From contig NZ_JADDXW010000005.1 of assembly GCF_017183135.1 (NCBI RefSeq), forward strand, positions 186,001 through 250,000: a stretch of DNA of 64,000 nt. Direction: 5' to 3'. Source of the DNA: Aurantimonas marina (GTDB lineage: Bacteria > Pseudomonadota > Alphaproteobacteria > Rhizobiales > Rhizobiaceae). This document shows, one piece after another, positions 1 to 64,000 of this stretch (its first letter is position 1; the number at the start of each line of letters is the position of its first letter). Position numbers and translations under genes: made by a program. Below the pieces are notes generated by a model that ran no database searches, had not been told where the DNA came from, and saw nothing but the letters and a program-made list of their open reading frames with translations.

Positions 1-2
1 CA

Positions 3-413
3 CTACCCGGCGGATGTCTGTGCGGTGCTGCGCGGTTCACCGCAAAACCGCAGAAAATGGAAATGGATGTCTGTCATTGCCGCATGTGCCAGAAGTGGAG
101 CGGCGGGGTCTTCATGGCCGTCCCATGTACGGACGTGAATCTTGAGGACGAGACGCAATTCGGTCGATATGTTTCGTCGGATTGGGCCGAGCGGCTGTTC
201 TGCAAGAGTTGCGGATCGAGCCTTCTCTGGCGACTGCGCGACGGCGGTCATGCGGCCGTCTCCATGCAGGGATTCGATGACCCATCGCGCTTCGCGTTCA
301 CCGAGGAAATCTTTATCGACGAAAAGCCCGAGACTTACCGGTTCGCCGATGCGACGCGTAAGATGACCGGGGCGGAAGTCGTGGCAGCCTTCGCTGCCGG
401 GCAGGATAGCTAG
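3..413 (+). CDS. GFA-family (CENP-V/GFA domain) zinc protein, 5' partial
   Basis: The reading frame is open from the window edge, so the start codon is missing. The visible N-terminus has the GGCLCG motif that opens GFA domains. It is followed by [11 protein letters not shown] and later CKSCGS, the cysteines that bind zinc in this family. About 136 residues are visible, close to the whole domain. GFA proteins were named for glutathione-dependent formaldehyde activation, but most paralogues have no proven activity. The stop lies 2 bp before nuoD, so the gene is co-transcribed with the nuo operon; nuoC is expected just upstream but is outside the window. A role in complex I is not shown. Confidence 0.85.
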
Positions 414-415
414 AC

Positions 416-1606
416 ATGGCCGAGATCGACGTCCGCAACTTCAATATCAATTTTGGACCCCAGCATCCGGCCGCCCACGGCGTTCTCCGGCTCGTGCTGG
501 AGCTCGACGGCGAAGTCGTTGAACGCGTGGATCCGCATATCGGGCTTTTGCATCGCGGCACCGAGAAGCTGATCGAACACAAGACCTATCTCCAGGCGAT
601 CCCCTATTTCGACCGGCTCGACTACGTCGCGCCGATGAACCAGGAGCACGCATTCTGTCTCGCCATCGAGCGGTTGGCGGAAGTCAGCGTGCCCCGGCGC
701 GGGCAGCTGATTCGCGTGCTCTATTGCGAAATCGGCCGCATCCTCTCCCATCTTCTCAACGTGACGACCCAGGCCATGGACGTCGGCGCGCTGACGCCGC
801 CGCTCTGGGGTTTCGAGGAGCGCGAGAAGCTGATGGTATTCTATGAGCGCGCCTCCGGTTCGCGCATGCACGCCGCCTATTTTCGGCCAGGCGGCGTGCA
901 TGAGGATTTGCCGCTGCAACTCGTCGACGACATCGGCGCCTGGTGCGATCCGTTCCTGAAGGTCTGCGACGACATCGAAGGCCTTTTGACCGACAACCGC
1001 ATCTTCAAGCAGCGCAATGTCGATATTGGCGTGATCGGCCTCGACGATGCCTGGGCACTCGGGTTTTCCGGCGTGATGGTGCGCGGCTCGGGCGCGGCCT
1101 GGGATTTACGCAAGTCGCAGCCTTACGAGTGCTACGACGAAATGGATTTCGATATCCCCGTCGGCAAGAACGGCGACTGCTACGATCGCTATCTCATCCG
1201 CATGGTCGAGATGCGCGAATCGGTGAAGATCATGAAGCAGTGCGTCGAATTGCTGGCGGGCGCCGAGCGCATCGGGCCGGTGTCGTCGGCCGAAGGCAAG
1301 GTCGTGCCGCCGTCGCGCGGCCAGATGAAGCGCTCGATGGAAGCGCTCATTCATCATTTCAAGCTCTATACAGAAGGCTTCCATGTGCCGGCGGGCGAGG
1401 TCTATGCCGCGGTCGAGGCGCCGAAGGGCGAGTTCGGCGTCTATCTGGTCGCGGACGGCACCAACAAGCCCTATCGTTGCAAACTGAAGGCGCCGGGCTT
1501 CGCCCATCTCCAGGCGATGGACGTGATGTGCAAGGGGCACATGCTCGCCGATGTCTCTGCGATTTTGGGCTCGCTCGACATCGTCTTCGGCGAGGTCGAC
1601 CGCTGA
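416..1606 (+). CDS. nuoD: NADH-quinone oxidoreductase subunit D
   Basis: This is the 49-kDa-type subunit of complex I, in the peripheral arm where ubiquinone is reduced next to cluster N2 of NuoB. The 396 residues match the usual alphaproteobacterial length. GPQHPAAHG lies at about residues 14-22 and [12 protein letters not shown] shortly after; these conserved histidine stretches line the quinone site. The C-terminus [12 protein letters not shown] is the typical family end. The start ATG follows the GFA stop by 2 bp, so translation is probably coupled. After this gene the operon is interrupted by a decayed Uma2-type gene. Confidence 0.98.
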
Positions 1607-1656
1607 CCAACGTAAGCCGGCCTGTCGATTCGAACTGCGTGTGCTAGTCTGACGCC

Positions 1657-2219
1657 ATGAAAGCCGACGCCGCCCAGTATCCGACGATGACCGCCGACGA
1701 GTTCCTCGTCCGGGCGGAGAGTTGCGGCGAAGGCGGGCGCTACGAGTTGCTGGAGATCATCCGGTGCGGCTACAGGCCGAGCGTGTCAGTCATTCAGAGA
1801 CGAAATTATCGGTCGTGATTGCGCTTTGCGTGATGGCCTTCGGGGAGCGGGTCTCGACTGCACGGCCTTCATCGATGGGGTCAGCGTCAGGATCGACGAT
1901 CATTCCGTTTGCGGGGACCAGACGCCACCGTTCACTGCGGACTCTATGACCGTGACCGGTTGTATGTCGACAATCTCGTGATTGTGGCTGAAGTGGTCTC
2001 GCTGTCGAGCGTGCGGAGTGATGTCGACCGCCGTCTGATCGACTATTTTTCCGTTCCGACAATCCTGCATTATCTGATCGTCTACGGAGACGAAAAGCGC
2101 GTGGTCCGCCCATCGGGGGGACGGGCGAAATCACTACGGTGATCCTTGGCACCGATCCCACGATCGATTTTTCTCCGCCGGGATTTTCGGTTTCAGTCGA
2201 GGCACTTTTGGACATCTGA
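1657..2219 (+). pseudogene. Uma2-family (DUF820) endonuclease-like gene, broken by several frameshifts
   Basis: The three reading frames together spell a recognisable Uma2/DUF820 protein, but no single frame is intact. ATG 1657 starts MTADEFL...GRYELLE. The homology then shifts frame near 1765 (ERVSHSETKLS), again near 1845 (GLDCTAFIDGVSVRIDDH), again near 1910 (GPDATVHCG...DYFSVPTILHYLIV) and again near 2115 (GEITTVILGTDPTIDFSPPGF), ending at TGA 2217-2219. The family belongs to the PD-(D/E)XK nuclease fold and is common in Hyphomicrobiales and cyanobacteria. It sits between nuoD and nuoE, so the operon tolerates the insert. Sequencing error is unlikely to explain four shifts. Confidence 0.8.
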
Positions 2220-2346
2220 ATCGTCGCCGCTCGGACAATCGAGCGAGGGCGGAATCTTGCAGCTTAAAGCCACTGGCCTTTTGCCGTTCGTGTGATAGAA
2301 CGCACCGCAATATCGCATGTTGAACCGGTTCCAAAGTCGAGGTCCG

Positions 2347-3807
2347 ATGTCTGTCAGACGTCTCGCGGAAGATGCCGTCCAGCCCGATGGCTTCGCCTTC
2401 ACCGACGAAAACGCGGCTTGGGCACAGGCGACGATTCGTAAATATCCCGAGGGTCGTCAGCAGTCGGCGGTGATTCCACTTCTGATGCGGGCGCAGGACC
2501 AGGAGGGTTGGGTCACCAAGTCGGCGATCGTTCACGTCGCTGACATGCTGGCGATGCCGCTCATTCGGGTGCTCGAGGTCGCGACATTCTATACCCAGTT
2601 CCAGCTGAAGCCGGTCGGCACCCGGGCGCATGTGCAGGTTTGCGGCACGACGCCGTGCATGCTGCGCGGCGCGGAGGATCTGAAGGCGGTCTGCCGGTCG
2701 AAGATCCATCCCGAGCCCTTCCACCGCAACGAGGCGGGGACGCTGTCCTGGGAAGAGGTCGAGTGCCTCGGGGCCTGTGTCAATGCGCCGATGGTCATGG
2801 TGTTCGAGGACACCTATGAGGATCTGACGCCGGAGCGGCTCGAGGAGATCATCGATCTATTCGAGGCGGGGCGCGGCGGGGAAGTCGAGCCGGGACCACA
2901 GAACGGGCGCCACCTGTCGGCTCCGATCGGCGGTTTGACCAGCCTCACCGGCGACTACGACGATCTGATCAAGAATTTGCCGTCTGAAAAATCCCAGGCG
3001 CCGGAAGGGCGCGCGCCTTTCAAGGGCACGGGCGCAGAGCCGGCCACCACGACCCCGCCGTCGAAAGCCGGGAGGCCGGATACCGAGGCTCCGGAAACTG
3101 ACCCGACCATCGCAGCGCCGGGCAAGGCGAACGATGACAACGTGCCGCAGTCGGCCGAGCAGAATATCAGCGATGAACTGACAGCCAATGGCCATCGACC
3201 GGGCGCGGGCCGCACCGGCGGAACCGTCGAGGGCGCGGCCGGAGAAGCCGGACGGGATGCCGCCGAAGCCGGTCAGGTTTCGGCTGAGACGCCGGCCGCT
3301 ACGGCGCCGACCGGCGGAACGCTCCGCCGGAAGGAAGCCGCTGCCCGCGCGGCGACGGTCCCGGATGTCGCGCTGGCTCCGAGTGATGCGTCCAGAGGGT
3401 CTGGTGCCGCAGGCGCGATGGTCGATCTCTCCGGGAAAGACGATGGCGCGAAGCTGGAGGGCCAGCGCCGTGCGACCTCCGATACCAGCGCTGGGCCCAT
3501 GGATGCTGCCGCTGGAGGAGACCTCGCGCCGGCGGGTGAGGTCGGCGAAAAACCCGCGGGCCTTCTGAGTACGCCGAAGGGTGCGGCGGATGACCTGAAA
3601 CAGATCAAGGGCATCGGTCCGGTCATCGAGGCCAAGCTCAACGAACTCGGCGTCTTTCACTTCCGGCAGATTGCCAAGTGGAGCGATGCCGAGCTTCTCT
3701 GGGTCGACAATTATCTGAATTTCCGTGGCCGTGCCGTTCGTGACGGCTGGACGGCCCAGGCAAGGGTCTTGCAGGATGGGGCGGCCGGGTCCCAAGGCGC
3801 GGAATGA
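2347..3807 (+). CDS. nuoE: NADH-quinone oxidoreductase subunit E with long C-terminal extension
   Basis: This is the 24-kDa-type subunit that holds [2Fe-2S] cluster N1a beside NuoF. The ligands are visible at C99, C104, C140 and C144. ATG 2347 is preferred over ATG 2317 because GAGG lies 7 nt upstream and the protein then begins MSVRRLAED, the usual alphaproteobacterial start. The product is 486 residues, about twice a standard NuoE. Residues from about 205 to 405 are low complexity, rich in Ala, Gly, Glu and Pro. The last 70 residues contain a helix-hairpin-helix-like element ([20 protein letters not shown]). Such tails occur in related bacteria; their role is unknown. Confidence 0.95.
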
Positions 3808-3827
3808 TGCGGGCGAGGAGACACTAG

Positions 3828-5135
3828 ATGCTTCACGACAAGGACCGCATTTTCACCAACATCTATGGCCTCAGGGACAAAAGCCTAAAGGCCGCGATGA
3901 AGCGCGGGCATTTCGACGGTACGGCCGGCATCATCGGCAAGGGCCGCGACTGGATCATCAACGAGATGAAGGAATCGGGCCTTCGCGGACGTGGTGGTGC
4001 CGGCTTCCCGACCGGACTCAAATGGTCGTTCATGCCGAAGGAGCCCGGTGCGCGCCCGCATTACCTCGTCATCAACGCCGACGAATCAGAACCCGGTACC
4101 TGCAAGGACCGGGAGATCATGCGGAACGACCCGTTCACGCTGATCGAGGGCTGCGTCATCGCCGGTTTCGCGATGGGCGCGCACACCTGCTACATCTACA
4201 TTCGCGGCGAATATATCCGCGAGCGGCAGGCGCTGCAGCGGGCCATCGACGAGTGCTATGAGGCCGGGCTGCTCGGCAAGGACAACAAGTGCGGCTGGGA
4301 TTACGACATCATCGTCCATCACGGCGCCGGTGCCTATATCTGTGGTGAAGAGACCGCGCTGCTGGAAAGCCTGGAGGGCAAGAAGGGCCAGCCGCGCCTG
4401 AAGCCGCCGTTCCCGGCCAATGTTGGGCTCTATGGCTGCCCGACCACGGTGAACAACGTCGAATCGATCGCGGTCGCGCCGACGATCTTGCGTCGTGGCG
4501 GCGGCTGGTTCGCCGGTATTGGCCGCCAGAACAATACCGGCACCAAGCTGTTCTGCGTCTCCGGCCACGTCGAGCGTCCGTGCACGGTGGAGGAGGCGAT
4601 GGGCATCTCCTTCCGAGAACTGATCGAAAAGCATTGCGGCGGCATCCAGGGCGGCTGGGACAATCTTCTCGCGGTCATCCCCGGCGGCTCCTCCGTACCG
4701 CTGGTTCCGGCCGAGGATATCATCGACGCGCCGATGGACTTCGACGGGTTGCGCGACATCAAGACCTCGCTCGGCACCGCCGCCGTCATCGTCATGGATC
4801 GCTCCACCGACATCGTGAAGGCGATCGCCCGAATCTCATATTTCTACAAACACGAGAGCTGCGGCCAATGCACACCCTGCCGCGAGGGCACCGGCTGGAT
4901 GTGGCGGGTGATGGAGCGCATGGCCATCGGCAATGCCCAGAAGCGCGAGATCGACATGCTTCTCGACGTGACCAAGCAGGTCGAGGGCCATACGATCTGC
5001 GCGCTTGGCGATGCGGCCGCCTGGCCAATCCAGGGGCTGGTGCGCCATTTCCGCGCCGAAATCGAGCGGCGGATCGACGAGTTCTCGCGCAATGCCGACG
5101 CAGATCGCCGGCCTGTGCTCGAAGCGGCGGAATAA
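3828..5135 (+). CDS. nuoF: NADH-quinone oxidoreductase subunit F
   Basis: NuoF (51-kDa type) oxidises NADH with bound FMN and passes electrons to the [4Fe-4S] cluster N3. The glycine-rich [10 protein letters not shown] stretch near residue 55 forms the NADH/FMN pocket. [15 protein letters not shown] near residue 345 carries three N3 cysteines, with the fourth in [13 protein letters not shown]. The 435 residues match the family. It lies 20 bp after nuoE and 13 bp before nuoG in the NADH-dehydrogenase module. Confidence 0.98.
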
Positions 5136-5148
5136 GCAGGATAGGTCC

Positions 5149-7224
5149 ATGACCAAACTCAAAGTCGACGGCAAAGAGATCGAGGTCCCGGACCACTACA
5201 CGCTGCTGCAGGCGGCGGAGGAGGCCGGCGCCGAGATTCCGCGCTTTTGCTTCCACGAGCGGCTGTCGATCGCCGGCAATTGCCGCATGTGCCTGGTCGA
5301 GGTGAAGGGCGGACCGCCGAAGCCCGCCGCCTCCTGCGCCATGGGCGTACGCGATATGCGGCCGGGGCCGAACGGCGAATTGCCGGAAGTCTTCACCAAC
5401 ACGCCGATGGTCAAGAAGGCCCGCGAAGGCGTGATGGAGTTCCTGCTGATCAATCATCCGCTGGACTGCCCGATCTGCGATCAGGGCGGCGAATGCGACC
5501 TGCAGGACCAGGCGATGGCGTTCGGCGTCGATTCGTCGCGCTACCAGGAGAACAAGCGCGCGGTCGAGGACAAATATATCGGCCCGCTGGTCAAGACGAT
5601 CATGACGCGCTGCATCCACTGCACGCGCTGCGTCCGCTTCACCACCGAGGTCGCCGGTATTTCCGAGCTTGGCCTCGTCGGCCGTGGCGAGGACGCCGAG
5701 ATCACCACCTTCCTCGAACAGGCGATGACGTCGGAGCTGCAGGGCAATGTTATTGATTTGTGCCCGGTCGGCGCGCTGACCTCGCGACCTTACGCCTTCC
5801 AGGCCCGGCCGTGGGAGCTAACCAAGACCGAGACGATCGACGTGATGGACGCCGTCGGCTCGGCGATCCGCGTCGATACGCGCGGCCGCGAGGTTATGCG
5901 AATTCTGCCGCGCATCAATGAGGAGATCAACGAGGAGTGGATCTCCGACAAGACCCGCTTCGTCTGGGACGGCCTGCGGACCCAGCGCCTCGACAAGCCC
6001 TATGTGCGCGAGAACGGTCGCCTGCGTCCGGCGAGTTGGCAGGAAGCCTTCGCCACAATCAAGGCCAAGGTCGATGGCGTCGAGGGCGCGCGACTGGGCA
6101 CGATCGCCGGCGATCTTGCCGCGGTCGAGGAGATGTGGGCGCTGAAGCGTCTGATGGGCGAACTCGGCTCGGCGAATCTCGACTGCCGCCAGGACGGGGC
6201 GAAGCTTAATCCGGCCGAAGGCCGCGCCTCCTACCTGTTCAACACGACGATCGCCGGCATCGAGAATGCCGATGCACTGTTGATCGTCGGCGCCAATCCG
6301 CGCTTCGAGGCGTCGGTGCTCAACGCGCGCATCCGCAAGCGTTGGCGCATGGGCGGCTTCCCGATCGGGGTGATCGGCGAGAATGTCGATCTGCGCTACG
6401 AAACCACCTATCTCGGCGCCGGAACCGAAACGCTGTCCGATCTGGGCGCTGCCAATCGCGGCTTCCTCGATACGCTGAAAAACGCCGAACGGCCGATGAT
6501 CATCGTCGGTCAGGGCGCGCTCGCCAGGGAGAACGGCGCCGACGTGCTCGCGTCGGTCGCCGCGTTGGCACGTGAAATCGGTGCCATCACCGAGGGCTGG
6601 AACGGCTTCAACGTACTGCATTCGGCGGCATCGCGGGTCGGCGGTCTCGATATCGGCTTTGTGCCAGGCGAGGGCGGCAAGACGACGACCGAGATGGCCG
6701 GCGGCGAGGTCGACGTGCTGTTCAATCTCGGCGCCGACGAGATCGACATCGCTGCAGGACCCTTCGTCGTCTACATCGGCACCCATGGCGATCGGGGAGC
6801 GCATCGCGCCGACGTAATTCTGCCGGGCGCGGCCTACACCGAAAAGTCGGGTACCTGGGTCAATGTCGAGGGCAGGGCGCAAACCGGCAGTCGGGCATCC
6901 TTCCCGCCCGGCGACGCGCGCGAGGACTGGGCGATCATCCGGGCGCTGTCAGCCGTCCTCGACAAGACGCTGCCCTTCGATTCGCTTGCGGCACTGCGGC
7001 GTGAACTGTATCAGTCGCACGCCTTCATGCGGTCGGATCGGATCGAATCGGCTGACGCGGCGGTCATCACCGGACTGGCCGATCGGGCGAAACCGCTGGC
7101 GGCGGGGACGTTCGGGTCTAATATCGGGGATTTCTATCTGACCAACCCGATCGCCCGCGCATCGAAGGTGATGGCCGAGTGCTCGCAGCTCGCAAGGGCC
7201 GAACACCTCGAAGCGGCAGAGTAA
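5149..7224 (+). CDS. nuoG: NADH-quinone oxidoreductase subunit G
   Basis: This is the 75-kDa-type iron-sulfur subunit that relays electrons from NuoF towards NuoI. ATG 5149 gives 691 residues beginning [20 protein letters not shown], the normal ferredoxin-like N-terminus; an in-frame upstream start inside nuoF would add an unrelated tail. The N-terminal 2Fe-2S domain shows [15 protein letters not shown], followed by [18 protein letters not shown] and [12 protein letters not shown] for the [4Fe-4S] clusters. The remainder is the molybdopterin-oxidoreductase-like domain, which binds no molybdenum in complex I. An AGG precedes the start. Confidence 0.97.
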
Positions 7225-7237
7225 AGGACGGCTGACA

Positions 7238-8293
7238 GTGGCTGAATTCGTCTCCCTCTATGTCTGGCCGGGCCTGATCATTCTGGCGCAGAGTCTTCTG
7301 TTTCTTGTCGTCCTGCTCGTGCTCGTCGCTTATATCCTGTTGGCAGACCGCAAGATCTGGGCGGCGGTGCAGATGCGTCGTGGTCCCAATGTCGTCGGGC
7401 CCTGGGGGCTGTTCCAGTCCTTCGCCGATTTGCTGAAATTCGTCTTGAAGGAGCCGGTGATCCCGGCCAGCGCGGACAAGGTCGTGTTCCTGCTGGCGCC
7501 CCTGGTCGCCGTAACGCTGGCGCTCGCTACCTTCGCCGTCGTGCCGGTCGCCGAGGGCTGGGTGATCGCCGACATCAACATCGGTATTTTGTACGTCTTC
7601 GCGATCTCGTCGCTCGAAGTCTATGGCGTCATCATGGGCGGTTGGGCGTCGAACTCGAAATACGCCTTTCTCGGCGCGCTTCGCTCCGCCGCGCAGATGG
7701 TTTCCTACGAGGTCTCGATCGGCTTCGTCATCGTCACCGTGCTTCTGGCCGTTGGCTCGCTCAATCTCACCGACATCGTGCTGGCCCAGCAGGCCGGTCT
7801 CGGAACCATGGTCGGCCTGCCGAGTACCTTCCTCGACTGGCACTGGCTCGGCCTGTTCCCGATGTTCGTCATCTTCTTCATATCGGCCCTCGCAGAGACC
7901 AATCGGCCGCCCTTCGATCTCCCAGAAGCTGAGTCCGAGTTGGTCGCGGGTTTCATGGTCGAATACGGCTCGACGCCATACATGATGTTCATGCTCGGCG
8001 AGTACGCGGCGATCACGCTGATGTGCAGCCTGACGACCATCCTGTTCTTGGGGGGCTGGCTTCCGCCTTTCAACTTCGTGCCGTTCACCTGGATTCCGGG
8101 GGTCGTCTGGTTCCTAGCCAAGGTTGCGCTGGTGTTCTTCATGTTCGCGATGGTCAAGGCTTTCGTGCCGCGCTATCGCTACGACCAGTTGATGCGGCTC
8201 GGCTGGAAGGTGTTCCTGCCGATCTCGCTTGCCATGGTGGCGATCGTCGCCTTCGTCATGCAGTTCATGGGCTGGGGCGCGGCGGCCGCATGA
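7238..8293 (+). CDS. nuoH: NADH-quinone oxidoreductase subunit H
   Basis: NuoH (ND1 type) is the membrane subunit that joins the peripheral arm and contributes to the quinone chamber. It has about eight hydrophobic helices. Family motifs include [20 protein letters not shown] near the N-terminus and [22 protein letters not shown] in the middle. It starts with GTG 7238, supported by AAGGA about 9 nt upstream. The 351 residues are typical. Its stop overlaps the start of a small membrane-protein gene (ATGA). Confidence 0.97.
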
Positions 8294-8511
8294 GCGATCC
8301 GGCGATCATTGGAGCCCTGGTCGGTCTTGCCGTCGGCCTCGCGGACTTCTTTGTCCTTGGCTATCTGGCCGAGGCCGTGGCCCGCCGGCGGCCTTCGGAA
8401 CGTCTCGGCGCCGGGGCGGCTCTGAACATCGCCCGCATTTCGCAGCTCGTTCTCTTTCCGGTCCTCGGCTGGTTCGTCGGGCCGGTCGTCGCCTCGAACT
8501 TGGGAGGCTAG
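8290..8511 (+). CDS. Small two-helix membrane protein between nuoH and nuoI
   Basis: A 73-residue protein not recognised as a standard complex I subunit. It has two hydrophobic segments, about residues 5-27 and 48-68, separated by a basic loop ([13 protein letters not shown]). The second begins [16 protein letters not shown]. The start overlaps the nuoH stop as ATGA and the stop falls 5 bp before the nuoI start, so it is translated within the operon. This placement suggests an accessory or assembly role, but that is inference from position only. Confidence 0.75.
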
Positions 8512-8516
8512 GTCTC

Positions 8517-9008
8517 TTGAACGCCATCGCCCAGACCGTCAAATCCCTGTTCCTCATAGAGTTCATCAAGGCGTTCGGCCTGTCGATGCGCTATTTCTTC
8601 GCGCCGAAATCGACGGTGAACTACCCATTCGAGAAGGGGCCACAGAGTCCGCGTTTTCGTGGCGAACACGCCCTGCGGCGCTATCCCAACGGACAGGAGC
8701 GCTGCATCGCCTGCAAGTTGTGCGAGGCGATCTGCCCTGCCCAGGCGATCACTATCGAGGCCGGCCCGCGGCGCAATGACGGCACCCGTCGGACGGTGCG
8801 TTACGACATCGACATGGTGAAGTGCATCTATTGCGGCTTCTGCCAGGAAGCCTGCCCGGTCGACGCGATCGTCGAGGGGCCGAATTTCGAATTTGCCACC
8901 GAGACTCGCGAGGAACTCTACTACGACAAGGAACGATTGCTCGCGAACGGCGATCGCTGGGAGCGGGAGATCGCCCGCAACATTGCGCTCGATGCACCTT
9001 ACCGCTAA
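8517..9008 (+). CDS. nuoI: NADH-quinone oxidoreductase subunit I
   Basis: NuoI (23-kDa type, TYKY) carries clusters N6a and N6b on the path to NuoB. Two C-x2-C-x2-C-x3-CP motifs are visible: [12 protein letters not shown] and [12 protein letters not shown]. The TTG at 8517 is chosen as start because GGAGG lies about 10 nt upstream and it gives 163 residues with the usual N-terminal amphipathic stretch ([18 protein letters not shown]). No ATG is positioned as well. A 128-bp gap follows before nuoJ. Confidence 0.96.
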
Positions 9009-9136
9009 GCGGGCAGGGATTTTTTCGGCCGGAGGATCGCCAGACCGGGCGCGAATCTCCGCCTGATCTGACAAGATCGACGGGGCAGGGGCGAGGACCG
9101 TCAGGCCCGTCCGATACGATCACAAGGAGCCCGAGG

Positions 9137-9754
9137 ATGCTGGGCCTTCAGGCACTGTTTTTCTACATCTTTGCGCTGATCGCGATCGGCGCGGCGCTAA
9201 TGGTCGTGTTCTCCAAGAACCCGGTCCATTCAGTCCTGTTTCTGATTACGACCTTTGTGAGCGCCGCCGGGTTGTTCTTGCTCACCGGTGCCGAATTCCT
9301 GGCGTTGATTCTCATCGTCGTCTATGTCGGTGCCGTCGCCGTGCTCTTCCTGTTCGTCGTGATGATGCTGGACGTCGACTTCGCCAAGTTGAAGCGTGGC
9401 GCGCTGCAATACGCGCCCTTCGGCGCGATCGTCGGCATCGTGCTGCTCGCCGAACTGATCATCGCGGTGACCGGCAACTATTATGACCCGCAGCTGTCCG
9501 TCGCGACGGCCATGCCGACGCCGCCGCTGGCCGAAATGTCGAACATCGAGGCGCTCGGGGCGGTGCTCTACACCCGCTACATTCTGTTTTTCCAGCTTGC
9601 AGGGCTGATCCTGTTCGTCGCGATGATCGGTGCGATCGTTTTGACCCTTCGCCACAAGGAAGGCATCCGGCGCCAGTCGATCCCGGCGCAGGTCGCTCGG
9701 AACCCGGCGACGGCGATCGAAATCCGCAAGGTCGAAAGCGGCAAGGGCATCTGA
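9137..9754 (+). CDS. nuoJ: NADH-quinone oxidoreductase subunit J
   Basis: NuoJ (ND6 type) is a five-helix membrane subunit near the quinone-proton coupling region. ATG 9137 gives 205 residues and follows AAGGAG with good spacing. The first helix is [20 protein letters not shown]. The segment [21 protein letters not shown] in the third helix is the conserved pi-bulge region of the family. The C-terminal 35 residues are soluble. NuoK follows after 19 bp. Confidence 0.95.
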
Positions 9755-9773
9755 GAACGAGGAAATGAGCGCA

Positions 9774-10082
9774 ATGGAAGTCGGTCTCGGACACTACCTT
9801 ACGGTCGCGGCGATCCTGTTCGTCACGGGCGTTTTCGGCATTTTCATGAACCGCAAGAACATCATCACGATCCTGATGTCGGTCGAGTTGATCCTTCTGG
9901 CCGTCAACCTGAATTTCGTGGCGTTCTCGGCGTTTCTGAACGATCTGGTCGGGCAGGTCTTCGCGCTTTTCGTGCTGACCGTCGCCGCTGCTGAAGCGGC
10001 GATCGGCCTCGCCATCCTCGTCGTCTTCTTCCGCAATCGCGGCTCCATCGCCGTCGATGACGTCAACACGATGAAAGGCTGA
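9774..10082 (+). CDS. nuoK: NADH-quinone oxidoreductase subunit K
   Basis: NuoK (ND4L type) has three transmembrane helices with conserved buried glutamates used in proton transfer; [12 protein letters not shown] and [13 protein letters not shown] carry them. ATG 9774 (102 residues, MEVGLGHYL) is preferred to ATG 9765 because GAGGA is about 8 nt from the former and only 1-2 nt from the latter, and because family members begin at this point. The end VDDVNTMKG is typical. Confidence 0.96.
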
Positions 10083-10088
10083 TCGGGC

Positions 10089-12077
10089 GTGTATCAGACC
10101 ATCGTTCTCCTGCCGCTCGCCGGCTTCCTGATCGCCGGCCTTTTCGGCAACGCGATCGGCGCCAAGGCGTCCGAGTATATCACCTCCGGCTTCCTGATCA
10201 TCGCGGCGATCCTGTCTTGGATCGGCTTCATCTCCTTCGGCTTCGGCGAAGGCGAGACGTTGCGGTTGACGCTGTTCCAATGGATGCAGTCCGGCGGCCT
10301 AGAGGTCGCCTGGTCGTTGCGGATCGACCGCCTGACCCTGGTCATGCTGGTCGTCGTCAACACGGTCTCCTCGCTCGTGCATGTCTATTCGATCGGCTAC
10401 ATGCACCACGATCCGAATCGGCCGCGCTTCTTCGCCTATCTGTCGCTGTTCACCTTCGCCATGCTGATGCTGGTGACGTCGAACAATCTCGTGCAGATGT
10501 TCTTCGGCTGGGAGGGCGTCGGCCTGGCCTCGTATCTCCTGATCGGCTTCTGGTACAAAAAGCCGTCGGCCAACGCGGCCGCGATGAAGGCCTTCATCGT
10601 CAACCGGGTCGGCGATTTCGGCTTCGTGCTCGGCATCTTTGGCATCTTCGTGCTATTCGGTTCGCTCAATCTCGACACGATTTTCGCCGGCGCCGCGGAC
10701 ATCGCCGGCCAGATGGGCGCCGAGGCGGGCGAGGCTGCGCCGGCGCTCGGCGACACCGTCCTCAACTTCGCCGGCTACTCACTGTCGATGGGCGCCGCGC
10801 TCACCGTGATCTGCCTGCTCTTGTTCATGGGCGCCATGGGCAAATCGGCCCAGATCGGGCTCCACACCTGGTTGCCCGACGCGATGGAAGGCCCGACGCC
10901 GGTCTCCGCGCTGATCCATGCCGCCACGATGGTCACGGCCGGCGTGTTTCTGGTCGCCCGCATGTCGCCGCTGTTCGAACTGAGCCACACGGCGCTGACC
11001 TTCGTGACCTTCATCGGCGCGACGACGGCGATCTTCGCCGCCACGGTCGGGCTGGTCCAGAACGACATCAAGCGGGTCATCGCCTATTCGACCTGTTCCC
11101 AGCTCGGTTACATGTTCGTTGCCCTCGGCGTCGGCGCCTACAGCGTGGCGATCTTCCACCTGTTCACCCACGCCTTTTTCAAGGCGCTGTTGTTCCTCGG
11201 CGCCGGCTCCGTAATCCACGCTGTCTCCGACGAGCAGGATATGCGGCGCATGGGTGGGCTCAAGAAGCATATTCCCGTCACGTATTGGTTGATGGTGATC
11301 GGCACGCTGGCGCTGACCGGCTTTCCGTTCACGGCGGGCTATTTCTCCAAGGATGCCGTCATTGAGGCAGCTTTCGTCGGTGAGAATGCCTTCGCCACGT
11401 ATGGCTGGGGTCTGACGGTCCTGGCGGCACTGTTGACCAGCTTCTATTCGTGGCGCCTGATTTTCATGACGTTCCACGGCAAGCCGCGCGCGTCCGCCGA
11501 TGTCATGCATCACATCCACGAATCGCCGATGGTGATGCTGGTGCCGCTGTTCGTGCTGGCGGCCGGCGCGCTGTTCGCCGGTATCCTGTTTGAGGGGGCC
11601 TTCATCGGCGAGGGTTACGGGGAGTTCTGGCTCGCATCACTGTTCAGCGGCGCCGGGAACGAAGTTCTGCACGACATCCACGACGTGCCCTTCGCCATCG
11701 CTTTCCTGCCGGCCGTCATGATGGCGATTGGCTTCGCGATCGCTTGGCTGTTCTACATCCGCTCACCCGAGCTGCCGCATCGGTTGGCCGAACGGCATCG
11801 CGGCCTCTACACGTTCCTCTTGAACAAGTGGTATTTCGACGAGCTCTACGGCTTTCTTTTCGTACGCCCGGCGAAGGCGCTCGGACGCTTCCTGTGGAAG
11901 ACCGGCGACGGCAAGGTGATTGACGGGCTCGGACCTGACGGTGTCTCGGCGCGTGTCCTGGATGTCACCAATCGCGTGGTCCGCCTGCAGACCGGCTACC
12001 TTTATCACTATGCCTTCGCGATGCTGATCGGCATCGCGGCGCTGGTCACTTGGACGATGCTCGGGGGGGCGAACTGA
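10089..12077 (+). CDS. nuoL: NADH-quinone oxidoreductase subunit L
   Basis: NuoL (ND5 type) is the distal antiporter-like proton pump with the long lateral helix at its C-terminus. The 662-residue length fits. The start is GTG 10089, six bases after nuoK. The antiporter core shows [19 protein letters not shown] and [20 protein letters not shown] with the key lysine and histidine, then [20 protein letters not shown]. The stop overlaps the nuoM start as TGATG. Confidence 0.97.
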
Positions 12078-13585
12078 TGAGCGACTGGCCGATCCTTTCG
12101 ACCGTCACCTTCCTGCCGCTGGTTGGCGCGCTGCTGATCCTGTTTATCAAGGACGAGAGCGAACTGGCGCGACGCAATATCCGCACCGTCGCATTGCTGA
12201 CCACGGTCTTCACTTTCGTGGTCTCGTTATGGATCTGGATCGAATTCGACACGTCGAATCCGGATTTCCAGATGGTCGAGCGGATGGACTGGCTCGGCAG
12301 CGGGATCACCTATCACATGGGTGTCGACGGCATCTCGATGCTGTTCGTGATCCTGACGACCTTCCTCATGCCGATCTGCATCCTCGCGAGCTACGAGTCC
12401 GTGCAGACCCGCGTGAAGGAATACATGATCGCCTTCCTGGTGCTGGAGACGCTGGTGGTCGGCGTTTTCTGCGCGCTCGATCTTGTGCTTTTCTACGTCT
12501 TCTTCGAGGGCGGCCTCATCCCGATGTTCCTGATCATCGGCGTGTGGGGCGGCAAGCGACGGATCTACGCGAGCTACAAGTTCTTCCTCTACACGTTCCT
12601 CGGCTCGGTGCTGATGCTGATCGCCATCATGGCGATGTATTGGGACGCCGGCACCAGCTCGATACCGGAGCTCTTGCAGCACAACTTCCCGGCTTCGATG
12701 CAGCCCTGGCTTTGGTTCGCCTTCTTCGCCAGCTTCGCGGTGAAGATGCCGATGTGGCCGGTCCACACCTGGTTGCCCGACGCCCATGTCGAGGCGCCGA
12801 CAGCGGGATCGGTGATCCTGGCCGGCATCCTCTTGAAGCTTGGCGGCTACGGCTTCCTGCGCTTTTCGCTACCGATGTTCCCGCTGGCCTCGGCCGATTT
12901 CGCGCCGTTCATCTTCACTCTTTCGGTTGTCGCGATCATCTACACCTCGCTGGTGGCGCTCATGCAGGAGGACATCAAGAAGCTGATCGCCTATTCCTCC
13001 GTCGCGCATATGGGCTTCGTGACGATGGGTATTTTCGCGGCCAACCAGCAGGGCGTCGAGGGAGCGATTTTCCAGATGCTCTCGCACGGGCTGGTTTCCG
13101 GCGCGCTGTTCCTTTGCGTCGGGGTCGTTTATGACCGCATGCACACCCGTGAGATCAGCGCTTATGGCGGCCTGGTCAACCGGATGCCGCATTATGCAAC
13201 CGCGATGCTGATCTTCACCATGGCCAATGTCGGGCTGCCGGGGACGAGCGGCTTCGTCGGCGAGTTCCTGACCCTGGTCGGGGTGTTCCAGGTAAACAGC
13301 TGGGTGGCGATCTTCGCGACGACCGGTGTCATCCTGTCGGCGGCCTATGCCCTGTGGCTCTATCGGCGGGTCATCTTCGGCGCGCTGGAGAAGGAGAGCC
13401 TGCGTGCGATCCTCGACCTGTCGCGGCGTGAGAAGATCCTGCTCTATCCGCTTGTTGCCCTGGTGATTTTCTTCGGCGTCTATCCGATGCCGGTCTTCAA
13501 CGTGACGGCGGCATCGGTCGAGTCGATGCTCAATACCTACACCGCAGCCCTGGAGGCGGCCCAATCGGTCGCCCTGGCGCAGTAA
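12077..13585 (+). CDS. nuoM: NADH-quinone oxidoreductase subunit M
   Basis: NuoM (ND4 type) is the second antiporter-like proton-pumping subunit. ATG 12077 ([19 protein letters not shown]) overlaps the nuoL stop, giving 502 residues; an in-frame start further upstream would lie inside nuoL. Characteristic stretches are [20 protein letters not shown], with the essential glutamate, and [22 protein letters not shown], with the essential lysine. About fourteen hydrophobic helices are visible. Confidence 0.97.
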
Positions 13586-13604
13586 CAGCGGGGATCGGAC
13601 GCAT

Positions 13605-15047
13605 ATGTATTCGCAAATGGTCGCCTCGAGTCTGCCGATCGTCGGTCCTGAACTGATCATGGCGGGAGGCGCGATGCTCCTTCTGATGATCGGTGTCTTC
13701 GCCGGTGAGCGCAGCGCCCAGACGGTGACCGGCCTGTCGGTCGCGCTGATCATCATCGCCGGGCTCTGGCTCGTCTTCGTTACGCCTTATGGCGAGGCCT
13801 TTGGCGGCTCTTTCGTGCTCGATCCCTTTGCCGGATTCATGAAGGTTCTGGTGCTTGTCGGCTCGGCGGCCGCGGTGATCATGTCGGTCGGCTTCGCCGA
13901 GAGCGAGCGGTTCAACCGGTTCGAGTTTCCGGTGCTGATCGTGCTGTCGACGACCGGCATGATGGTCATGGTGTCGGCCGGCGACCTGATCACGCTCTAT
14001 CTCGGGCTCGAACTGCAGTCGCTGGCGATCTACGTTCTCGCCGCGATCAACCGAGATTCGGCCCGTTCGACCGAAGCCGGCCTGAAATATTTCGTCCTTG
14101 GCGCGTTGTCCTCGGGCATGCTGCTTTACGGCGCTTCGATGGTCTACGGCTTTACCGGTCAGATCGAATTCGGCGCGATCGCATCGGCGATCACCGGCGA
14201 GGGACGCTCCCTCGGCCTCGTCGTTGGCCTGGTGTTTGTACTCGCTGGCCTTGCCTTCAAGATTTCGGCGGTGCCGTTCCACATGTGGACGCCCGACGTC
14301 TACGAGGGCGCGCCGACCCCGATTACCGCCTTCCTTGCCGGTGCGCCTAAGGTCGCGGCCATGGCGCTTATTACCCGCTTCACAGTGCAGGGCTTCGAGC
14401 CGCTGCAGGTGGATTGGCAGCAGATCATCGTCTTCATCTCGATCGCCTCGATGGCGTTCGGTGCCTTCGCGGCGATCGGTCAGCGCAATTTCAAGCGTCT
14501 GATGGCCTATTCCTCGATCGGCCATATGGGATTTGCGCTGGTGGGCCTCGCCGCGGCCAATGTCGAAGGCGTCCGCGGCGTCCTGATCTACATGACCGTC
14601 TATCTGGCGATGACGCTGGGCACTTTCGCCGTGATCCTCGCCATGCGGCGCAAGGATGGCGTGGTCGAGGAAATCGAGGATCTGGCCGGTTTGTCGAAGA
14701 CCAATCCGGTGATGGCGCTGTTCCTGACGATCTTGATGCTGTCGCTTGCCGGATTGCCGCCGCTCGCCGGTTTCTTCGCCAAATATTTCGTATTCATGGC
14801 GGCGGTCGAGGCGGAACTTTACGCCTTGGCGGTCATCGGCGTACTGGCAAGCGTCGTCGGGCTTTACTATTATCTAAGGATCGTGAAGTTGATGTGGTTC
14901 GATGAACCATCGGCGGAGTTCGTGCCGATGGCGATGGAGTTGCGGCTGGTTCTGTGGGCTGCGGCGCTGTTCATCTTCCCCGTCTACCTTTTCATCGGGG
15001 GGCCGCTCTTCACCGCTGCCGAGGCCGCTGCGCGGACGTTTTTCTGA
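13605..15047 (+). CDS. nuoN: NADH-quinone oxidoreductase subunit N
   Basis: NuoN (ND2 type) is the third antiporter-like membrane subunit, closest to the peripheral arm. The 480 residues contain [17 protein letters not shown] and [20 protein letters not shown], the family motifs with pump glutamate and lysine residues, and the half-channel stretch [20 protein letters not shown]. It is the last nuo gene; birA begins 2 bp after its stop, so the transcript probably continues. Confidence 0.97.
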
Positions 15048-15049
15048 CG

Positions 15050-15838
15050 GTGCCGACGGGCGCGAAAGCACCACGACGACGCCTCGCTCTCGGCGAAGTC
15101 GCCTCGACGAATTCAGTGGCGTTGGAGGCCGCGCGCGCCGGCGATCCGGGGCCCTTGTGGGTCACGGCTGAACGTCAGTTGGCGGGACGCGGCCGCAGAG
15201 GCCGGGCGTGGGTCTCGGAGCCGGGAAACCTCTATGCAAGTTGGCTGGTCATCGACCCGGCGCCACTGGTGCATCTGTCGAATCTGCCGCTGGTCGCCTC
15301 GCTTGGGGTGCGGAACGCTCTCACCAGGCTCACGGGCGCTGACAAAGGGCTGGTCGCGGTCAAATGGCCGAATGACGTTCTCGTCAGGGGCCGTAAGGCA
15401 GTCGGCATTCTCCTGGAAAGCGAGCGTTTGTCGGATGGAAGGATGGCCGTCGTCATCGGCTGCGGGGTCAACGTCGCCCATGTGCCCGATGGCACGCCGT
15501 ACGAGGTGACCAGCCTGACGCGGGAGGGCGTGTACTGCGACCTCGATGCCATCTTCGCTTCCGTGGCTGAAGAGGTGGAACGCGCCCTGGCGATCTTCCG
15601 GCGCGGCGAGGGATTTGCCGCGATCAGGCGCGAATGGCTTGCCCATGCCTTGGGGCTCGGCCAGGCCTGCCGGGTCAATCTTGCCGACGGGACGCTGACG
15701 GGACGCTTCGAGGCGCTCGACGAGCGTGGTCGGCTGATATTGCGCGGTGATGACGGCAAGACCACCGCGGTTTCGGCCGGCGATCTGTTTTTTCTGGAGA
15801 GCGACGAGCGCATGGCGCCACCGGTCTTCGCCGTTTAG
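15050..15838 (+). CDS. birA: Biotin--[acetyl-CoA-carboxylase] ligase (BirA catalytic type, no DNA-binding domain)
   Basis: The enzyme activates biotin with ATP and attaches it to the biotin carboxyl carrier lysine of carboxylases. The GRGRRGRAW motif binds biotinyl-AMP and KWPNDVLV is the second signature. The C-terminal SH3-like domain is present (LADGTLTGRFEALDERGRL). There is no N-terminal helix-turn-helix, so it cannot act as the E. coli type repressor. GTG 15050 gives 262 residues, but no strong ribosome binding site is visible there and the exact start is uncertain. The nuoN-birA-rnj order is common in related bacteria. Confidence 0.92.
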   Translation: MPTGAKAPRRRLALGEVASTNSVALEAARAGDPGPLWVTAERQLAGRGRRGRAWVSEPGNLYASWLVIDPAPLVHLSNLPLVASLGVRNALTRLTGADKGLVAVKWPNDVLVRGRKAVGILLESERLSDGRMAVVIGCGVNVAHVPDGTPYEVTSLTREGVYCDLDAIFASVAEEVERALAIFRRGEGFAAIRREWLAHALGLGQACRVNLADGTLTGRFEALDERGRLILRGDDGKTTAVSAGDLFFLESDERMAPPVFAV

Positions 15839-15940
15839 GGCGGCAATCGAACGACGACGAATGTAACTGAAGCAAACCCGAATGAGCTGCGTGGGTCGAT
15901 CATGACCGGGCGGGGCAAAGACGCGAAAGAAGAGTGAAGT

Positions 15941-17599
15941 TTGAACAAGCTAATGTTTGTGCCGCTCGGCGGCATCGGTGAGATCGGCATGAATCTCGCC
16001 ATGTACGGCTATGGGCCGGATGATGATCGACAGTGGATCGTGGTCGACTGCGGCGTCTCCTTTGCCGGTCCCGACTTTCCGGGGGTCGATCTCGTTCTTC
16101 CCGATATCCGGTTTCTGGAAAAGCAGAAGAATGCGCTGAAGGGGATCGTCATCACCCATGCGCATGAGGACCACTATGGTGCTCTGCTCGATCTTTGGCC
16201 GAAGCTGAAGGTTCCGGTCTACGCAACCGCTTTCACCGCTGCGTTGCTGGCAGCCAAGCGGGAAGGGGAGCCGGGTGCGCCGAAGATTCCGGTGGAATTG
16301 TTCGCGGCAGGTGATCGCTTCAACGTCGGTCCTTTCGAGATCGAGGGGATCAACGTCACGCACTCGATCCCCGAACCGGTGGCGTTGGCGATCCGTTCGC
16401 CGGCCGGCACGGTCGTGCACACCGGCGACTGGAAAATCGATCCGACACCGGCGCTCGGCGCGCCGACCGACGAGAAGCGGTTGCGGGAAATCGGCGATGA
16501 AGGCGTCCTTGCCATGGTCGCCGATTCCACCAACGCGCTTCGCGAGGGCGACAGCCCCAGCGAAACGGCGGTCTCGGCTTCGCTTGCCGAAATCATCCGC
16601 GGCGCCAAGGGTCGCGTTGCCGTCACCACCTTCTCCTCCAATGTCGGGCGCATCCGCTCGATCGCGGCGGCGGCTCGCGATGCCGGGCGGCAAGTGCTGC
16701 TGATGGGGCGCTCGATGCGGCGAATGATCGATGTCGCGACCGAGCTGGGCTATATGGACGGCATTCCGCCGTTCCTTGGCGAGCAGGATTTCGGCTACAT
16801 CCCGCCTGAGAAGGCGGTGATCATTCTGACCGGTAGCCAGGGCGAGGCCCGCGCCGCGCTGGCGCGCATCGCGCGGGACGAGCATCCGAGCGTCGCGCTG
16901 TCGCGAGGCGACCTTGTGATTTTCTCCTCGCGCGCTATTCCCGGCAACGAGAAGCTCATCATCGACATCAAGAACGCGCTGATCGAACGGGGCGTCAAGG
17001 TGCTCGAGGATGGTGAGCAACTCGTCCACGTCTCCGGCCATCCGCGTCGCAGCGAGATGCGCCAGATGTATGAGTGGGTGCGACCGACGATCGCCATTCC
17101 GGCCCATGGCGAGGCTGCGCATCTGACCGCCCACGCGGCTCTCGCGCGGGAACTGGGGATCAAGCAGGTGGTCGAGGCGCGCAACGGACGCGCCGTCCAA
17201 CTGGCGCCCGGCGCCGCCCAGGTCATCCATGAGGTTCCGGTCGGACGCCTTTACAAGGACGGGCGCCTGATCGGGACGGCTGAGGCGATGGGTATCAACG
17301 AGCGCCGTCGGCTGTCCTTCGTCGGACATGTGGCGGTGCTGGTGGAATTGGACGCCAAGCTGGAATTGCGCGAGGATCCCGACCTCGTGGCGCTCGGCCT
17401 GCCGCAGGATGACGCAGCCGGTGAGGAGATCGAGGACGTCCTGATCGATGCCGCCGCCGGCGCTGTCGAGAGCACGCCACGCAACCGCCGCAAGGATCTC
17501 GACAAACTGGGCGAGTCTGTCCGTCGTGCGGTGCGCGGGGCCGCTTTCGAGGCGTGGGGCAAGAAGCCGATCGTCACGGTGTTCGTCACGCGATCCTGA
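15941..17599 (+). CDS. rnj: Ribonuclease J
   Basis: A metallo-beta-lactamase/beta-CASP ribonuclease with 5'-exonuclease and endonuclease activity in RNA turnover and rRNA maturation. The zinc site is THAHEDH near residue 71, with GDWKID and DSTNA further on. The beta-CASP part includes SNVGRIRSIAAAARDAGR and HVSGHPRRSEMRQMYEWVRP. The TTG start at 15941 places MNKL before the conserved FVPLGGIGEIG strand and gives 552 residues; ATG 15953 would truncate that strand. A 102-bp gap separates it from birA, so it may have its own promoter. Confidence 0.94.
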   Translation: MNKLMFVPLGGIGEIGMNLAMYGYGPDDDRQWIVVDCGVSFAGPDFPGVDLVLPDIRFLEKQKNALKGIVITHAHEDHYGALLDLWPKLKVPVYATAFTAALLAAKREGEPGAPKIPVELFAAGDRFNVGPFEIEGINVTHSIPEPVALAIRSPAGTVVHTGDWKIDPTPALGAPTDEKRLREIGDEGVLAMVADSTNALREGDSPSETAVSASLAEIIRGAKGRVAVTTFSSNVGRIRSIAAAARDAGRQVLLMGRSMRRMIDVATELGYMDGIPPFLGEQDFGYIPPEKAVIILTGSQGEARAALARIARDEHPSVALSRGDLVIFSSRAIPGNEKLIIDIKNALIERGVKVLEDGEQLVHVSGHPRRSEMRQMYEWVRPTIAIPAHGEAAHLTAHAALARELGIKQVVEARNGRAVQLAPGAAQVIHEVPVGRLYKDGRLIGTAEAMGINERRRLSFVGHVAVLVELDAKLELREDPDLVALGLPQDDAAGEEIEDVLIDAAAGAVESTPRNRRKDLDKLGESVRRAVRGAAFEAWGKKPIVTVFVTRS

Positions 17600-17619
17600 A
17601 ACGTTTCGAGGGAAACGCC

Positions 17620-18024
17620 ATGCTCGGTCGACTGAATCATGTGGCTCTGGCCGTCCCCGACCTTGCGGGGGCGGTACGGCGCTATCGCGAGACGCTGGGG
17701 GCGACGGTCTCGGAGTCGCAGGCGCTGCCCGAGCATGGTGTGACGGTCGTCTTCGTGGAACTCGGCAACACCAAGGTCGAGCTCCTCGAGCCGCTGGGCG
17801 AAGCGTCGCCCATCGCCGCGTTTCTCGCCAAGAATCCGAAGGGCGGCATGCACCATATCTGCTATGAGGTGTCCGACCTGAAGGCGGCACGGGATCGGAT
17901 GATCGCCGGCGGAGCGAGGGTGCTCGGCGATGGCGAGCCGAAGATCGGGGCGCATGGGCGCCCCGTATTGTTCATCCATCCCGGTGACATGTTCGGCACG
18001 CTGACCGAACTCGAGGAGGTCTGA
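17620..18024 (+). CDS. mce: Methylmalonyl-CoA epimerase
   Basis: A small vicinal-oxygen-chelate (glyoxalase fold) enzyme that interconverts (R)- and (S)-methylmalonyl-CoA in propionyl-CoA breakdown. The 134 residues show the tandem beta-alpha modules with metal ligands in LNHVALAVPDL, KVELLEPLGE and GGMHHICYEV, and the family C-terminal IHPGDMFGTLTELEE. ATG 17620 is preceded by GAGGGA at good spacing. It lies 20 bp after rnj and 2 bp before the DUF1467 gene. Confidence 0.93.
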   Translation: MLGRLNHVALAVPDLAGAVRRYRETLGATVSESQALPEHGVTVVFVELGNTKVELLEPLGEASPIAAFLAKNPKGGMHHICYEVSDLKAARDRMIAGGARVLGDGEPKIGAHGRPVLFIHPGDMFGTLTELEEV

Positions 18025-18026
18025 CA

Positions 18027-18293
18027 TTGGGCTGGATATCGGGGATCGCGATCTATTTCATCATCTGGTGGGTGTCGCTGTTCGTCATTCTGCCGCTGGG
18101 CGTGCGCTCGCAGGTCGAAGACGATGACGTGGTTCTCGGGACGGCGCATAGCGCGCCGTCCAACGCCCGGATGGGGCGCAAGATATTGCAGACGACGGTG
18201 CTCGCGACGGCGATCTTCGCGGTCTTCTACTTGGTGACGCAGGTCTATGGCTTCGGGCCGGATGACCTTCCGCATATTATCCCCGGCACCTGA
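18027..18293 (+). CDS. DUF1467 family small membrane protein
   Basis: An 88-residue protein with two transmembrane helices (about residues 5-25 and 57-77) and a short acidic-to-basic loop between them (RSQVEDDDVVLGTAHSAP). The opening helix with IWWVSLFVILPLGVRSQ is the DUF1467 signature. Its function is unknown. It starts with TTG 18027; GAGGAGG lies about 8 nt upstream, inside the end of mce. The mce-DUF1467-proS order is conserved in many Hyphomicrobiales. Confidence 0.88.
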   Translation: MGWISGIAIYFIIWWVSLFVILPLGVRSQVEDDDVVLGTAHSAPSNARMGRKILQTTVLATAIFAVFYLVTQVYGFGPDDLPHIIPGT

Positions 18294-18320
18294 TACCGGC
18301 CTGCGGAGGAGTGCGGCACA

Positions 18321-18349
18321 AAAAAAATGCAAGGCTTTCACCTTGCATT
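18321..18349 (-). terminator. Hairpin with A-tract: intrinsic terminator on the - strand
   Basis: A perfect 9-bp stem, AATGCAAGG (18326-18334) with CCTTGCATT (18341-18349), has a 6-nt loop. On the + strand it is preceded by a run of A from about 18320; read on the - strand, the hairpin is followed by a T-run, the classical terminator order. No - strand gene lies immediately to the right, so the transcript it would end is unknown. Confidence 0.55.
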
Positions 18350-18448
18350 CTAGGTCGCGTGCCTGGATTTCCCGCCGGTGACTTTGACCGGGGCTGCGAC
18401 GACTGCCGCGCCGGAAACCACGTCCTCCCAAGACTAGACCGCAAATAT

Positions 18449-18471
18449 GGCGCCTTGCCGGCGCCTTTTTT
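18449..18471 (+). terminator. Rho-independent terminator before proS
   Basis: GGCGCC at 18449-18454 and 18460-18465 pair across a 5-nt loop and are followed by six T residues (18466-18471). It would end either the nuo-birA-rnj-mce-DUF1467 transcript or a short RNA made from the 18294-18448 interval. In this 396-bp intergenic region (18294-18689) I see no protein-coding frame with homology. Confidence 0.7.
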
Positions 18472-18689
18472 ATGCAAGCAAAGGTTAGCCAGCGCCGCGA
18501 CGATTGTCACGTGAATTTTGCGGCTGTGTCATTTTTTGATCGCGCCGTCGCCACGACAATGCCGTGGTCAGCCTGATTTGTCGCCGATGCGTCGATGGCG
18601 CGTTGCCGTCTTTCCAATCAGGGACCAAGCGTTTAAGAGGCGACCGTGCGGCCATGGCGCCGCGGCAAACCGACTTCACCGGATTCCTC

Positions 18690-20012
18690 ATGCGCCTGTC
18701 GCGATATTTTCTGCCCATTCTCAAGGAAACCCCGAAGGAAGCGGAGATCGTCTCCCATCGGCTGATGCTGCGTGCCGGCATGATCCGCCAACAGGCGGCG
18801 GGGATCTATTCCTTTCTGCCGCTCGGCAAGCGCGTGCTCGACCGCGTCTGCCGGATCATCCGCGAGGAGCAGGACCGCTCCGGGGCGATAGAGCTGTTGA
18901 TGCCGACGATTCAGCCGGCCGATCTGTGGCGCGAGAGCGGTCGCTATGATGACTACGGCAAGGAGATGTTGCGGATCGAGGATCGCCACGAGCGCGATCT
19001 TTTGTTCGGGCCGACCAATGAGGAGATGGTGACCGACATTTTTCGGTCTTACGTCCGCTCCTACAAGGATCTGCCGCTCAATCTCTACCATATCCAGTGG
19101 AAGTTCCGGGACGAGGTCCGGCCCCGCTTCGGCGTCATGCGTTCCCGGGAATTCCTGATGAAGGACGCCTATTCCTTCGACATCGACTTCGACCGCGCCA
19201 AGACCGCCTACGACCGGATGTTCGTCTCCTATCTGCGGACCTTCCAGCGCTGCGGGCTGAAGGCGATTCCGATGCGGGCGGATACGGGACCGATCGGCGG
19301 CGATCTGAGCCATGAATTCATCATCCTCGCCTCGACTGGCGAGAGCGAAGTGTTCTGTCACCGCGACTATCTCGATCTCGACGTGCCGGGCGAAGATGTC
19401 GATTTCGACGACGCGGACGGTCTTGCCGAGATCGTCAAGTCCTGGACCACGCCATACGCAGCGACGGATGAGATGCACGATACCGCCGCCTGGGACGCGT
19501 TGCCGGAGGACGAGAAGATCGCCGCGCGCGGCATTGAGGTCGGGCACATCTTCCATTTCGGCACCAAATATTCCGAGCCGTTGAAAGCGGTCGTTACCGG
19601 CCCCGACGGCAAGGACGTGCCGGTCCATATGGGCTCATACGGCATCGGGCCGAGCCGTCTATTGGCGGCGATCATCGAGGCTTCGCACGACGAGAACGGC
19701 ATCATCTGGCCGAAATCTGTCGCGCCCTTCGATGTCGGTCTCATCAACATGAAGCCGGGCGATGCTGCCTGCGACGCGGCTTGCGACGACCTCTACCGCC
19801 AGCTTCAGGCCGCCGGTCTCGACGTCCTTTATGACGATCAGGACACGCGCGCCGGAGCCAAGTTCGCCTCCATGGACCTGATCGGCCTGCCGCTGCAGGT
19901 TATCGTCGGTCCGCGCGGCGCCAAGGCGGGCGAGGCGGAAGTCAAGGTGAGGGCGACCGGCGAGCGCGATACGCTGTCGCTCACTGCCGTTGTCGAGCGG
20001 GTACTGGCGTGA
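18690..20012 (+). CDS. proS: Prolyl-tRNA synthetase (short alphaproteobacterial form)
   Basis: A class II synthetase that charges tRNA-Pro. ATG 18690 gives 440 residues beginning [20 protein letters not shown], the standard start of the type that lacks the large editing insertion. The class II motifs are visible: motif 2 around [25 protein letters not shown] and motif 3 around [16 protein letters not shown], then an anticodon-binding domain at the C-terminus. Loss of the Ala-tRNA-Pro editing domain is normal in this lineage. The stop overlaps the next gene as GTGA. Confidence 0.97.
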
Positions 20013-21310
20013 GCGATACCCCTTTCGCAGGTACGGCGCCTGAGGGCCGCACCTCGACCCGGCCGTTCTCGCGCTTCGAGTGGATGTTGGCGGGTCGCTA
20101 TCTGAGGTCGCGGCGCCGCGATGCCGGGGTGTCGGTGATCGCCGGTTTCTCCTTTGTCGGGATCATGCTCGGCGTGGCCGCGCTGATCATCGTGATGTCG
20201 GTGATGAACGGATTTCGCGGCGAGCTTCTGACCCGCATTCTCGGCGTCAACGGTCATGTCATCATGCTTCCGATCGACCAGCCGCTCCGCGATTACGACG
20301 AAGTCACCAAGCGCATCGCGGCTGTGCCCGGCGTCGATTTCGCGATGCCCTTGGTGCAGGGGCAGGTGCTGGCCTCGGGCGCCGGGACATCGAACACCGG
20401 CGCGCTGGTCAAGGGCGTCCGCGGCGCCGACCTCGACGAACTCGCTCCCGTTTCGGAGAACATCCGGCAGGGCACGCTGGCCGAATTCGACACCGGCGGT
20501 GGTGTGGCGATCGGTATCCGGCTGGCCGAGGCGCTGGGACTGCGGCTGAACGACAACATCACCTTGATCTCGCCTGAGGGCGACGTGACGCCTCTCGGCA
20601 CGACCCCCCGCGTCAAGGCGTATCCGGTTACTGCGATCTTCGAGATCGGGTTGTCGGAGTACGACGCAGCCTATGTCTATATGCCCTTGTCGGAGGCGCA
20701 GCTGTTCTTCAATCAGGATGACCAGGTGCAGTCGATCGAGATGTTCGTCGATGATCCGGACGCCGTCCGCGCGCTGCAGCCGAAGGTGGAGGCGGCGGCC
20801 GGGCGTCCGAACTACACCGTCACCTGGCAGGACCAGAACGCCTCGTTCTTCTCGGCGCTGGAGGTCGAGCGGAACGTCATGTTCATCATCCTGACGCTGA
20901 TCATCCTGGTGGCCGCCCTCAACATCATCTCCGGCCTGTTCATGCTGGTGAAGGACAAGGGACGGGATATCGCGATCCTCAGGACCATGGGGGCGACCAG
21001 GGGGGCCGTGATGCGGGTGTTCCTGATCACGGGCGCCTCGATCGGCCTCGCCGGGACATTCGCCGGACTGGTCTTGGGCGTCCTGTTCGGCCTCAATATC
21101 GAAAACATCCGGCAGTTCTTCTCGTGGCTGTCCGGGACGGTGTTGTTCAATCCCGAGTTCTATTTCCTTAGCCGGCTTCCCGCCGAGATCGATCCGACCG
21201 AGGTGGTGCTGGTCGTGGCGATGGCGGTCGGCCTGTCGTTTCTGGCGACGATCCTGCCGTCCTGGCAGGCATCGCGGCTCGATCCGGTCGAGGCGTTGCG
21301 GTACGAATGA
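20009..21310 (+). CDS. lolC: Lipoprotein-releasing system transmembrane protein LolC/LolE
   Basis: The permease of the LolCDE ABC transporter, which frees outer-membrane lipoproteins from the inner membrane. The 433 residues have the expected plan: one N-terminal helix ([22 protein letters not shown]), a large periplasmic domain of about 220 residues, then three C-terminal helices with the cytoplasmic coupling stretch [24 protein letters not shown]. As in many alphaproteobacteria, one permease probably acts as a homodimer in place of LolC plus LolE. It starts GTG 20009 overlapping proS and ends overlapping lolD. Confidence 0.94.
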
Positions 21311-22002
21311 TGGCTGAGACCTTTGCGCTGCGGCTCGATCAGGTCGGGCGGCATTACAAGCAGGGCGATGACCGCCTGACCATTCTCGACGCGGCTGACG
21401 TCGGCATCAGCGCCGGTGAGATGGTGGCGCTGGTGGCTCCGTCGGGAGCGGGGAAGTCGACGCTGCTTCACATCGCCGGCTTGCTGGAACGTCCGAATGC
21501 CGGCGAGGTCTATATCGATGGCGAGGCTTGCGGCAGTCTCGGCGACGACAGGCGGACCGAGATGCGCCGTCGCTCGATCGGTTTCGTCTACCAGTTCCAC
21601 CATCTGTTGCCGGAGTTCTCCGCGCTCGAGAACGTCATGCTGCCCCAGATGATTCTCGGCCGGAGCCGTGCCGAAGCCGCTGAGCGGTCGCGGGAACTTC
21701 TCGACTACATGCGCATCGGCCCACGGGCTAACCACCGTCCGGCCGAGCTGTCAGGCGGTGAGCAACAGCGCGTCGCGATCGCCCGGGCGGTCGCCAATGC
21801 GCCGCATGTGCTGCTCGCCGACGAACCGACCGGCAATCTCGATCCGACGACGGCGGGCTACGTGTTCGATGCGCTGACGGCGCTGGTGCGCCAGTCCGGC
21901 GTGGCGGCCCTGATCGCGACCCATAATCACGAACTTGCCGCGCGCATGGACCGGGCCGTCACCATCGAGGCCGGGAAAGTCGTTCCGCTCCAGATAGACT
22001 GA
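21307..22002 (+). CDS. lolD: Lipoprotein-releasing system ATP-binding protein LolD
   Basis: The cytoplasmic ATPase of the Lol transporter. Walker A is APSGAGKST, the signature is LSGGEQQR, and Walker B is VLLADEP, followed by the switch-region histidine in [13 protein letters not shown]. The 231 residues fit. ATG 21307 overlaps the lolC stop (ATGA), so the pair is translationally coupled. Confidence 0.96.
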
Positions 22003-22017
22003 ACCGCGGCCGATCGT

Positions 22018-22038
22018 GCCCGGCATCGAGCGCCGGGC
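22018..22038. terminator. Hairpin between convergent lolD and the BLUF gene
   Basis: GCCCGGC (22018-22024) pairs with GCCGGGC (22032-22038) across a 7-nt loop. There is no T-run on either side. Its place between two convergent genes suggests a shared terminator, but the evidence is only the stem. Confidence 0.4.
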
Positions 22039-22094
22039 GGTCGAGATGAACCGGCCCGATCGAGGTTTCGAATAAGAAGCGGACGCCAGCGTAA

Positions 22095-22550
22095 TCAGAG
22101 CACGTTTTCGCGCGGCTCGGCTGCCCAGAAATCCTTGAGAAACTCAAGTGAGCGATGCGCCTCGCCGGCTTGGCAGCGCACATAGAAATGTTCGCTCCCC
22201 AGATCGGCGAACGCCGGATACCCGGCCAGGCTTTCCGATGTGGCGTTCTGGAAGGCCATAGACCAGTCGGCGAAATCGCGTCCGGGTTTCTCGCCCTGTT
22301 CGATGACGATTTTGGAGTGATGGCGCGGATCGGCGAAGATCGTCGCGCGCAGGTTTTCGACCACGTCGCGGTCGCCCTCGAGAAGCTGCATGAAGCTGCC
22401 GCGCCGACCGTCCCTGCCGTCGGCGAACAACAACATTCCCGAAATGCCGTGAAGCGGATTGTAGCTTCGGCTCTTCGACAGGATCGCCTCAAGGTCCGCT
22501 GTGCCGAGCCCCTTCCGCGCCTGGCTGACATAGACCAGATAATTCACCAA
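22095..22550 (-). CDS. BLUF-domain blue-light photoreceptor (stand-alone)
   Basis: A BLUF domain binds FAD and senses blue light through a hydrogen-bond switch. The key residues are present: Tyr in LVYVSQA near residue 7, Asn in SRSYNPLHGISG, Gln in SFMQLLEGDRDVV, and Trp/Met in FADWSM. The 151 residues contain the BLUF fold plus a short C-terminal helix pair and no output domain, so it would signal through a partner. A six-residue insertion (DGRDGR) precedes the glutamine strand. No partner gene is adjacent. Confidence 0.9.
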   Translation of the reverse strand: MVNYLVYVSQARKGLGTADLEAILSKSRSYNPLHGISGMLLFADGRDGRRGSFMQLLEGDRDVVENLRATIFADPRHHSKIVIEQGEKPGRDFADWSMAFQNATSESLAGYPAFADLGSEHFYVRCQAGEAHRSLEFLKDFWAAEPRENVL

Positions 22551-22653
22551 CGCCCCAGCTCCCCGCTGATTTCCCGCCTCTGAGCCTCTGCCATCGCGGC
22601 GGAGTGGACGCGAAGTCTGTTACCCGGGCACGATATAGACCACAACAAAATCC

Positions 22654-22706
22654 CGTCAAATTTCATATTATGAAAAACAATTTGACGATGCGGATTTTAT
22701 TTGACG
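22654..22706. promoter_or_regulatory. Putative operator of the IclR-type regulator
   Basis: CGTCAAATT (22654-22662) and AATTTGACG (22679-22687) form a perfect 9-bp inverted repeat. Inside it lies a 15-bp palindrome, TTTCATATTATGAAA (22661-22675). A third half-site, ATTTGACG, is repeated directly at 22699-22706. The stretch is AT-rich in a GC-rich context and ends about 60 bp before the regulator start. IclR proteins bind such paired sites, so autoregulation and operon control are likely. Confidence 0.65.
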
Positions 22707-22766
22707 GTCATGCGAGATCGCCCATAGGCTGTGACCAAGTTGAAGAGAGGGGCCGACGGCCTTTCA

Positions 22767-23627
22767 ATGATGAGCGAAGCCGAGCCAATGTCGTCCTCTT
22801 CCTCTGAGCCCGCGGACAAATATGAAGAACCTGCCGGCGCCGGCAAAAAGAAGTCGGCGGAGGGGCGGGTCATTCAATCGGTGGACCGTGCCCTCAAGCT
22901 GATCGAAGTGATCGCCGGCAAGGACCGTCCGATTCTGCTGAATGAACTCGCCAGGGCGGCCGAGTTGAATTTGTCGACCTGCCATCATCTGGTGGCGACT
23001 CTGGTGGCGCGCGGCTACGTCATTCATGCCGGGCGGAGCCGCGGCTACATGCTCAGTTCGAAATTGGCGGATCTGGCGGCGCTCGCCAGTCGTGAGTTCG
23101 ACCTGTGCGAGTTCGTCCACGACGAGTTGCAGGAGCTGAATGTCAGCTTGCGCGAAAGCGTCCAACTGGCGGTGCTGCGCGATTCCATTTTGATGACCCG
23201 GCTCAAGTTCGGGTCGCTGATGCCGACCCATGTGGAGCCCGACGAAGTGAAGAAGATGCGCGCGGCGCATGCGACGGCGACGGGCAAGGCAATCCTCGCC
23301 TGGCTGCCCGAGACCGAACTGGCGCGTGTGGTCTCCAACAGCGGTCTGACGCCGTTCACGGCGAGCACGATCACCTCGCTGTCCGCGCTCATCGAGGAAT
23401 TGCGCATCGTGCGCCGTTCGGGCTTTGCCGTCGACGATGAAGAGCTGGAGCCGAACGTCATCTGTTATGGCGCGGCGTTGCGCGACGGCAGCGGCGCCGT
23501 GCTCGGCTCTATCAGCGTCTCGATCCCGAAGAGCAGGGCAACCACCGAATACCGCGCGCACATGATCCGCGCGGTGATCGAGTGCGCTGGCAAGTTATCC
23601 AACAGGCTGCGTGTCGGCCAATTTTAA
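22767..23627 (+). CDS. IclR-family transcriptional regulator
   Basis: The protein has a disordered Ser/Glu-rich N-terminus, a winged helix-turn-helix (about residues 30-95, with LNELARAAELNLSTCHHLVATLVARGYV), and the IclR ligand-binding domain (HATATGKAILAWLP, FAVDDEELEPNVICYGAALRD). ATG 22767 is taken as start (286 residues); GTG 22731 and ATG 22770 are alternatives and no ribosome binding site decides between them. It sits at the head of a + strand catabolic operon, 45 bp before the alcohol dehydrogenase, and is the obvious regulator of it. The ligand is unknown. Confidence 0.92.
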   Translation: MMSEAEPMSSSSSEPADKYEEPAGAGKKKSAEGRVIQSVDRALKLIEVIAGKDRPILLNELARAAELNLSTCHHLVATLVARGYVIHAGRSRGYMLSSKLADLAALASREFDLCEFVHDELQELNVSLRESVQLAVLRDSILMTRLKFGSLMPTHVEPDEVKKMRAAHATATGKAILAWLPETELARVVSNSGLTPFTASTITSLSALIEELRIVRRSGFAVDDEELEPNVICYGAALRDGSGAVLGSISVSIPKSRATTEYRAHMIRAVIECAGKLSNRLRVGQF

Positions 23628-23671
23628 GAGCAGTCGTTTCAGTCAGTTGCGACGTCGTGGGAGGAGAAGAG

Positions 23672-24835
23672 ATGGCTATGGAACGAGGTGTGAAGACCCA
23701 TCCGGATTATCCGGTACCCGAGACCATGAAAGCCTGGGTTCTGGGCGATCCGGGTCAACTGACCTTTGTCGACAAGGCCGTCCCTTCGCCCAAGAAGGCG
23801 GAGGTCCTGGTCCGCATCGACGCGGTCGCCATCTGCGCCACCGACCTGGAGATCATCCACCACGGCCCGCCGGCACAGATTGAGGGCGGCGCGCCCTTCA
23901 ACAAGAATTTCACGCCGGGCCATGAGTATATGGGAACCGTGGTCGCGCTCGGGCAGGGCGTTGACGAATACGCCATCGGTGAGCGCGTGACGGTCGAGAT
24001 TCACGCCGGCTGTGGCCAGTGCAAGCGTTGCCGCCAGGGCATGTATACGTCCTGCCACAACTACGGAAAGAACTACGGCGACGTCGATAAGGGCCACCGA
24101 GCCAACGGTTTCACGACCGATGGCGGCTTCTGCGAGTATCAGGTGAACAACATCAACACCCTGGTGCATGTCGACGACTCTATGAGCGATGAAGAGGCGA
24201 CGCTCGTCGTCACCGCCGGAACCGCGATGTATGGCCTGACCGAGCTTGGCGGTCTCGTGGCGGGCGAAAGTGTCGTCGTCAGCGGACCGGGCCCGATCGG
24301 CCTGTTGGGTGCGGCCGTGGCCAAGGCGCTCGGCGCGCAGCCGGTGATTTTGACGGGAACACGCGACAACCGGCTCGAGATCGGCAAGCGACTCGGCGCC
24401 GACCACGTCATCAATGTGCGCAACGAAGATCCGGTCGAGGCCGTTCGCCGGCTCACCGACGGCAAGGGTGTCGACTATGTGGTGGAATGCTCGGGCGCGC
24501 CGAACGCTGTCAACGAGGCGGCGCAGATGCTGAACCGCGGCGGCAAGATCTGCCTGGCGGCCTTCCCGAGCGCGCCGGTGCCCGTCGACGTGGCCTATCT
24601 GGTGCGCAACAACATCTACGTCTACGGCATCCGGGGCGAGGGCAAGGCGGCGACACACCGCGCGGAGGCCTTCATGCGCCAGAAGCGCTTCGACGCGACC
24701 CAGATCCACACCCACACCTTCCCAATGGAAAACCTGCCGGAGGCGCTGCGCTACGCCAAGGATCGCGTGGAAGACGCGATCAAGGTGGTGGTCCGCAACA
24801 AGCAGGCCCAAGTCCAGTCGATCGCGGCGGAATGA
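23672..24835 (+). CDS. Zinc-dependent alcohol/polyol dehydrogenase (MDR superfamily)
   Basis: A medium-chain dehydrogenase that oxidises an alcohol or polyol with NAD(P)+. The catalytic zinc ligands are in ICATDLEII and GHEYMGTV. The structural zinc lobe is HAGCGQCKRCRQGMYTSC. The Rossmann fold has GPGPIGLLGAAVAKALGA. ATG 23672 follows GGAGGAG and gives 387 residues. It resembles threonine/sorbitol dehydrogenase relatives, but the substrate cannot be read from sequence. It is the first enzyme gene after the IclR regulator. Confidence 0.88.
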   Translation: MAMERGVKTHPDYPVPETMKAWVLGDPGQLTFVDKAVPSPKKAEVLVRIDAVAICATDLEIIHHGPPAQIEGGAPFNKNFTPGHEYMGTVVALGQGVDEYAIGERVTVEIHAGCGQCKRCRQGMYTSCHNYGKNYGDVDKGHRANGFTTDGGFCEYQVNNINTLVHVDDSMSDEEATLVVTAGTAMYGLTELGGLVAGESVVVSGPGPIGLLGAAVAKALGAQPVILTGTRDNRLEIGKRLGADHVINVRNEDPVEAVRRLTDGKGVDYVVECSGAPNAVNEAAQMLNRGGKICLAAFPSAPVPVDVAYLVRNNIYVYGIRGEGKAATHRAEAFMRQKRFDATQIHTHTFPMENLPEALRYAKDRVEDAIKVVVRNKQAQVQSIAAE

Positions 24836-24856
24836 TCAGGATCGAAGGCCGAGACA

Positions 24857-25774
24857 ATGTTGTCCTTTGAGGAATACGTCACGCCGCGCGACCTGCGGGA
24901 AGCGCTGCAGGCAGCCGGCAAGCTGCCCGCGGACGGCAAGATCATTGCGGGCGCGACGGATGTCCTGCCCTATGCCCGCGAGGGCCGGGGCGGTGACGTG
25001 CATTATTCGACTGTCGTCGATCTGAGTCGGGTCCGCGAGTTCCAGGGTTACGAACACGTCGGCAACCGGGTTCGGCTCAACGCCAATGTCGCCTTTCAGG
25101 CTTTTCTGACCGACTCCGTCCTGCGCGAGCATCTGCCCTGTATGCCCTATTGCGCGATCTGGTTCGCCGACGACCAGGTGCGCGAGCAGGCAACCTTGGC
25201 GGGCAATATCGCCAATGCGTCTCCAGCGGCGGATGGCGTGCCACCGTTGCTCGCGCTGAATGCGGATGTGGAGCTAGCGTCTCTGGAAAGTGGCGAAATC
25301 CGCCGGCGCACAACCCCGATCGGCGAATTCATTCTTGGTCCCGGCCGCACCGCGATGCGAGCCGGAGAACTGATCAGCGCCGTGATCTGCGAATCAATGC
25401 GCGGCTACGGCGGCTCGTTTCAAAAAGTGGGCCAGCGACGCTCTCTCGTCATCTCCAGGGTCTCGGCCGTCGCGTTGGTCAAGACCAATGCCGTGGGCAA
25501 CGTCTTCGAAGACGTCCGGCTGGCCCTCGGCGGGGTCGGTCCCGTGCCCGTTCGGCTGCACGATATCGAGACCATGCTGATCGGCCAGCCCATCACCCGC
25601 GAGCTGGTGGCCGAAGCCAGCGTGATGCCGGCTGAGCGCGTCGCTTCGCGCTCGCGGGTCGCCTATCGCCGGCGGGTCGTGACCGGCTTCGTCGAGGCCG
25701 CGCTGGAAGACGCGCTCGTTGCGTGCGGCGCGCCGGTTCCAAGTGCTGAGCAGAGGGAAGCAGCCCATGTCTGA
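24857..25774 (+). CDS. FAD-binding (medium) subunit of a xanthine dehydrogenase-family molybdenum hydroxylase
   Basis: The subunit passes electrons from the iron-sulfur subunit through FAD. It has the PCMH-type FAD fold: the IAGATDVLPYAREG loop near residue 34 and ATLAGNIANASPAADGVPPLLAL near residue 115 hold FAD, and a CO-dehydrogenase-flavoprotein C-terminal domain follows (VGQRRSLVISRVSAVAL). The 305 residues are typical. Its stop overlaps the next gene by 8 bp, consistent with one enzyme complex. Confidence 0.92.
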   Translation: MLSFEEYVTPRDLREALQAAGKLPADGKIIAGATDVLPYAREGRGGDVHYSTVVDLSRVREFQGYEHVGNRVRLNANVAFQAFLTDSVLREHLPCMPYCAIWFADDQVREQATLAGNIANASPAADGVPPLLALNADVELASLESGEIRRRTTPIGEFILGPGRTAMRAGELISAVICESMRGYGGSFQKVGQRRSLVISRVSAVALVKTNAVGNVFEDVRLALGGVGPVPVRLHDIETMLIGQPITRELVAEASVMPAERVASRSRVAYRRRVVTGFVEAALEDALVACGAPVPSAEQREAAHV

Positions 25775-27647
25775 CCGCGTCCTGACCATGACCGTCAACG
25801 GCCGCAAATTCGCCCGGCCGCTCAATGGCAGTTACCGCCTGCTCGATTATCTGCGCGAGGAGATCAACCTTACTGGAAGCAAGGAAGGTTGCGGGGCCGG
25901 CGAGTGCGGCACGTGTTCGGTCTTCGTCGATGGTAAGCTGGTGAAATCCTGTCTCATGCCGGCGGTCAAGGCCGACGGAGCGGACATCCAGACCATCGAG
26001 GGGCTCGCCCCGCGCGGTGAGCTGACCACCTTGCAGCAGGCCTTTCACAAGACCGGTGCGAGCCAGTGTGGCTACTGCATCCCGGGCATGGTGATGGCGG
26101 CGACGTCGGCGTTGCGCGAAAATCCGTTCGCCGACCTTGAAGAGATCAAGGAACGGCTCGGCGGCAACATCTGCCGTTGCACCGGCTACACGAAGATCTT
26201 CGAGGCGGTCGAACTGGCCCGCGACGTCATGAACGGCCGTCTTCCCGCCACCGCGCTCGACGCGGACGGCGCGGGCGCCTCCTATATCGGCAACAATGTC
26301 CGTCGGCTCGATGCGCCGAGCAAGGTGTCCGGCGCGCTGAAATACGCCGGCGACATGACGATGCAGGACATGCTGCACATGCAGGTGCTGCGCAGTCCGC
26401 ATCCCCACGCGAAGATACTGTCGATCGACACGTCCGCCGCCGAGGCGCTGGAAGGCGTGGAATGCGTGATCACCCATCAGGATGTGCCCGGCCAGGATGG
26501 GTTCGGCGTCTTCGTCCACGACCAGCCGGTGATGGCGCACGAAAAGGTGCGTTATGTCGGCGAGGCGGTCGCCGCTGTCTCGGCGGAAACCCAGGAAATC
26601 GCGCGCAGGGCGCTCGGCCTGATCAAGGTCGCCTACGAGGAACTGCCGGGCGTCTTCGATGCCGAGGAGGCGATGCGTCCCGGCGCGGTCGTCGTGCACG
26701 ACTATGCCCAGGACAATGTCGTCAAGCACATCCCCATCCGCAAAGGCGATGTGGAGCAGGGCTTGGCCGATGCCGATCTCATCGTCGAGAACAGCTATTC
26801 GACCCAACAGGTCGAGCACGCCTATCTCGAGCCGGAGGCGGGGCTTGCCTATGTCGATCACGACGGCGTGGTCACCGTCGTCTCGCCGAGCCAGAACATC
26901 ACCCACCATCGCCACATGCTCTCGACCATCATCGACAAGCCGATCAACAAGGTCCGCTTCATCATGAGCCCGGTCGGCGGCGGCTTCGGCGGCAAGGAGG
27001 ACATGATCTACCAGGGCATGCTGGCGCTCTCCGCCATGAAGAGCGGACGCCCTGTCCGCCTTGTCTTCACCCGCGAGGAATCGATCATCGCGACGGCCAA
27101 GCGCCACCCCTCGAAAGTCACCTACAAGATGGGGCTGAAGAACGACGGCAGGATCACGGCCGTCTCGTTCAAGATGATCAGCGACGGCGGCGCCTATGGC
27201 ATGTCCACCGAGGGCGTCATGCGCAAGGCCGCGATTCTGTCGCTCGGGCCATACGATATCGCCAACACGCGGATCGACACGTTCGGCGTCTATACCAACA
27301 ACACGCCGTCCGGCGCGTTCCGGACCTTCGGCGCCATGCAGGCGCAGTTCGCCACCGAGTCCCATCTCGACATCTGCGCCGAAAGACTCGGCCTCGATCC
27401 GTTCGAGATCCGGCGACGGAACATGATGACGGTCGGATCACGCACCCATACCGGGCAGCGGCTCGATACGGTTTCCATCGGCGAGGTGCTGAAAACCGCG
27501 GAGGCGTTCTGCCGCTGGGAAACGGGCGCACCGACGAGCCGCGGCGGCACGCGGTCCGATCTCGGCGGTCCCGACACGCGCCAGCCCTGCACCCTCGGCG
27601 CGCGTTTTCGCCCGGCGGTGGCGGACGGCAAGCAGGAGGTTGCCTGA
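25767..27647 (+). CDS. Molybdenum hydroxylase: [2Fe-2S] subunit fused to the N-terminal half of the molybdopterin subunit
   Basis: Residues 1-160 are the two-cluster ferredoxin-like subunit: GCGAGECGTC with a later KSC, then CGYCIPGMVM and NICRCTGY. Residues from about 175 to 585 are the first part of the molybdopterin subunit, with the aldehyde oxidase a/b-hammerhead domain and the cofactor motif PVGGGFGGKEDM. The order resembles the fused XdhD (YgfN) layout of about 956 residues, but here the frame stops at 626 residues, inside the large subunit, after an unusual linker of about 40 residues. The rest is encoded by the next gene, which overlaps as TGATG. This could be a true split or a broken fusion. 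Confidence 0.88.
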   Translation: MSDRVLTMTVNGRKFARPLNGSYRLLDYLREEINLTGSKEGCGAGECGTCSVFVDGKLVKSCLMPAVKADGADIQTIEGLAPRGELTTLQQAFHKTGASQCGYCIPGMVMAATSALRENPFADLEEIKERLGGNICRCTGYTKIFEAVELARDVMNGRLPATALDADGAGASYIGNNVRRLDAPSKVSGALKYAGDMTMQDMLHMQVLRSPHPHAKILSIDTSAAEALEGVECVITHQDVPGQDGFGVFVHDQPVMAHEKVRYVGEAVAAVSAETQEIARRALGLIKVAYEELPGVFDAEEAMRPGAVVVHDYAQDNVVKHIPIRKGDVEQGLADADLIVENSYSTQQVEHAYLEPEAGLAYVDHDGVVTVVSPSQNITHHRHMLSTIIDKPINKVRFIMSPVGGGFGGKEDMIYQGMLALSAMKSGRPVRLVFTREESIIATAKRHPSKVTYKMGLKNDGRITAVSFKMISDGGAYGMSTEGVMRKAAILSLGPYDIANTRIDTFGVYTNNTPSGAFRTFGAMQAQFATESHLDICAERLGLDPFEIRRRNMMTVGSRTHTGQRLDTVSIGEVLKTAEAFCRWETGAPTSRGGTRSDLGGPDTRQPCTLGARFRPAVADGKQEVA

Positions 27648-28657
27648 TGAAGCGTTGGGCGAGGGGCCGCGGTATGGCCGCATCCTGGTACGGCATTGCC
27701 CGCACCGCAACGATCGACCGGGCCGGCGCCTGGGTGGAAATGGATGATGGCGGCACTGCGAAAGTGGTCACCGGCGTCACCGAGATCGGCGAAGGCATCT
27801 TGACAGTGCTCGCGCAGGTCGCAGCCGAAGAGCTCGGCATCCGGCCTGACGACGTGACGATCGGCGATAACGACACGGCGCGCTCGCCCGAGGCGGCGCA
27901 TGCCGGCGCGACGCGCCAGACCTACATGATCGGCAACTGCGTCGCGATCGCATGCCGCGACGCCCGCGCCAAGCTCGATGGCGAACTGGCCGATCATTGG
28001 CAGGTCGATGCCGCGACGCTCAAGGCGTTTGACGGCGAAATCTGGGCCGAGGGCACCAACAACCGGATGACCGTCGATGAGGCGGTGGCGCTCTGCAAGA
28101 AGCGTGGGGTCGTGCCGGTCGGCTCCGGCTCGTTCACGGCGCACGGCACCGGTCTCGATCCCGTCGACGGTTCCGGCGCTCCCTGGCAGGCCTATGTCTT
28201 CGGTTGTCAGGTGGCGGAGGTCGAAGTCGACACCTTGACGGGCGAGGTTCAGGTGCTGGGCATGTGGGCCGTTCATGACGTCGGCCGAGCGATCAATCCT
28301 CGCGGTGTGGAGGGGCAGATCGAAGGCGGCATCGTGCAAGGGTTGGGCCAGGCGCTGATGGAGGACTACCAGCTCGACCAGGGTCAAACGACCACCCACG
28401 GCTTTTCCAAATATATCCTGCCGACATCGCTCGACATTCCGCAGATCAACACGATGCTCGTGGAAGACCGCGACCCGCGCAGCCCGCTCGGCGCCAAGGG
28501 TATCGGCGAACCAGCGCTGGTGCCGACGGCGCCGGCAATCATGAACGCCATTTACGACGCGATCGGCGTACGCGTTACCGCACTGCCGGCGACACCGGAA
28601 TCCATCTTGCAGGGTTTGGAAGAGAAAAAATCCGCCAAACTGGAGATGGCGAGCTGA
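27647..28657 (+). CDS. Molybdenum hydroxylase: C-terminal half of the molybdopterin subunit
   Basis: The 336 residues continue the molybdopterin-binding domain where the preceding gene stops: GRGMAASWYGIART, VTGVTEIGEGILTVLAQVAAEELG, GATRQTYMIGN and the C-terminal GAKGIGEPALVPTAPAIMNAI, which holds the family's catalytic glutamate. ATG 27647 overlaps the upstream stop. Neither half alone has a full active site, so if functional the two must assemble. Together they total 962 residues, near the length of fused XdhD-type enzymes. The substrate is unknown (aldehyde, purine or N-heterocycle). Confidence 0.86.
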   Translation: MKRWARGRGMAASWYGIARTATIDRAGAWVEMDDGGTAKVVTGVTEIGEGILTVLAQVAAEELGIRPDDVTIGDNDTARSPEAAHAGATRQTYMIGNCVAIACRDARAKLDGELADHWQVDAATLKAFDGEIWAEGTNNRMTVDEAVALCKKRGVVPVGSGSFTAHGTGLDPVDGSGAPWQAYVFGCQVAEVEVDTLTGEVQVLGMWAVHDVGRAINPRGVEGQIEGGIVQGLGQALMEDYQLDQGQTTTHGFSKYILPTSLDIPQINTMLVEDRDPRSPLGAKGIGEPALVPTAPAIMNAIYDAIGVRVTALPATPESILQGLEEKKSAKLEMAS

Positions 28658-28781
28658 CGGCCCCGACGTGCTCTAGGGCGGGCCGGACAGGATCCGTCTG
28701 GCTTGCCGAGTGCGCGTCTGGAGACGTTGAATTTCATCCTGGCGGGAAGCCGCCGAGCCGCATCACTGGGAGGAGAACAAC

Positions 28782-29747
28782 ATGCAATCGTTCAAATTTG
28801 GCGGGGGTTTCGTGGCCGCCGCGCTGGCCGTCGTCACCCTTGCCGGAAGCTTTCCCGCGAAGGCCGAGTATCCGGAAAAGCCGGTCGAAATGACCGTGCT
28901 GTTCGGCGGTACCGCCAACACCACAGCACAGCTGCTGGCGGAGTTGATGTCCCGGGAGCTCGGCTCTCCGGTCGTGCCCGTCGCCCGCACCGGCGGGGGG
29001 GGCGCAATCGGCTATGCTCACGTCCAGTCGACGCGACCCGACGGCTACAACATCGTTTGGAACTCTAACTCCATCAACACAACGTATCACCTCGGCAATT
29101 TGCCGTTCAACTATGAGGAATTCGCTCCCATCGCCCAAGTATCGGTGGAGATTCCTGTGCTCGCGGTGAACACATCGTCGGGATGGAAAAGCCTCGACGA
29201 AATGGCTAAGGCCGTCAAGGAAGGTGACAAGACGATCAATGTCGGCATCTCCGGCAAGGGCTCGTTCACGCATCTGACCTCGGCCGCCCTGTTTGACGCC
29301 ATGGGCATCGCCGATAAGGTCAACTACGTTTCCTATGGCGACGGCAAGGCGCCGGTGGAATTGCTGGCCGGCCGCATCGACGCCGCCATCCAATGGCCTG
29401 GCCAGTTTCTTTCCTATGTCCAGTCCGGCGACCTGACGGTCTTGGGTTCGACCGGGGCGGAGCCGGTCAGCGTTCTCCCTGATGTGAAGACGGCCAAGAG
29501 CCAAGGCTATGACATCGACATCTCGATGTGGCGCGGCCTGGCGGCGCCGAAGGGAACGCCGGACGATGCGCTCGCAAAGCTCGAGGCGGCGGCGAAGGCA
29601 GCGGCGGAGTCGGAAGAGTTCATCGCGGCATCCAAGAATATCGGGTTCGAACCGGCCTTCAAGTCGCGTGCGGAGTTCGGAGAAATCATCGCCCGCGATG
29701 ATAAATTCTACGCCGAGCTCCTCGGCGAACTGGGTATGACGAAATAA
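28782..29747 (+). CDS. tctC: TctC-type periplasmic solute-binding protein of a tripartite tricarboxylate transporter
   Basis: A secreted binding protein (Bug family) that captures a carboxylate and delivers it to the TctAB membrane pair. A signal peptide is clear at residues 1-28 (VAAALAVVTLAGSFPAKA). The mature part has YPEKPVEMTVLFGGTANTTA and GGGAIGYAHVQSTRPDGYN, the loops that hold carboxylates in this family. GGAGGAG precedes ATG 28782. It is followed by tctB and tctA in the same operon. Confidence 0.92.
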   Translation: MQSFKFGGGFVAAALAVVTLAGSFPAKAEYPEKPVEMTVLFGGTANTTAQLLAELMSRELGSPVVPVARTGGGGAIGYAHVQSTRPDGYNIVWNSNSINTTYHLGNLPFNYEEFAPIAQVSVEIPVLAVNTSSGWKSLDEMAKAVKEGDKTINVGISGKGSFTHLTSAALFDAMGIADKVNYVSYGDGKAPVELLAGRIDAAIQWPGQFLSYVQSGDLTVLGSTGAEPVSVLPDVKTAKSQGYDIDISMWRGLAAPKGTPDDALAKLEAAAKAAAESEEFIAASKNIGFEPAFKSRAEFGEIIARDDKFYAELLGELGMTK

Positions 29748-29777
29748 ACCGGCAGACTTCGTTTCGAGGGGGGGCAG

Positions 29778-30293
29778 ATGTCGGAAAGAATGCGTGATGT
29801 CGTAACCGGCACGCTGCTCCTTGTTCTGGCGTCGGTCTGGATGCTGATTGTCTGGCGTACGATACCGCCGGGCACGGGAGGCGGGGACGTCGGTCCCCGC
29901 GCTTTCCCACTCCTCCTGGGAGCGTTGCTGGCGGTCTTCTCGCTGTGGCTGACCATTGCGGCGCTACGCAAGCGGCGTGACGACGCCGTGACGCCAGGGG
30001 CCGAGGGAGGGATCAATGAAGCCGAGGCGGTAGGCGCCAACAGAGCTGCCGGTCTCGTCGCGGCGATCCTGACTGTCGCGCATCTTCTTGCCTACGGATT
30101 TTTGATGCAGCGCATCGGCTTCGTTCTCGCCACGCTCGTGACGGTCGCCTCGATCATGCTGATTTGCACGAACGACCGGTCGCCACTGCGTATCGGAGCC
30201 ATGAGCGTCGGCATCACCTTCGCCTGCTGGCTGATCTTCGGAAAGATCCTCGGCGTCTATCTCGCGACCGGTTCCTGGATCAATTTGGGTTAA
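29778..30293 (+). CDS. tctB: TctB-type small membrane subunit of the tripartite tricarboxylate transporter
   Basis: A 171-residue protein with four hydrophobic helices, matching TctB. The first helix is GTLLLVLASVWMLIVW, followed by GGDVGPRAFPLLLGALLAVFSLW, the family signature. A charged cytoplasmic stretch (RKRRDDAVTPGAEGG) links the helix pairs. TctB supports the large TctA permease; its exact role is not settled. It lies 30 bp after tctC and 9 bp before tctA. Confidence 0.9.
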   Translation: MSERMRDVVTGTLLLVLASVWMLIVWRTIPPGTGGGDVGPRAFPLLLGALLAVFSLWLTIAALRKRRDDAVTPGAEGGINEAEAVGANRAAGLVAAILTVAHLLAYGFLMQRIGFVLATLVTVASIMLICTNDRSPLRIGAMSVGITFACWLIFGKILGVYLATGSWINLG

Positions 30294-30302
30294 TGGCCTG
30301 AC

Positions 30303-31817
30303 ATGGACAGCTTTCTGACAGCGGCGACAATCGCGCTTCAGCCCGAAAGCCTTGGTGCGGTAGCCCTCGGCTCGTTCATCGGGTTAGTCTTCGGATCCAT
30401 CCCCGGGCTGACTTTTACCGTGGCGTTGGCACTGGCGCTGCCGCTGACCTTCGGCATGGAGTCGGTGCCCGCGATCGGCCTGCTTCTGGGAACCTATATC
30501 GGCGGCATGACCGGTGGCTCGGTTTCGGCGATACTGCTCGGCATTCCCGGCACGCCCTCCGCCGCCGCAACAGTCATCGACGGTTATCCCATGGCCAAGA
30601 CGGGGCGTGCCTCGATCGCCCTCGGCATGGCCGTGATCGTTTCCACCTTTGGCGGCATCTTCAGCCTGATCGTGATGGTCGTGTCGGTGAATCTGGTCTC
30701 GCGCATGGCCATGTCGTTCGGCCCGGCGGAAATCTTCGCTCTGGTCGTATTCGGACTGTCGACGATTTGCGGCATGGCTGGCAAGTCGATGTTGCGCGGG
30801 CTGATCGCCGGGCTGCTCGGGCTGATGGCCATGACGATCGGGCTGGACGTCCTAGATGGGGTTCCGCGCATGACGTTCGGCACGACGAGCATGCTGCAGG
30901 GCGTCAACCTTCTCGTTGCCATGATCGGCCTGTTCGCCGTCCCTTTCATTATCCAGGTTTTCGAGGAACACCGCAGGGGCATCGCGCCTGCCGCGCAGAT
31001 GAGCGATATCCGTGCCGAACTGCCCTCCTTGCGGCTGATCGCGAGCAATTTCTGGCTGATGATCCGCTGTTCAACTATTGGGACCGTCATCGGCGCGATC
31101 CCGGGCACCGGGGGGCCGATCGCCTCGTTTCTCGCTTACGATCATGCCAAGCGCTTTTCCAAGGATCCGTCCCGGTTCGGTAAGGGAGCGATCGAGGGTG
31201 TCGTCGCGCCGGAAACCGCGAACAACGCCGTGACCGGCGGAACCATGATCCCGCTCCTGTCTCTCGGTATCCCCGGCGATCCGGCGACCGCGATCGTGCT
31301 GGCCGGGATGCAGATTCACGGCATCGTGCCAGGGCCCGCGCTGTTTCTCACCCATCAGACGGAAGTTTACGGGATCTACGTCTCGATCGTCGTCGCCTAT
31401 GTCGCGATCCTGTTCATGCAACTGCTCGGCATCCGGCTGTTCGTCCATGTGCTGCGCGTGCCGCCCCGATTGATGGCGGTTCTCATCATCGTTCTGTGCG
31501 GCATCGGGGCGTTTACCGTGCGCAACAGCATCTTCGACATCTACACGATGGCGATCGTGGGATTGCTCGCCTACGCGGTGATCAAGGTCGAAATTCCCGT
31601 CACCCCGATCATTCTTGGATTGGTGCTCGGGCCGACGCTGGAAGGCGAATTCCGCACGGCCATGAATCTCTCCGGCGGTGATCTCGCCATCTTCTATACC
31701 TCGCCAACCGCCTTGTTCTTTTTCGGTCTCGCTGCGTTCATCATCGCGCTGCAGGCGTCGGGAGAATTTTTTGCCAAAAGACGGAATAAAATGAACGTCG
31801 GAGCCAGCAATGCTTGA
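30303..31817 (+). CDS. tctA: TctA-type large permease subunit of the tripartite tricarboxylate transporter
   Basis: The 504-residue permease has about eleven transmembrane helices and the duplicated family motifs: GLVFGSIPGLTFTVALALALP near residue 28, and GAIPGTGGPIASFLAYDHAK with VVAPETANNAVTGGTMIPLL in the second half. It would drive sodium- or proton-coupled uptake of the acid bound by TctC. The stop overlaps the start of the ThDP enzyme by 8 bp, coupling transport to catabolism. Confidence 0.94.
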   Translation: MDSFLTAATIALQPESLGAVALGSFIGLVFGSIPGLTFTVALALALPLTFGMESVPAIGLLLGTYIGGMTGGSVSAILLGIPGTPSAAATVIDGYPMAKTGRASIALGMAVIVSTFGGIFSLIVMVVSVNLVSRMAMSFGPAEIFALVVFGLSTICGMAGKSMLRGLIAGLLGLMAMTIGLDVLDGVPRMTFGTTSMLQGVNLLVAMIGLFAVPFIIQVFEEHRRGIAPAAQMSDIRAELPSLRLIASNFWLMIRCSTIGTVIGAIPGTGGPIASFLAYDHAKRFSKDPSRFGKGAIEGVVAPETANNAVTGGTMIPLLSLGIPGDPATAIVLAGMQIHGIVPGPALFLTHQTEVYGIYVSIVVAYVAILFMQLLGIRLFVHVLRVPPRLMAVLIIVLCGIGAFTVRNSIFDIYTMAIVGLLAYAVIKVEIPVTPIILGLVLGPTLEGEFRTAMNLSGGDLAIFYTSPTALFFFGLAAFIIALQASGEFFAKRRNKMNVGASNA

Positions 31818-33708
31818 GAGTAATTTTGGATCCGGGACCCAGGAAAGCGAAATTCGGGAAAGGGCGGAGTTTGTCGCCCGCTACGACGACGTCGATGCGG
31901 CCCTTGCCGCGGGCGGTATCGAGATGCCGATCGAGACCAGCTTGTCCGAGGCGCTGGTCATCGGGCTGCTGAAGCAGGGTGTGACGCACTACTTCGCGAT
32001 TTTCGGGCACGGGTCGACCGATCTGGGAAATGTCCTGAGAATTTACAGTGAGGCCGGCGTCGTCACGGTGATCAATTGCCGCAACGAGGTCGAGATGGCG
32101 CATGCGGCCACCGCGCATGCCTGGCAGTACGGCAAGACGCCGGCCGTCGTCACCTCGATCGGGCCGGGCGGTCTTCAGGCTATGGCCGGCTCGCTAGCCG
32201 CCGCGTCCAACGGCGTCGGCGTCTACCACATCTATGGTGACGAGACGACGCGCGGCGAAGGCTACAACATGCAGCAGGTGCCGAAACCCGAGCAGGGGCT
32301 CTTCGGCAAGATCACAGCGCTAATGGGGCAGTCCCATACATTGCACACGCCCGAATCGTTGCGGGAGTGCATGCGTCGCGGCACCAACTGCGTGCATCAC
32401 CCCTACATGCCGGGCCCGTTCTTCATCTTGCTGCCCATCAACACGCAGCCGCAATCGATGAAGCTGAATGTCGAAACGCTTCCCGGTCGCATGGCGCTTC
32501 CGGCTGTGGCGCCGGCTGGTCTGGAAGTCTATGAGGCGGCGGCGGCGCTGCTTGGCCGCCACCGGAAGATCGTGATCAAGGCGGGCGGCGGGGCCCGAAG
32601 GCATGCTTCCGCGGTTCGCGAGCTGGCCGAGGCGATCGGCGCGGCGGTCGTCCTTTCGCCGGGCTCGACCGGCGTGTTGCCCGACGATCATCCGCAGAAC
32701 ATGCATGTCGGCGGATCGAAGGGCTCGATCAGCGGCAATTTTGCCATGGAAAAGGCCGATCTGGTGGTCTTCATCGGCTCACGCGGTGTCTGCCAGGCCG
32801 ATTGCTCCGGCGTCGGCTATCCCAATGCCAAGGCGGTCATCAACATCAACGGCGCGATCGCCGATGTCACCCACTACGCCAACACCCTGCCTCTGCCGGG
32901 CGATATCACTTGCGTCGCCGGGCGGCTACTTGATGTGCTGCGCGAAAAGGAGGCGCTGAAAGACGATCGCGGCGAATGGTTGCGCCGTTGCGCCGACAAG
33001 AAGGCCGCCTGGAACGCGTTCAAACGCGAGCGGACCGGTGCCGCGCCACTCGATGACACGGTCTGGAAGCAGGCCGTTCTGACGCAGCCGGCGGCGATTC
33101 ATACCGTCGCCGAATTCGCCAAGCGGATCGGAGCCGCCAAGTTCTTCGACGCCGGCGATGTCCAGGCCAACGGCTTTCAGATCGTCGAAGACGATACGGT
33201 CGGCGATACGTTCACCGAAACCGGCGCGTCCTATATGGGCTTTGCCGCCTCGGCGTTGCTGGGGTCCGCCGGGGTGAAGGGGGCACGCTACGGCATAGCC
33301 TTCACCGGCGACGGCTCCTTCATGATGAACCCGCAGGTCCTGATCGATGCGGTCGAGCACGGCGTGAAGGGCATGATCGCGCTGTTCGACAATCGCCGGA
33401 TGGGGGCCATCACCAGCCTGCAATACGCCCAGTACGGGCAAGAATTTCGCACCAACGACAGTGTCGCGGTGGACTATGTCGCGATGGCCGGCGCCTTTGC
33501 CGGCGTAAAGGCCGTGTTCGGCGGTACGACGCGGGATACTCTGCGGGCGGCGCTTGACGAAGCCCATGCGCATGACGGCCTGTCGCTGGTGCATATCCCC
33601 GTCTACGCCGGTCGTGACCCGATCGCGGAAATGGGAGCCTATGGCTCCTGGAATGTCGGAAACTGGGTCGATGACGTCCAGGCCCGCTATCTCGAACAGA
33701 AAATCTGA
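31810..33708 (+). CDS. ThDP-dependent enzyme of the IolD/acetolactate synthase superfamily
   Basis: The 632 residues have the three-domain thiamine diphosphate layout. The N-terminal Pyr domain starts TSLSEALVIGLLKQGVTHYFAIFGHGS and carries the catalytic glutamate in NCRNEVEMAHAATAHA. A central domain follows, then the PP domain with GDGSFMMNPQVL and the matching DN about 25 residues on. Closest in pattern to IolD, the trihydroxycyclohexanedione hydrolase of inositol breakdown, including a C-terminal GSWNVGNWVDDV tail. No other iol gene is nearby, so a true IolD role is not supported; cleavage or decarboxylation of a 2-oxo intermediate is the cautious reading. Confidence 0.82.
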   Translation: MLESNFGSGTQESEIRERAEFVARYDDVDAALAAGGIEMPIETSLSEALVIGLLKQGVTHYFAIFGHGSTDLGNVLRIYSEAGVVTVINCRNEVEMAHAATAHAWQYGKTPAVVTSIGPGGLQAMAGSLAAASNGVGVYHIYGDETTRGEGYNMQQVPKPEQGLFGKITALMGQSHTLHTPESLRECMRRGTNCVHHPYMPGPFFILLPINTQPQSMKLNVETLPGRMALPAVAPAGLEVYEAAAALLGRHRKIVIKAGGGARRHASAVRELAEAIGAAVVLSPGSTGVLPDDHPQNMHVGGSKGSISGNFAMEKADLVVFIGSRGVCQADCSGVGYPNAKAVININGAIADVTHYANTLPLPGDITCVAGRLLDVLREKEALKDDRGEWLRRCADKKAAWNAFKRERTGAAPLDDTVWKQAVLTQPAAIHTVAEFAKRIGAAKFFDAGDVQANGFQIVEDDTVGDTFTETGASYMGFAASALLGSAGVKGARYGIAFTGDGSFMMNPQVLIDAVEHGVKGMIALFDNRRMGAITSLQYAQYGQEFRTNDSVAVDYVAMAGAFAGVKAVFGGTTRDTLRAALDEAHAHDGLSLVHIPVYAGRDPIAEMGAYGSWNVGNWVDDVQARYLEQKI

Positions 33709-35172
33709 ATGGAATCGGCCATGTATCGTGATCTGGAACTCTACATCGACGGCGCGTGGCGCGGCGCGTCGAACGGCGCGACGCGGGCGGTCACCGATCC
33801 GGCCACGGAGGACACGCTCGGCTTCATCGCCGAGGCGACCGAAGCCGATATCGACGCCGCGTTGACGGCGGCGCGAGCCGGCTTTGCCGTGTGGCGCCGG
33901 GTCGGAACCTGGGAGCGCGCCAAGCTGATCCGCAAGGCCAGCGACCTCATTCGCGAACGCGCCGAGGAGATCGCGACACTGATGTCGGTGGAAACCGGCA
34001 AGCCCCTGGCTGAAGCCAAGGGCGAAGTGAACGCGGCGGCCGATCAGTTCGAGTGGTATTCGGAAGAGACCAAGCGTATCTACGGGCAGATCATCGAGAG
34101 CCGCACGGCCGATAGCCGGATGGCGGTGATTCATCAGCCTGTCGGTGTCGTAGCGGCGTTCTCCGCTTGGAATTTTCCGGCCCTTTTGCCCGCCCGCAAG
34201 ATCGCGGCCGCGCTCGCCGCGGGCTGCAGCATCATCATCAAGCCGGCCGGCGAGGCACCCGCCTCCTGCGCGGCGTTGGTGCGAGCCTGCCACGACGCCG
34301 GCGTCCCGAGCGGGGTGGTCAATTTCCTCACCGGTCAATCCGACCTGATCGCCCGGCGCCTGATCGCCTCGCCGATCGTGCGCAAGGTCTCGCTGACCGG
34401 TTCCGTTCCGGTCGGCAAGCAGATCCTGCACTTGGCCGCCGATGGTGTGAAGAAGGTATCGATGGAACTGGGCGGCCACGCCCCGGTCGTCGTCTTCGAC
34501 GACGTCGATGCCGAAAAGGCCGCGGAGGTCTGCGCTAATACCAAGTTCCGCAATTGCGGCCAGGTCTGCATTTCGCCGACGCGTTTCTATGTCCACGAGT
34601 CGAAATACGAGGCGTTTGCCCGCCGTTTCGCGGAAGTCGCGAAATCTCTGAAGGTCGGACGCGGCATGGAGGAGGGGGTCCAGATGGGCCCACTCGCCAA
34701 TCGGCGCGGACTGGAGACGATCCAGGAGCTCGTCGAGGATGCCCGGCGGCGCGGCGCCGAGGTTTTGGCCGGCGGCAGCGTTCCGGCCGAGGCCAATCGC
34801 GGCTTCTTCTTCGAGCCCACCGTTCTCGGCCACGTTCCCGACGATGCCCGCATCATGCGCGAGGAACCGTTCGGGCCGGTCGCGCCACTGACCACCTTCA
34901 CGAGCTATGACGAGGTGATGGAGCGGGCCAATGCGCTGCCTTTCGGCCTCGCCGGCTACGTCTTCTCCAACGATCTGCGAACCGCGACGCGGGCCTATGA
35001 AAATCTCGAGGTCGGCATGGTTGGCGTCAACGAGATGCTGCTCGCGACCGCGGAAGCACCGTTCGGCGGCGTCAAGGAAAGCGGCATGGGGCGCGAGGGC
35101 GGCTCCTTCGGGATACGTGATTATCTCGAGACGAAATACGTCAAGATCAAGCTGGAAGAGCGAGTGCGCTGA
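33709..35172 (+). CDS. NAD(P)-dependent aldehyde dehydrogenase (succinate-semialdehyde dehydrogenase-like)
   Basis: An aldehyde dehydrogenase that oxidises an aldehyde to the acid. The catalytic cysteine is in NCGQVCISPTRFYV, the general base glutamate in SMELGGHAP, and the substrate-anchoring asparagine in AFSAWNFPALLPAR. The C-terminal half has EEPFGPVAPL and APFGGVKESGMGREGG, typical of semialdehyde dehydrogenases. ATG 33709 directly follows the previous stop; ATG 33721 is an alternative. With a sugar-acid dehydratase next door, 2-oxoglutarate semialdehyde is a possible substrate. Confidence 0.9.
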   Translation: MESAMYRDLELYIDGAWRGASNGATRAVTDPATEDTLGFIAEATEADIDAALTAARAGFAVWRRVGTWERAKLIRKASDLIRERAEEIATLMSVETGKPLAEAKGEVNAAADQFEWYSEETKRIYGQIIESRTADSRMAVIHQPVGVVAAFSAWNFPALLPARKIAAALAAGCSIIIKPAGEAPASCAALVRACHDAGVPSGVVNFLTGQSDLIARRLIASPIVRKVSLTGSVPVGKQILHLAADGVKKVSMELGGHAPVVVFDDVDAEKAAEVCANTKFRNCGQVCISPTRFYVHESKYEAFARRFAEVAKSLKVGRGMEEGVQMGPLANRRGLETIQELVEDARRRGAEVLAGGSVPAEANRGFFFEPTVLGHVPDDARIMREEPFGPVAPLTTFTSYDEVMERANALPFGLAGYVFSNDLRTATRAYENLEVGMVGVNEMLLATAEAPFGGVKESGMGREGGSFGIRDYLETKYVKIKLEERVR

Positions 35173-35174
35173 AC

Positions 35175-36887
35175 ATGAGCGAAGACGAGGCAAGAGGGTT
35201 CGCGCGCGGCCTGACCAACTACGGCGACAAGGATTTCTCGCTCTATCTGCGAAACTCTTTCGCCAGTTCGATGGGTTATTCCCGTGAGGTCCTGAAGAAG
35301 CCGATCGTCGGGATCGCGAACAGTTTCTCCGGCTTCAACAACTGTCACCGGCATTTTCCGGAAATGCTGGAGGCGGTGAAGCGCGGCGTCTTGCTCGGCG
35401 GCGCGCTGCCGATCGAGTTTCCGACGATCTCGCTCGGCGAGGTTTTTCTCAATCCGACGAGCCTCAAGTTTCGCAACCTGATGTCGATGGACACCGAGGA
35501 GATGATCCGGGCCCAGCCGATGGATGCCGTCGTCTTGATGGGCGGCTGCGACAAGACCGTGCCGGCGCAGTTGATGGGGGCGGCATCGGCGGACCTGCCG
35601 GCGATCCAGATCGTCGCCGGTCCGATGATGACCTCGCGCTACGGCGAGGAACGGCTTGGCGCATGCACCGACTGCCGCCGGTTCTGGGGAAAATACCGCG
35701 CCGGTGAGATCTCCGGCGATGCGATCGGCGACATCGAGGGCCGTCTGGCGACCACCGCCGGCACCTGCGCCGTCATGGGCACGGCATCGACGATGGCCTG
35801 CATCGCCGAGACCCTCGGCATGTCGCTGCCCGGGACGGCCGCAATCCCGGCGGTCCATGCCGATCGGCTGCGGGCCGCCGAGGCGACAGGTCTCGCGGCC
35901 GCGCGCATGATCGACAATCCTATCCGTCCCAGCGAGGTGATCACCGAGAAATCGGTCGAGAACGCCTTGCGAATCCTGCTTGCCCTTGGCGGATCGACCA
36001 ACGCCATCATCCACCTGACAGCAATCGCGGGACGTTTCGGCATTCCGGTTTCGCTGCGGCGGCTCAATCAACTGTCCGACGAGACGCCGGTGCTGGTCAA
36101 TCTCAAGCCGGTCGGCGCCAACTACATGGAGGACTTCTTCTTTGCCGGCGGCGTTGGCGCGGTGCTGCGCGAGCTCAAACCGCTGTTGAACCTCGATTGC
36201 AGGACGGTGACCGGCGACACGCTCGGCGACCGGCTTCGCGAGGATATCGGTCCCGTCGATCGTAAGGTCATCGCAAGCGCCGAGCAGCCGCTGGAACCCG
36301 AAGGCGGTCTCGTCGCGCTATTCGGCAATCTCGCGCCGGGCGGCGCGATCCTCAAGCGCTCGGCGGCCGACAAGGCGTTGTTCGAAAAGGAAGGGCGCGC
36401 GGTGGTGTTCGATTCGCTCGCCGATCTGGCGAAGCGCATCGACGATCTGGACCTCGATGTCGAGGAGGGCGATATTCTGGTTCTGCAGAATGCCGGGCCG
36501 CGCAGCGATTCCGGCATGCCGGAAGCCGGCTATCTGCCGATCCCCAAGAAGCTCTCGGCCAAGGGCGTCAAGGACATGATCCGCATTTCCGACGCGCGCA
36601 TGTCGGGCACCGCCTTCGGCACGATCGTGCTTCACGTCACGCCGGAGGCGGCGATCGGCGGACCGCTGGCGCTGGTTCGCACCGGCGACCGCATCAAGCT
36701 GTCGGTGAAGGACAAGACGATCGAATGGCTGGTCGACGACGAGGAGCTGGAACGGCGGCGCAGCAGCTTCCGATCGCCCTCGAAGCCGGCGTCCGAGCGG
36801 CGCGGCTACGACAAGATCTACGCCCAGGAAGTGCTTCAGGCGGACGAGGGGTGCGATTTCGCGATCTTACAGCCGGTCAGGACATGA
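35175..36887 (+). CDS. IlvD/Edd-family dehydratase, probably a sugar-acid dehydratase
   Basis: The family removes water from 2,3-dihydroxy acids (dihydroxyacid, gluconate or pentonate) to give 2-oxo-3-deoxy acids. Three [2Fe-2S] cysteines are visible in NSFSGFNNCHRH, MGGCDKTVPA and TTAGTCAVMGTASTM, with ALGGSTNAIIHL and the alkoxide-forming serine region ISDARMSGTAFG. The 570 residues and the absence of other branched-chain synthesis genes point to the pentonate/arabinonate branch rather than IlvD proper. It is the last gene of the operon; no strong terminator is visible in the 168 bp after it. Confidence 0.88.
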   Translation: MSEDEARGFARGLTNYGDKDFSLYLRNSFASSMGYSREVLKKPIVGIANSFSGFNNCHRHFPEMLEAVKRGVLLGGALPIEFPTISLGEVFLNPTSLKFRNLMSMDTEEMIRAQPMDAVVLMGGCDKTVPAQLMGAASADLPAIQIVAGPMMTSRYGEERLGACTDCRRFWGKYRAGEISGDAIGDIEGRLATTAGTCAVMGTASTMACIAETLGMSLPGTAAIPAVHADRLRAAEATGLAAARMIDNPIRPSEVITEKSVENALRILLALGGSTNAIIHLTAIAGRFGIPVSLRRLNQLSDETPVLVNLKPVGANYMEDFFFAGGVGAVLRELKPLLNLDCRTVTGDTLGDRLREDIGPVDRKVIASAEQPLEPEGGLVALFGNLAPGGAILKRSAADKALFEKEGRAVVFDSLADLAKRIDDLDLDVEEGDILVLQNAGPRSDSGMPEAGYLPIPKKLSAKGVKDMIRISDARMSGTAFGTIVLHVTPEAAIGGPLALVRTGDRIKLSVKDKTIEWLVDDEELERRRSSFRSPSKPASERRGYDKIYAQEVLQADEGCDFAILQPVRT

Positions 36888-37055
36888 GTTATCCCGAGTG
36901 GAGCTGATCCCCGTCGCGGGAGGTCGCCGCCGAGGGCAGCTCGAGGTTGAACGGCACAGGTGGCCGAGCTGCTGAGGCAGGACAGTTCGAAAGGTAGTCT
37001 GGCCGAGGCATGGTTAGGACGGTGGGAGTGCCGCGAAGTCGCCACAGCGGTGTCC

Positions 37056-38360
37056 CTAATCGATCGGAAGATAGAAGATATCTGCTGCTTCCGTTCTGCC
37101 GGGCACCTGAACGTTCTGGCTCCATCGCCAACTCAATCCGAGACGTCCCGGCGGCAGCCCCCGCAGGATCTCCCGAGAAATGACGATCTTCGCCCCAAGC
37201 GTCTTCGACATTTCCTGCAGGCGATGCGCGAGGTTCACCGCATCCCCGAGAACCGTGTACTCGCTATGCCGGCCACCTGGGACAACGCCGCCAATGACAT
37301 GACCGAAGTGGATTCCGACGCCGAATTGCAGCGGGAGCTTGCCGTCACTGATCCTGAGGTCGCTCCATGTCTCAAGCCGGTTGATCAGGTCGCATGCGCA
37401 ATCAAACGCGCGCGCCGCGTCCGTGGCATCGGGGCTGGGAAAGCCGAACACCGTCATAACTCCGTCGCCCATGAACTTGTCAACGCGTCCGTCCCATTCG
37501 GAGACCGTTTCCACCACCCGTTGACGGTACTCCGACAGCAGCGACGCGACTTCCTCCAGCGGCATTTTCTCGGTCAGCCCGGTGAAGCCGCGGATGTCAA
37601 TGAAGACGACCGCCGCCTCGTTGCGGTGCAGGCCGACATGCGAGCCACCCGACGCAAGCAGTTCCGCGGTGGTTGGCGAGAAGAAGCGGGCGAGATTGGC
37701 GCGTTCGCTCGAGGTCGCGACGGCGAAGCGCACGAGCCGCCGGATGTCGACCACCAACATCACCTGGATCGCCGCGACGGCCGCGAAGGCGAGAATGCGG
37801 ACGCTTGCCGCCTGCAATTCCTCGGACGACATCCCAATCTTGAACGGGTCATCGAACAGGGACAGCGTCGCGACAACCACTGACCCCAGCGTCACGAGCC
37901 CGGCGAAGACAGCCACCGGGCCGGCCCGCATCCGCATGCTGGCATGGGAGAGGAGGACGAACGCGATCGCCAGGCTGGGCGTGGCGAGCGCTTCCACGAA
38001 GGACGATCCGGGAATAAACATGTGCTCGGCTGCAAGATAGACGACCAAGGCGGCGTCGATGCAGATGTACGGCCAGTTCAACCACGACCGGAACAACCCG
38101 GACATCACGAGAGCGACGGCCAGAACCGACGTCGCGGCATAGGCAATCAACAGAGTGATATGCGTCTGATGGTTGATGACATCCGGCTCGAACGCCACCG
38201 AGATGGCGAAGACGAGAAGGGCGACGAAGCGCCAGATGACTGTCCTCAACTCGTTTCGCCGCTCGACCTCCGATATCATTCCGTCGATGTCGCTGCGGCC
38301 CGAGTCGATTGCTACCATTGGGGTGAATGCCTCGGCATTTTGATTGCTTGACGTCGACAT
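37056..38360 (-). CDS. Membrane-anchored class III adenylate/guanylate cyclase
   Basis: About six hydrophobic helices at the N-terminus (from WRFVALLVFAISVAF to ILAFAAVAAIQVMLVVDI) are followed by a class III cyclase domain. The metal aspartates are in VVFIDIRGFTGLTEKM and VDKFMGDGVMTVFG; the transition-state Asn and Arg are in YTVLGDAVNLAHRLQ. The full frame runs to 38465, but the first 35 residues are Arg-rich and lack a ribosome binding site, so ATG 38360 (434 residues) is preferred; ATG 38318 is also possible. It lies alone on the - strand, downstream of the copper cluster. Confidence 0.88.
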   Translation of the reverse strand: MSTSSNQNAEAFTPMVAIDSGRSDIDGMISEVERRNELRTVIWRFVALLVFAISVAFEPDVINHQTHITLLIAYAATSVLAVALVMSGLFRSWLNWPYICIDAALVVYLAAEHMFIPGSSFVEALATPSLAIAFVLLSHASMRMRAGPVAVFAGLVTLGSVVVATLSLFDDPFKIGMSSEELQAASVRILAFAAVAAIQVMLVVDIRRLVRFAVATSSERANLARFFSPTTAELLASGGSHVGLHRNEAAVVFIDIRGFTGLTEKMPLEEVASLLSEYRQRVVETVSEWDGRVDKFMGDGVMTVFGFPSPDATDAARAFDCACDLINRLETWSDLRISDGKLPLQFGVGIHFGHVIGGVVPGGRHSEYTVLGDAVNLAHRLQEMSKTLGAKIVISREILRGLPPGRLGLSWRWSQNVQVPGRTEAADIFYLPID

Positions 38361-38519
38361 TGACGGCGCGCATGACGGCAGGAGCACGCGCTCTCGCGCC
38401 TGCCTCGCGTCTCGGGTTGCAATGGAGGGAGCGCTGTCCCGCGCCGGAGATCGCAATCGATCCAATCAGCGGACGCTATCCCCGAACATGTCTCATCGGC
38501 GGAACGCGATGGCGGTATT

Positions 38520-38645
38520 TATCCGTATGAACACAGATGCTACATGCATACATATTTTATTATATAGACATGTCTATAATATATATTGAATTATGTTATT
38601 ATAATGACAGTCATGTCTGTCTATTTTTATAATAAATAATTGACT
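38520..38645. promoter_or_regulatory. AT-rich island upstream of the cyclase gene
   Basis: About 125 bp of very AT-rich DNA lies between the cyclase start and the copper-cluster terminator, in an otherwise GC-rich window. It contains many TATAAT-like hexamers on both strands and two related dyads, one at 38563-38578 and GACAG-N6-CTGTC at 38606-38621, both including CATGTCT. The site is 5' to the cyclase gene, so it probably includes that promoter. No coding frame with homology is seen from 38466 to 38770. Confidence 0.5.
38563..38578. repeat. 16-bp perfect palindrome
   Basis: TATAGACATGTCTATA is its own reverse complement over all 16 bases. It lies in the AT-rich island about 200 bp upstream of the cyclase start and resembles a dimeric repressor site. 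The next flanking bases on either side do not pair. Confidence 0.7.
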
Positions 38646-38695
38646 TCTTCATTGCATTAACTGAACAGCGAATCCAATTGCTGACGTCGCTCTCG

Positions 38696-38757
38696 GCCGG
38701 TCCGCCACCAGCACTGTAGCGGACCGGCTCGGGGCGACCTCCAGGTCGCCCCGAGCC
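38696..38757 (-). terminator. Two overlapping hairpins at the 3' end of the copper cluster
   Basis: GGCTCGGGGCGACCT (38726-38740) pairs perfectly over 15 bp with 38743-38757, leaving a 2-nt centre. A second inverted repeat, GCCGGTCCGC (38696-38705) with GCGGACCGGC (38719-38728), shares three bases with the first stem, so the two cannot form fully at once. The position 14 bp after the last copper gene (- strand) indicates a terminator or RNA stabiliser. No T-run follows. Confidence 0.65.
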
Positions 38758-38770
38758 ATGCGTGACGGCC

Positions 38771-39055
38771 CTATTTCATCTCGACCACAGTGAGCTTGCC
38801 TTTGACGCGGTCGGCGACGAACTCGATGTTCTTGCCTTCCTTCGCCTTGGTCAGCATCGCTTCGTCGGCGACCTTGAAGACCATGGTCATGGCCGGCATG
38901 TCGAGGTTCTTCAACGCGCCGTGCTTAATCGTCAGCTTCTGCTGCTTGGCGTCCACCTTGGTGATCTGCCCCTTGGTGTACTCGACCGCGAGGGCCGGGC
39001 CGGCCAGTGCGAGCGAGACAACCGACAGGGTCGCGAACTTGCTGAATTTTCTCAT
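38771..39055 (-). CDS. CusF-like periplasmic copper-binding protein
   Basis: A 94-residue secreted protein (signal peptide ending GPALA) with the small OB-fold of CusF. In E. coli CusF, copper(I) is held by His36, Met47, Met49 and capped by Trp44. Here the matching segment is KHGALKNLDMPAMTM: the histidine and both methionines are kept, while the tryptophan position is methionine. It should still bind Cu(I) or Ag(I), perhaps differently. It is the last gene of the - strand copper cluster. Confidence 0.85.
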   Translation of the reverse strand: MRKFSKFATLSVVSLALAGPALAVEYTKGQITKVDAKQQKLTIKHGALKNLDMPAMTMVFKVADEAMLTKAKEGKNIEFVADRVKGKLTVVEMK

Positions 39056-39104
39056 GATACATCTCCTGATTGTGGGGCTGCGGGAGTGGATGGTCTTGTC
39101 GCGT

Positions 39105-39593
39105 TCAACGCGACGCGACGGTCAATGGGCCATGCATGCCCATCTCGTAGTGTCCGGGGATCAGACACGCGAATTGGAAATCGCCGGCCTTGGAAAAGGT
39201 CCAGACGATGTCGCCGGCTTCCTCCGCGGGCAGACGGATAGCGTTGGGATCGGCATGTTCCATCTCCGGGAACTTCTCCATGAGCAGCTTGTGCTCCTGG
39301 ACCGCTTCCGGAGTATCCATGACGAACTCGTGCTCGAGCACGCCATCGTTGGCGATGACGAAGCGGATGGTTTCGCCCTTCTTGACCTCGATCTTGGAAG
39401 GTTCGAACAGCATGTCGCCGTCCTCGGTCTCCAGCATCGTGATCTCGATAGTCCGATCGGCGGCCGCCGCCTTGCCGGCTTTGCCGATCGCCATTTCGTC
39501 CTCATGACCGCCGCCATGCTTACCGCCGGCCGACGCCGATGTGGCGACGAGCGCGGTTGCGAATGCCGTCGCGATTAACAGTCGTTTCTGCAT
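39105..39593 (-). CDS. Cupredoxin-family secreted copper protein
   Basis: A 162-residue protein with a signal peptide (residues 1-22) and a His-rich start of the mature part (GGKHGGGHEDE). The cupredoxin fold shows the type 1 copper ligands: His in LEHEFVMD, then Cys, His and Met in FACLIPGHYEMGMHG. It probably carries electrons or copper in the periplasm for the neighbouring multicopper oxidase. It lies 51 bp downstream of that gene. Confidence 0.9.
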   Translation of the reverse strand: MQKRLLIATAFATALVATSASAGGKHGGGHEDEMAIGKAGKAAAADRTIEITMLETEDGDMLFEPSKIEVKKGETIRFVIANDGVLEHEFVMDTPEAVQEHKLLMEKFPEMEHADPNAIRLPAEEAGDIVWTFSKAGDFQFACLIPGHYEMGMHGPLTVASR

Positions 39594-39644
39594 AAATGAT
39601 CCTCGTTTCGTTTTGTGTTTGCGTCCCTTGCTTTCCGGGCCTTG

Positions 39645-41033
39645 CTACATGCCGGAATGCGTTCCCCCGCCGGGCATCATCTGCCGCTTGGGTTTCGATG
39701 GCAGCGCGCTGCCCTGCGCACTGGACGCGGGAGCCGCTGTCGCGTCGGGCAGCGATCCGGTCCATTCGTAGGCGACAGTGCCTGGGGGATTCTCGTAGTC
39801 GCCCGGGTCTTCGTAATCGCCGGCTTCAAGCCCTTCGCGGACCTTCACGACCGTGAACATGCCGCCCATTTCGAGTGAGCCGAACTGTCCCCAGCCGGCC
39901 ATCATCGGAATGGTGTTGTCCGGGATCGGCATCGACATCTCCGCCATGTCCGCCATGCCCTTCGTCCCCATCGGCATGTATTCCGGCTGGACCGCGCGGA
40001 TTTTGCGGGCAACGTTGGTCTTGTTGGCTCCGATGAAGGTCGGGACATCGTGCCCCATCGCGTTCATGGTGTGATGTGACTTGTGGCAATGCAGGGCCCA
40101 GTCGCCTGGATGGACCGCATCAAATTCGTAGGCCCGCATCGCCCCCACCGGGATATCGATGGAGACCTCCGGCCAGCGTGCCTCCGGACGCACCCAGCCG
40201 CCATCCGTGCAGGTGACCTCGAAATCATAGCCGTGCATGTGAATCGGGTGGTTGGTCATGGTCAGATTGCCGACCCGCACGCGCACCCGGTCGTCCTTGG
40301 CCACAACCAGCGGAGCGACGTCCGGAAAAATCCGGCTGTTGATGGTCCACATGTTGAAGTCGGTCATTTCCATGACCTTCGGCAAGTAGGAGCCGGGATC
40401 GATGTCATAGGACGACAGCAGGAACACGAAGTCGCGGTCGACCGGCATGAAGGTCGGGTCCTTCGGATGGATGACGAAGAACCCCATCATTCCCATCGCC
40501 ATCTGCACCATCTCGTCGCCATGCGGGTGGTACATGAAGGTGCCGCTCTTCACCGCGTCGAACTCGTAGACGAAGGTCTTGCCCGATGGGATCGGCGGCT
40601 GCGTCAAACCGGCCACGCCATCCATGCCGTTGGGCAGTATCAGCCCGTGCCAGTGGACGGTCGTATGCTCGGGAAGCTTGTTGGAGACGAAGATGCGGAC
40701 CCGGTCGCCCTCGACGCATTCGATCGTCGGGCCGGGCGACTGGCCATTGTAGCCCCACAAATAGGCGGTCATGCCATCCGCCATCTCCCGCTCGACCGGT
40801 TCGGCGACAAGATGGAACTCCTTGATCCCGTTGTTCATGCGAAAGGGTAGCGACCAGCCGTTCAGAGTCACCACGGGATTGTAGTCCGGCCCCGCCGTCG
40901 GCATCAGCGGCGGCTGCGTCGCGGCCTCTTCCATGATCGGAGCTTCCGGCAACCCCATGGCCGAGGTCTTCGACCATACGGTGGCTCCGGCGAGCGCCGC
41001 ACCGGCGCCGATGAATTGTCTTCTGGAAAACAT
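39645..41033 (-). CDS. Multicopper oxidase (CopA/CueO-like) with Tat signal
   Basis: The 462-residue protein has a Tat signal (SRRQFIGAGAALAG) and three cupredoxin domains. Copper ligands are in TTVHWHG, FMYHPHGDE, NHPIHMHG and HCHKSHHTMNAM. It would oxidise Cu(I) to less toxic Cu(II) in the periplasm. The tail after residue 400 is Met/Pro/Gly-rich (KPKRQMMPGGGTHSGM), a likely copper-binding appendage. It lies 18 bp after the TolC-like gene and heads the oxidase-cupredoxin-CusF trio. Confidence 0.93.
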   Translation of the reverse strand: MFSRRQFIGAGAALAGATVWSKTSAMGLPEAPIMEEAATQPPLMPTAGPDYNPVVTLNGWSLPFRMNNGIKEFHLVAEPVEREMADGMTAYLWGYNGQSPGPTIECVEGDRVRIFVSNKLPEHTTVHWHGLILPNGMDGVAGLTQPPIPSGKTFVYEFDAVKSGTFMYHPHGDEMVQMAMGMMGFFVIHPKDPTFMPVDRDFVFLLSSYDIDPGSYLPKVMEMTDFNMWTINSRIFPDVAPLVVAKDDRVRVRVGNLTMTNHPIHMHGYDFEVTCTDGGWVRPEARWPEVSIDIPVGAMRAYEFDAVHPGDWALHCHKSHHTMNAMGHDVPTFIGANKTNVARKIRAVQPEYMPMGTKGMADMAEMSMPIPDNTIPMMAGWGQFGSLEMGGMFTVVKVREGLEAGDYEDPGDYENPPGTVAYEWTGSLPDATAAPASSAQGSALPSKPKRQMMPGGGTHSGM

Positions 41034-41051
41034 CTGTCTGGTTCCTTCCGT

Positions 41052-42503
41052 TCAATCGCCGTCGCCGTCGCCGGCCGCCATCTCGACACCACCACCCGAT
41101 TCGATCTCGCCGCCGCCATAGACGGCGGAGGCCAGCCCAGCATCGGCGAGATAGAAGGCGCGCTTGGCGTTGACGGAGAGGATGATCGAGGAGAGCTTCG
41201 CCCGCGTGTCGGCCAAAAGGTCGAACGTGTTCGAAATCATGCCATTGTAGGTGAGAATCGCTTCCTTCTCGATCGTCGTGCGCAACGGTAAGACGTTCGA
41301 TCGGTAGTGCCTGGCGATATCGTATCGGGAACGATAGGCCTTGTAAGCAGAGCGCGCTTCCGAGCGAATGTCGACAGCCTTTGCCGCCATGACATTCGCC
41401 GCCCGCAGATAGGCGAACTCGGCCTTGCGAAGACGCGCCTGACCGCTGTCGAAGATCGGAATCTCCAGGCCGACCTCGATTACCCCCGAGAGTTCGTTGG
41501 TGCTTTTTTCGCTGCCGTCCTCGCCCTCTTCGACTTCCTCTTCAAGCTCGAGCCCGGCAGCCAGTTCCAGATCGGAGACGTAGCGCGTGGCCGTCGTCAG
41601 ACCGTAGGATCGCGCCAGTGCATCAAGTTCGAGCTTGGCGACCTGAAGATCGACCCGGTTGCGCAACGCCTCCGCCTCGATGGCGTTGCGGGTCTGGATA
41701 TTGCGCGGAAGGCTCGGTAGCGCGTTCGGCACCTCAAAGGACAGGTTCGCTCCCCAGACCCCCATCAGCCGGATCAGCTGCTCCTTGGCGAGCTGCGCGG
41801 CCAGTCGCGCCTCGGCGGTCTGGCCGGTCAATTCCGCATAGAACACCTGCTCACGAGCCTGATCGATCTTAGGAAAAGCCCCTGTCTTCCCGAGTTCGGT
41901 GGCAAGCTCAGCGGCCGCATCGGCGGCAACCTTCGCCCGGTTCATGTAGGCCACGGTTTCCCAGGCGCCGACCGCTTCGATCCATGCGGCACGCGTCTGC
42001 GCGGCCAGTGCGAGCGTGCTCTCGACAGCACGCAGCCGCGCCTGAAGAACGCGAACCTCGGAGACGTCCAGTCGCCGTTCACGCGTCATCAGCCGGATGA
42101 CGTTGGCCGCAATCAGCCCCTCGACGGTTCGAAGCGCGCCGATGCCTGCGTAACTGACCGACAGGTTGGGATTGACCGGCAGGCTTTCCTGCCAGAGATC
42201 GGCAATCGACATGCCGATATCGGCGTAGGCGGCCTGCAGGCTCTTGTTGTTCAGCAACGCAACTTGCACGGCCGTTTCGACCCCGACGGTCTTGTTCGCC
42301 AGGAGCTGGCTGACGCGCTTGTTGACGGCAGCCGCCTCGGCCCGGTTCTGGACCCAGGCAGTTTCCTTGCCGAGGGTCGCCGCGGTCTGATTCTGCACGA
42401 TCGCAAAGCCGAGCTTCGGATCGAAGTCCTCGGTGATGGCAACGCAACCGGAGATGACGAGTGGCACGACGGCAATGGCCGCATTGCGAAGAAGACGTAT
42501 CAT
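41052..42503 (-). CDS. TolC-family outer-membrane efflux lipoprotein
   Basis: The start ATG 42503 has a strong GGAGGAG upstream; the open frame extends further but without support. The 483 residues begin with a lipoprotein signal (VVPLVISGC) and carry the two repeated long coiled-coil segments of outer membrane efflux proteins (for example EVRVLQARLRAVESTLALAAQTRAAW and later KAVDIRSEARSAYKAYRSRYDIA). An acidic insertion (EEEVEEGEDGSE) lies in the middle. The C-terminus is Gly/Asp-rich. No RND pump or adaptor gene accompanies it. The start overlaps the stop of the small lipoprotein gene. Confidence 0.88.
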   Translation of the reverse strand: MIRLLRNAAIAVVPLVISGCVAITEDFDPKLGFAIVQNQTAATLGKETAWVQNRAEAAAVNKRVSQLLANKTVGVETAVQVALLNNKSLQAAYADIGMSIADLWQESLPVNPNLSVSYAGIGALRTVEGLIAANVIRLMTRERRLDVSEVRVLQARLRAVESTLALAAQTRAAWIEAVGAWETVAYMNRAKVAADAAAELATELGKTGAFPKIDQAREQVFYAELTGQTAEARLAAQLAKEQLIRLMGVWGANLSFEVPNALPSLPRNIQTRNAIEAEALRNRVDLQVAKLELDALARSYGLTTATRYVSDLELAAGLELEEEVEEGEDGSEKSTNELSGVIEVGLEIPIFDSGQARLRKAEFAYLRAANVMAAKAVDIRSEARSAYKAYRSRYDIARHYRSNVLPLRTTIEKEAILTYNGMISNTFDLLADTRAKLSSIILSVNAKRAFYLADAGLASAVYGGGEIESGGGVEMAAGDGDGD

Positions 42504-42760
42504 TTGGACGTCTCCTCCTCGGTCTCGGCAGCTTCGCCGACCGGCGCGATTTCGACGCCGGATCGACGCCATCCGGTCGGCTCGGCCGGACTGCGCCTGG
42601 AATAGCCGCCGATGACGGAGCGGTAATCGGCGCTACGGACCGCCGCGGAGGGATCTTCCGGTGAGGGGTATGTGAGAACTTGCAGCAAACCCATGGGTTC
42701 GCTTGTCGCGCAGCCAGCCAGAAGCAGGCCGGGCAAGCCGACAATCATGAAGCGGATCAT
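42500..42760 (-). CDS. Small lipoprotein, first gene of the copper operon
   Basis: An 86-residue protein with lipoprotein signal MIRFMIVGLPGLLLAGC. The mature part is Pro/Ser/Glu-rich and short (DYRSVIGGYSRRSPAEPTGW, ending ETEEETSK). The DYRSVIxGY stretch also occurs in small lipoproteins beside copper oxidase/TolC genes in other proteobacteria. Its function is unknown. The stop overlaps the start of the TolC-like gene (ATGA), so the two are translated together. Confidence 0.75.
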   Translation of the reverse strand: MIRFMIVGLPGLLLAGCATSEPMGLLQVLTYPSPEDPSAAVRSADYRSVIGGYSRRSPAEPTGWRRSGVEIAPVGEAAETEEETSK

Positions 42761-42950
42761 TGAAAGGACCTAACGGGCGAACTTTACCGTTCGCCAGCCA
42801 TTCACGGGCCGGTCGATACGATGAAGTTCAAAAATGTGGGGACGCGAGAACACCAGACGCCTTGGGCGTGAGGCGGACTCATCCGAGGCGATGTCCGGTC
42901 CGTCAGGAACGGCATGCGAACATCATAGGGCGCGCGGCGGCGCCGTCAGA

Positions 42951-43343
42951 TCAGGTTCGCGGGGGTCTTTCGCCGGCGGGAACCTGGCTTCCCACCAATT
43001 CGACGACGTGCCAACCAGGAATCCAGTTGGCGGGCCAGTCCAGGTGATTTTCCACCAACAGGTCCGGCATCGAAGCCGGCGGGCAGTGATCGTTGTGTTT
43101 GTCGCCCGTCGCCTTGGGCGGATACTTGTCGGCGTAGCTGACGGCGTCGTTCACGACCGAAGCGACATGGTCCTCGGCAACTTGAGCAGCCGATGGACCG
43201 ACGATGGAAACTGCAAAGGCACGATCGCCCGAATGCGGCAACGCGTGCGCCATCTGGGACGACAGCACCGCCACGCAGAACAGCGCTGCGGCGAACAGCC
43301 TGCCTATCGCTTGCGAGGGGTACTTCGAGATCGTCATCGGCAT
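42951..43343 (-). CDS. Secreted hypothetical protein near the copper cluster
   Basis: ATG 43343 gives 130 residues with a signal peptide (LFAAALFCVAVLSSQMAHA). The frame continues upstream without a better start; AGGCGG lies just before ATG 43343. The mature part has HNDHCPPASM, a possible metal-binding stretch like those in small DUF2946-type copper-associated proteins, but the family is not certain. It is separated from the copper operon by 190 bp on the same strand. Confidence 0.55.
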   Translation of the reverse strand: MPMTISKYPSQAIGRLFAAALFCVAVLSSQMAHALPHSGDRAFAVSIVGPSAAQVAEDHVASVVNDAVSYADKYPPKATGDKHNDHCPPASMPDLLVENHLDWPANWIPGWHVVELVGSQVPAGERPPRT

Positions 43344-43636
43344 CCGCCTAGGGGATTCGCGTGAATCCGTCCATCCTGAAATGTTCACGTCGACGTCATC
43401 GGCTAGAAAGCGTCGCACTGCAAATTCTCCGAATCGCAGAGCAGTGAGCATTGTCGACGGCGTTCGATCCCATCGCAAAGTGTCCGAACTCGGGCGAACG
43501 TGATTGAAATCGGCTCCAACCTTGCTCCGAGATTGCGCGTGCGATCGCAACGCCAGGAGATCCCGTCCCGTCGTGAACCACGTGTTCGATCCCATGGTGT
43601 GACGGCGTATTGTTGACGTAGTCACAGGGGGACGCG
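43344..43636. other. Intergenic stretch without recognisable gene
   Basis: Between the secreted hypothetical and the transposase remnant no frame shows family features. It probably includes the hypothetical's promoter and one boundary of the IS3-family insertion, but no clear terminal inverted repeat was found. Confidence 0.3.
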
Positions 43637-43960
43637 CTATGGGCCGATTTCTTCACGGCAGCGCCAGCTTTCGACCACGACCTTGGCTTCGGCCAGCAGC
43701 CAGTAGAAGATATCGCCGTTCAGGAGTTCGTCCCGGAGCCGGGCGTGGAAGCTCTCGCAGTAGCCGTTCTCCCAAGGATTGCCAGGTTCGATGAACGCGA
43801 ACTTTGCGCCGACGGCGACGATCGATTCCGGCACTGCCTTGGCGAAAAATTCCGGCCTGTTGTCCGATCGTATGTGACCCGGCGTGCCGCGCAGGATGAA
43901 GAGGTCTGTCAAGGCGTTGATGACTCTGGTCGAGTTCAGCTTGCAGTCGATCCGGGCGAA
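43637..43960 (-). pseudogene. IS3-family (IS407-like) transposase OrfB, remnant
   Basis: About 105 residues of the integrase core are recognisable: IDCKLNSTRVINALTDLF, GTPGHIRSDNRPEFFAKAV, FIEPGNPWENGYCESFHARL and DELLNGDIF, which hold the second Asp and the Glu of the DDE triad. The N-terminal catalytic part and the C-terminal end are missing, and the frame runs into unrelated sequence on both sides. DNG has become DNR beside the catalytic Asp. It marks past mobile activity between the copper and redox clusters. Confidence 0.8.
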
Positions 43961-44056
43961 GGGCATTGCTTGGGGACGGCGGCCTCCGATAGGCTCTTTT
44001 GAAGCCGCGCCGCGGCCTCCGGCCAAGCGGTATTCGCATGCTGAAGCCAGGCCGCC

Positions 44057-44665
44057 TCACATCGTTCCGCTGACGGTCGTCAGACCCAGTATTTTCCAGG
44101 CCTGCATGCCACCGCGATAGTAGAAAATTCGGTCAGCCGGGTAGCCTTCCCTCAACATGGCCTGAATTGCCGTGGGCGATTGCCCACACCAGAGGCCATT
44201 GCAATAGAGGGCGACCCGCATCGCGCCGCTGCAATCCCAGGCTCCGGCCGCACCGACGCACCCGAGTTCGTCGAGACGGCCCGCCACTTCGGTGTAGGGA
44301 ATATGCGTCGAGCCGGGGATCGTTTCCTCCAGGTGCCATTCCAGTGTTCGCGCGTCGATGACGCGGACGTTCTCATCGGCCAGCATATCGAGGAGTTCCA
44401 GTTCACCGATCGTCTCGACGCCGTCGGCAGCCCGGGCCGGTTGGATGCAGAAGGGCGGGCATTCGCGAGATGTCTTGGCGTAATAGCCGCTGACCTCGTT
44501 GTCCGTGTCCTGGATCCGCTCGATGACGACCGGCCCCTCGTCGGTTTCCACGGTCACGCTAGGAACGTCGGGGCTGATCTTGACGGCCGGCTCCTGGCTT
44601 GATGCGGGAGCAGTGGCCGCCACCGATACCATCATTGAAACAGCGACGCCGACGAGCCAATGCAT
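44057..44665 (-). CDS. Periplasmic rhodanese-like protein
   Basis: ATG 44665 follows GGGAGA and gives 202 residues with a signal peptide (VGVAVSMMVSVAATAPASS). The rhodanese fold spans about residues 85-195, with VRVIDARTLEWHLEETIPGSTHIPY and the active-site loop YCNGLWCGQSPTA, whose first Cys is the usual sulfur carrier; the second Cys lies four residues on. An extra CPPFC pair sits before the domain. It resembles rhodanese-like proteins linked to PQQ or cytochrome systems. The partner is unknown. Confidence 0.8.
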   Translation of the reverse strand: MHWLVGVAVSMMVSVAATAPASSQEPAVKISPDVPSVTVETDEGPVVIERIQDTDNEVSGYYAKTSRECPPFCIQPARAADGVETIGELELLDMLADENVRVIDARTLEWHLEETIPGSTHIPYTEVAGRLDELGCVGAAGAWDCSGAMRVALYCNGLWCGQSPTAIQAMLREGYPADRIFYYRGGMQAWKILGLTTVSGTM

Positions 44666-44871
44666 GTCATTTCTCCCAAAGCTTCGGTTCACCGCCGAAT
44701 TCTTACGCCATCATGGCTTGGAGCCCAACCCCTGAGTGACAAGAGTTTTCAGCATGTCGTGATGTCCTGAAGGTCGCGAGACGGCGCGGGGGCGGGTGCA
44801 GATTACGGCAGATCATCTTCGTCCCACCGCCCCCTCTCGTAATCGGGAGGCGCGTATGCAGAACGATGGTC

Positions 44872-46212
44872 TCAGTCCGGTTGTCGACCGATCGGCGCCT
44901 TGAACGATGCCGCAAAACCGTCCGCCCGGCCCGGGGCGGGCGATTGCAGCGTGAGCGTCGCCTGTGCCCCGTCCGCAATGGCCTTGGCGATCGACAGGCC
45001 CAGCCCGCTGCCCTCCGATATGGCCTGACCCCGCTCGAAACGCGCCGCCAGCCGCGTCAGCGTTTCGGGTGGGACGGCAGGGCCGTCGTTGATCACGCAA
45101 AGGACGCGGTCCGCTGTCAGGATCACCCGAACCGGAGCGTCGCCGGTGCCGTGGCGCTGCGCATTCTCGATCAGGTTGCGGGCGAGAATCGCAAAGGTAT
45201 CGGGGTCGATATCCGACAGGACCGGGTCGTCCGGCAGTTCGAAGTCGATGCGCTTTTCCTTGGCAATCCCTTCAAGATCCGAGACCACCATGCGCAGCAC
45301 GGGGCGCAGGTCCGCCGCAGTCTCGCGCCGCAATCGCCCGCCCTCGGCTCGGGCCAGTTGCATCAGCTTCTCGGATAGCCGCGTCAACCGTTTGAGGGCG
45401 GTCTCGATCTCGCCGGCCCTTTGGCCCACGGCGGGATCGGGGATTTCCGTCATCAACCTTTGAGTCTGTGCCAGCGCCGCCGCCACGGGAGTGCGCAATT
45501 CATGCGCGGCATTGGCGGTGAAGTTACGCTCGGCCTCCAGCGTACGCCGCAGCCGGTCCAGCAGCTGGTTGACGGCCTCCGCCACCGGCAGGATCTCATT
45601 TGGAAGATTGCTGTCGCCAACCTCGGACAGATCGCGGGCACCACGGCTGGCCAGCGCGCGGCTGAACCGGCGAACGGGCCGCAAGCTGCGCCGGACGATC
45701 ACCAGCACCCCGAGAAGGCTGATCGGAATGACGAGGATCAGGGGTAGAGCGAGGCCAGCCAAAGCCTCGCGCGCCACGTCGGCACGGTGGCTCAATGGCT
45801 CGGCGACGGTGATGGTGATCGTGCCTTGCAGCGCCGCGTCGTAGTAGAGCCGATGCGTCTTCGTCTGGCGAAAACCCATGCCATCGAATGCCGGAAAGAC
45901 CACGTCCTCGGTCCCGTGCGAGCGCAACAGCACGCGGTCCTGGTCGTCGCGCACGATGTAGGTGAAGAGCTCCTCGTGGCTTCGCAGGGTGGCGATGCGC
46001 TGGCTGACGCCCTGCTCTTCGCGGCCGATGATGTCCATCACCGCCAGCGGCAGGATGCGTTGGGCGGTTTCCTCAAGCGCGGAATCGAACACCTCGTTCA
46101 TCTCGCCGCGCAGGATGGTGGCCGTCGCCCATGCCGTTGCCAGCCAGAGCAGAGTCAAGCCCAGTCCCAGCCCAAGCGCCAGCCGTGCCTGTAGTGAGCC
46201 CGGCCATCTCAT
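44872..46212 (-). CDS. Sensor histidine kinase (OmpR-partner type)
   Basis: The 446-residue kinase has two membrane helices (about residues 8-30 and 155-175) around a periplasmic sensor of about 120 residues, a HAMP segment (RRSLRPVRRFSRAL), the HisKA phospho-acceptor (NAAHELRTPVAAALAQ) and a catalytic domain with N box LARNLIENAQRHG and G box EGSGLGLSIAKAIA. ATG 46212 overlaps the response regulator stop (ATGA). It is the partner of that regulator and faces the redox cluster it probably controls. Confidence 0.95.
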   Translation of the reverse strand: MRWPGSLQARLALGLGLGLTLLWLATAWATATILRGEMNEVFDSALEETAQRILPLAVMDIIGREEQGVSQRIATLRSHEELFTYIVRDDQDRVLLRSHGTEDVVFPAFDGMGFRQTKTHRLYYDAALQGTITITVAEPLSHRADVAREALAGLALPLILVIPISLLGVLVIVRRSLRPVRRFSRALASRGARDLSEVGDSNLPNEILPVAEAVNQLLDRLRRTLEAERNFTANAAHELRTPVAAALAQTQRLMTEIPDPAVGQRAGEIETALKRLTRLSEKLMQLARAEGGRLRRETAADLRPVLRMVVSDLEGIAKEKRIDFELPDDPVLSDIDPDTFAILARNLIENAQRHGTGDAPVRVILTADRVLCVINDGPAVPPETLTRLAARFERGQAISEGSGLGLSIAKAIADGAQATLTLQSPAPGRADGFAASFKAPIGRQPD

Positions 46213-46868
46213 GCCGCGCCCAGCCGATAGCCGAAGCCGCGCACCGTCTCGATCCAGTCGCGCCCCAGCTTCTTGCGCAACCGGCTGACATGGACCTCGA
46301 TCGTGTTGCTCTCGATCTCGGTCTCGAAGGAGTAGAGCCGTTCTTCGAGCTGCGCCTTGGACAGGATCTGCCCGGGCCGCTGCACCAAGGCCTCGAACAA
46401 CACCCATTCGCGGGCGGTCAGGGGCACGGCCCTGCCGCCCCGCCGGACTGTTCTTGCCGCAAGGTCGATTTCCAGATCCCCCAGCGTGATCAGCGGGTTG
46501 GGGTTGCCGGAATAGCGCCGGGCGACAGCATTCAGTCGCGCCGAGAGCTCGGAGAGATCGAAAGGTTTGACCATGTAGTCGTCGGCGCCGGCGTTCAGCC
46601 CCTCGATCCGGTCGCTGATCTGGTCGAGCGCGGTCAGGATGATCACCGGAGTCACGTCGCCTCGCACCCTCAAGGCGCGCAAAAACGGCTGGCCGCGCCC
46701 ATCGGGCAGCATCAGATCCAGCAAGATCAGGTCGTAGACCGCCACTCCAAGATATTCGCTCGCTGCGTCAAGCCGCGTCGCCCAGTCGACGGAATGGCCG
46801 TCGGCGGCGATCTGGTCGCGCACCGCGGCGCCCAGCACCGTGTCATCCTCGATCAGCAGCACACGCAT
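46209..46868 (-). CDS. OmpR/PhoB-family response regulator
   Basis: The receiver domain has the acidic pair in LLIEDD, the phospho-acceptor Asp in LILLDLMLPDG, Thr in ILTA and Lys in MVKPFDLSEL. The C-terminal winged helix (TAREWVLFEALVQRPGQILSKAQLEERLY, then VHVSRLRKKLG and VRGFGYRLG) is the QseB/PmrA-like type. The 219 residues are standard. Its start is 145 bp from the divergent PepSY gene, with putative binding sites between. Confidence 0.96.
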   Translation of the reverse strand: MRVLLIEDDTVLGAAVRDQIAADGHSVDWATRLDAASEYLGVAVYDLILLDLMLPDGRGQPFLRALRVRGDVTPVIILTALDQISDRIEGLNAGADDYMVKPFDLSELSARLNAVARRYSGNPNPLITLGDLEIDLAARTVRRGGRAVPLTAREWVLFEALVQRPGQILSKAQLEERLYSFETEIESNTIEVHVSRLRKKLGRDWIETVRGFGYRLGAA

Positions 46869-46925
46869 GTCGTTCCGGTCCCATTCGCTCTATCGGTCCC
46901 GTATTCACTGCGAAACTTACAGGCA

Positions 46926-46965
46926 CCTGACGCGAAGAGTCGGCGTGCTTCAGGTCGCCGTCAGA
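46926..46965. promoter_or_regulatory. Putative response-regulator operator, copy 1 (divergent promoter)
   Basis: CCTGA (46926-46930) is followed 19 nt later by TCAGG (46950-46954) and, 11 bp on, TCAGA (46961-46965). The same spacing occurs upstream of the genes at 48176 and 49076. Direct half-sites 11 bp apart are the usual binding pattern of OmpR/PhoB regulators. The site lies between the divergent regulator and PepSY genes, so it could serve both. Confidence 0.6.
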
Positions 46966-47012
46966 ATAGCGCGCGAAAAGGGCGCATCACCACCCGTTAC
47001 GGGAGACGGAAA

Positions 47013-47399
47013 ATGAAGAAATCCCTGATGGCCGTCGCACTTCTGTCGGGCGTTGTCGCGGCCGGGGCCGCCCATGCCGATGATGACGATTGCAATGTCC
47101 CTATGGCCAATTGGCAACCGCGCGAGGCGGTCCAGAAGATGGCCGAGGCGCAGGGCTGGACCGTGCGCCGGATCAAGACCGATGACGGCTGCTATGAGAT
47201 CGATGGCCGCGACGCAAAGGGTCGTCAGATCGAGGTTACGGTCGATCCCGGCACGCTGGCAATCGTCGAGACGGAGTATGACGACGAGGACGACGCGGGC
47301 AACCGGCCGGAAAGGAACGCCACGCCCGCCGGAACGGTGGCGCCGCCGGATAGCGGTCTGTTCACCCCGGGCAGCAAGCCCGGCATGGTCGTCGAGTGA
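47013..47399 (+). CDS. Secreted PepSY-domain protein
   Basis: A 128-residue protein with a signal peptide (MAVALLSGVVAAGAAHA) and one PepSY domain: PREAVQKMAEAQGWTVRRIKTDDGCYEIDGRDAKGRQIEVTVDP. The tail is acidic (EYDDEDD) then Pro/Gly-rich. Single PepSY proteins of this kind are often paired with a cytochrome b561. GGAGA precedes ATG 47013. The stop overlaps the cytochrome start as TGATG. Confidence 0.9.
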   Translation: MKKSLMAVALLSGVVAAGAAHADDDDCNVPMANWQPREAVQKMAEAQGWTVRRIKTDDGCYEIDGRDAKGRQIEVTVDPGTLAIVETEYDDEDDAGNRPERNATPAGTVAPPDSGLFTPGSKPGMVVE

Positions 47400-48013
47400 T
47401 GACCCGCGTCTGGGGTCCGGTAGTGCGCCTGTTCCACTGGGCGCTGGTGGTAACTTTCGCGATCGTCTGGCTGACAGCGGACGAGCTTCAGCGGGTTCAC
47501 GAAATCGCAGGCTACGTTGTGGCGGGCCTCGTCGCGTTCCGGTTGGTCTGGGGCCTTTTCGGCAGCCGCTACGCGCGCTTCGCGCAGTTCCTGCGCGGTC
47601 CGGCCACGACGCTCGCCTATCTGGGCGACATGGCGAGGGGGCGAGAACGCCGCTATCTCGGCCACAACCCGGCGGCCGCGGCGATGATCGTGGCGCTGCT
47701 CGTCACGCTATCCGGCACCGCCTTCTCTGGCTGGCTAATGGAAGAGCCGAGCCGTGTCGCGATGCTTGCCGGCCTGCCGCATATCGTTACTGCCGCCCAT
47801 GCCGACGAGGAGGGCGACGAAGCCGGGTATGGTGAAGCGGAAACGAACGGGCCGCTGAAGGAAGTGCACGAGACGCTCGCCAACTTGATGCTTCTCCTCA
47901 TTGCGCTGCACGTAGGAGGCGTGGTGCTTGCTTCGTTCCGCCATCACGAGAATCTCACCCGCGCCATGATCACGGGCAACAAGCGCGCGCCCGGCCCCGG
48001 TGATATCGCCTGA
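47399..48013 (+). CDS. Cytochrome b561-family membrane protein
   Basis: A 204-residue haem b membrane protein with four helices. Candidate haem histidines lie in RLFHWALVV (H13), LQRVHEIAGY, KEVHETLANL and IALHVGGVV. A His/Asp/Glu-rich loop (HADEEGDEAGYGEAE) lies between helices 3 and 4. ATG 47399 overlaps the PepSY stop; a GTG one codon earlier is less likely. It would move electrons between a quinone or flavoprotein and a periplasmic acceptor. A terminator follows 42 bp after the stop. Confidence 0.92.
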   Translation: MTRVWGPVVRLFHWALVVTFAIVWLTADELQRVHEIAGYVVAGLVAFRLVWGLFGSRYARFAQFLRGPATTLAYLGDMARGRERRYLGHNPAAAAMIVALLVTLSGTAFSGWLMEEPSRVAMLAGLPHIVTAAHADEEGDEAGYGEAETNGPLKEVHETLANLMLLLIALHVGGVVLASFRHHENLTRAMITGNKRAPGPGDIA

Positions 48014-48054
48014 CCCTGTTCTCAAGTGCCACGTGTCCCTCGGCCTGGACTGAG

Positions 48055-48079
48055 CCCTGCCTGCGTGGCGGGGTTTTTT
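48055..48079 (+). terminator. Rho-independent terminator after the PepSY-cytochrome b561 pair
   Basis: CCCTGCC (48055-48061) pairs with GGCGGGG (48067-48073) across a 5-nt loop, with one G-T pair, and is followed by six T residues (48074-48079). The next operator begins at 48080. Confidence 0.75.
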
Positions 48080-48130
48080 CCTGACAACAAGCTGAAGCAG
48101 AAACGTCTGCGTTGTCAGGAAGCCCTCAGG
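48080..48130 (+). promoter_or_regulatory. Putative response-regulator operator, copy 2
   Basis: Half-sites CCTGA (48080) and GCTGA (48091) are 11 bp apart in one orientation; TCAGG (48115) and TCAGG (48126) are 11 bp apart in the other. The outer arms form the 9-bp inverted repeat CCTGACAAC/GTTGTCAGG. The whole block through the ribosome binding site is strongly similar to that at 48981-49031. The last half-site lies where a -35 element would be, as in PhoB-type activation. Confidence 0.65.
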
Positions 48131-48175
48131 TGGCGTCGCCAAATTGACCTTATCGGTTCAAAGGAGACCCACACC

Positions 48176-48823
48176 ATGAAAACGAATCCAGGAAAAGGCG
48201 CGCTTCTATCGAAGGCAACGATCATGCGCACGTCATTCGTCGTCTCTGCCGTCGCCGCGTCCGTATTCGCCGCGACGGCTTCGGCAGATCCCCTTGAAAT
48301 CCCGTACCTGCTGAGCGCGGCCCATGCGGACTTCCTCACGCAGCTCGAGGAAGTTGCCGGCACACCGGGTCAGATCGGCGGTGCGGCCCGCGCTGCGGCC
48401 GATCTTCTGGGCCCCCACATCGAGGCGGAGGAGAGGGCCGTCTTACCATCCCTCGGGCTCATCGAAGAGGTCACGGAAGGAAAGGCCGTGGCAGGGTCTC
48501 TGCCGACATTGGCGAGCCTGCAGGCGGAACTGCCCCTGCTGATCGACGGTCAGATAGAGGCCATCGGCGCGCTGGCAGAGCTGTACGCTGCGGGAGATGC
48601 GGGAGACCGGCCGGAGGTGTCGCGTCTTGCCGAGAGGATCATCTGGCACGAGATGAGCGATGCGGAGTTTCTCTATCCGGCGGCCGTTCTTGTCGGCTCT
48701 ACCGCCCGCGCGGCCGAGGTCGATGCGTCTGAGAGCCAGAGCGACCCGGCGCCGCTCTACGGCCGTGACCCGATCCCGATGATGGGGCTGGGTAACCCGC
48801 ACGCGCTCCACGCCCCTCAATGA
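48176..48823 (+). CDS. Exported hemerythrin-like protein
   Basis: A 215-residue protein with a signal peptide (residues 17-37). The mature part is predicted all-helical, with hemerythrin-like metal residues: H50 (AAHADFL), H81 and E85 (GPHIEAEERAVLPSL), and H158 with D162/E164 (WHEMSDAEFLYPA). The usual third-helix histidine is not seen; E128 is near its place. Hemerythrins bind a di-iron site for oxygen, NO or redox sensing, but exported ones are rare and the ligand set here is incomplete. AAGGAG precedes ATG 48176. Expression probably depends on the upstream two-component operator. Confidence 0.7.
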   Translation: MKTNPGKGALLSKATIMRTSFVVSAVAASVFAATASADPLEIPYLLSAAHADFLTQLEEVAGTPGQIGGAARAAADLLGPHIEAEERAVLPSLGLIEEVTEGKAVAGSLPTLASLQAELPLLIDGQIEAIGALAELYAAGDAGDRPEVSRLAERIIWHEMSDAEFLYPAAVLVGSTARAAEVDASESQSDPAPLYGRDPIPMMGLGNPHALHAPQ

Positions 48824-48853
48824 ACCAACGGCCCTCGTGTAGCGGGTTCCGCG

Positions 48854-48878
48854 AAGGCCGGCCGTTGCGGCCGGCCTT
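48854..48878. terminator. Strong hairpin after the hemerythrin-like gene
   Basis: AAGGCCGGCCG (48854-48864) pairs perfectly over 11 bp with CGGCCGGCCTT (48868-48878) across a 3-nt loop. Only two T residues follow, so termination may be partial. It separates the hemerythrin-like gene from the next regulated promoter. Confidence 0.65.
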
Positions 48879-48980
48879 CCGTGACGCCGGCAAACCGCGG
48901 ACGATGACCATCCGAACCGCGATGATAGTCGCCGTCCCGGCAAGAACGCCAAACTGCGTGCCGATCGACCATTTTCTTTG

Positions 48981-49031
48981 CCTGACACCAAGCTGAAGCG
49001 GAAACCGCGTCGCTGTCAGGAAACCCTCAGG
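48981..49031 (+). promoter_or_regulatory. Putative response-regulator operator, copy 3
   Basis: CCTGA (48981) and GCTGA (48992), then TCAGG (49016) and TCAGG (49027), reproduce the spacing of copy 2 exactly (11, 24 and 11 bp). Similarity to copy 2 extends through the putative -10 region to the AAGGA of the ribosome binding site, which points to a duplicated promoter. It precedes the Asp-rich protein gene and probably drives the DUF2271-reductase-ApbE genes beyond it. Confidence 0.65.
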
Positions 49032-49075
49032 TGCCATCTCCAGACTGATCCCATCGGATACAAGGAAACCTCGCC

Positions 49076-49411
49076 ATGCGTAAACCTCTCGCCCTGCTTG
49101 CCACCACGGCACTGACGCTCGCCGCCATCGGCGTGCCCGCCTGGAGCGCGCTGCAAACCCCGCCCGACGGCGAGGAAAGCAGCTTTGCCGCATTCGTCCA
49201 CGATGGAGCGGAGTCGCTTCAGTTCCTCCTCGTCAGCGACGAAGATGATGACGATCGCCGGCGGTCCAGCCACCGCGAAGACGACGAAGACGACGATGAC
49301 GACGATGATGACAGCAACAGCGCACGCAATCCCGCGCCGGCCAAGTCCGTTGCGCCGCCGCAGAACCCTCTCTTCGGCAACGGCGCCGCGCCGCAGGTCC
49401 AAGTGAACTGA
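49076..49411 (+). CDS. Secreted Asp-rich protein
   Basis: A 111-residue protein with a signal peptide (LLATTALTLAAIGVPAWSA) and a mature part dominated by an acidic run: SDEDDDDRRRSSHRED, then a tract of eight Asp (residues 72-79), ending in a Pro/Ala/Asn-rich tail (NPLFGNG). Similar acidic secreted proteins accompany PepSY and cytochrome b genes in other alphaproteobacteria. Cation binding is a guess from composition. It follows operator copy 3 and precedes the DUF2271 gene by 49 bp. Confidence 0.75.
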   Translation: MRKPLALLATTALTLAAIGVPAWSALQTPPDGEESSFAAFVHDGAESLQFLLVSDEDDDDRRRSSHREDDEDDDDDDDDSNSARNPAPAKSVAPPQNPLFGNGAAPQVQVN

Positions 49412-49460
49412 CCCCCGCCCGTCGCCCCGTCCTCACCCCCGAACAAGAAGGCAGATTCCT

Positions 49461-49931
49461 ATGAAGTTTGTTTTAGCAACGCTCGCGCTGACGACAGCGC
49501 TGACGTTTCCCAGCCTCGCCATGGCGCGCCCTGTCGTGCTGACGACGACGCTCAACACCTATGGCGGCGATGGTGCCTATCTTGCCTACTATGTCACCGA
49601 TGCGCAGGGCGCCTATGTCGGCAGCCTCTGGATGGCTGGCGGCAAGTCGAAGTACTACGAGCACCTCTCGGACTGGTACCGCGCCACCGGCGGTGACCCG
49701 GCCCAGATCAACGGCATCACCGGCGCCAGCGTGGGCGCGGGTCGGCAGCTGAAGATCACGCTCGATCTGGCCGATGCGCTGTTCGATGCGGGATATGAAC
49801 TGCACGTTGACGCGGCGGTCGAGGACATGCGCGACAGTCCGAACGAGATAGCCGTGCCGCTGACGACGAACGGCGCAAATACGCCGGTCCGCGGGCGCCG
49901 CTACATCGCCAACTTCAGCTACGGCATGTGA
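49461..49931 (+). CDS. DUF2271 family secreted protein, probably flavinylated
   Basis: A 156-residue protein with a signal peptide (residues 1-22, ending LAMA) and the DUF2271 fold (YLAYYVTDAQGAYVGSLWMAGGKSKYYEHLSDWYRAT). INGITGASVG resembles the [S/T]GA[S/T] motif to which ApbE attaches FMN; the Ser would be the acceptor. Family members occur beside PepSY reductases and ApbE and have been proposed as flavinylated redox carriers. The gene is followed 12 bp later by the reductase and then by apbE. Confidence 0.85.
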   Translation: MKFVLATLALTTALTFPSLAMARPVVLTTTLNTYGGDGAYLAYYVTDAQGAYVGSLWMAGGKSKYYEHLSDWYRATGGDPAQINGITGASVGAGRQLKITLDLADALFDAGYELHVDAAVEDMRDSPNEIAVPLTTNGANTPVRGRRYIANFSYGM

Positions 49932-49943
49932 GGAGGCGAGGTC

Positions 49944-52151
49944 ATGCTCCGGGCGCTCCATCGCTGGCCGGGCCTCGTGGCTCTGGCTCTCGTCACCGTT
50001 CTGGCGCTCAGCGGGGCGGCGCTGTCCGTCTTTCCGGCGGCGGAGCGCCTCGCTGCGCCGCAGGCGGAAGCCGGTCTGACCGTGGCCGACCTCGCTTCGC
50101 GCATCCAGGCTGTCTATCCTGGCGTCGAGCAGATCCGCCGCGCACCGTCCGGCCGGATCACCGCCTACTGGTTCGATGCCGGCACGCCGGGCGCCGCGGT
50201 CATCGATCCGGCTACGGGAGAGGGGATCGCTTCGGCTGACCCCAACCAGACCGAGCGCTGGCTGACCAACCTGCATCGCTCACTGTTCCTCGGGGACGGC
50301 GGACGCATCACCATGGCGGCGGCCGCTTTGGCGATGCTCGTCCTTTCGGTTTCCGGGGCGCTTCTGGTCGCGCGGCGGGCAGGTGGGTGGCGCCGCTGGT
50401 TCTCCCCGCTGCGCGGTCCGATGCCAGGCCGCCTGCATGTGGAGATCGCCCGCGTCGCGGTGTTGGGCCTCGCGCTCTCTTCAGCCACCGCGCTCTGGAT
50501 GACGGCCTCCACCTTCGATCTTTTACCCGACGGCGGAGTGCCGCTTGCCGTCCCGTCCGAGATGAGCGGCGAAACTGGCGTGGCGCTCGGTGCGATCGAC
50601 CTGCTCGGCGGAACCCCGACCGCGGAACTTCGCGAACTGAACTTTCCCTATCCCGGCGACGCAACCGATATCTTCACGCTGAAGACCGACCGGGGCATCG
50701 GGTATCTCGATCAGGGCACGGGCGCACTACTTGGCTGGACTGACCTGACCGGGTGGGAGCGCCTCTCGGAAACGATCTACATGCTGCACACCGGCCAAGG
50801 AGCGGCAACGCTGGGGCTGGTGCTCGGGCTGATGGCTCTCGGCGTGCCGGTGATGGGCGGAACCGGGATGGTGCTGTGGTGGGCGGGGCGGCGGAGCAGG
50901 CCGCAGATCCACGCCAACCAGCCAGCTTCCCGGGCCGAAACGATCATTCTGGTCGGCAGCGAGGGTGGCAGCACATGGAGCTTTGCCGCGACGCTGCACA
51001 AGGCGCTGACGGATGCGGGCCAGAGCGTTCATGCTGCACCGATGTCGGCCTTCGATCCGGCCCGCTACACCCGCGCGCAGCGGATCGTCGTTCTCGCCGC
51101 GACCTATGGCGACGGCGATGCGCCGGCATCGGCAAGAGGGTTCCTCGACCAGGTCGCGCAGCTCGAAGCGCCGCCCGCCGCAGCTTTCGCGGTGCTGGGT
51201 TTCGGTGACCGCAGCTTCCCGGCCTACTGCGCCTTCGCCCGCGTCGTTGCCGAGACTGCCGAGGCGCGGGGCTGGAAGATGCTGCTGCCGTTCGACACGG
51301 TCGACCGCCAGTCGCCGCAGGATTTCGCCCGCTGGGGCCGGGCGCTCGGCACCGCCATGGAGATCGAACTCGAGCTCGGCCACCAGCCGGTTCTGCCGGC
51401 GACAGAGGCGCTGACCCTGATCTCGCGCCGCGACTACGGGGCCGAGGTGCAGGCGCCGACCGCAATCCTGCGCTTCGCCCCGCCCACGGCCTCGCTCTGG
51501 AAGCGCGTGCTCGGCCGCGGCTTCGGAGGCTTTCGGCCCGGCGATCTTCTGGGCATCGTCCCCGACGGATCCGCCGTGCCCCGGTTCTACTCGCTCGCTT
51601 CGGGACGCGGCGATGGCTTCGTCGAAATCGTGGTCAAGAAGCACCCCGGCGGTCTTTGCTCCGGGCAGCTTCTCGACCTGCAACCGGGCGACAGCATGCC
51701 GGGCTTCATACGCCGCAACCCCGCGTTTCGGCCCGCGCGAAACCACAAGCCGATAATCCTCATCGGCGCTGGGGCAGGCATCGGACCACTTGCCGGATTC
51801 GCGCGGGCCAATCGGCGCGCCCGGCCGATGCACCTGTGGTTCGGCGCCCGGCACCCCGACAGCGATTTTCTCTATGGCACGGAGATCGCCGGTTGGCGGA
51901 CGGAAGGCCGGCTTGCCTCTATCACGACCGCGTTCTCACGGACGGAGCAGCGGGCCTATGTCCAGGATGCGCTGCGAAGGGACGCCCCGAAGGTCGCGCG
52001 ACTGATCGCCGACGGCGCGCAGGTGCTGGTCTGTGGCGGACGCGACATGGCTGCAGGGGTGGCGGAGGCGCTGACGGATATCCTGACCCCGCAGGGTTTG
52101 ACACCTGCGATGTTGAAAGCGGAGAATCGCTATGCCGAGGACGTTTACTGA
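49944..52151 (+). CDS. PepSY membrane domain fused to flavodoxin and FNR-type reductase
   Basis: The 735-residue protein begins with a PepSY-TM domain of four helices (near residues 10-30, 115-135, 165-185 and 285-305), with histidines at HRWPGLVA, NLHRSLF, HVEIARVA and MLHTGQGA suited to haem binding. A flavodoxin domain follows (about 330-470; ATYGDGDAP, VLGFGDRSF), then a ferredoxin-NADP reductase domain (about 490-735; RFYSLASG for FAD, IGAGAGIGPLAG and VCGGRDMAAGVAEAL for NADPH). It would carry electrons from cytosolic NADPH across the membrane to a periplasmic acceptor such as the DUF2271 protein. GGAGG precedes ATG 49944. Confidence 0.93.
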   Translation: MLRALHRWPGLVALALVTVLALSGAALSVFPAAERLAAPQAEAGLTVADLASRIQAVYPGVEQIRRAPSGRITAYWFDAGTPGAAVIDPATGEGIASADPNQTERWLTNLHRSLFLGDGGRITMAAAALAMLVLSVSGALLVARRAGGWRRWFSPLRGPMPGRLHVEIARVAVLGLALSSATALWMTASTFDLLPDGGVPLAVPSEMSGETGVALGAIDLLGGTPTAELRELNFPYPGDATDIFTLKTDRGIGYLDQGTGALLGWTDLTGWERLSETIYMLHTGQGAATLGLVLGLMALGVPVMGGTGMVLWWAGRRSRPQIHANQPASRAETIILVGSEGGSTWSFAATLHKALTDAGQSVHAAPMSAFDPARYTRAQRIVVLAATYGDGDAPASARGFLDQVAQLEAPPAAAFAVLGFGDRSFPAYCAFARVVAETAEARGWKMLLPFDTVDRQSPQDFARWGRALGTAMEIELELGHQPVLPATEALTLISRRDYGAEVQAPTAILRFAPPTASLWKRVLGRGFGGFRPGDLLGIVPDGSAVPRFYSLASGRGDGFVEIVVKKHPGGLCSGQLLDLQPGDSMPGFIRRNPAFRPARNHKPIILIGAGAGIGPLAGFARANRRARPMHLWFGARHPDSDFLYGTEIAGWRTEGRLASITTAFSRTEQRAYVQDALRRDAPKVARLIADGAQVLVCGGRDMAAGVAEALTDILTPQGLTPAMLKAENRYAEDVY

Positions 52152-53118
52152 TCTGGTTCGCCACGCGCTGAATGGGCCAACCATGGGCACCCGCTGGTCG
52201 GCGCTATTCGATGCATCGCCCGCTACGGACCCCGTTCCGATCCGTTGCGCGTTGGCCGAAAGCGTGGGCCTGTTGGATCGCCAGATGTCCACCTGGAAGC
52301 CCGATAGCGACCTGATGTGTGTCAATCGCGCGCCGGTGGGTGAATGGGTTTCGGTCCCTCCCGAACTGATGGAGGTTTTGGCCCGTGGCCTCGAGATCGG
52401 GCGGCTGTCCGGCGGGGCGTTCGACATCGGCATGGGCGATGTCGTCACAGCCTGGGGGTTCGGGCCGCAGCATGCGGACCCACAGGCGATGCGGGTAGCC
52501 CTGGGCAGGGCCCACGCCTTGGCGCATGAGGTTCTCGAGCTTGACGGCGATGCGCTGAGGGTTCGCAAACACGCGCCCATGACGCTGGACCTGGCGGGCA
52601 TCGCCAAAGGTTACGCCGTCGATCGCATGATGGCGGTGCTGGGGCGTTTCGGGATCACGGATGCCCTGGTGGGGCTCGATGGCGAGATGCGCGCATGCGG
52701 TCGGCGCGCCGATGGCCGCCCCTGGACGGTGGCGCTGGAGCGGCCCGACTTTGAGACGCGCGCCCCACTCTCGATCCTGGAACTTGCCGATTGCGCGGTG
52801 GCGACATCCGGTGACTACCGACACTGGCTTGATGTTGGCGGACGGCGCCTGTCCCACACCATGGACCCGGCTCGCGGCGGCCCCGCGACGGGATCGCCGG
52901 CATCGGTCACCGTGCTGGCGGAAAGCTGCATGGACGCGGACGCCTGGGCCACGGCTCTCATGGTACGGGGCGCGCGCGCAGGGCTGGAGATCGCACGACA
53001 TCGCGGGTTGAAAGCGATTTTCATCGAACGTGTCGGCGAGACCTTGCGTCAGAGCCGCGTCGGATGGATGGACCGGAAGGAGCATCCGGCTGCGCACTCA
53101 CCAGTCGTTGACGCCTGA
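52132..53118 (+). CDS. apbE: ApbE-family FAD:protein FMN transferase
   Basis: ApbE moves FMN from FAD onto a Thr or Ser of target proteins. The 328 residues show MGTRWSALFD, LVGLDGEMRACG, and HTMDPARGGPATG with the metal-binding Asp region MDADAWATALMV. The start ATG 52132 overlaps the reductase by 20 bp and has GGAG upstream. The N-terminus MPRTFTDLVRHALNGPTMG has no signal peptide or lipobox, although ApbE usually acts outside the cytoplasm. The natural target is the DUF2271 protein two genes upstream. Confidence 0.93.
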   Translation: MPRTFTDLVRHALNGPTMGTRWSALFDASPATDPVPIRCALAESVGLLDRQMSTWKPDSDLMCVNRAPVGEWVSVPPELMEVLARGLEIGRLSGGAFDIGMGDVVTAWGFGPQHADPQAMRVALGRAHALAHEVLELDGDALRVRKHAPMTLDLAGIAKGYAVDRMMAVLGRFGITDALVGLDGEMRACGRRADGRPWTVALERPDFETRAPLSILELADCAVATSGDYRHWLDVGGRRLSHTMDPARGGPATGSPASVTVLAESCMDADAWATALMVRGARAGLEIARHRGLKAIFIERVGETLRQSRVGWMDRKEHPAAHSPVVDA

Positions 53119-53170
53119 AGCAGACCCGCAGAAGCGTAAAACTTCCCCTGTGGATCGTCGCTGATGGCGC

Positions 53171-53320
53171 GTCGGCCGTGCAAGGTCGCGGGCGTGGGCG
53201 CTGGCCAACAAGATCGCCTGCGCGATCTGGGCGCTTCTCGTGGAGGGAGGCATCTATCGGGCGCCGGCGATCGGGGCGAAAGCGAGCGGCAAGGTGCCAA
53301 AGCGTGATGAACCTAAAGGG
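53171..53320 (+). pseudogene. IS110-family transposase, C-terminal remnant
   Basis: One frame reads ALANKIACAIWALLVEGGIYRAP, typical of the last helix of IS110/IS116/IS902 transposases, followed by an Ala/Lys-rich end. The upstream catalytic and transposase_20 parts are missing. From 53119 to 53423 nothing else is recognised. An N-terminal remnant of the same broad family lies at 59612. Confidence 0.55.
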
Positions 53321-53423
53321 CGATGCCTTGATGCCAAACAGACCGTCAGAGGCACTGCGCCTTCGAGTGAGGGGAAATTGAACAGGCGATCAGTGTCGCA
53401 AATAGCGGAACCGCCCGCCATGC

Positions 53424-54341
53424 TCACCCGATCAGCGCGTTCAGATGCGCAACGACGCTGCGAGCAAGCGCCCCGGGTTCGTAGCCGCCCTCAAGCATGG
53501 AGAGCACGCGGCCTTCCCCATGCGCGCGTGCGACGGCAAGAAGCTTGTCGGTCACCCATACATAGTCGGCCTCGGTCAGGCAGAGGTCCGACATGTCGTC
53601 CAGAATATGGGCGTCGAAGCCTGCCGAAATGAACACCATCTGCGGTGCGAAGCGTTCAAGGGCGGGGAGCCAATGATCGGCAACCGCTTCGCGGAACTCC
53701 GGTCCGGCCGCCCCGGCGGCAAGCGGGGTAGCGACGAGATTGGGCGTCTCGGATGCACGTCCGGTAAAGGGATAAAACGGGTGCTGGAAGGACGAGCAGA
53801 ACAGAACCCGCTCGTCATACTTGAAGATTTCCTCCGTGCCATTGCCGTGATGAGCGTCGAAATCGATGATCGCGACACGCTTCAGCCCATGTGCATCGAG
53901 CGCATGGGCTGCGGCAACGGCAATGTTGTTGAACAGGCAAAAGCCGAGCGCCGCTCCCGCCTCCGCATGATGGCCCGGCGGACGGACCGGACAGAAAATC
54001 GGGCAGGCCTCGCCGGAGAGGATCAGGTCGACCCCGAGGATACCGCCGCCAGCCGCCCGTTCCGCGGCGCGCAAGGTACCCGGTGACAACACTGTATCAC
54101 CGTCAATCGCCACCAAGCCGGCGGCGGGCGACGTGGCTGCGAGCCGGTCGAGATAAATCGGTTCATGCACGCGCTCGAGCTGGGCGCGAGTGACAAGCGG
54201 TGCGTCGTAGTGCCGAACCACGAAATCGAGGCCGGATGAAATCATCTGGTTTGAAATCGCGTCCAGCCGCCCGCGCGTGTCGGGGTGGAGTGGCCCGGCG
54301 TCGTGTTCCAGGCAGTCGGGGTGCGAAACGATGCCGAGCAT
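53424..54341 (-). CDS. Histone deacetylase-family protein (class II-like lysine deacetylase)
   Basis: A zinc-dependent amidohydrolase of the HDAC/AcuC/acetylpolyamine group, 305 residues. The active site is clear: RPPGHHAEAG with the paired histidines, IDFDAHHGNGTEE with zinc Asp and His, SAGFDAH with the second zinc Asp, and LEGGYEPGAL with Gly/Tyr near the end. It could reverse lysine acetylation made by the protein encoded directly upstream, whose stop is 3 bp before this start, or act on small acetylated amines. Confidence 0.93.
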   Translation of the reverse strand: MLGIVSHPDCLEHDAGPLHPDTRGRLDAISNQMISSGLDFVVRHYDAPLVTRAQLERVHEPIYLDRLAATSPAAGLVAIDGDTVLSPGTLRAAERAAGGGILGVDLILSGEACPIFCPVRPPGHHAEAGAALGFCLFNNIAVAAAHALDAHGLKRVAIIDFDAHHGNGTEEIFKYDERVLFCSSFQHPFYPFTGRASETPNLVATPLAAGAAGPEFREAVADHWLPALERFAPQMVFISAGFDAHILDDMSDLCLTEADYVWVTDKLLAVARAHGEGRVLSMLEGGYEPGALARSVVAHLNALIG

Positions 54342-54344
54342 GTC

Positions 54345-57038
54345 TCACAGCGCCCGCTCGACGAAGACAAGTCCCGGGTCGTCGGGATCGGGACTTTCCG
54401 AGAAACCGAGTTCCGCCATCAGTTGCAGCATCGAGGCGTTGCGCGCCAGCACCGTACCCTCCATCACCGTCAGGCTGTGCTCGTCGCGCGCCGCTTCCAT
54501 CAGCGCCTTCATCAGCCGCGTGCCGATGCCCTGCTTCTGCACCTCGTCAGAGACCACGACGGCGAACTCGCAGCTTTTCATATCCGGATTGATGACATAG
54601 CGCGCGACGCCTTGCTGACGTGGTCCGCGCGCCCCTTCGGTCATCGCAACCAGTGCCATCTCGCGGCGATAGTCGATCTGCGTGAAACGCACGAGCATCT
54701 CCTGCGAAAGCTGGTTCAGCGTGCCCATGAATCGGAACTGCCTGGCTTCCGGCGAGAGTTCGCGCACAAAGGTCTGCTCACTTTCCGCATCCTCCGGGCG
54801 AATCGGCCGGATGATCAGTGACGTGCCGTCGGAGAGGTGGTCCTTCCAGACGAGATGGCGCGGGAACGGATGGATCGCGACATGGTCATATGGACCGCTG
54901 CGCGCCGGCGGTCGGGCGATACCGATGCGCGCATCGACGGCGATGACGCCATCGCGACCGGCAAACAGCGGGTTGATGTCGAGTTCCGTCACCTCGGGTA
55001 ATTCGCAGACGAGATCGGAAATGCGCAACAAGACGTCGATCACCGCCGCCCGGTCCACCGCAGGGCGGTCGCGAACGGCGTCGAGAAGGCGCGAAACCCG
55101 CGTGCGGTTGATCAGCCGGTTCGCCAGAACCGCGTTCAGAGGCGGAAGCGAGACGGCGCTGTCACGCAGCACTTCGACCATCGTGCCGCCGGCTCCGAAC
55201 AGGATGGTCGGACCGAACACCGGATCGCGGCTGGCGCCGATGACAAGCTCGCGCGCATCCTCCACATGGGCCATGCGCTCAACAGTGACCCCGAGAAAAG
55301 CTGCGTCGGCGCGTGCCTTTGCCACGCCCTCGGCGATTTCCCGGAAGGCAAGCTTGACGTCGGCTGCATTCATGACGTTGAGGCGCACGCCGCCGACATC
55401 CGACTTGTGGGTGATGTCGGGTGAGTTGACCTTCATCGCGACCGGAAAACCGACCGTCTCGGCGGCGATCACCGCAGCGGCGGGGGTTGCGGCCTCGATG
55501 GTGACGTTGATCGGAATGTTGAAGGCATGCAGCAGGGCCTTGGATTCGATGTCGGAGAGCATGCTGCGCCCCTCGCCGAGTGCGTCGGCGATAATCATCC
55601 GCGCTCCGCTCAGATCCGGCGAGAAGGCGTTGCCGGGGCCGGGGGTTTCCAGCGCCAGTTTCCGGTGCCGGTAGTGCTGGGCCAGATAGGAGAATGCCTC
55701 GACCGCACGCTCGGGCGTGGTGAAATCGGGAATGCCGTTTTCGCTCAGATGGAAGCGTCCCTCGGCGACCGAGCTTTCGCCCATCCAGCAGGCGAGCACT
55801 GGCTTGAAGGGTTTTTCGGCGAGGGCCGAAACAACCGCTTCCGCCACTGCGGTCGCGTCGGTCATCGCCTGAGGTGTGAGCATCACGAGCAGACCATCGA
55901 AATTTGGATCGGTGAGGCCTGCCCTCACTGCCGCCACGAACTTGTCGGGCGCGGCGTCGCCGAGAATGTCGATCGGGTTGGCGCGCGACCAATAGGGCGG
56001 CAGGACCTTGTCCAGCGCGGCGACGGTGGCCTCCGACGGAGCAGCGAGATCGACGTCCATGTCGCCGGCGCGATCAGCGGCAAGAACACCCGCGCCTCCG
56101 CCATTGGTGACGATGCCAAGCCTATTGCCTTTCGAACGCTTGTTGGCTGACAGGATCTCGGCCGCGGCGAAGAGTTGGCCGAAGGTGCGGGCCCGCACGG
56201 CCCCGGCGCGGGCAAGCGCGGCATCGAAGACCTCGTCCGATCCTATCAACGCGCCCGTATGGGTGTGGGCGGCCGACGAACTCTGGTTGTGGCGGCCGGC
56301 CTTTAGCACAATGACCGGCTTTGTGCGGGCTGCGGCGCGTAGCGCGCTCAGGAAAGACGGCGCATCGCGCACGCCCTCGATATAGAGAAGGATCGCCTCG
56401 GTTTTCGGGTCGACGGCAAGGAAATGCAGGGCATCGCCAAAATCGATGTCAGCTGAGTTGCCGAGTGAGACGATCGCCGAAAAGCCGAGATGATGGGGTG
56501 CGGCCCAGTCGGCGATGGCCGAGCAAAGCGCGCCGGATTGCGAGATCAGAGCAAGACGGCCCTGCGGCACGCCGGAGTTCAAAAATGTTGCATTCAACCC
56601 TAGCCAGGGGCGGACAAGCCCGACGCAATTGGGACCGAGGAACCGTATATCCGCGCGACGCGCGGCGTCGAGCAGTTGGCGATGCAGCCGCTGGCCTTCC
56701 GCGCCGGCCTCCACGAAGCCCGCCGACAGGACGATAGCATTTCTGATGCGTTTTTCGCTGCAATCCTCGATGATCTGCGGGATCGTGCGGGCCGGCGTGG
56801 CAATGACCGCCAGATCGATGTCGCCGGGCACATCGAGGATCGAGCGGTAGCACGCCACTCCACCAATTTCCTTGTGCTTCGGATTGACCGGAATGAGGCG
56901 TCCCTTGAAGTCTTCAGCGGTCAGATTCGACCAGACCTTCGCGCCGACGCTGTTTTCCGCATCGCTGGCGCCGAACAGGGCGACGGACTCCGGATTGAAA
57001 AGCCGATGAAGTGGGCTTCGGTCGAGATAGGCTTGCAT
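54345..57038 (-). CDS. Pat-type protein lysine acetyltransferase (acyl-CoA synthetase (NDP-forming)-like plus GNAT)
   Basis: The 897 residues have the PatZ/Pka order. A CoA-binding Rossmann domain comes first (NPESVALFGASDAENSVGAKV), then succinyl-CoA-synthetase-like flavodoxin domains (SQSGALCSAIADWA; AAHTHTGALIGSDEV), an ATP-grasp domain (FPVAMKVNSPDITHKSDVGGV) and a C-terminal GNAT domain from about residue 735 (LIIRPIRPEDAE; acetyl-CoA loop VQKQGIGTRLMKAL). In Salmonella and Rhodopseudomonas such enzymes acetylate and inactivate acyl-CoA synthetases. The adjoining deacetylase gene makes a write/erase pair. Confidence 0.93.
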   Translation of the reverse strand: MQAYLDRSPLHRLFNPESVALFGASDAENSVGAKVWSNLTAEDFKGRLIPVNPKHKEIGGVACYRSILDVPGDIDLAVIATPARTIPQIIEDCSEKRIRNAIVLSAGFVEAGAEGQRLHRQLLDAARRADIRFLGPNCVGLVRPWLGLNATFLNSGVPQGRLALISQSGALCSAIADWAAPHHLGFSAIVSLGNSADIDFGDALHFLAVDPKTEAILLYIEGVRDAPSFLSALRAAARTKPVIVLKAGRHNQSSSAAHTHTGALIGSDEVFDAALARAGAVRARTFGQLFAAAEILSANKRSKGNRLGIVTNGGGAGVLAADRAGDMDVDLAAPSEATVAALDKVLPPYWSRANPIDILGDAAPDKFVAAVRAGLTDPNFDGLLVMLTPQAMTDATAVAEAVVSALAEKPFKPVLACWMGESSVAEGRFHLSENGIPDFTTPERAVEAFSYLAQHYRHRKLALETPGPGNAFSPDLSGARMIIADALGEGRSMLSDIESKALLHAFNIPINVTIEAATPAAAVIAAETVGFPVAMKVNSPDITHKSDVGGVRLNVMNAADVKLAFREIAEGVAKARADAAFLGVTVERMAHVEDARELVIGASRDPVFGPTILFGAGGTMVEVLRDSAVSLPPLNAVLANRLINRTRVSRLLDAVRDRPAVDRAAVIDVLLRISDLVCELPEVTELDINPLFAGRDGVIAVDARIGIARPPARSGPYDHVAIHPFPRHLVWKDHLSDGTSLIIRPIRPEDAESEQTFVRELSPEARQFRFMGTLNQLSQEMLVRFTQIDYRREMALVAMTEGARGPRQQGVARYVINPDMKSCEFAVVVSDEVQKQGIGTRLMKALMEAARDEHSLTVMEGTVLARNASMLQLMAELGFSESPDPDDPGLVFVERAL

Positions 57039-57388
57039 AGCGTCGCACCTTTGCTTGGGGACCGCGCGCGTGGATGGGGCGGCGGAACGACCAAGCTCCG
57101 ACCGGCCGGAGCGCGGTCTTGCGCGATTTTGCGGCGATGGTAACCGCCCGGCATGACGGGACGTTGATCTCTATCAAGCAGGCAAAGTGATTTTGCCGCG
57201 GGCGTGGCGCCGCTTTCGTGAAGCCGAGCTTCGATCGCGGCATTCTACCGGTTGGAACTGAGACGACGAAATTGTCCTGATCGGCAGGAGTCTTTGAACG
57301 CTCGTCTTTCCTTCAGAGCTTTCCGCTTTCTCCGGGTTAGGTCCATCCGCCATAGCACCTGGTCTGCGGAGGCAGGCCCCGCTCCTGC
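57039..57388. other. 350-bp intergenic region upstream of the acetyltransferase gene
   Basis: No frame here shows family features. The part next to 57039 should hold the promoter of the acetyltransferase-deacetylase pair (- strand). The rest lies downstream of the DUF6522 gene. No clear hairpin with a T-run was found. Confidence 0.4.
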
Positions 57389-57664
57389 TTACACCCGGCG
57401 CTGATGGGGCGACCTCGGCAGAAATGTCGACCGCGACAGAATCCGGCCCTCGACCTCCACGGTCAGTCTCAGCGCCCAGCTTCCATGATAGAAGGTCAGC
57501 CGAAAGCGGCCGCTGTCCTCCTCGATCCCCGTCTCGCAGCGGCTGGTGATCTCGCCCACAGCCATCCGCGAGCGCACGGTTCCGGGATCGAGCGCGAAGG
57601 CCTCCGCCAGGATCTCGGCGTCGACCACGAAACTGTCTGGCGTGACGGTGACGGTGCTACTCAT
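57389..57664 (-). CDS. DUF6522 family protein
   Basis: A 91-residue soluble protein matching the DUF6522 pattern: FVVDAEILAEAFALDPGTVRSRMAVGEITSRCETGIEEDSGRFRLTF. A single Cys sits in TSRCE. Function is unknown; relatives occur beside Rrf2 regulators, truncated haemoglobins and hemerythrins. The start overlaps the stop of a 56-codon frame (ATGA), and both lie behind the NsrR-like gene on the - strand. Confidence 0.8.
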   Translation of the reverse strand: MSSTVTVTPDSFVVDAEILAEAFALDPGTVRSRMAVGEITSRCETGIEEDSGRFRLTFYHGSWALRLTVEVEGRILSRSTFLPRSPHQRRV

Positions 57665-57831
57665 GCATCCGTCCGCCTGCGGCTGCTGACCGCCACGATG
57701 CCGGCGAAACCGGGCGTCACGGCCAGGTCATCGACCTCACCCGGCGTGGCGGCCCGCGGCGACAAGGTGGCTCTCCTCAACCGGTCCACGTGCGAGGAAA
57801 TGCTCAGGGATCGGATCATCGGTGTGTCCAT
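57661..57831 (-). CDS. Possible 56-residue protein between nsrR and the DUF6522 gene
   Basis: A short frame runs from ATG 57831 to a stop that overlaps the DUF6522 start. It begins 10 bp after the NsrR-like stop, so it fills the gap between the two genes exactly. The product is basic at both ends with a middle section EVDDLAVTPGFAG. No clear ribosome binding site or known family is seen. It could be a real small protein or a frame that couples translation. Confidence 0.4.
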   Translation of the reverse strand: MDTPMIRSLSISSHVDRLRRATLSPRAATPGEVDDLAVTPGFAGIVAVSSRRRTDA

Positions 57832-57841
57832 TGCATCGAGA

Positions 57842-58264
57842 TCATGCCGGCACGACCATGGGTCTGGGCAGGGCGACGTCCGCCAGCGTCGAGCGGTCGA
57901 GATCGGCGAGGAAGAGGGCTTCGGCCGCGCGCAGCCGCGCCTTTAGCCGGCAGCAGCCCGTGATCGAACAATCGCTGCCGCCAGGTGCGAAGCACTCGAC
58001 CAATGCCTGCCCCTCCTCCAGAATGCGGATCACCGTACCGAGCCGAATGTCCCGCGGCGGCTTCGCCAGAACCGCGCCGCCGCCGCTGCCGCGCCGCGTG
58101 GCCACCAACCCGCCCTGCGCCAGCCGCTGCATGATCTTGCTCAGATGATTGCGCGACAGGCCAAATTCCTGCGCCAGCTCGGCGGTGGAATAACCGCGCT
58201 CCGGCGCGCTGGCCATGCGCATGAGCATCCTGAGGCCGTAATCGGTGAAGGAGGTGAGGCGCAT
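57842..58264 (-). CDS. nsrR: Rrf2-family regulator, NsrR-like nitric oxide sensor
   Basis: ATG 58264 (MRLTSFTDYGLRMLMRMAS) gives 140 residues with the Rrf2 winged helix (TAELAQEFGLSRNHLSKIMQRLAQGGLV). Iron-sulfur cysteines lie in CFAPGGSDCSITGCC, spaced C-x7-C-x5-C when the last Cys is used, as in NsrR. NsrR holds a cluster that reacts with NO and releases DNA. The adjacent truncated haemoglobin and RIC-type genes are typical NsrR targets. Confidence 0.9.
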   Translation of the reverse strand: MRLTSFTDYGLRMLMRMASAPERGYSTAELAQEFGLSRNHLSKIMQRLAQGGLVATRRGSGGGAVLAKPPRDIRLGTVIRILEEGQALVECFAPGGSDCSITGCCRLKARLRAAEALFLADLDRSTLADVALPRPMVVPA

Positions 58265-58288
58265 CGCCGTCCAGGCTCCTGAGAAATG

Positions 58289-58303
58289 GGTATTTACAAT
58301 ACC
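58289..58303. promoter_or_regulatory. Putative NsrR operator
   Basis: GGTATT (58289-58294) and AATACC (58298-58303) form a perfect 6-bp dyad around TAC, in a short AT-rich stretch. It lies between the divergent nsrR-like and haemoglobin genes, 24 bp from the first and 49 bp from the second. NsrR and other Rrf2 proteins bind such dyads of ATTT-type half-sites. Confidence 0.6.
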
Positions 58304-58352
58304 TATTAGCGGGATTAGACCGAAATACAACCCTGTTCGACCGGAGCCCGCC

Positions 58353-58811
58353 ATGCCGCAGAACCCAGCCATACTTCCACCCATCCGCTCGGCCCGGCCG
58401 GTGCTGACCGCCGGGATCATGGCGGAGACCGGGCTGGACGAGGGCCGGCTGACGGCTTTGGTCCACCGCTTTTATGCCAAGGTGCGCACCGACGCGATGC
58501 TTGGGCCCGTTTTTGCTGCGCGGATCTCCGACTGGGAGCCGCATCTGGCCAGGATGGTCGATTTCTGGTCCTCGGTCGCGATGATGACCGGGCGCTATCA
58601 TGGTACTCCGGTGGCCAGACATGCGGGCCTGCCAGTGGCATGGGAGCATTTCGAACGCTGGCTGGAACTCTTCCGCGAAACCGCCGCCGAGACCTGCACC
58701 CCCGCTGGCGCTGCCCATGTTGTCGAACGCGCCGAGCGGATCGCACGCTCGCTCCACATAACCATCAAGGATGCCGCGCATCCGGAGCGCGACGCCCCGC
58801 CACGGCTTTGA
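58353..58811 (+). CDS. Group III truncated haemoglobin
   Basis: A 152-residue globin of the 2-over-2 fold. The group III pattern is seen in LTALVHRFYAKVRTDAMLGPVFAARISDWEPHLARMVDFWSS, with the proximal haem histidine in the later segment ARHAGLPVAWEHFERWLELF. Such proteins bind oxygen or NO and take part in NO stress. The start at ATG 58353 leaves an N-terminal tail of about 18 residues. It is divergent from nsrR and 21 bp before the RIC-type gene. Confidence 0.88.
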   Translation: MPQNPAILPPIRSARPVLTAGIMAETGLDEGRLTALVHRFYAKVRTDAMLGPVFAARISDWEPHLARMVDFWSSVAMMTGRYHGTPVARHAGLPVAWEHFERWLELFRETAAETCTPAGAAHVVERAERIARSLHITIKDAAHPERDAPPRL

Positions 58812-58832
58812 CGCCCGCGAAAGGAGACAGAC

Positions 58833-59309
58833 ATGACCGAAACCGTTCCGACCGACGATCCGGCCGAACTGACCCGCTGGATCGAAACCCACTATCACGC
58901 CCGCCACCGCGAGCAGCTTCCCGAACTCGCCGCGCTCGCGGCAAAGGTCGAGCAGGTCCACGCCGCTGCCCCGGAGGTGCCAGCGGGCCTATCGGAGCTC
59001 CTGCGGCAGATGATAGGCGCGCTCGAAGTGCATATGAAGAAGGAGGAGTTGATCCTCTTTCCGGCGATCCGTCGGGGCGGCATGCCCGGGATCGAGAACC
59101 CGATCGCGGTCATGCGCGCCGATCACGACGAGCACGGCGCCGAGATCGCCCGCATCCGCACTCTCACCAACGACCTGACGCTGCCAGGCGATGCCTGCCG
59201 CAAATGGACGGCCCTTTACGAAGGGCTGGCGGAATTCATCGCCGAGTTGGAAGTTCACGTCCGGCTGGAAAACGAGGTGCTGTTTCCGCAGTTCGAAACC
59301 GCAACCTGA
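58833..59309 (+). CDS. Hemerythrin-domain iron-sulfur repair protein (RIC/YtfE/ScdA-like)
   Basis: A 158-residue di-iron protein. Metal ligands are spread as in YtfE: HYHARHREQLPEL, VHMKKEELILFPAI, MRADHDEHGAEIARIR and VHVRLENEVLFPQF. The N-terminal ScdA_N cysteine domain is absent, so only the hemerythrin part is present. YtfE-type proteins repair iron-sulfur clusters damaged by NO or peroxide and are usual NsrR targets. AAAGGAG precedes ATG 58833. Confidence 0.9.
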   Translation: MTETVPTDDPAELTRWIETHYHARHREQLPELAALAAKVEQVHAAAPEVPAGLSELLRQMIGALEVHMKKEELILFPAIRRGGMPGIENPIAVMRADHDEHGAEIARIRTLTNDLTLPGDACRKWTALYEGLAEFIAELEVHVRLENEVLFPQFETAT

Positions 59310-59611
59310 CAGGACGGGGCCACGACCGCCCTCGGCTTGCCGAATACTACCAATACGCATGGCGAGCACTGCGTCATTTTGTGACCTCTGCTGTGAAAGA
59401 GGTCGGAGCCAGGGAATTCGTACGACCGGTTGGCCACGGCGGAAGAGCCGAGTGATTGCGATCGTCGGCGAATGCGCCGATGGCCGCCAGCGCCGCGCCA
59501 CTGAAGATCATCGATAACTGCCTCTGATACATCCCATACATGAGGTTGCTGCTCCCCGGCGGAGAGGCGAACCTTTCGGCTGTCGATATCCAGTAGGAAT
59601 GGAGAGCAGCG
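59310..59611. other. Intergenic stretch upstream of the IS110 remnant
   Basis: No gene is recognised with confidence. On the - strand a short frame ending near 59374 includes MYQRQLSMIFSGAALAAIGAF, one hydrophobic helix, which might be a small membrane protein fragment. No terminal inverted repeats were found; IS110 elements normally lack them. Confidence 0.3.
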
Positions 59612-60075
59612 ATGCGATTGTATGCCGGTTTGGATGTGAGCCTCAAGACGACGCAGATTTGCGTGCTCGATGAAGAGCGGCGGATTGTTCGGCGAGGGTC
59701 GAGCGACACGCAGTCGGGGATGATCGCCGAGCGGCTGGAGCCGCTTGGCAGGAGCGTCATGCTGGTTGGTCTCGAGACGGGCTCGCTGACGCCCTGGCTG
59801 TATCATTCCCTGAAGGCCGCGGGTCTTCCAGTTGTTTGCAGGACGCGCGGCGCGCGGTCGACGCGGTGCGCTCTCGCCCGAAGAAGACCGACAAGGCCGA
59901 TGCCCAGTCGCTGGCCGAGATGTTGGCATGCAGGTAGTATGCGCCGGTTCTCGTCAAGAACCTCGACAGCCACCGCCACAAGGCGTTGCGCGGTGCCCGC
60001 GACCAGTTGGTTCGCGTGAAGCGTCAGCTCAACGGTCAGGTGCGCGGGCTGCTGCGCCCGTTCGGCCTTTGGCGG
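59612..60075 (+). pseudogene. IS110-family transposase, N-terminal remnant with frameshift and stop
   Basis: The first frame reads MRLYAGLDVSLKTTQICVLDE, the DEDD RuvC-like start of IS110 transposases. Homology shifts frame near 59840 to DARRAVDAVRSRPKKTDKADAQSLAEMLACR. A TAG stop then replaces the usual tryptophan, and homology continues as YAPVLVKNLDSHRHKALRGARDQLVRVKRQLNGQVRGLLRPFG before ending near 60075. The C-terminal domain is missing. It is not functional. Confidence 0.85.
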
Positions 60076-60271
60076 ATCGGATTGACGTCGATCAATGCTA
60101 AGATGGTCCCAACCGCCTCTGATGGTTGGGCTACGAAGGCAGATGCGCTGCTGCTGGCGCGCAGCTTGGCGTACCGCATCCCGGTGAGGGCGAAGGCAAA
60201 CAGGTTTGGGATCGCGCTTCCCTGATCATCGGACTTATTGCGATCGTGTTGTCAGCAGTCAGGAGTCTTGC

Positions 60272-61108
60272 ATGAGTTATGCCTCGATCTTGGTACATGT
60301 CGAGAACGCCGAGGCGTCCTCTAACGCGCGGCTCGACCTCGCTGTCGCTCTTGCCCAACGCTTCGACGCGGCTCTAATCGGAGCCGCCGCCGCCACGTTC
60401 CGTCCACCGCCGGTCGACGCATTCGGCGGTGTGGTGTTCGTCGATGTCGTCGCCGACGAACGAGAGCAGATCGCCGCCGAACTGCGAGACGCCGAAGCGC
60501 GATTCCGTTCACATTGTGCCGGCCGGACCCTCGCAACGGAATGGCGCTCCGCGGTTGATATGCCTGCCGAAATGCTGGCCCGCGAAGCCCGTTCGGCGGA
60601 TATGATCGTTATCGGGCGCGATTTGGATCGCCAGCGTGCGGACGTCTACCGGACCGCCGATCCCGGCACAGTGATGATGGCCGCCGGCCGGCCCGTTCTC
60701 GTCGTCCCCGCGGGCACCAGCGTGCTTTCGGCCGAGCATGTGGTCATCGCCTGGAAAGACACCCGCGAGGCGCGCCGGGCGCTGTGGGATGCGTCGCCCT
60801 TTCTGCGGGCGGCGGCAGGTGTCCATGTCGTCGAGATCACCCGGGAAACGGAGTTCGAAGCCGCGCAAGCTCGCACTGCGGATGTCATCCGTCATCTCGA
60901 GCGTCATCAGGTCAAGGCGCGCTCGGACGTGCGCGTACAGCGGGAGGCGTCCGTGGCCGACGAACTTGTCCTGACTGCCGAGCAGAATGGGGCCGATCTC
61001 ATTGTCGCTGGGGGATATGGCCATGCGCGCTTGCGAGAATGGGTCTTTGGCGGCGTCACCCACGACCTGCTGCGTCGCTGTCCAAAATGCTGCCTCCTGT
61101 CCCATTGA
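60272..61108 (+). CDS. Universal stress protein with two Usp domains
   Basis: The 278 residues contain two tandem Usp folds, the first beginning YASILVHVENAEASSNARLDLAVALAQRF and the second EHVVIAWKDTREARRALWDA. The second ends with GADLIVAGGYGHARLREWVFGGVTHDLLRRC, the glycine-rich nucleotide-binding loop of the family; the first has only a weak loop. AGGAG precedes ATG 60272. It opens a + strand group of stress-type genes. Confidence 0.9.
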   Translation: MSYASILVHVENAEASSNARLDLAVALAQRFDAALIGAAAATFRPPPVDAFGGVVFVDVVADEREQIAAELRDAEARFRSHCAGRTLATEWRSAVDMPAEMLAREARSADMIVIGRDLDRQRADVYRTADPGTVMMAAGRPVLVVPAGTSVLSAEHVVIAWKDTREARRALWDASPFLRAAAGVHVVEITRETEFEAAQARTADVIRHLERHQVKARSDVRVQREASVADELVLTAEQNGADLIVAGGYGHARLREWVFGGVTHDLLRRCPKCCLLSH

Positions 61109-61226
61109 GCAAATCCGCCTGTCGACGACCTGCCTCGCATGCTGTGGGCCACCGCACTCGATCGTGTCGATCGCCGGCTCGGGCTTGCCGGGCAGGGCGG
61201 GGCAATCCAACAAGCGCTGAACACAC

Positions 61227-62669
61227 ATGACCTGGAAGAACACCATCCTGCGGGAGTCCGACACATGCTGGCGGATTGAAGACGCGACAAGGATTGCGCT
61301 CTTGGTCGACGGCTGGGCGTACCTGCCGGCGATGCGCGCCGCTATGGAGCGGGCCAAGCATTCCATTCTTCTTATCGGATGGGACTTCGACGCGCGAGTG
61401 CCTTTAGGACCCCCAACCGATGAGAACGGAGATAGCGAACCGCTCTGCGATCTGTTGACGCGCCTGTTGGCGCGAAACCCAGATCTCAAGGTCCATATTC
61501 TTATCTGGAAGATGGCGATTGGTTACAGCGTCCAGCGCCGAGACAGTCCTCAGCGTGCGGCGCGATGGCTGCCCGGAGATCGTCTGGAATATCGGCTGGA
61601 CGGCGGCCATCCGGTCGGTGCTTCGCACCATCAGAAAATACTGGTCGTAGACGACAGCGTCGCATTTTGCGGAGGTTCCGACTTCACGCGCAATCGCTGG
61701 GACACCTCCTTGCACCTGCCCGTCGATCGCCGTCGCCGCACGCTCGACGGGAGCCTCTACAAACCTCGTCATGAGGTGATGCTCGCCGTCGCGGGGCCTG
61801 CGGCGGCGGCACTTGGCGAATTGGCGAGACGACGTTGGCGTCGCGCCACCGGTGTTCAACTTCCGCGGCCGGCCGCGGAAAAGACTGCGTGGCCCGAAAA
61901 TCTCGCACCCGACATGAGCGACGTCAGATTGGGGATCGCCCGGACCGAGCCCGCCGACAGGCGGGGGACCGCCGTCAGGGAAGTGGAAGCCCTCTATCTC
62001 GCCGCGATCGCCGCCGCCGAACATTGGATTTATCTGGAGAATCAGTACATCACGTCACCGGTCATCGCCAACGCCTTGGCACAACGTCTCGGAGAACGGG
62101 ACGGGCCGGAAATCGTCATCCTGTGCCCGGCCCGAAGCACTGGAATCTTCGAACGCTTGGCCATGGAGCGCCCTCGCATCCCCCTGATCCACTCGCTCCG
62201 TGGCAAGGACATTCACCAACGGTTGCGGGTCTTCGCCCCCATGGCCGCGATCGATCTGCCGATCACGGTGCATTCCAAGCTGATGGTCGTCGATGATCGT
62301 TTTTTGAGAGTTGGATCCGCCAATCTGAACAACCGGTCACTCGGCCTCGATACGGAATGCGACGTGGCGATCGAGGCCGGAGCAGACGATCGGGCAGCGA
62401 GACGGCGAATTCGGATGCTTCTGAGCCGGCTCGTGGCCGAACATGTCGGTGCCTCCGCGGAGGTCTTCGCCGCCGAGCTGGAGCGATCGGGCGGTCTGAT
62501 CGCGACGACTACTCTGCTCAACCGACCAAAGGGAAGGCACCTCGATCCATTTCCGGCGTTGCAGCCGGGCTGGCTCGATCGATTGCTTGCGTGGGCGCAT
62601 TGCTTCGATCCGTTCGACGCGGCCGACAATTGGCGGCCATGGCGTCGTCTCCGGGGCCGATCACGCTAA
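61227..62669 (+). CDS. Phospholipase D-family protein (cardiolipin synthase-like)
   Basis: The 480-residue protein has two HKD motifs: [21 protein letters not shown] near residue 137 and [23 protein letters not shown] near residue 350. Each is followed by the GS/N pattern of the PLD superfamily. There are no N-terminal membrane helices, unlike bacterial ClsA. The region between the motifs includes [23 protein letters not shown], common in PLD-like proteins with eukaryotic-type layout. Transphosphatidylation or phospholipid hydrolysis is likely; the substrate is not known. Confidence 0.9.
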
Positions 62670-62779
62670 TCGCCGGAACCCGGACCAGGCCGGCTCTTGA
62701 CCGAGATCAATGTCTGCGCTGGACGTCCGGGCGAGCCTGCTTTGCATGCACATCGTCAGCACGAAGGAGGCCGACGCCG

Positions 62780-64000
62780 GTGACGACACTCGCGCAGACA
62801 CCCGTTCCCCTCCGGCGGCTGTTTCGTCGTCTCGACTTCGCCCCCGTTCCCACCGACGATTTCCTGGGGCGCCTGCTCGCGGTCTGGCAAGCGCGACGAG
62901 ACGAGCTGATATTTCCGTCGGAAAGGGATCTCAACATTGAGGAACTCGGCCCAGAAGGCACGTTTGCTTTCGTATATGGCGTGCCGCAGCAGGGGCTAAA
63001 TTATACGCTTCGTTCGGGCGCCAAATCGTTAGATGCGGTGCTCGGGCACTGCGAGGTCGGGGCGAGCTTGGCCGCCGCGCCACGCCGTCGCGGGGCGGTA
63101 CGGCTCAGGCGTTTGTTCGAAGTCGTCCGACAAGCAGGCGAACCCTTGCTCGCGGAATTTACGCTCGACGAGGCGGGCGGCGAGCCGAACGCGGCCGAGA
63201 TCCTGCTGGCGCCGCTCTCCGAGGACGGCCATACCGTCGACGCGATTGTCGGCGGGCTATCGCTTCGCCCGATGAAAGCGGACGGATCGAGCCCTAAACG
63301 ACGTGCCGTGGTCCGCCCGGACGGTCCGACGCTGTTCGCGCTCGGTTCCAGCGCAGCCTTCGGAGAGCGTGTCGCCCGACATCTCGACATCATGCTTGCG
63401 GCTCACGAGGAACGTTTCTTCGAGGACGGCGAGCACAAGGCGCGGCCGCTTGTCCGCGTTCGTGACCGCGATGTCTATGTCATCGACAGCCTCACCGGCG
63501 ACCTGCGGCACACGAGCAACGACAAGCTCTGCCGGGTGCTCTTCTTCATCGGCGCTCTGAGGGACGCGGGCGCCGATCGGGTCACCGCCGTCGTTCCCTA
63601 TCTCTGCTATGCCCGCAAGGATCGGCGGACCAAGAGCCGCGACCCGGTCACGACCCGCTATGTCGCCCAACTGTTCGAGGCGGTGGGGACGGATCGCCTG
63701 ATGACCATGGAAATTCATAATCTCGCCGCCTTCCAGAACGCTTTTCGCCATCCGACGGTCCATCTCGACGCCAATAGCGCCTTCGTCGGTCATTTCGCGG
63801 CGGAGGTCGGGGACGCCCCGGTTGCGGTCGTCTCGCCCGATCTCGGCGGCGCCAAGCGGGCGGAGATCTTTCGCGAGCGGCTGGAAACGACGCTCGGCCG
63901 TCCCGTCGCGAAAGGCTTCATGGACAAGCAGCGCAGTGGTGGTGTCGTGACGGGGGAGCTATTCGCCGGGGATGTCGATGGCCGCGTGGTGGTCGTGGTC
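62780..64000 (+). CDS. PAS_5-like domain fused to a divergent ribose-phosphate pyrophosphokinase, 3' partial
   Basis: One frame is open from GTG 62780 to the window edge (407 residues visible). AAGGAGG lies 9 nt before the GTG. Residues 1-165 resemble a PAS_5 domain ([20 protein letters not shown] ... [12 protein letters not shown]). Residues from about 175 on are a PRPP synthetase: [59 protein letters not shown] and [10 protein letters not shown], with [17 protein letters not shown] after them. The PRPP-binding loop should lie beyond the end. PRPP synthetase makes PRPP from ribose 5-phosphate and ATP. A sensory domain on it would be unusual; an internal start at ATG 63272 would give the enzyme alone. 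Confidence 0.75.

Follow-up and report, generated by a model that had tools for sequence, protein, structure and literature searches.

A TCAG-type unit of four half-sites at three promoters of an electron-transfer gene cluster in Aurantimonas marina, with the neighbouring PmrA-like regulator as its predicted binder

The window, by which we mean the whole stretch of 64,000 nucleotides of Aurantimonas marina DNA that was analysed, contains a two-component system next to a set of predicted redox genes (Table 1). The protein encoded by the regulator gene matches Pfam Response_reg (PF00072, 1.8e-23) and Trans_reg_C (PF00486, 2.6e-22), the receiver and winged-helix domains that mark the OmpR/PhoB family, and its best sequence matches in the PDB are BasR/PmrA; the initial annotation was therefore right to place an OmpR/PhoB-type regulator beside the first of the three promoters described below. 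With 209.7 bits against a cut-off of 330 for the PmrA (BasR) equivalog model (NCBIfam PRK10643), the protein is a relative of PmrA rather than PmrA itself. It is nearest to PmrA/QseB, yet under the cut-offs of those families. The small PepSY protein gene lies beside the kinase and regulator genes, which is the arrangement of DbfQRS-like modules, and further downstream PepSY_TM is found together with DUF2271 and ApbE, the combination typical of PepSY-like flavinylation clusters. ApbE flavinylates DUF2271 proteins, and for PepSY-like reductases electron transport across the membrane, possibly for iron reduction, has been proposed (PMC8238504).

Table 1. Genes, operator units and predicted promoter elements of the cluster (window coordinates).
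Feature	Position	Strand	Remarks
Sensor histidine kinase, QseC/PmrB-like	44872..46212	-	2CSK_N, HAMP, HisKA, HATPase_c
Response regulator, PmrA/QseB/BqsR-like	46209..46868	-	recognition helix SNTIEVHVSRLRKKLG, Ser195-Arg196; presumed binder of the units
Predicted -10, regulator promoter	46900..46905	-	AATACG; A at 12th base after outer half-site; predicted start ~46893
Operator unit 1 (predicted)	46916..46964		CTTA/CTGA inverted + TCAG/TCAG; between regulator and PepSY genes; predicted to serve both directions
Predicted -10, PepSY promoter	46975..46980	+	GAAAAG; A at 46976; predicted start ~46987
Small PepSY_2 protein, 128 aa	47013..47399	+	candidate kinase modulator, role by analogy with DbfQ
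Cytochrome b561-type membrane protein	47399..48013	+	domain match
Operator unit 2 (predicted)	48081..48129		four exact half-sites; upstream of hemerythrin-like gene
Predicted -10, copy 2	48140..48145	+	CAAATT; A at 48141; predicted start ~48152
Hemerythrin-like protein	48176..48823	+	weak Pfam Hemerythrin match; 48% relative at same place on Defluviimonas plasmid
Operator unit 3 (predicted)	48982..49030		four exact half-sites; upstream of acidic-protein/DUF2271 operon
Predicted -10, copy 3	49041..49046	+	CAGACT; A at 49042; predicted start ~49053
Small Asp-rich protein	49076..49411	+	positional counterpart on Defluviimonas plasmid annotated PepSY
DUF2271 protein	49461..49931	+	TGAS motif; predicted flavinylation substrate
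PepSY_TM + flavodoxin + NAD-binding reductase	49944..52151	+	predicted transmembrane electron transfer
ApbE, FAD:protein FMN transferase	52132..53118	+	domain match

Three promoters in the cluster carry inverted CTGA and direct TCAG half-sites, beginning at 46927 (CTGA), 46950 and 46961 (TCAG) in copy 1, at 48081 and 48092 (CTGA), 48115 and 48126 (TCAG) in copy 2, and at 48982 and 48993 (CTGA), 49016 and 49027 (TCAG) in copy 3. The inner gap is 19 nt and the tandem period 11 bp in all three copies. This shared geometry had been noticed in the initial annotation, and the half-sites, gap and period are as given there. An extra inverted half-site had been described for copies 2 and 3; both have it, but so does copy 1, where it reads CTTA (46916-46919) and is one mismatch away from CTGA. 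With this near-match the unit comprises four half-sites in all three copies (<-<- N19 ->->), that is, two tandem pairs of 11-bp period that point apart over 19 bp. Outside the half-sites, copies 2 and 3 are identical at 25 of 33 bases within the unit and 29 of 49 downstream, compared with 11-12 of 33 and 9-13 of 49 for copy 1 against either of them (11 of 33 and 13 of 49 against copy 2). As their similarity extends beyond the half-sites, copies 2 and 3 should be treated as a single event, apparently the duplication of a promoter.

At up to two mismatches, the pattern CTGA-N19-TCAGG-N6-TCAG has six matches in the window, whereas 100 shuffles of the window had 1.19 on average and one of them reached six. 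All genome-wide statements are based on pattern searches. In the 4.03-Mb genome CTGA-N19-TCAG-N7-TCAG has five exact matches, all within the three promoters (copies 2 and 3 match in both directions), and the search returned no exact match anywhere else in the genome, so the local regulon proposed earlier is not contradicted by a motif equally common elsewhere. Allowing one mismatch raises the number to 21, of which 16 have the mismatch, including copy 1 in the opposite reading; two of the 16 are the two readings of one site inside a 796-aa ORF. A candidate with two mismatches (G000:C45:252929) was rejected because it lies inside a 796-aa ORF.

The unit is conserved together with the regulator. 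Our family sample contained 121 genomes, 16 of them with a regulator at least 74% identical to that of the window (next best, 64%). The unit is present between the regulator and a divergent PepSY gene in all 16 (at most two mismatches), at a distance of 42-47 bases from the regulator start, with one at 91. A further unit is found downstream, before hemerythrin-like, acidic-protein or DUF2271 genes, in 14 of the 16; it is absent in L075 and L077, and in G055 the genes behind it are lost at a contig end. Exact three-half-site matches in the 16 genomes fall inside the cluster in 50 of 56 cases. The other 105 family genomes have 71 such matches, or approximately 0.7 each, which we take as background; two of the 71 are located in a related cluster of G118. 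A reversed-pattern control (4 matches in the 121 genomes) lay below this background and was set aside as too lenient. With gaps of 0-79 allowed, the gap was 19 in 21 of 22 exact four-half-site matches and 20 in the remaining one.

In loci fetched later, the unit adjoins the regulator in 20 of 20. These are 15 named genomes, among them Iodidimonas, Roseovarius, Stappia and Rhizobium johnstonii 3841, and five plasmid loci, namely four taken from the 88 plasmid records that contain a close regulator and a Defluviimonas plasmid found through its hemerythrin-like protein; three of the five are much alike. The first unit is present in 15/15 named genomes (12 with gap 19, three with gap 20) and 5/5 plasmid loci (four with gap 20), the second unit in 8/15 and 4/5, respectively, the former count referring to the DNA examined. 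A gap of 20 at copy 1 is seen in L153, L154, L164 and the four plasmid loci, and also at one further site in L070. Taking all loci together, 26 of 36 have a second unit and the DNA examined for the other 10 has none. The initial annotation had drawn a local regulon around the regulator and these genes: the unit, the regulator and the PepSY/DUF2271 genes do recur together in the family sample, the named genomes and the plasmids, but not every locus has the second unit. Neither a close regulator nor the reductase is present in G041, a genome of the same genus. The DUF2271 operon occurs twice in G117, a genome without a close regulator. Both copies retain the tandem TCAG pair, with A at base 13 after it, and lack the inverted pair and hence the four-part unit; thus, the tandem pair can outlive or precede the regulator.

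The hemerythrin-like gene had been assigned to the same regulon. The Defluviimonas plasmid, which has the same gene order including this gene and three units, supports the assignment, but the hemerythrin label is weak: the protein scores 17 bits against a Pfam PF01814 gathering score of 25.3 (E 0.0087), and its structure model has a mean pLDDT of 41.7, too poor to judge. The gene was matched in only 2 of the 121 family genomes (A. marina itself and G071) and is thus a rare addition. No unit was found at three hemerythrin-like genes located away from such a regulator (L231, L233, L238).

Downstream of the unit, a single base is nearly invariant on the sides that face a gene. In the family loci, the window's own sites included, A stands at the 12th base beyond the outer TCAG in 15/15 loci towards PepSY, in 15/15 sites towards DUF2271, acidic or hemerythrin-like genes, and in 15/15 towards the regulator, compared with 2/15 for the side of the second-type sites that has no gene. 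Across these four flank sets, base 12 is the sole invariant column on the gene-facing sides among the columns compared. L068 was omitted from the 15-locus count, its regulator being identical to that of L067; a recount with L068 and gaps of 18-21 gave A in 16/16, 16/16 and 17/17 gene-facing versus 3/17 gene-less sides. In loci fetched after the rule had been seen, A is at base 12 in 51/53 gene-facing and 0/13 gene-less sides, and both misses belong to L164 (68% regulator, gap 20), which has A at 13 on either side. Of eight other genome matches of TCAGG-N6-TCAGR, all overlapping ORFs of 120 aa or more, one has A at base 12; a ninth, at window position 25771, has T there. With more distant regulators (53-64% identical) that have the box, A is found in 15/15 towards PepSY and, among the sites with two exact half-sites, in 5/5 towards the regulator. 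The gap in this group varies (19, 30, 38, 40, 41 and 49, one locus each). The tandem pairs of a unit seem to be independent modules, each at its own distance from a -10 element. In our reading, the conserved A is the -11A of a -10 element that starts 11 bases after the box, copy 1 drives transcription in both directions, and copies 2 and 3 do so in one direction each. Except for the A, the predicted -10 hexamers fit TATAAT poorly.

The half-site differs between regulator lineages. Regulators 46-49% identical to that of the window have a TTAAG-N6-TTAAG box in 14 loci, including a paralogue in A. marina itself (L106, 48%); this group was defined by a perfect TTAAG pair, and five further regulators with a His-x helix (46-50%; L108, L110, L113, L123, L133) have no perfect box in their own promoter. 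At 53-64% identity there are 26 distinct loci; a TCAG box lies no more than 220 bases away in 15 of them and is missing from 10 (L109, at 53% and with a different helix and no box, was excluded; L094, with a 9/10 match at base 182 that was not scored as a box, stays among those without; L132 and L072 are the same place, and L072 was used). Accordingly, 10 of 25 mid-distance Ser-Arg regulators lack the box in their own promoter. In register, TTAAGG and TTCAGG differ at a single position of the half-site. All 31 regulators with a TCAG box have Ser-Arg at residues 195-196, and all 14 with a TTAAG box have His-x (His-His, His-Asn or His-Lys) there, the groups having been chosen for the presence of the box. 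Eighteen more alignment columns likewise separate the two groups, and since the match between residues and half-site corresponds to a single split of the tree (support 100/100), it counts as one event. Another eight loci, with tandem TGACAG, also have Arg at the place of residue 196. In the PmrA-DNA crystal structure (PDB 4s04), Asn196 reads bases and His195 touches bases, and the PhoB equivalent of Asn196, Arg201, reads a guanine; an older docking model of PmrA had no Asn196-DNA contact and favoured His193/His195 (PMC4660055, PMC3973317). The pairing of Ser-Arg with TTCAGG and of His-x with TTAAGG fits this picture.

The closest relatives of the unit are operators of the PmrA/BqsR type, whose tandem head-to-tail half-site pair of 11-bp period is present in all three copies and in the relatives; their TTAAG half-site is not, as nearly all half-sites here have a TCAG core. 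The Pseudomonas aeruginosa BqsR/BqsS operator is TTAAG-N6-TTAAG, with the downstream pentamer overlapping the -35 element; it shares with ours the two direct pentamers and their period, and BqsR promoters with four pentamers are known (PMC4682146). PepSY proteins (PA2658/PA2659) adjoin that system, too (PMC12714742). The differences are that the half-site here is TTCAGG/GTCAG, that a second pair lies in opposite orientation 19 (or 20) bp away, and that the targets are a DUF2271-ApbE electron-transfer set. PmrA/BasR, which can be aligned with our regulator without gaps over residues 1-216, binds two half-sites head-to-tail (PDB 4s04; PMC4660055, PMC3973317), but our regulator has Ser-Arg in place of His195-Asn196 and its half-site C in place of A. 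In Vibrio cholerae DbfQRS a small periplasmic PepSY protein is likewise encoded beside kinase and regulator, and similar modules are reported to be widespread, some with genes on opposite strands; the available part of that report describes no such operator, whereas here the PepSY gene is divergent and shares its operator with the regulator (PMC12714742). The PepSY-like flavinylation clusters have DUF2271, PepSY_TM and ApbE genes in common with ours, but the regulator named for them is Fur (PMC8238504), where the present cluster would have a dedicated two-component system. Our literature search, which covered few subscription journals, found no paper on the present operator or regulator. The TCAG four-part variant of the PmrA/BqsR/PhoB kind of operator appears to be new, with the regulator as its predicted binder.

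We conclude, with a probability of roughly 0.88, that the three units are operators of the neighbouring regulator and act as activated promoter modules, one dimer per pair, for the electron-transfer set; the regulator very probably controls these genes jointly. In PhoB-dependent promoters the distance from box to -10 element is short and the box takes the place of the -35 element. By the same logic, a phosphorylated regulator dimer would bind each TCAG-N7-TCAG tandem pair and replace the -35 region in the manner of PhoB and BqsR. At copy 1 the two pairs back to back would create divergent promoters, one for regulator and kinase, which implies positive autoregulation, and one for PepSY and cytochrome b561. 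The -10 element at copies 2 and 3 would be confined to the side of the gene-facing pair, the other pair serving as an accessory dimer site. The predicted output is a flavin-based transmembrane electron-transfer set of DUF2271 protein, PepSY_TM reductase, ApbE, b-type cytochrome and hemerythrin-like protein. As for the input, the small PepSY protein DbfQ is able to control the kinase beside which it is encoded (PMC12714742); by analogy we infer that the kinase here, acting through PepSY_2 or together with it, may sense a condition of the envelope, of metals or of redox state and turn on the electron-transfer set and itself.

The regulator might instead bind and repress, with the signal lifting repression, and activation and repression are not distinguishable by sequence alone. 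However, a box that covers the -35 position at a constant distance from the -10 is the layout of class II activation, and BqsR, whose 11-bp pair likewise lies over -35, acts as an activator (PMC4682146); we consider repression improbable. Somewhat less probable still is that the units are operators of PhoB, or of another regulator resembling it, common to all these genomes. The half-sites of pho boxes are TGTCA-like and have the same 11-bp period (the E. coli pho box is described as two 11-nt direct repeats with a CTGTCAT core), and the outer half-sites here are often GTCAG. Against PhoB, the half-sites are a mixture of TTCAG and GTCAG, the unit keeps an almost constant distance from the regulator start, and in the family sample it is concentrated in the 16 close-regulator genomes and at background level in the other 105, although this is not a clean test, as the target operon, too, is missing from nearly all of the 105. 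An RNA hairpin (leader attenuator or terminator), suggested by the complementary arms of copies 2 and 3 (CCTGAC.../...GTCAGG), was rejected as very unlikely, because 12 of the 256 half-site pair cells compared across 32 family sites deviate and not one of these keeps its pairing, the predicted transcription starts lie downstream of the unit and mid-distance relatives vary the gap freely.

The cluster is mobile: the 88 plasmid records with a close regulator include 62 typed as conjugative, and the closest regulator found (91%) is from Iodidimonas, of the order Iodidimonadales, compared with at most 81% within the family sample. We put forward, at even odds, the following history. In a PmrA-like lineage, the replacement of His-x by Ser-Arg at residues 195-196 would have changed the half-site, TTAAGG becoming TTCAGG, and two dimer sites pointing in opposite directions would have been combined into a portable unit of 49 bp. 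Either side of this unit would be a promoter if it has the -10 A at base 12, and not otherwise; the regulon would grow by copying of the unit before new genes, here the hemerythrin-like gene, and the set would cross orders on conjugative plasmids.

For the flavin-based periplasmic electron-transfer system, for which the available text of PMC8238504 names only Fur control, our analysis provides a likely dedicated regulator and exact predicted start sites. It also offers a candidate for a natural specificity switch in the PmrA/BqsR family, involving one base per half-site and two residues, with a paralogue that keeps the old TTAAG box in the same genome as the TCAG-box regulator. Finally, the A at base 12 may serve as a simple rule for separating promoter-active from accessory dimer sites.

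Close relatives of the response regulator (E<=1e-80) occur in 88 records of the plasmid collection, 62 of which are typed as conjugative. Plasmids often carry the regulator together with the redox cluster, for example at the fetched loci L232, L234, L235 and L236, and three of the plasmid loci examined have repC or a gene of the ParB family no more than 4 kb away. Transposase-like pieces and a rhodanese-domain gene lie side by side at the edge of the cluster in the window. Given that a Defluviimonas plasmid has a protein annotated as PepSY in the equivalent position, the Asp-rich protein of the cluster may be a diverged PepSY protein.

Coordinates of the features discussed (window positions unless a locus or contig is named)
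Feature	Position	Remark
IS3-type transposase-like pieces	43637-44060	judged by eye from ORF translation
Rhodanese-domain gene	44057-44692	adjoins the transposase-like pieces
Small protein, exported-looking	49076-49411	long Asp runs
Half-site array	L073 (G107:C8), 7464-7512	CTGA, CTGA, TCAG, TCAG, degenerate TCAA
Paralogous regulator, L106	G000:C12:195309-195959	48% identity to the cluster regulator

The half-sites of the L073 array follow each other in steps of 11, 12, 11 and 11. No homologue of the redox cluster was found in this 16-kb locus, and a group-2 regulator (53-64% identity, TCAG box within 220 bases) may act on the array as a distant target.

In another group of regulators (L125, L135, L137, L138, L139, L140, L144 and L145; 41-46% identity), the boxes are TGACAG in tandem, repeated every 11 bp, and Arg stands at the place of residue 196. 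The paralogue in the organism's own genome is preceded by a box of the classical form, TTAAG-N6-TTAAG; this paralogue and its box provide an in-genome comparison for box specificity.
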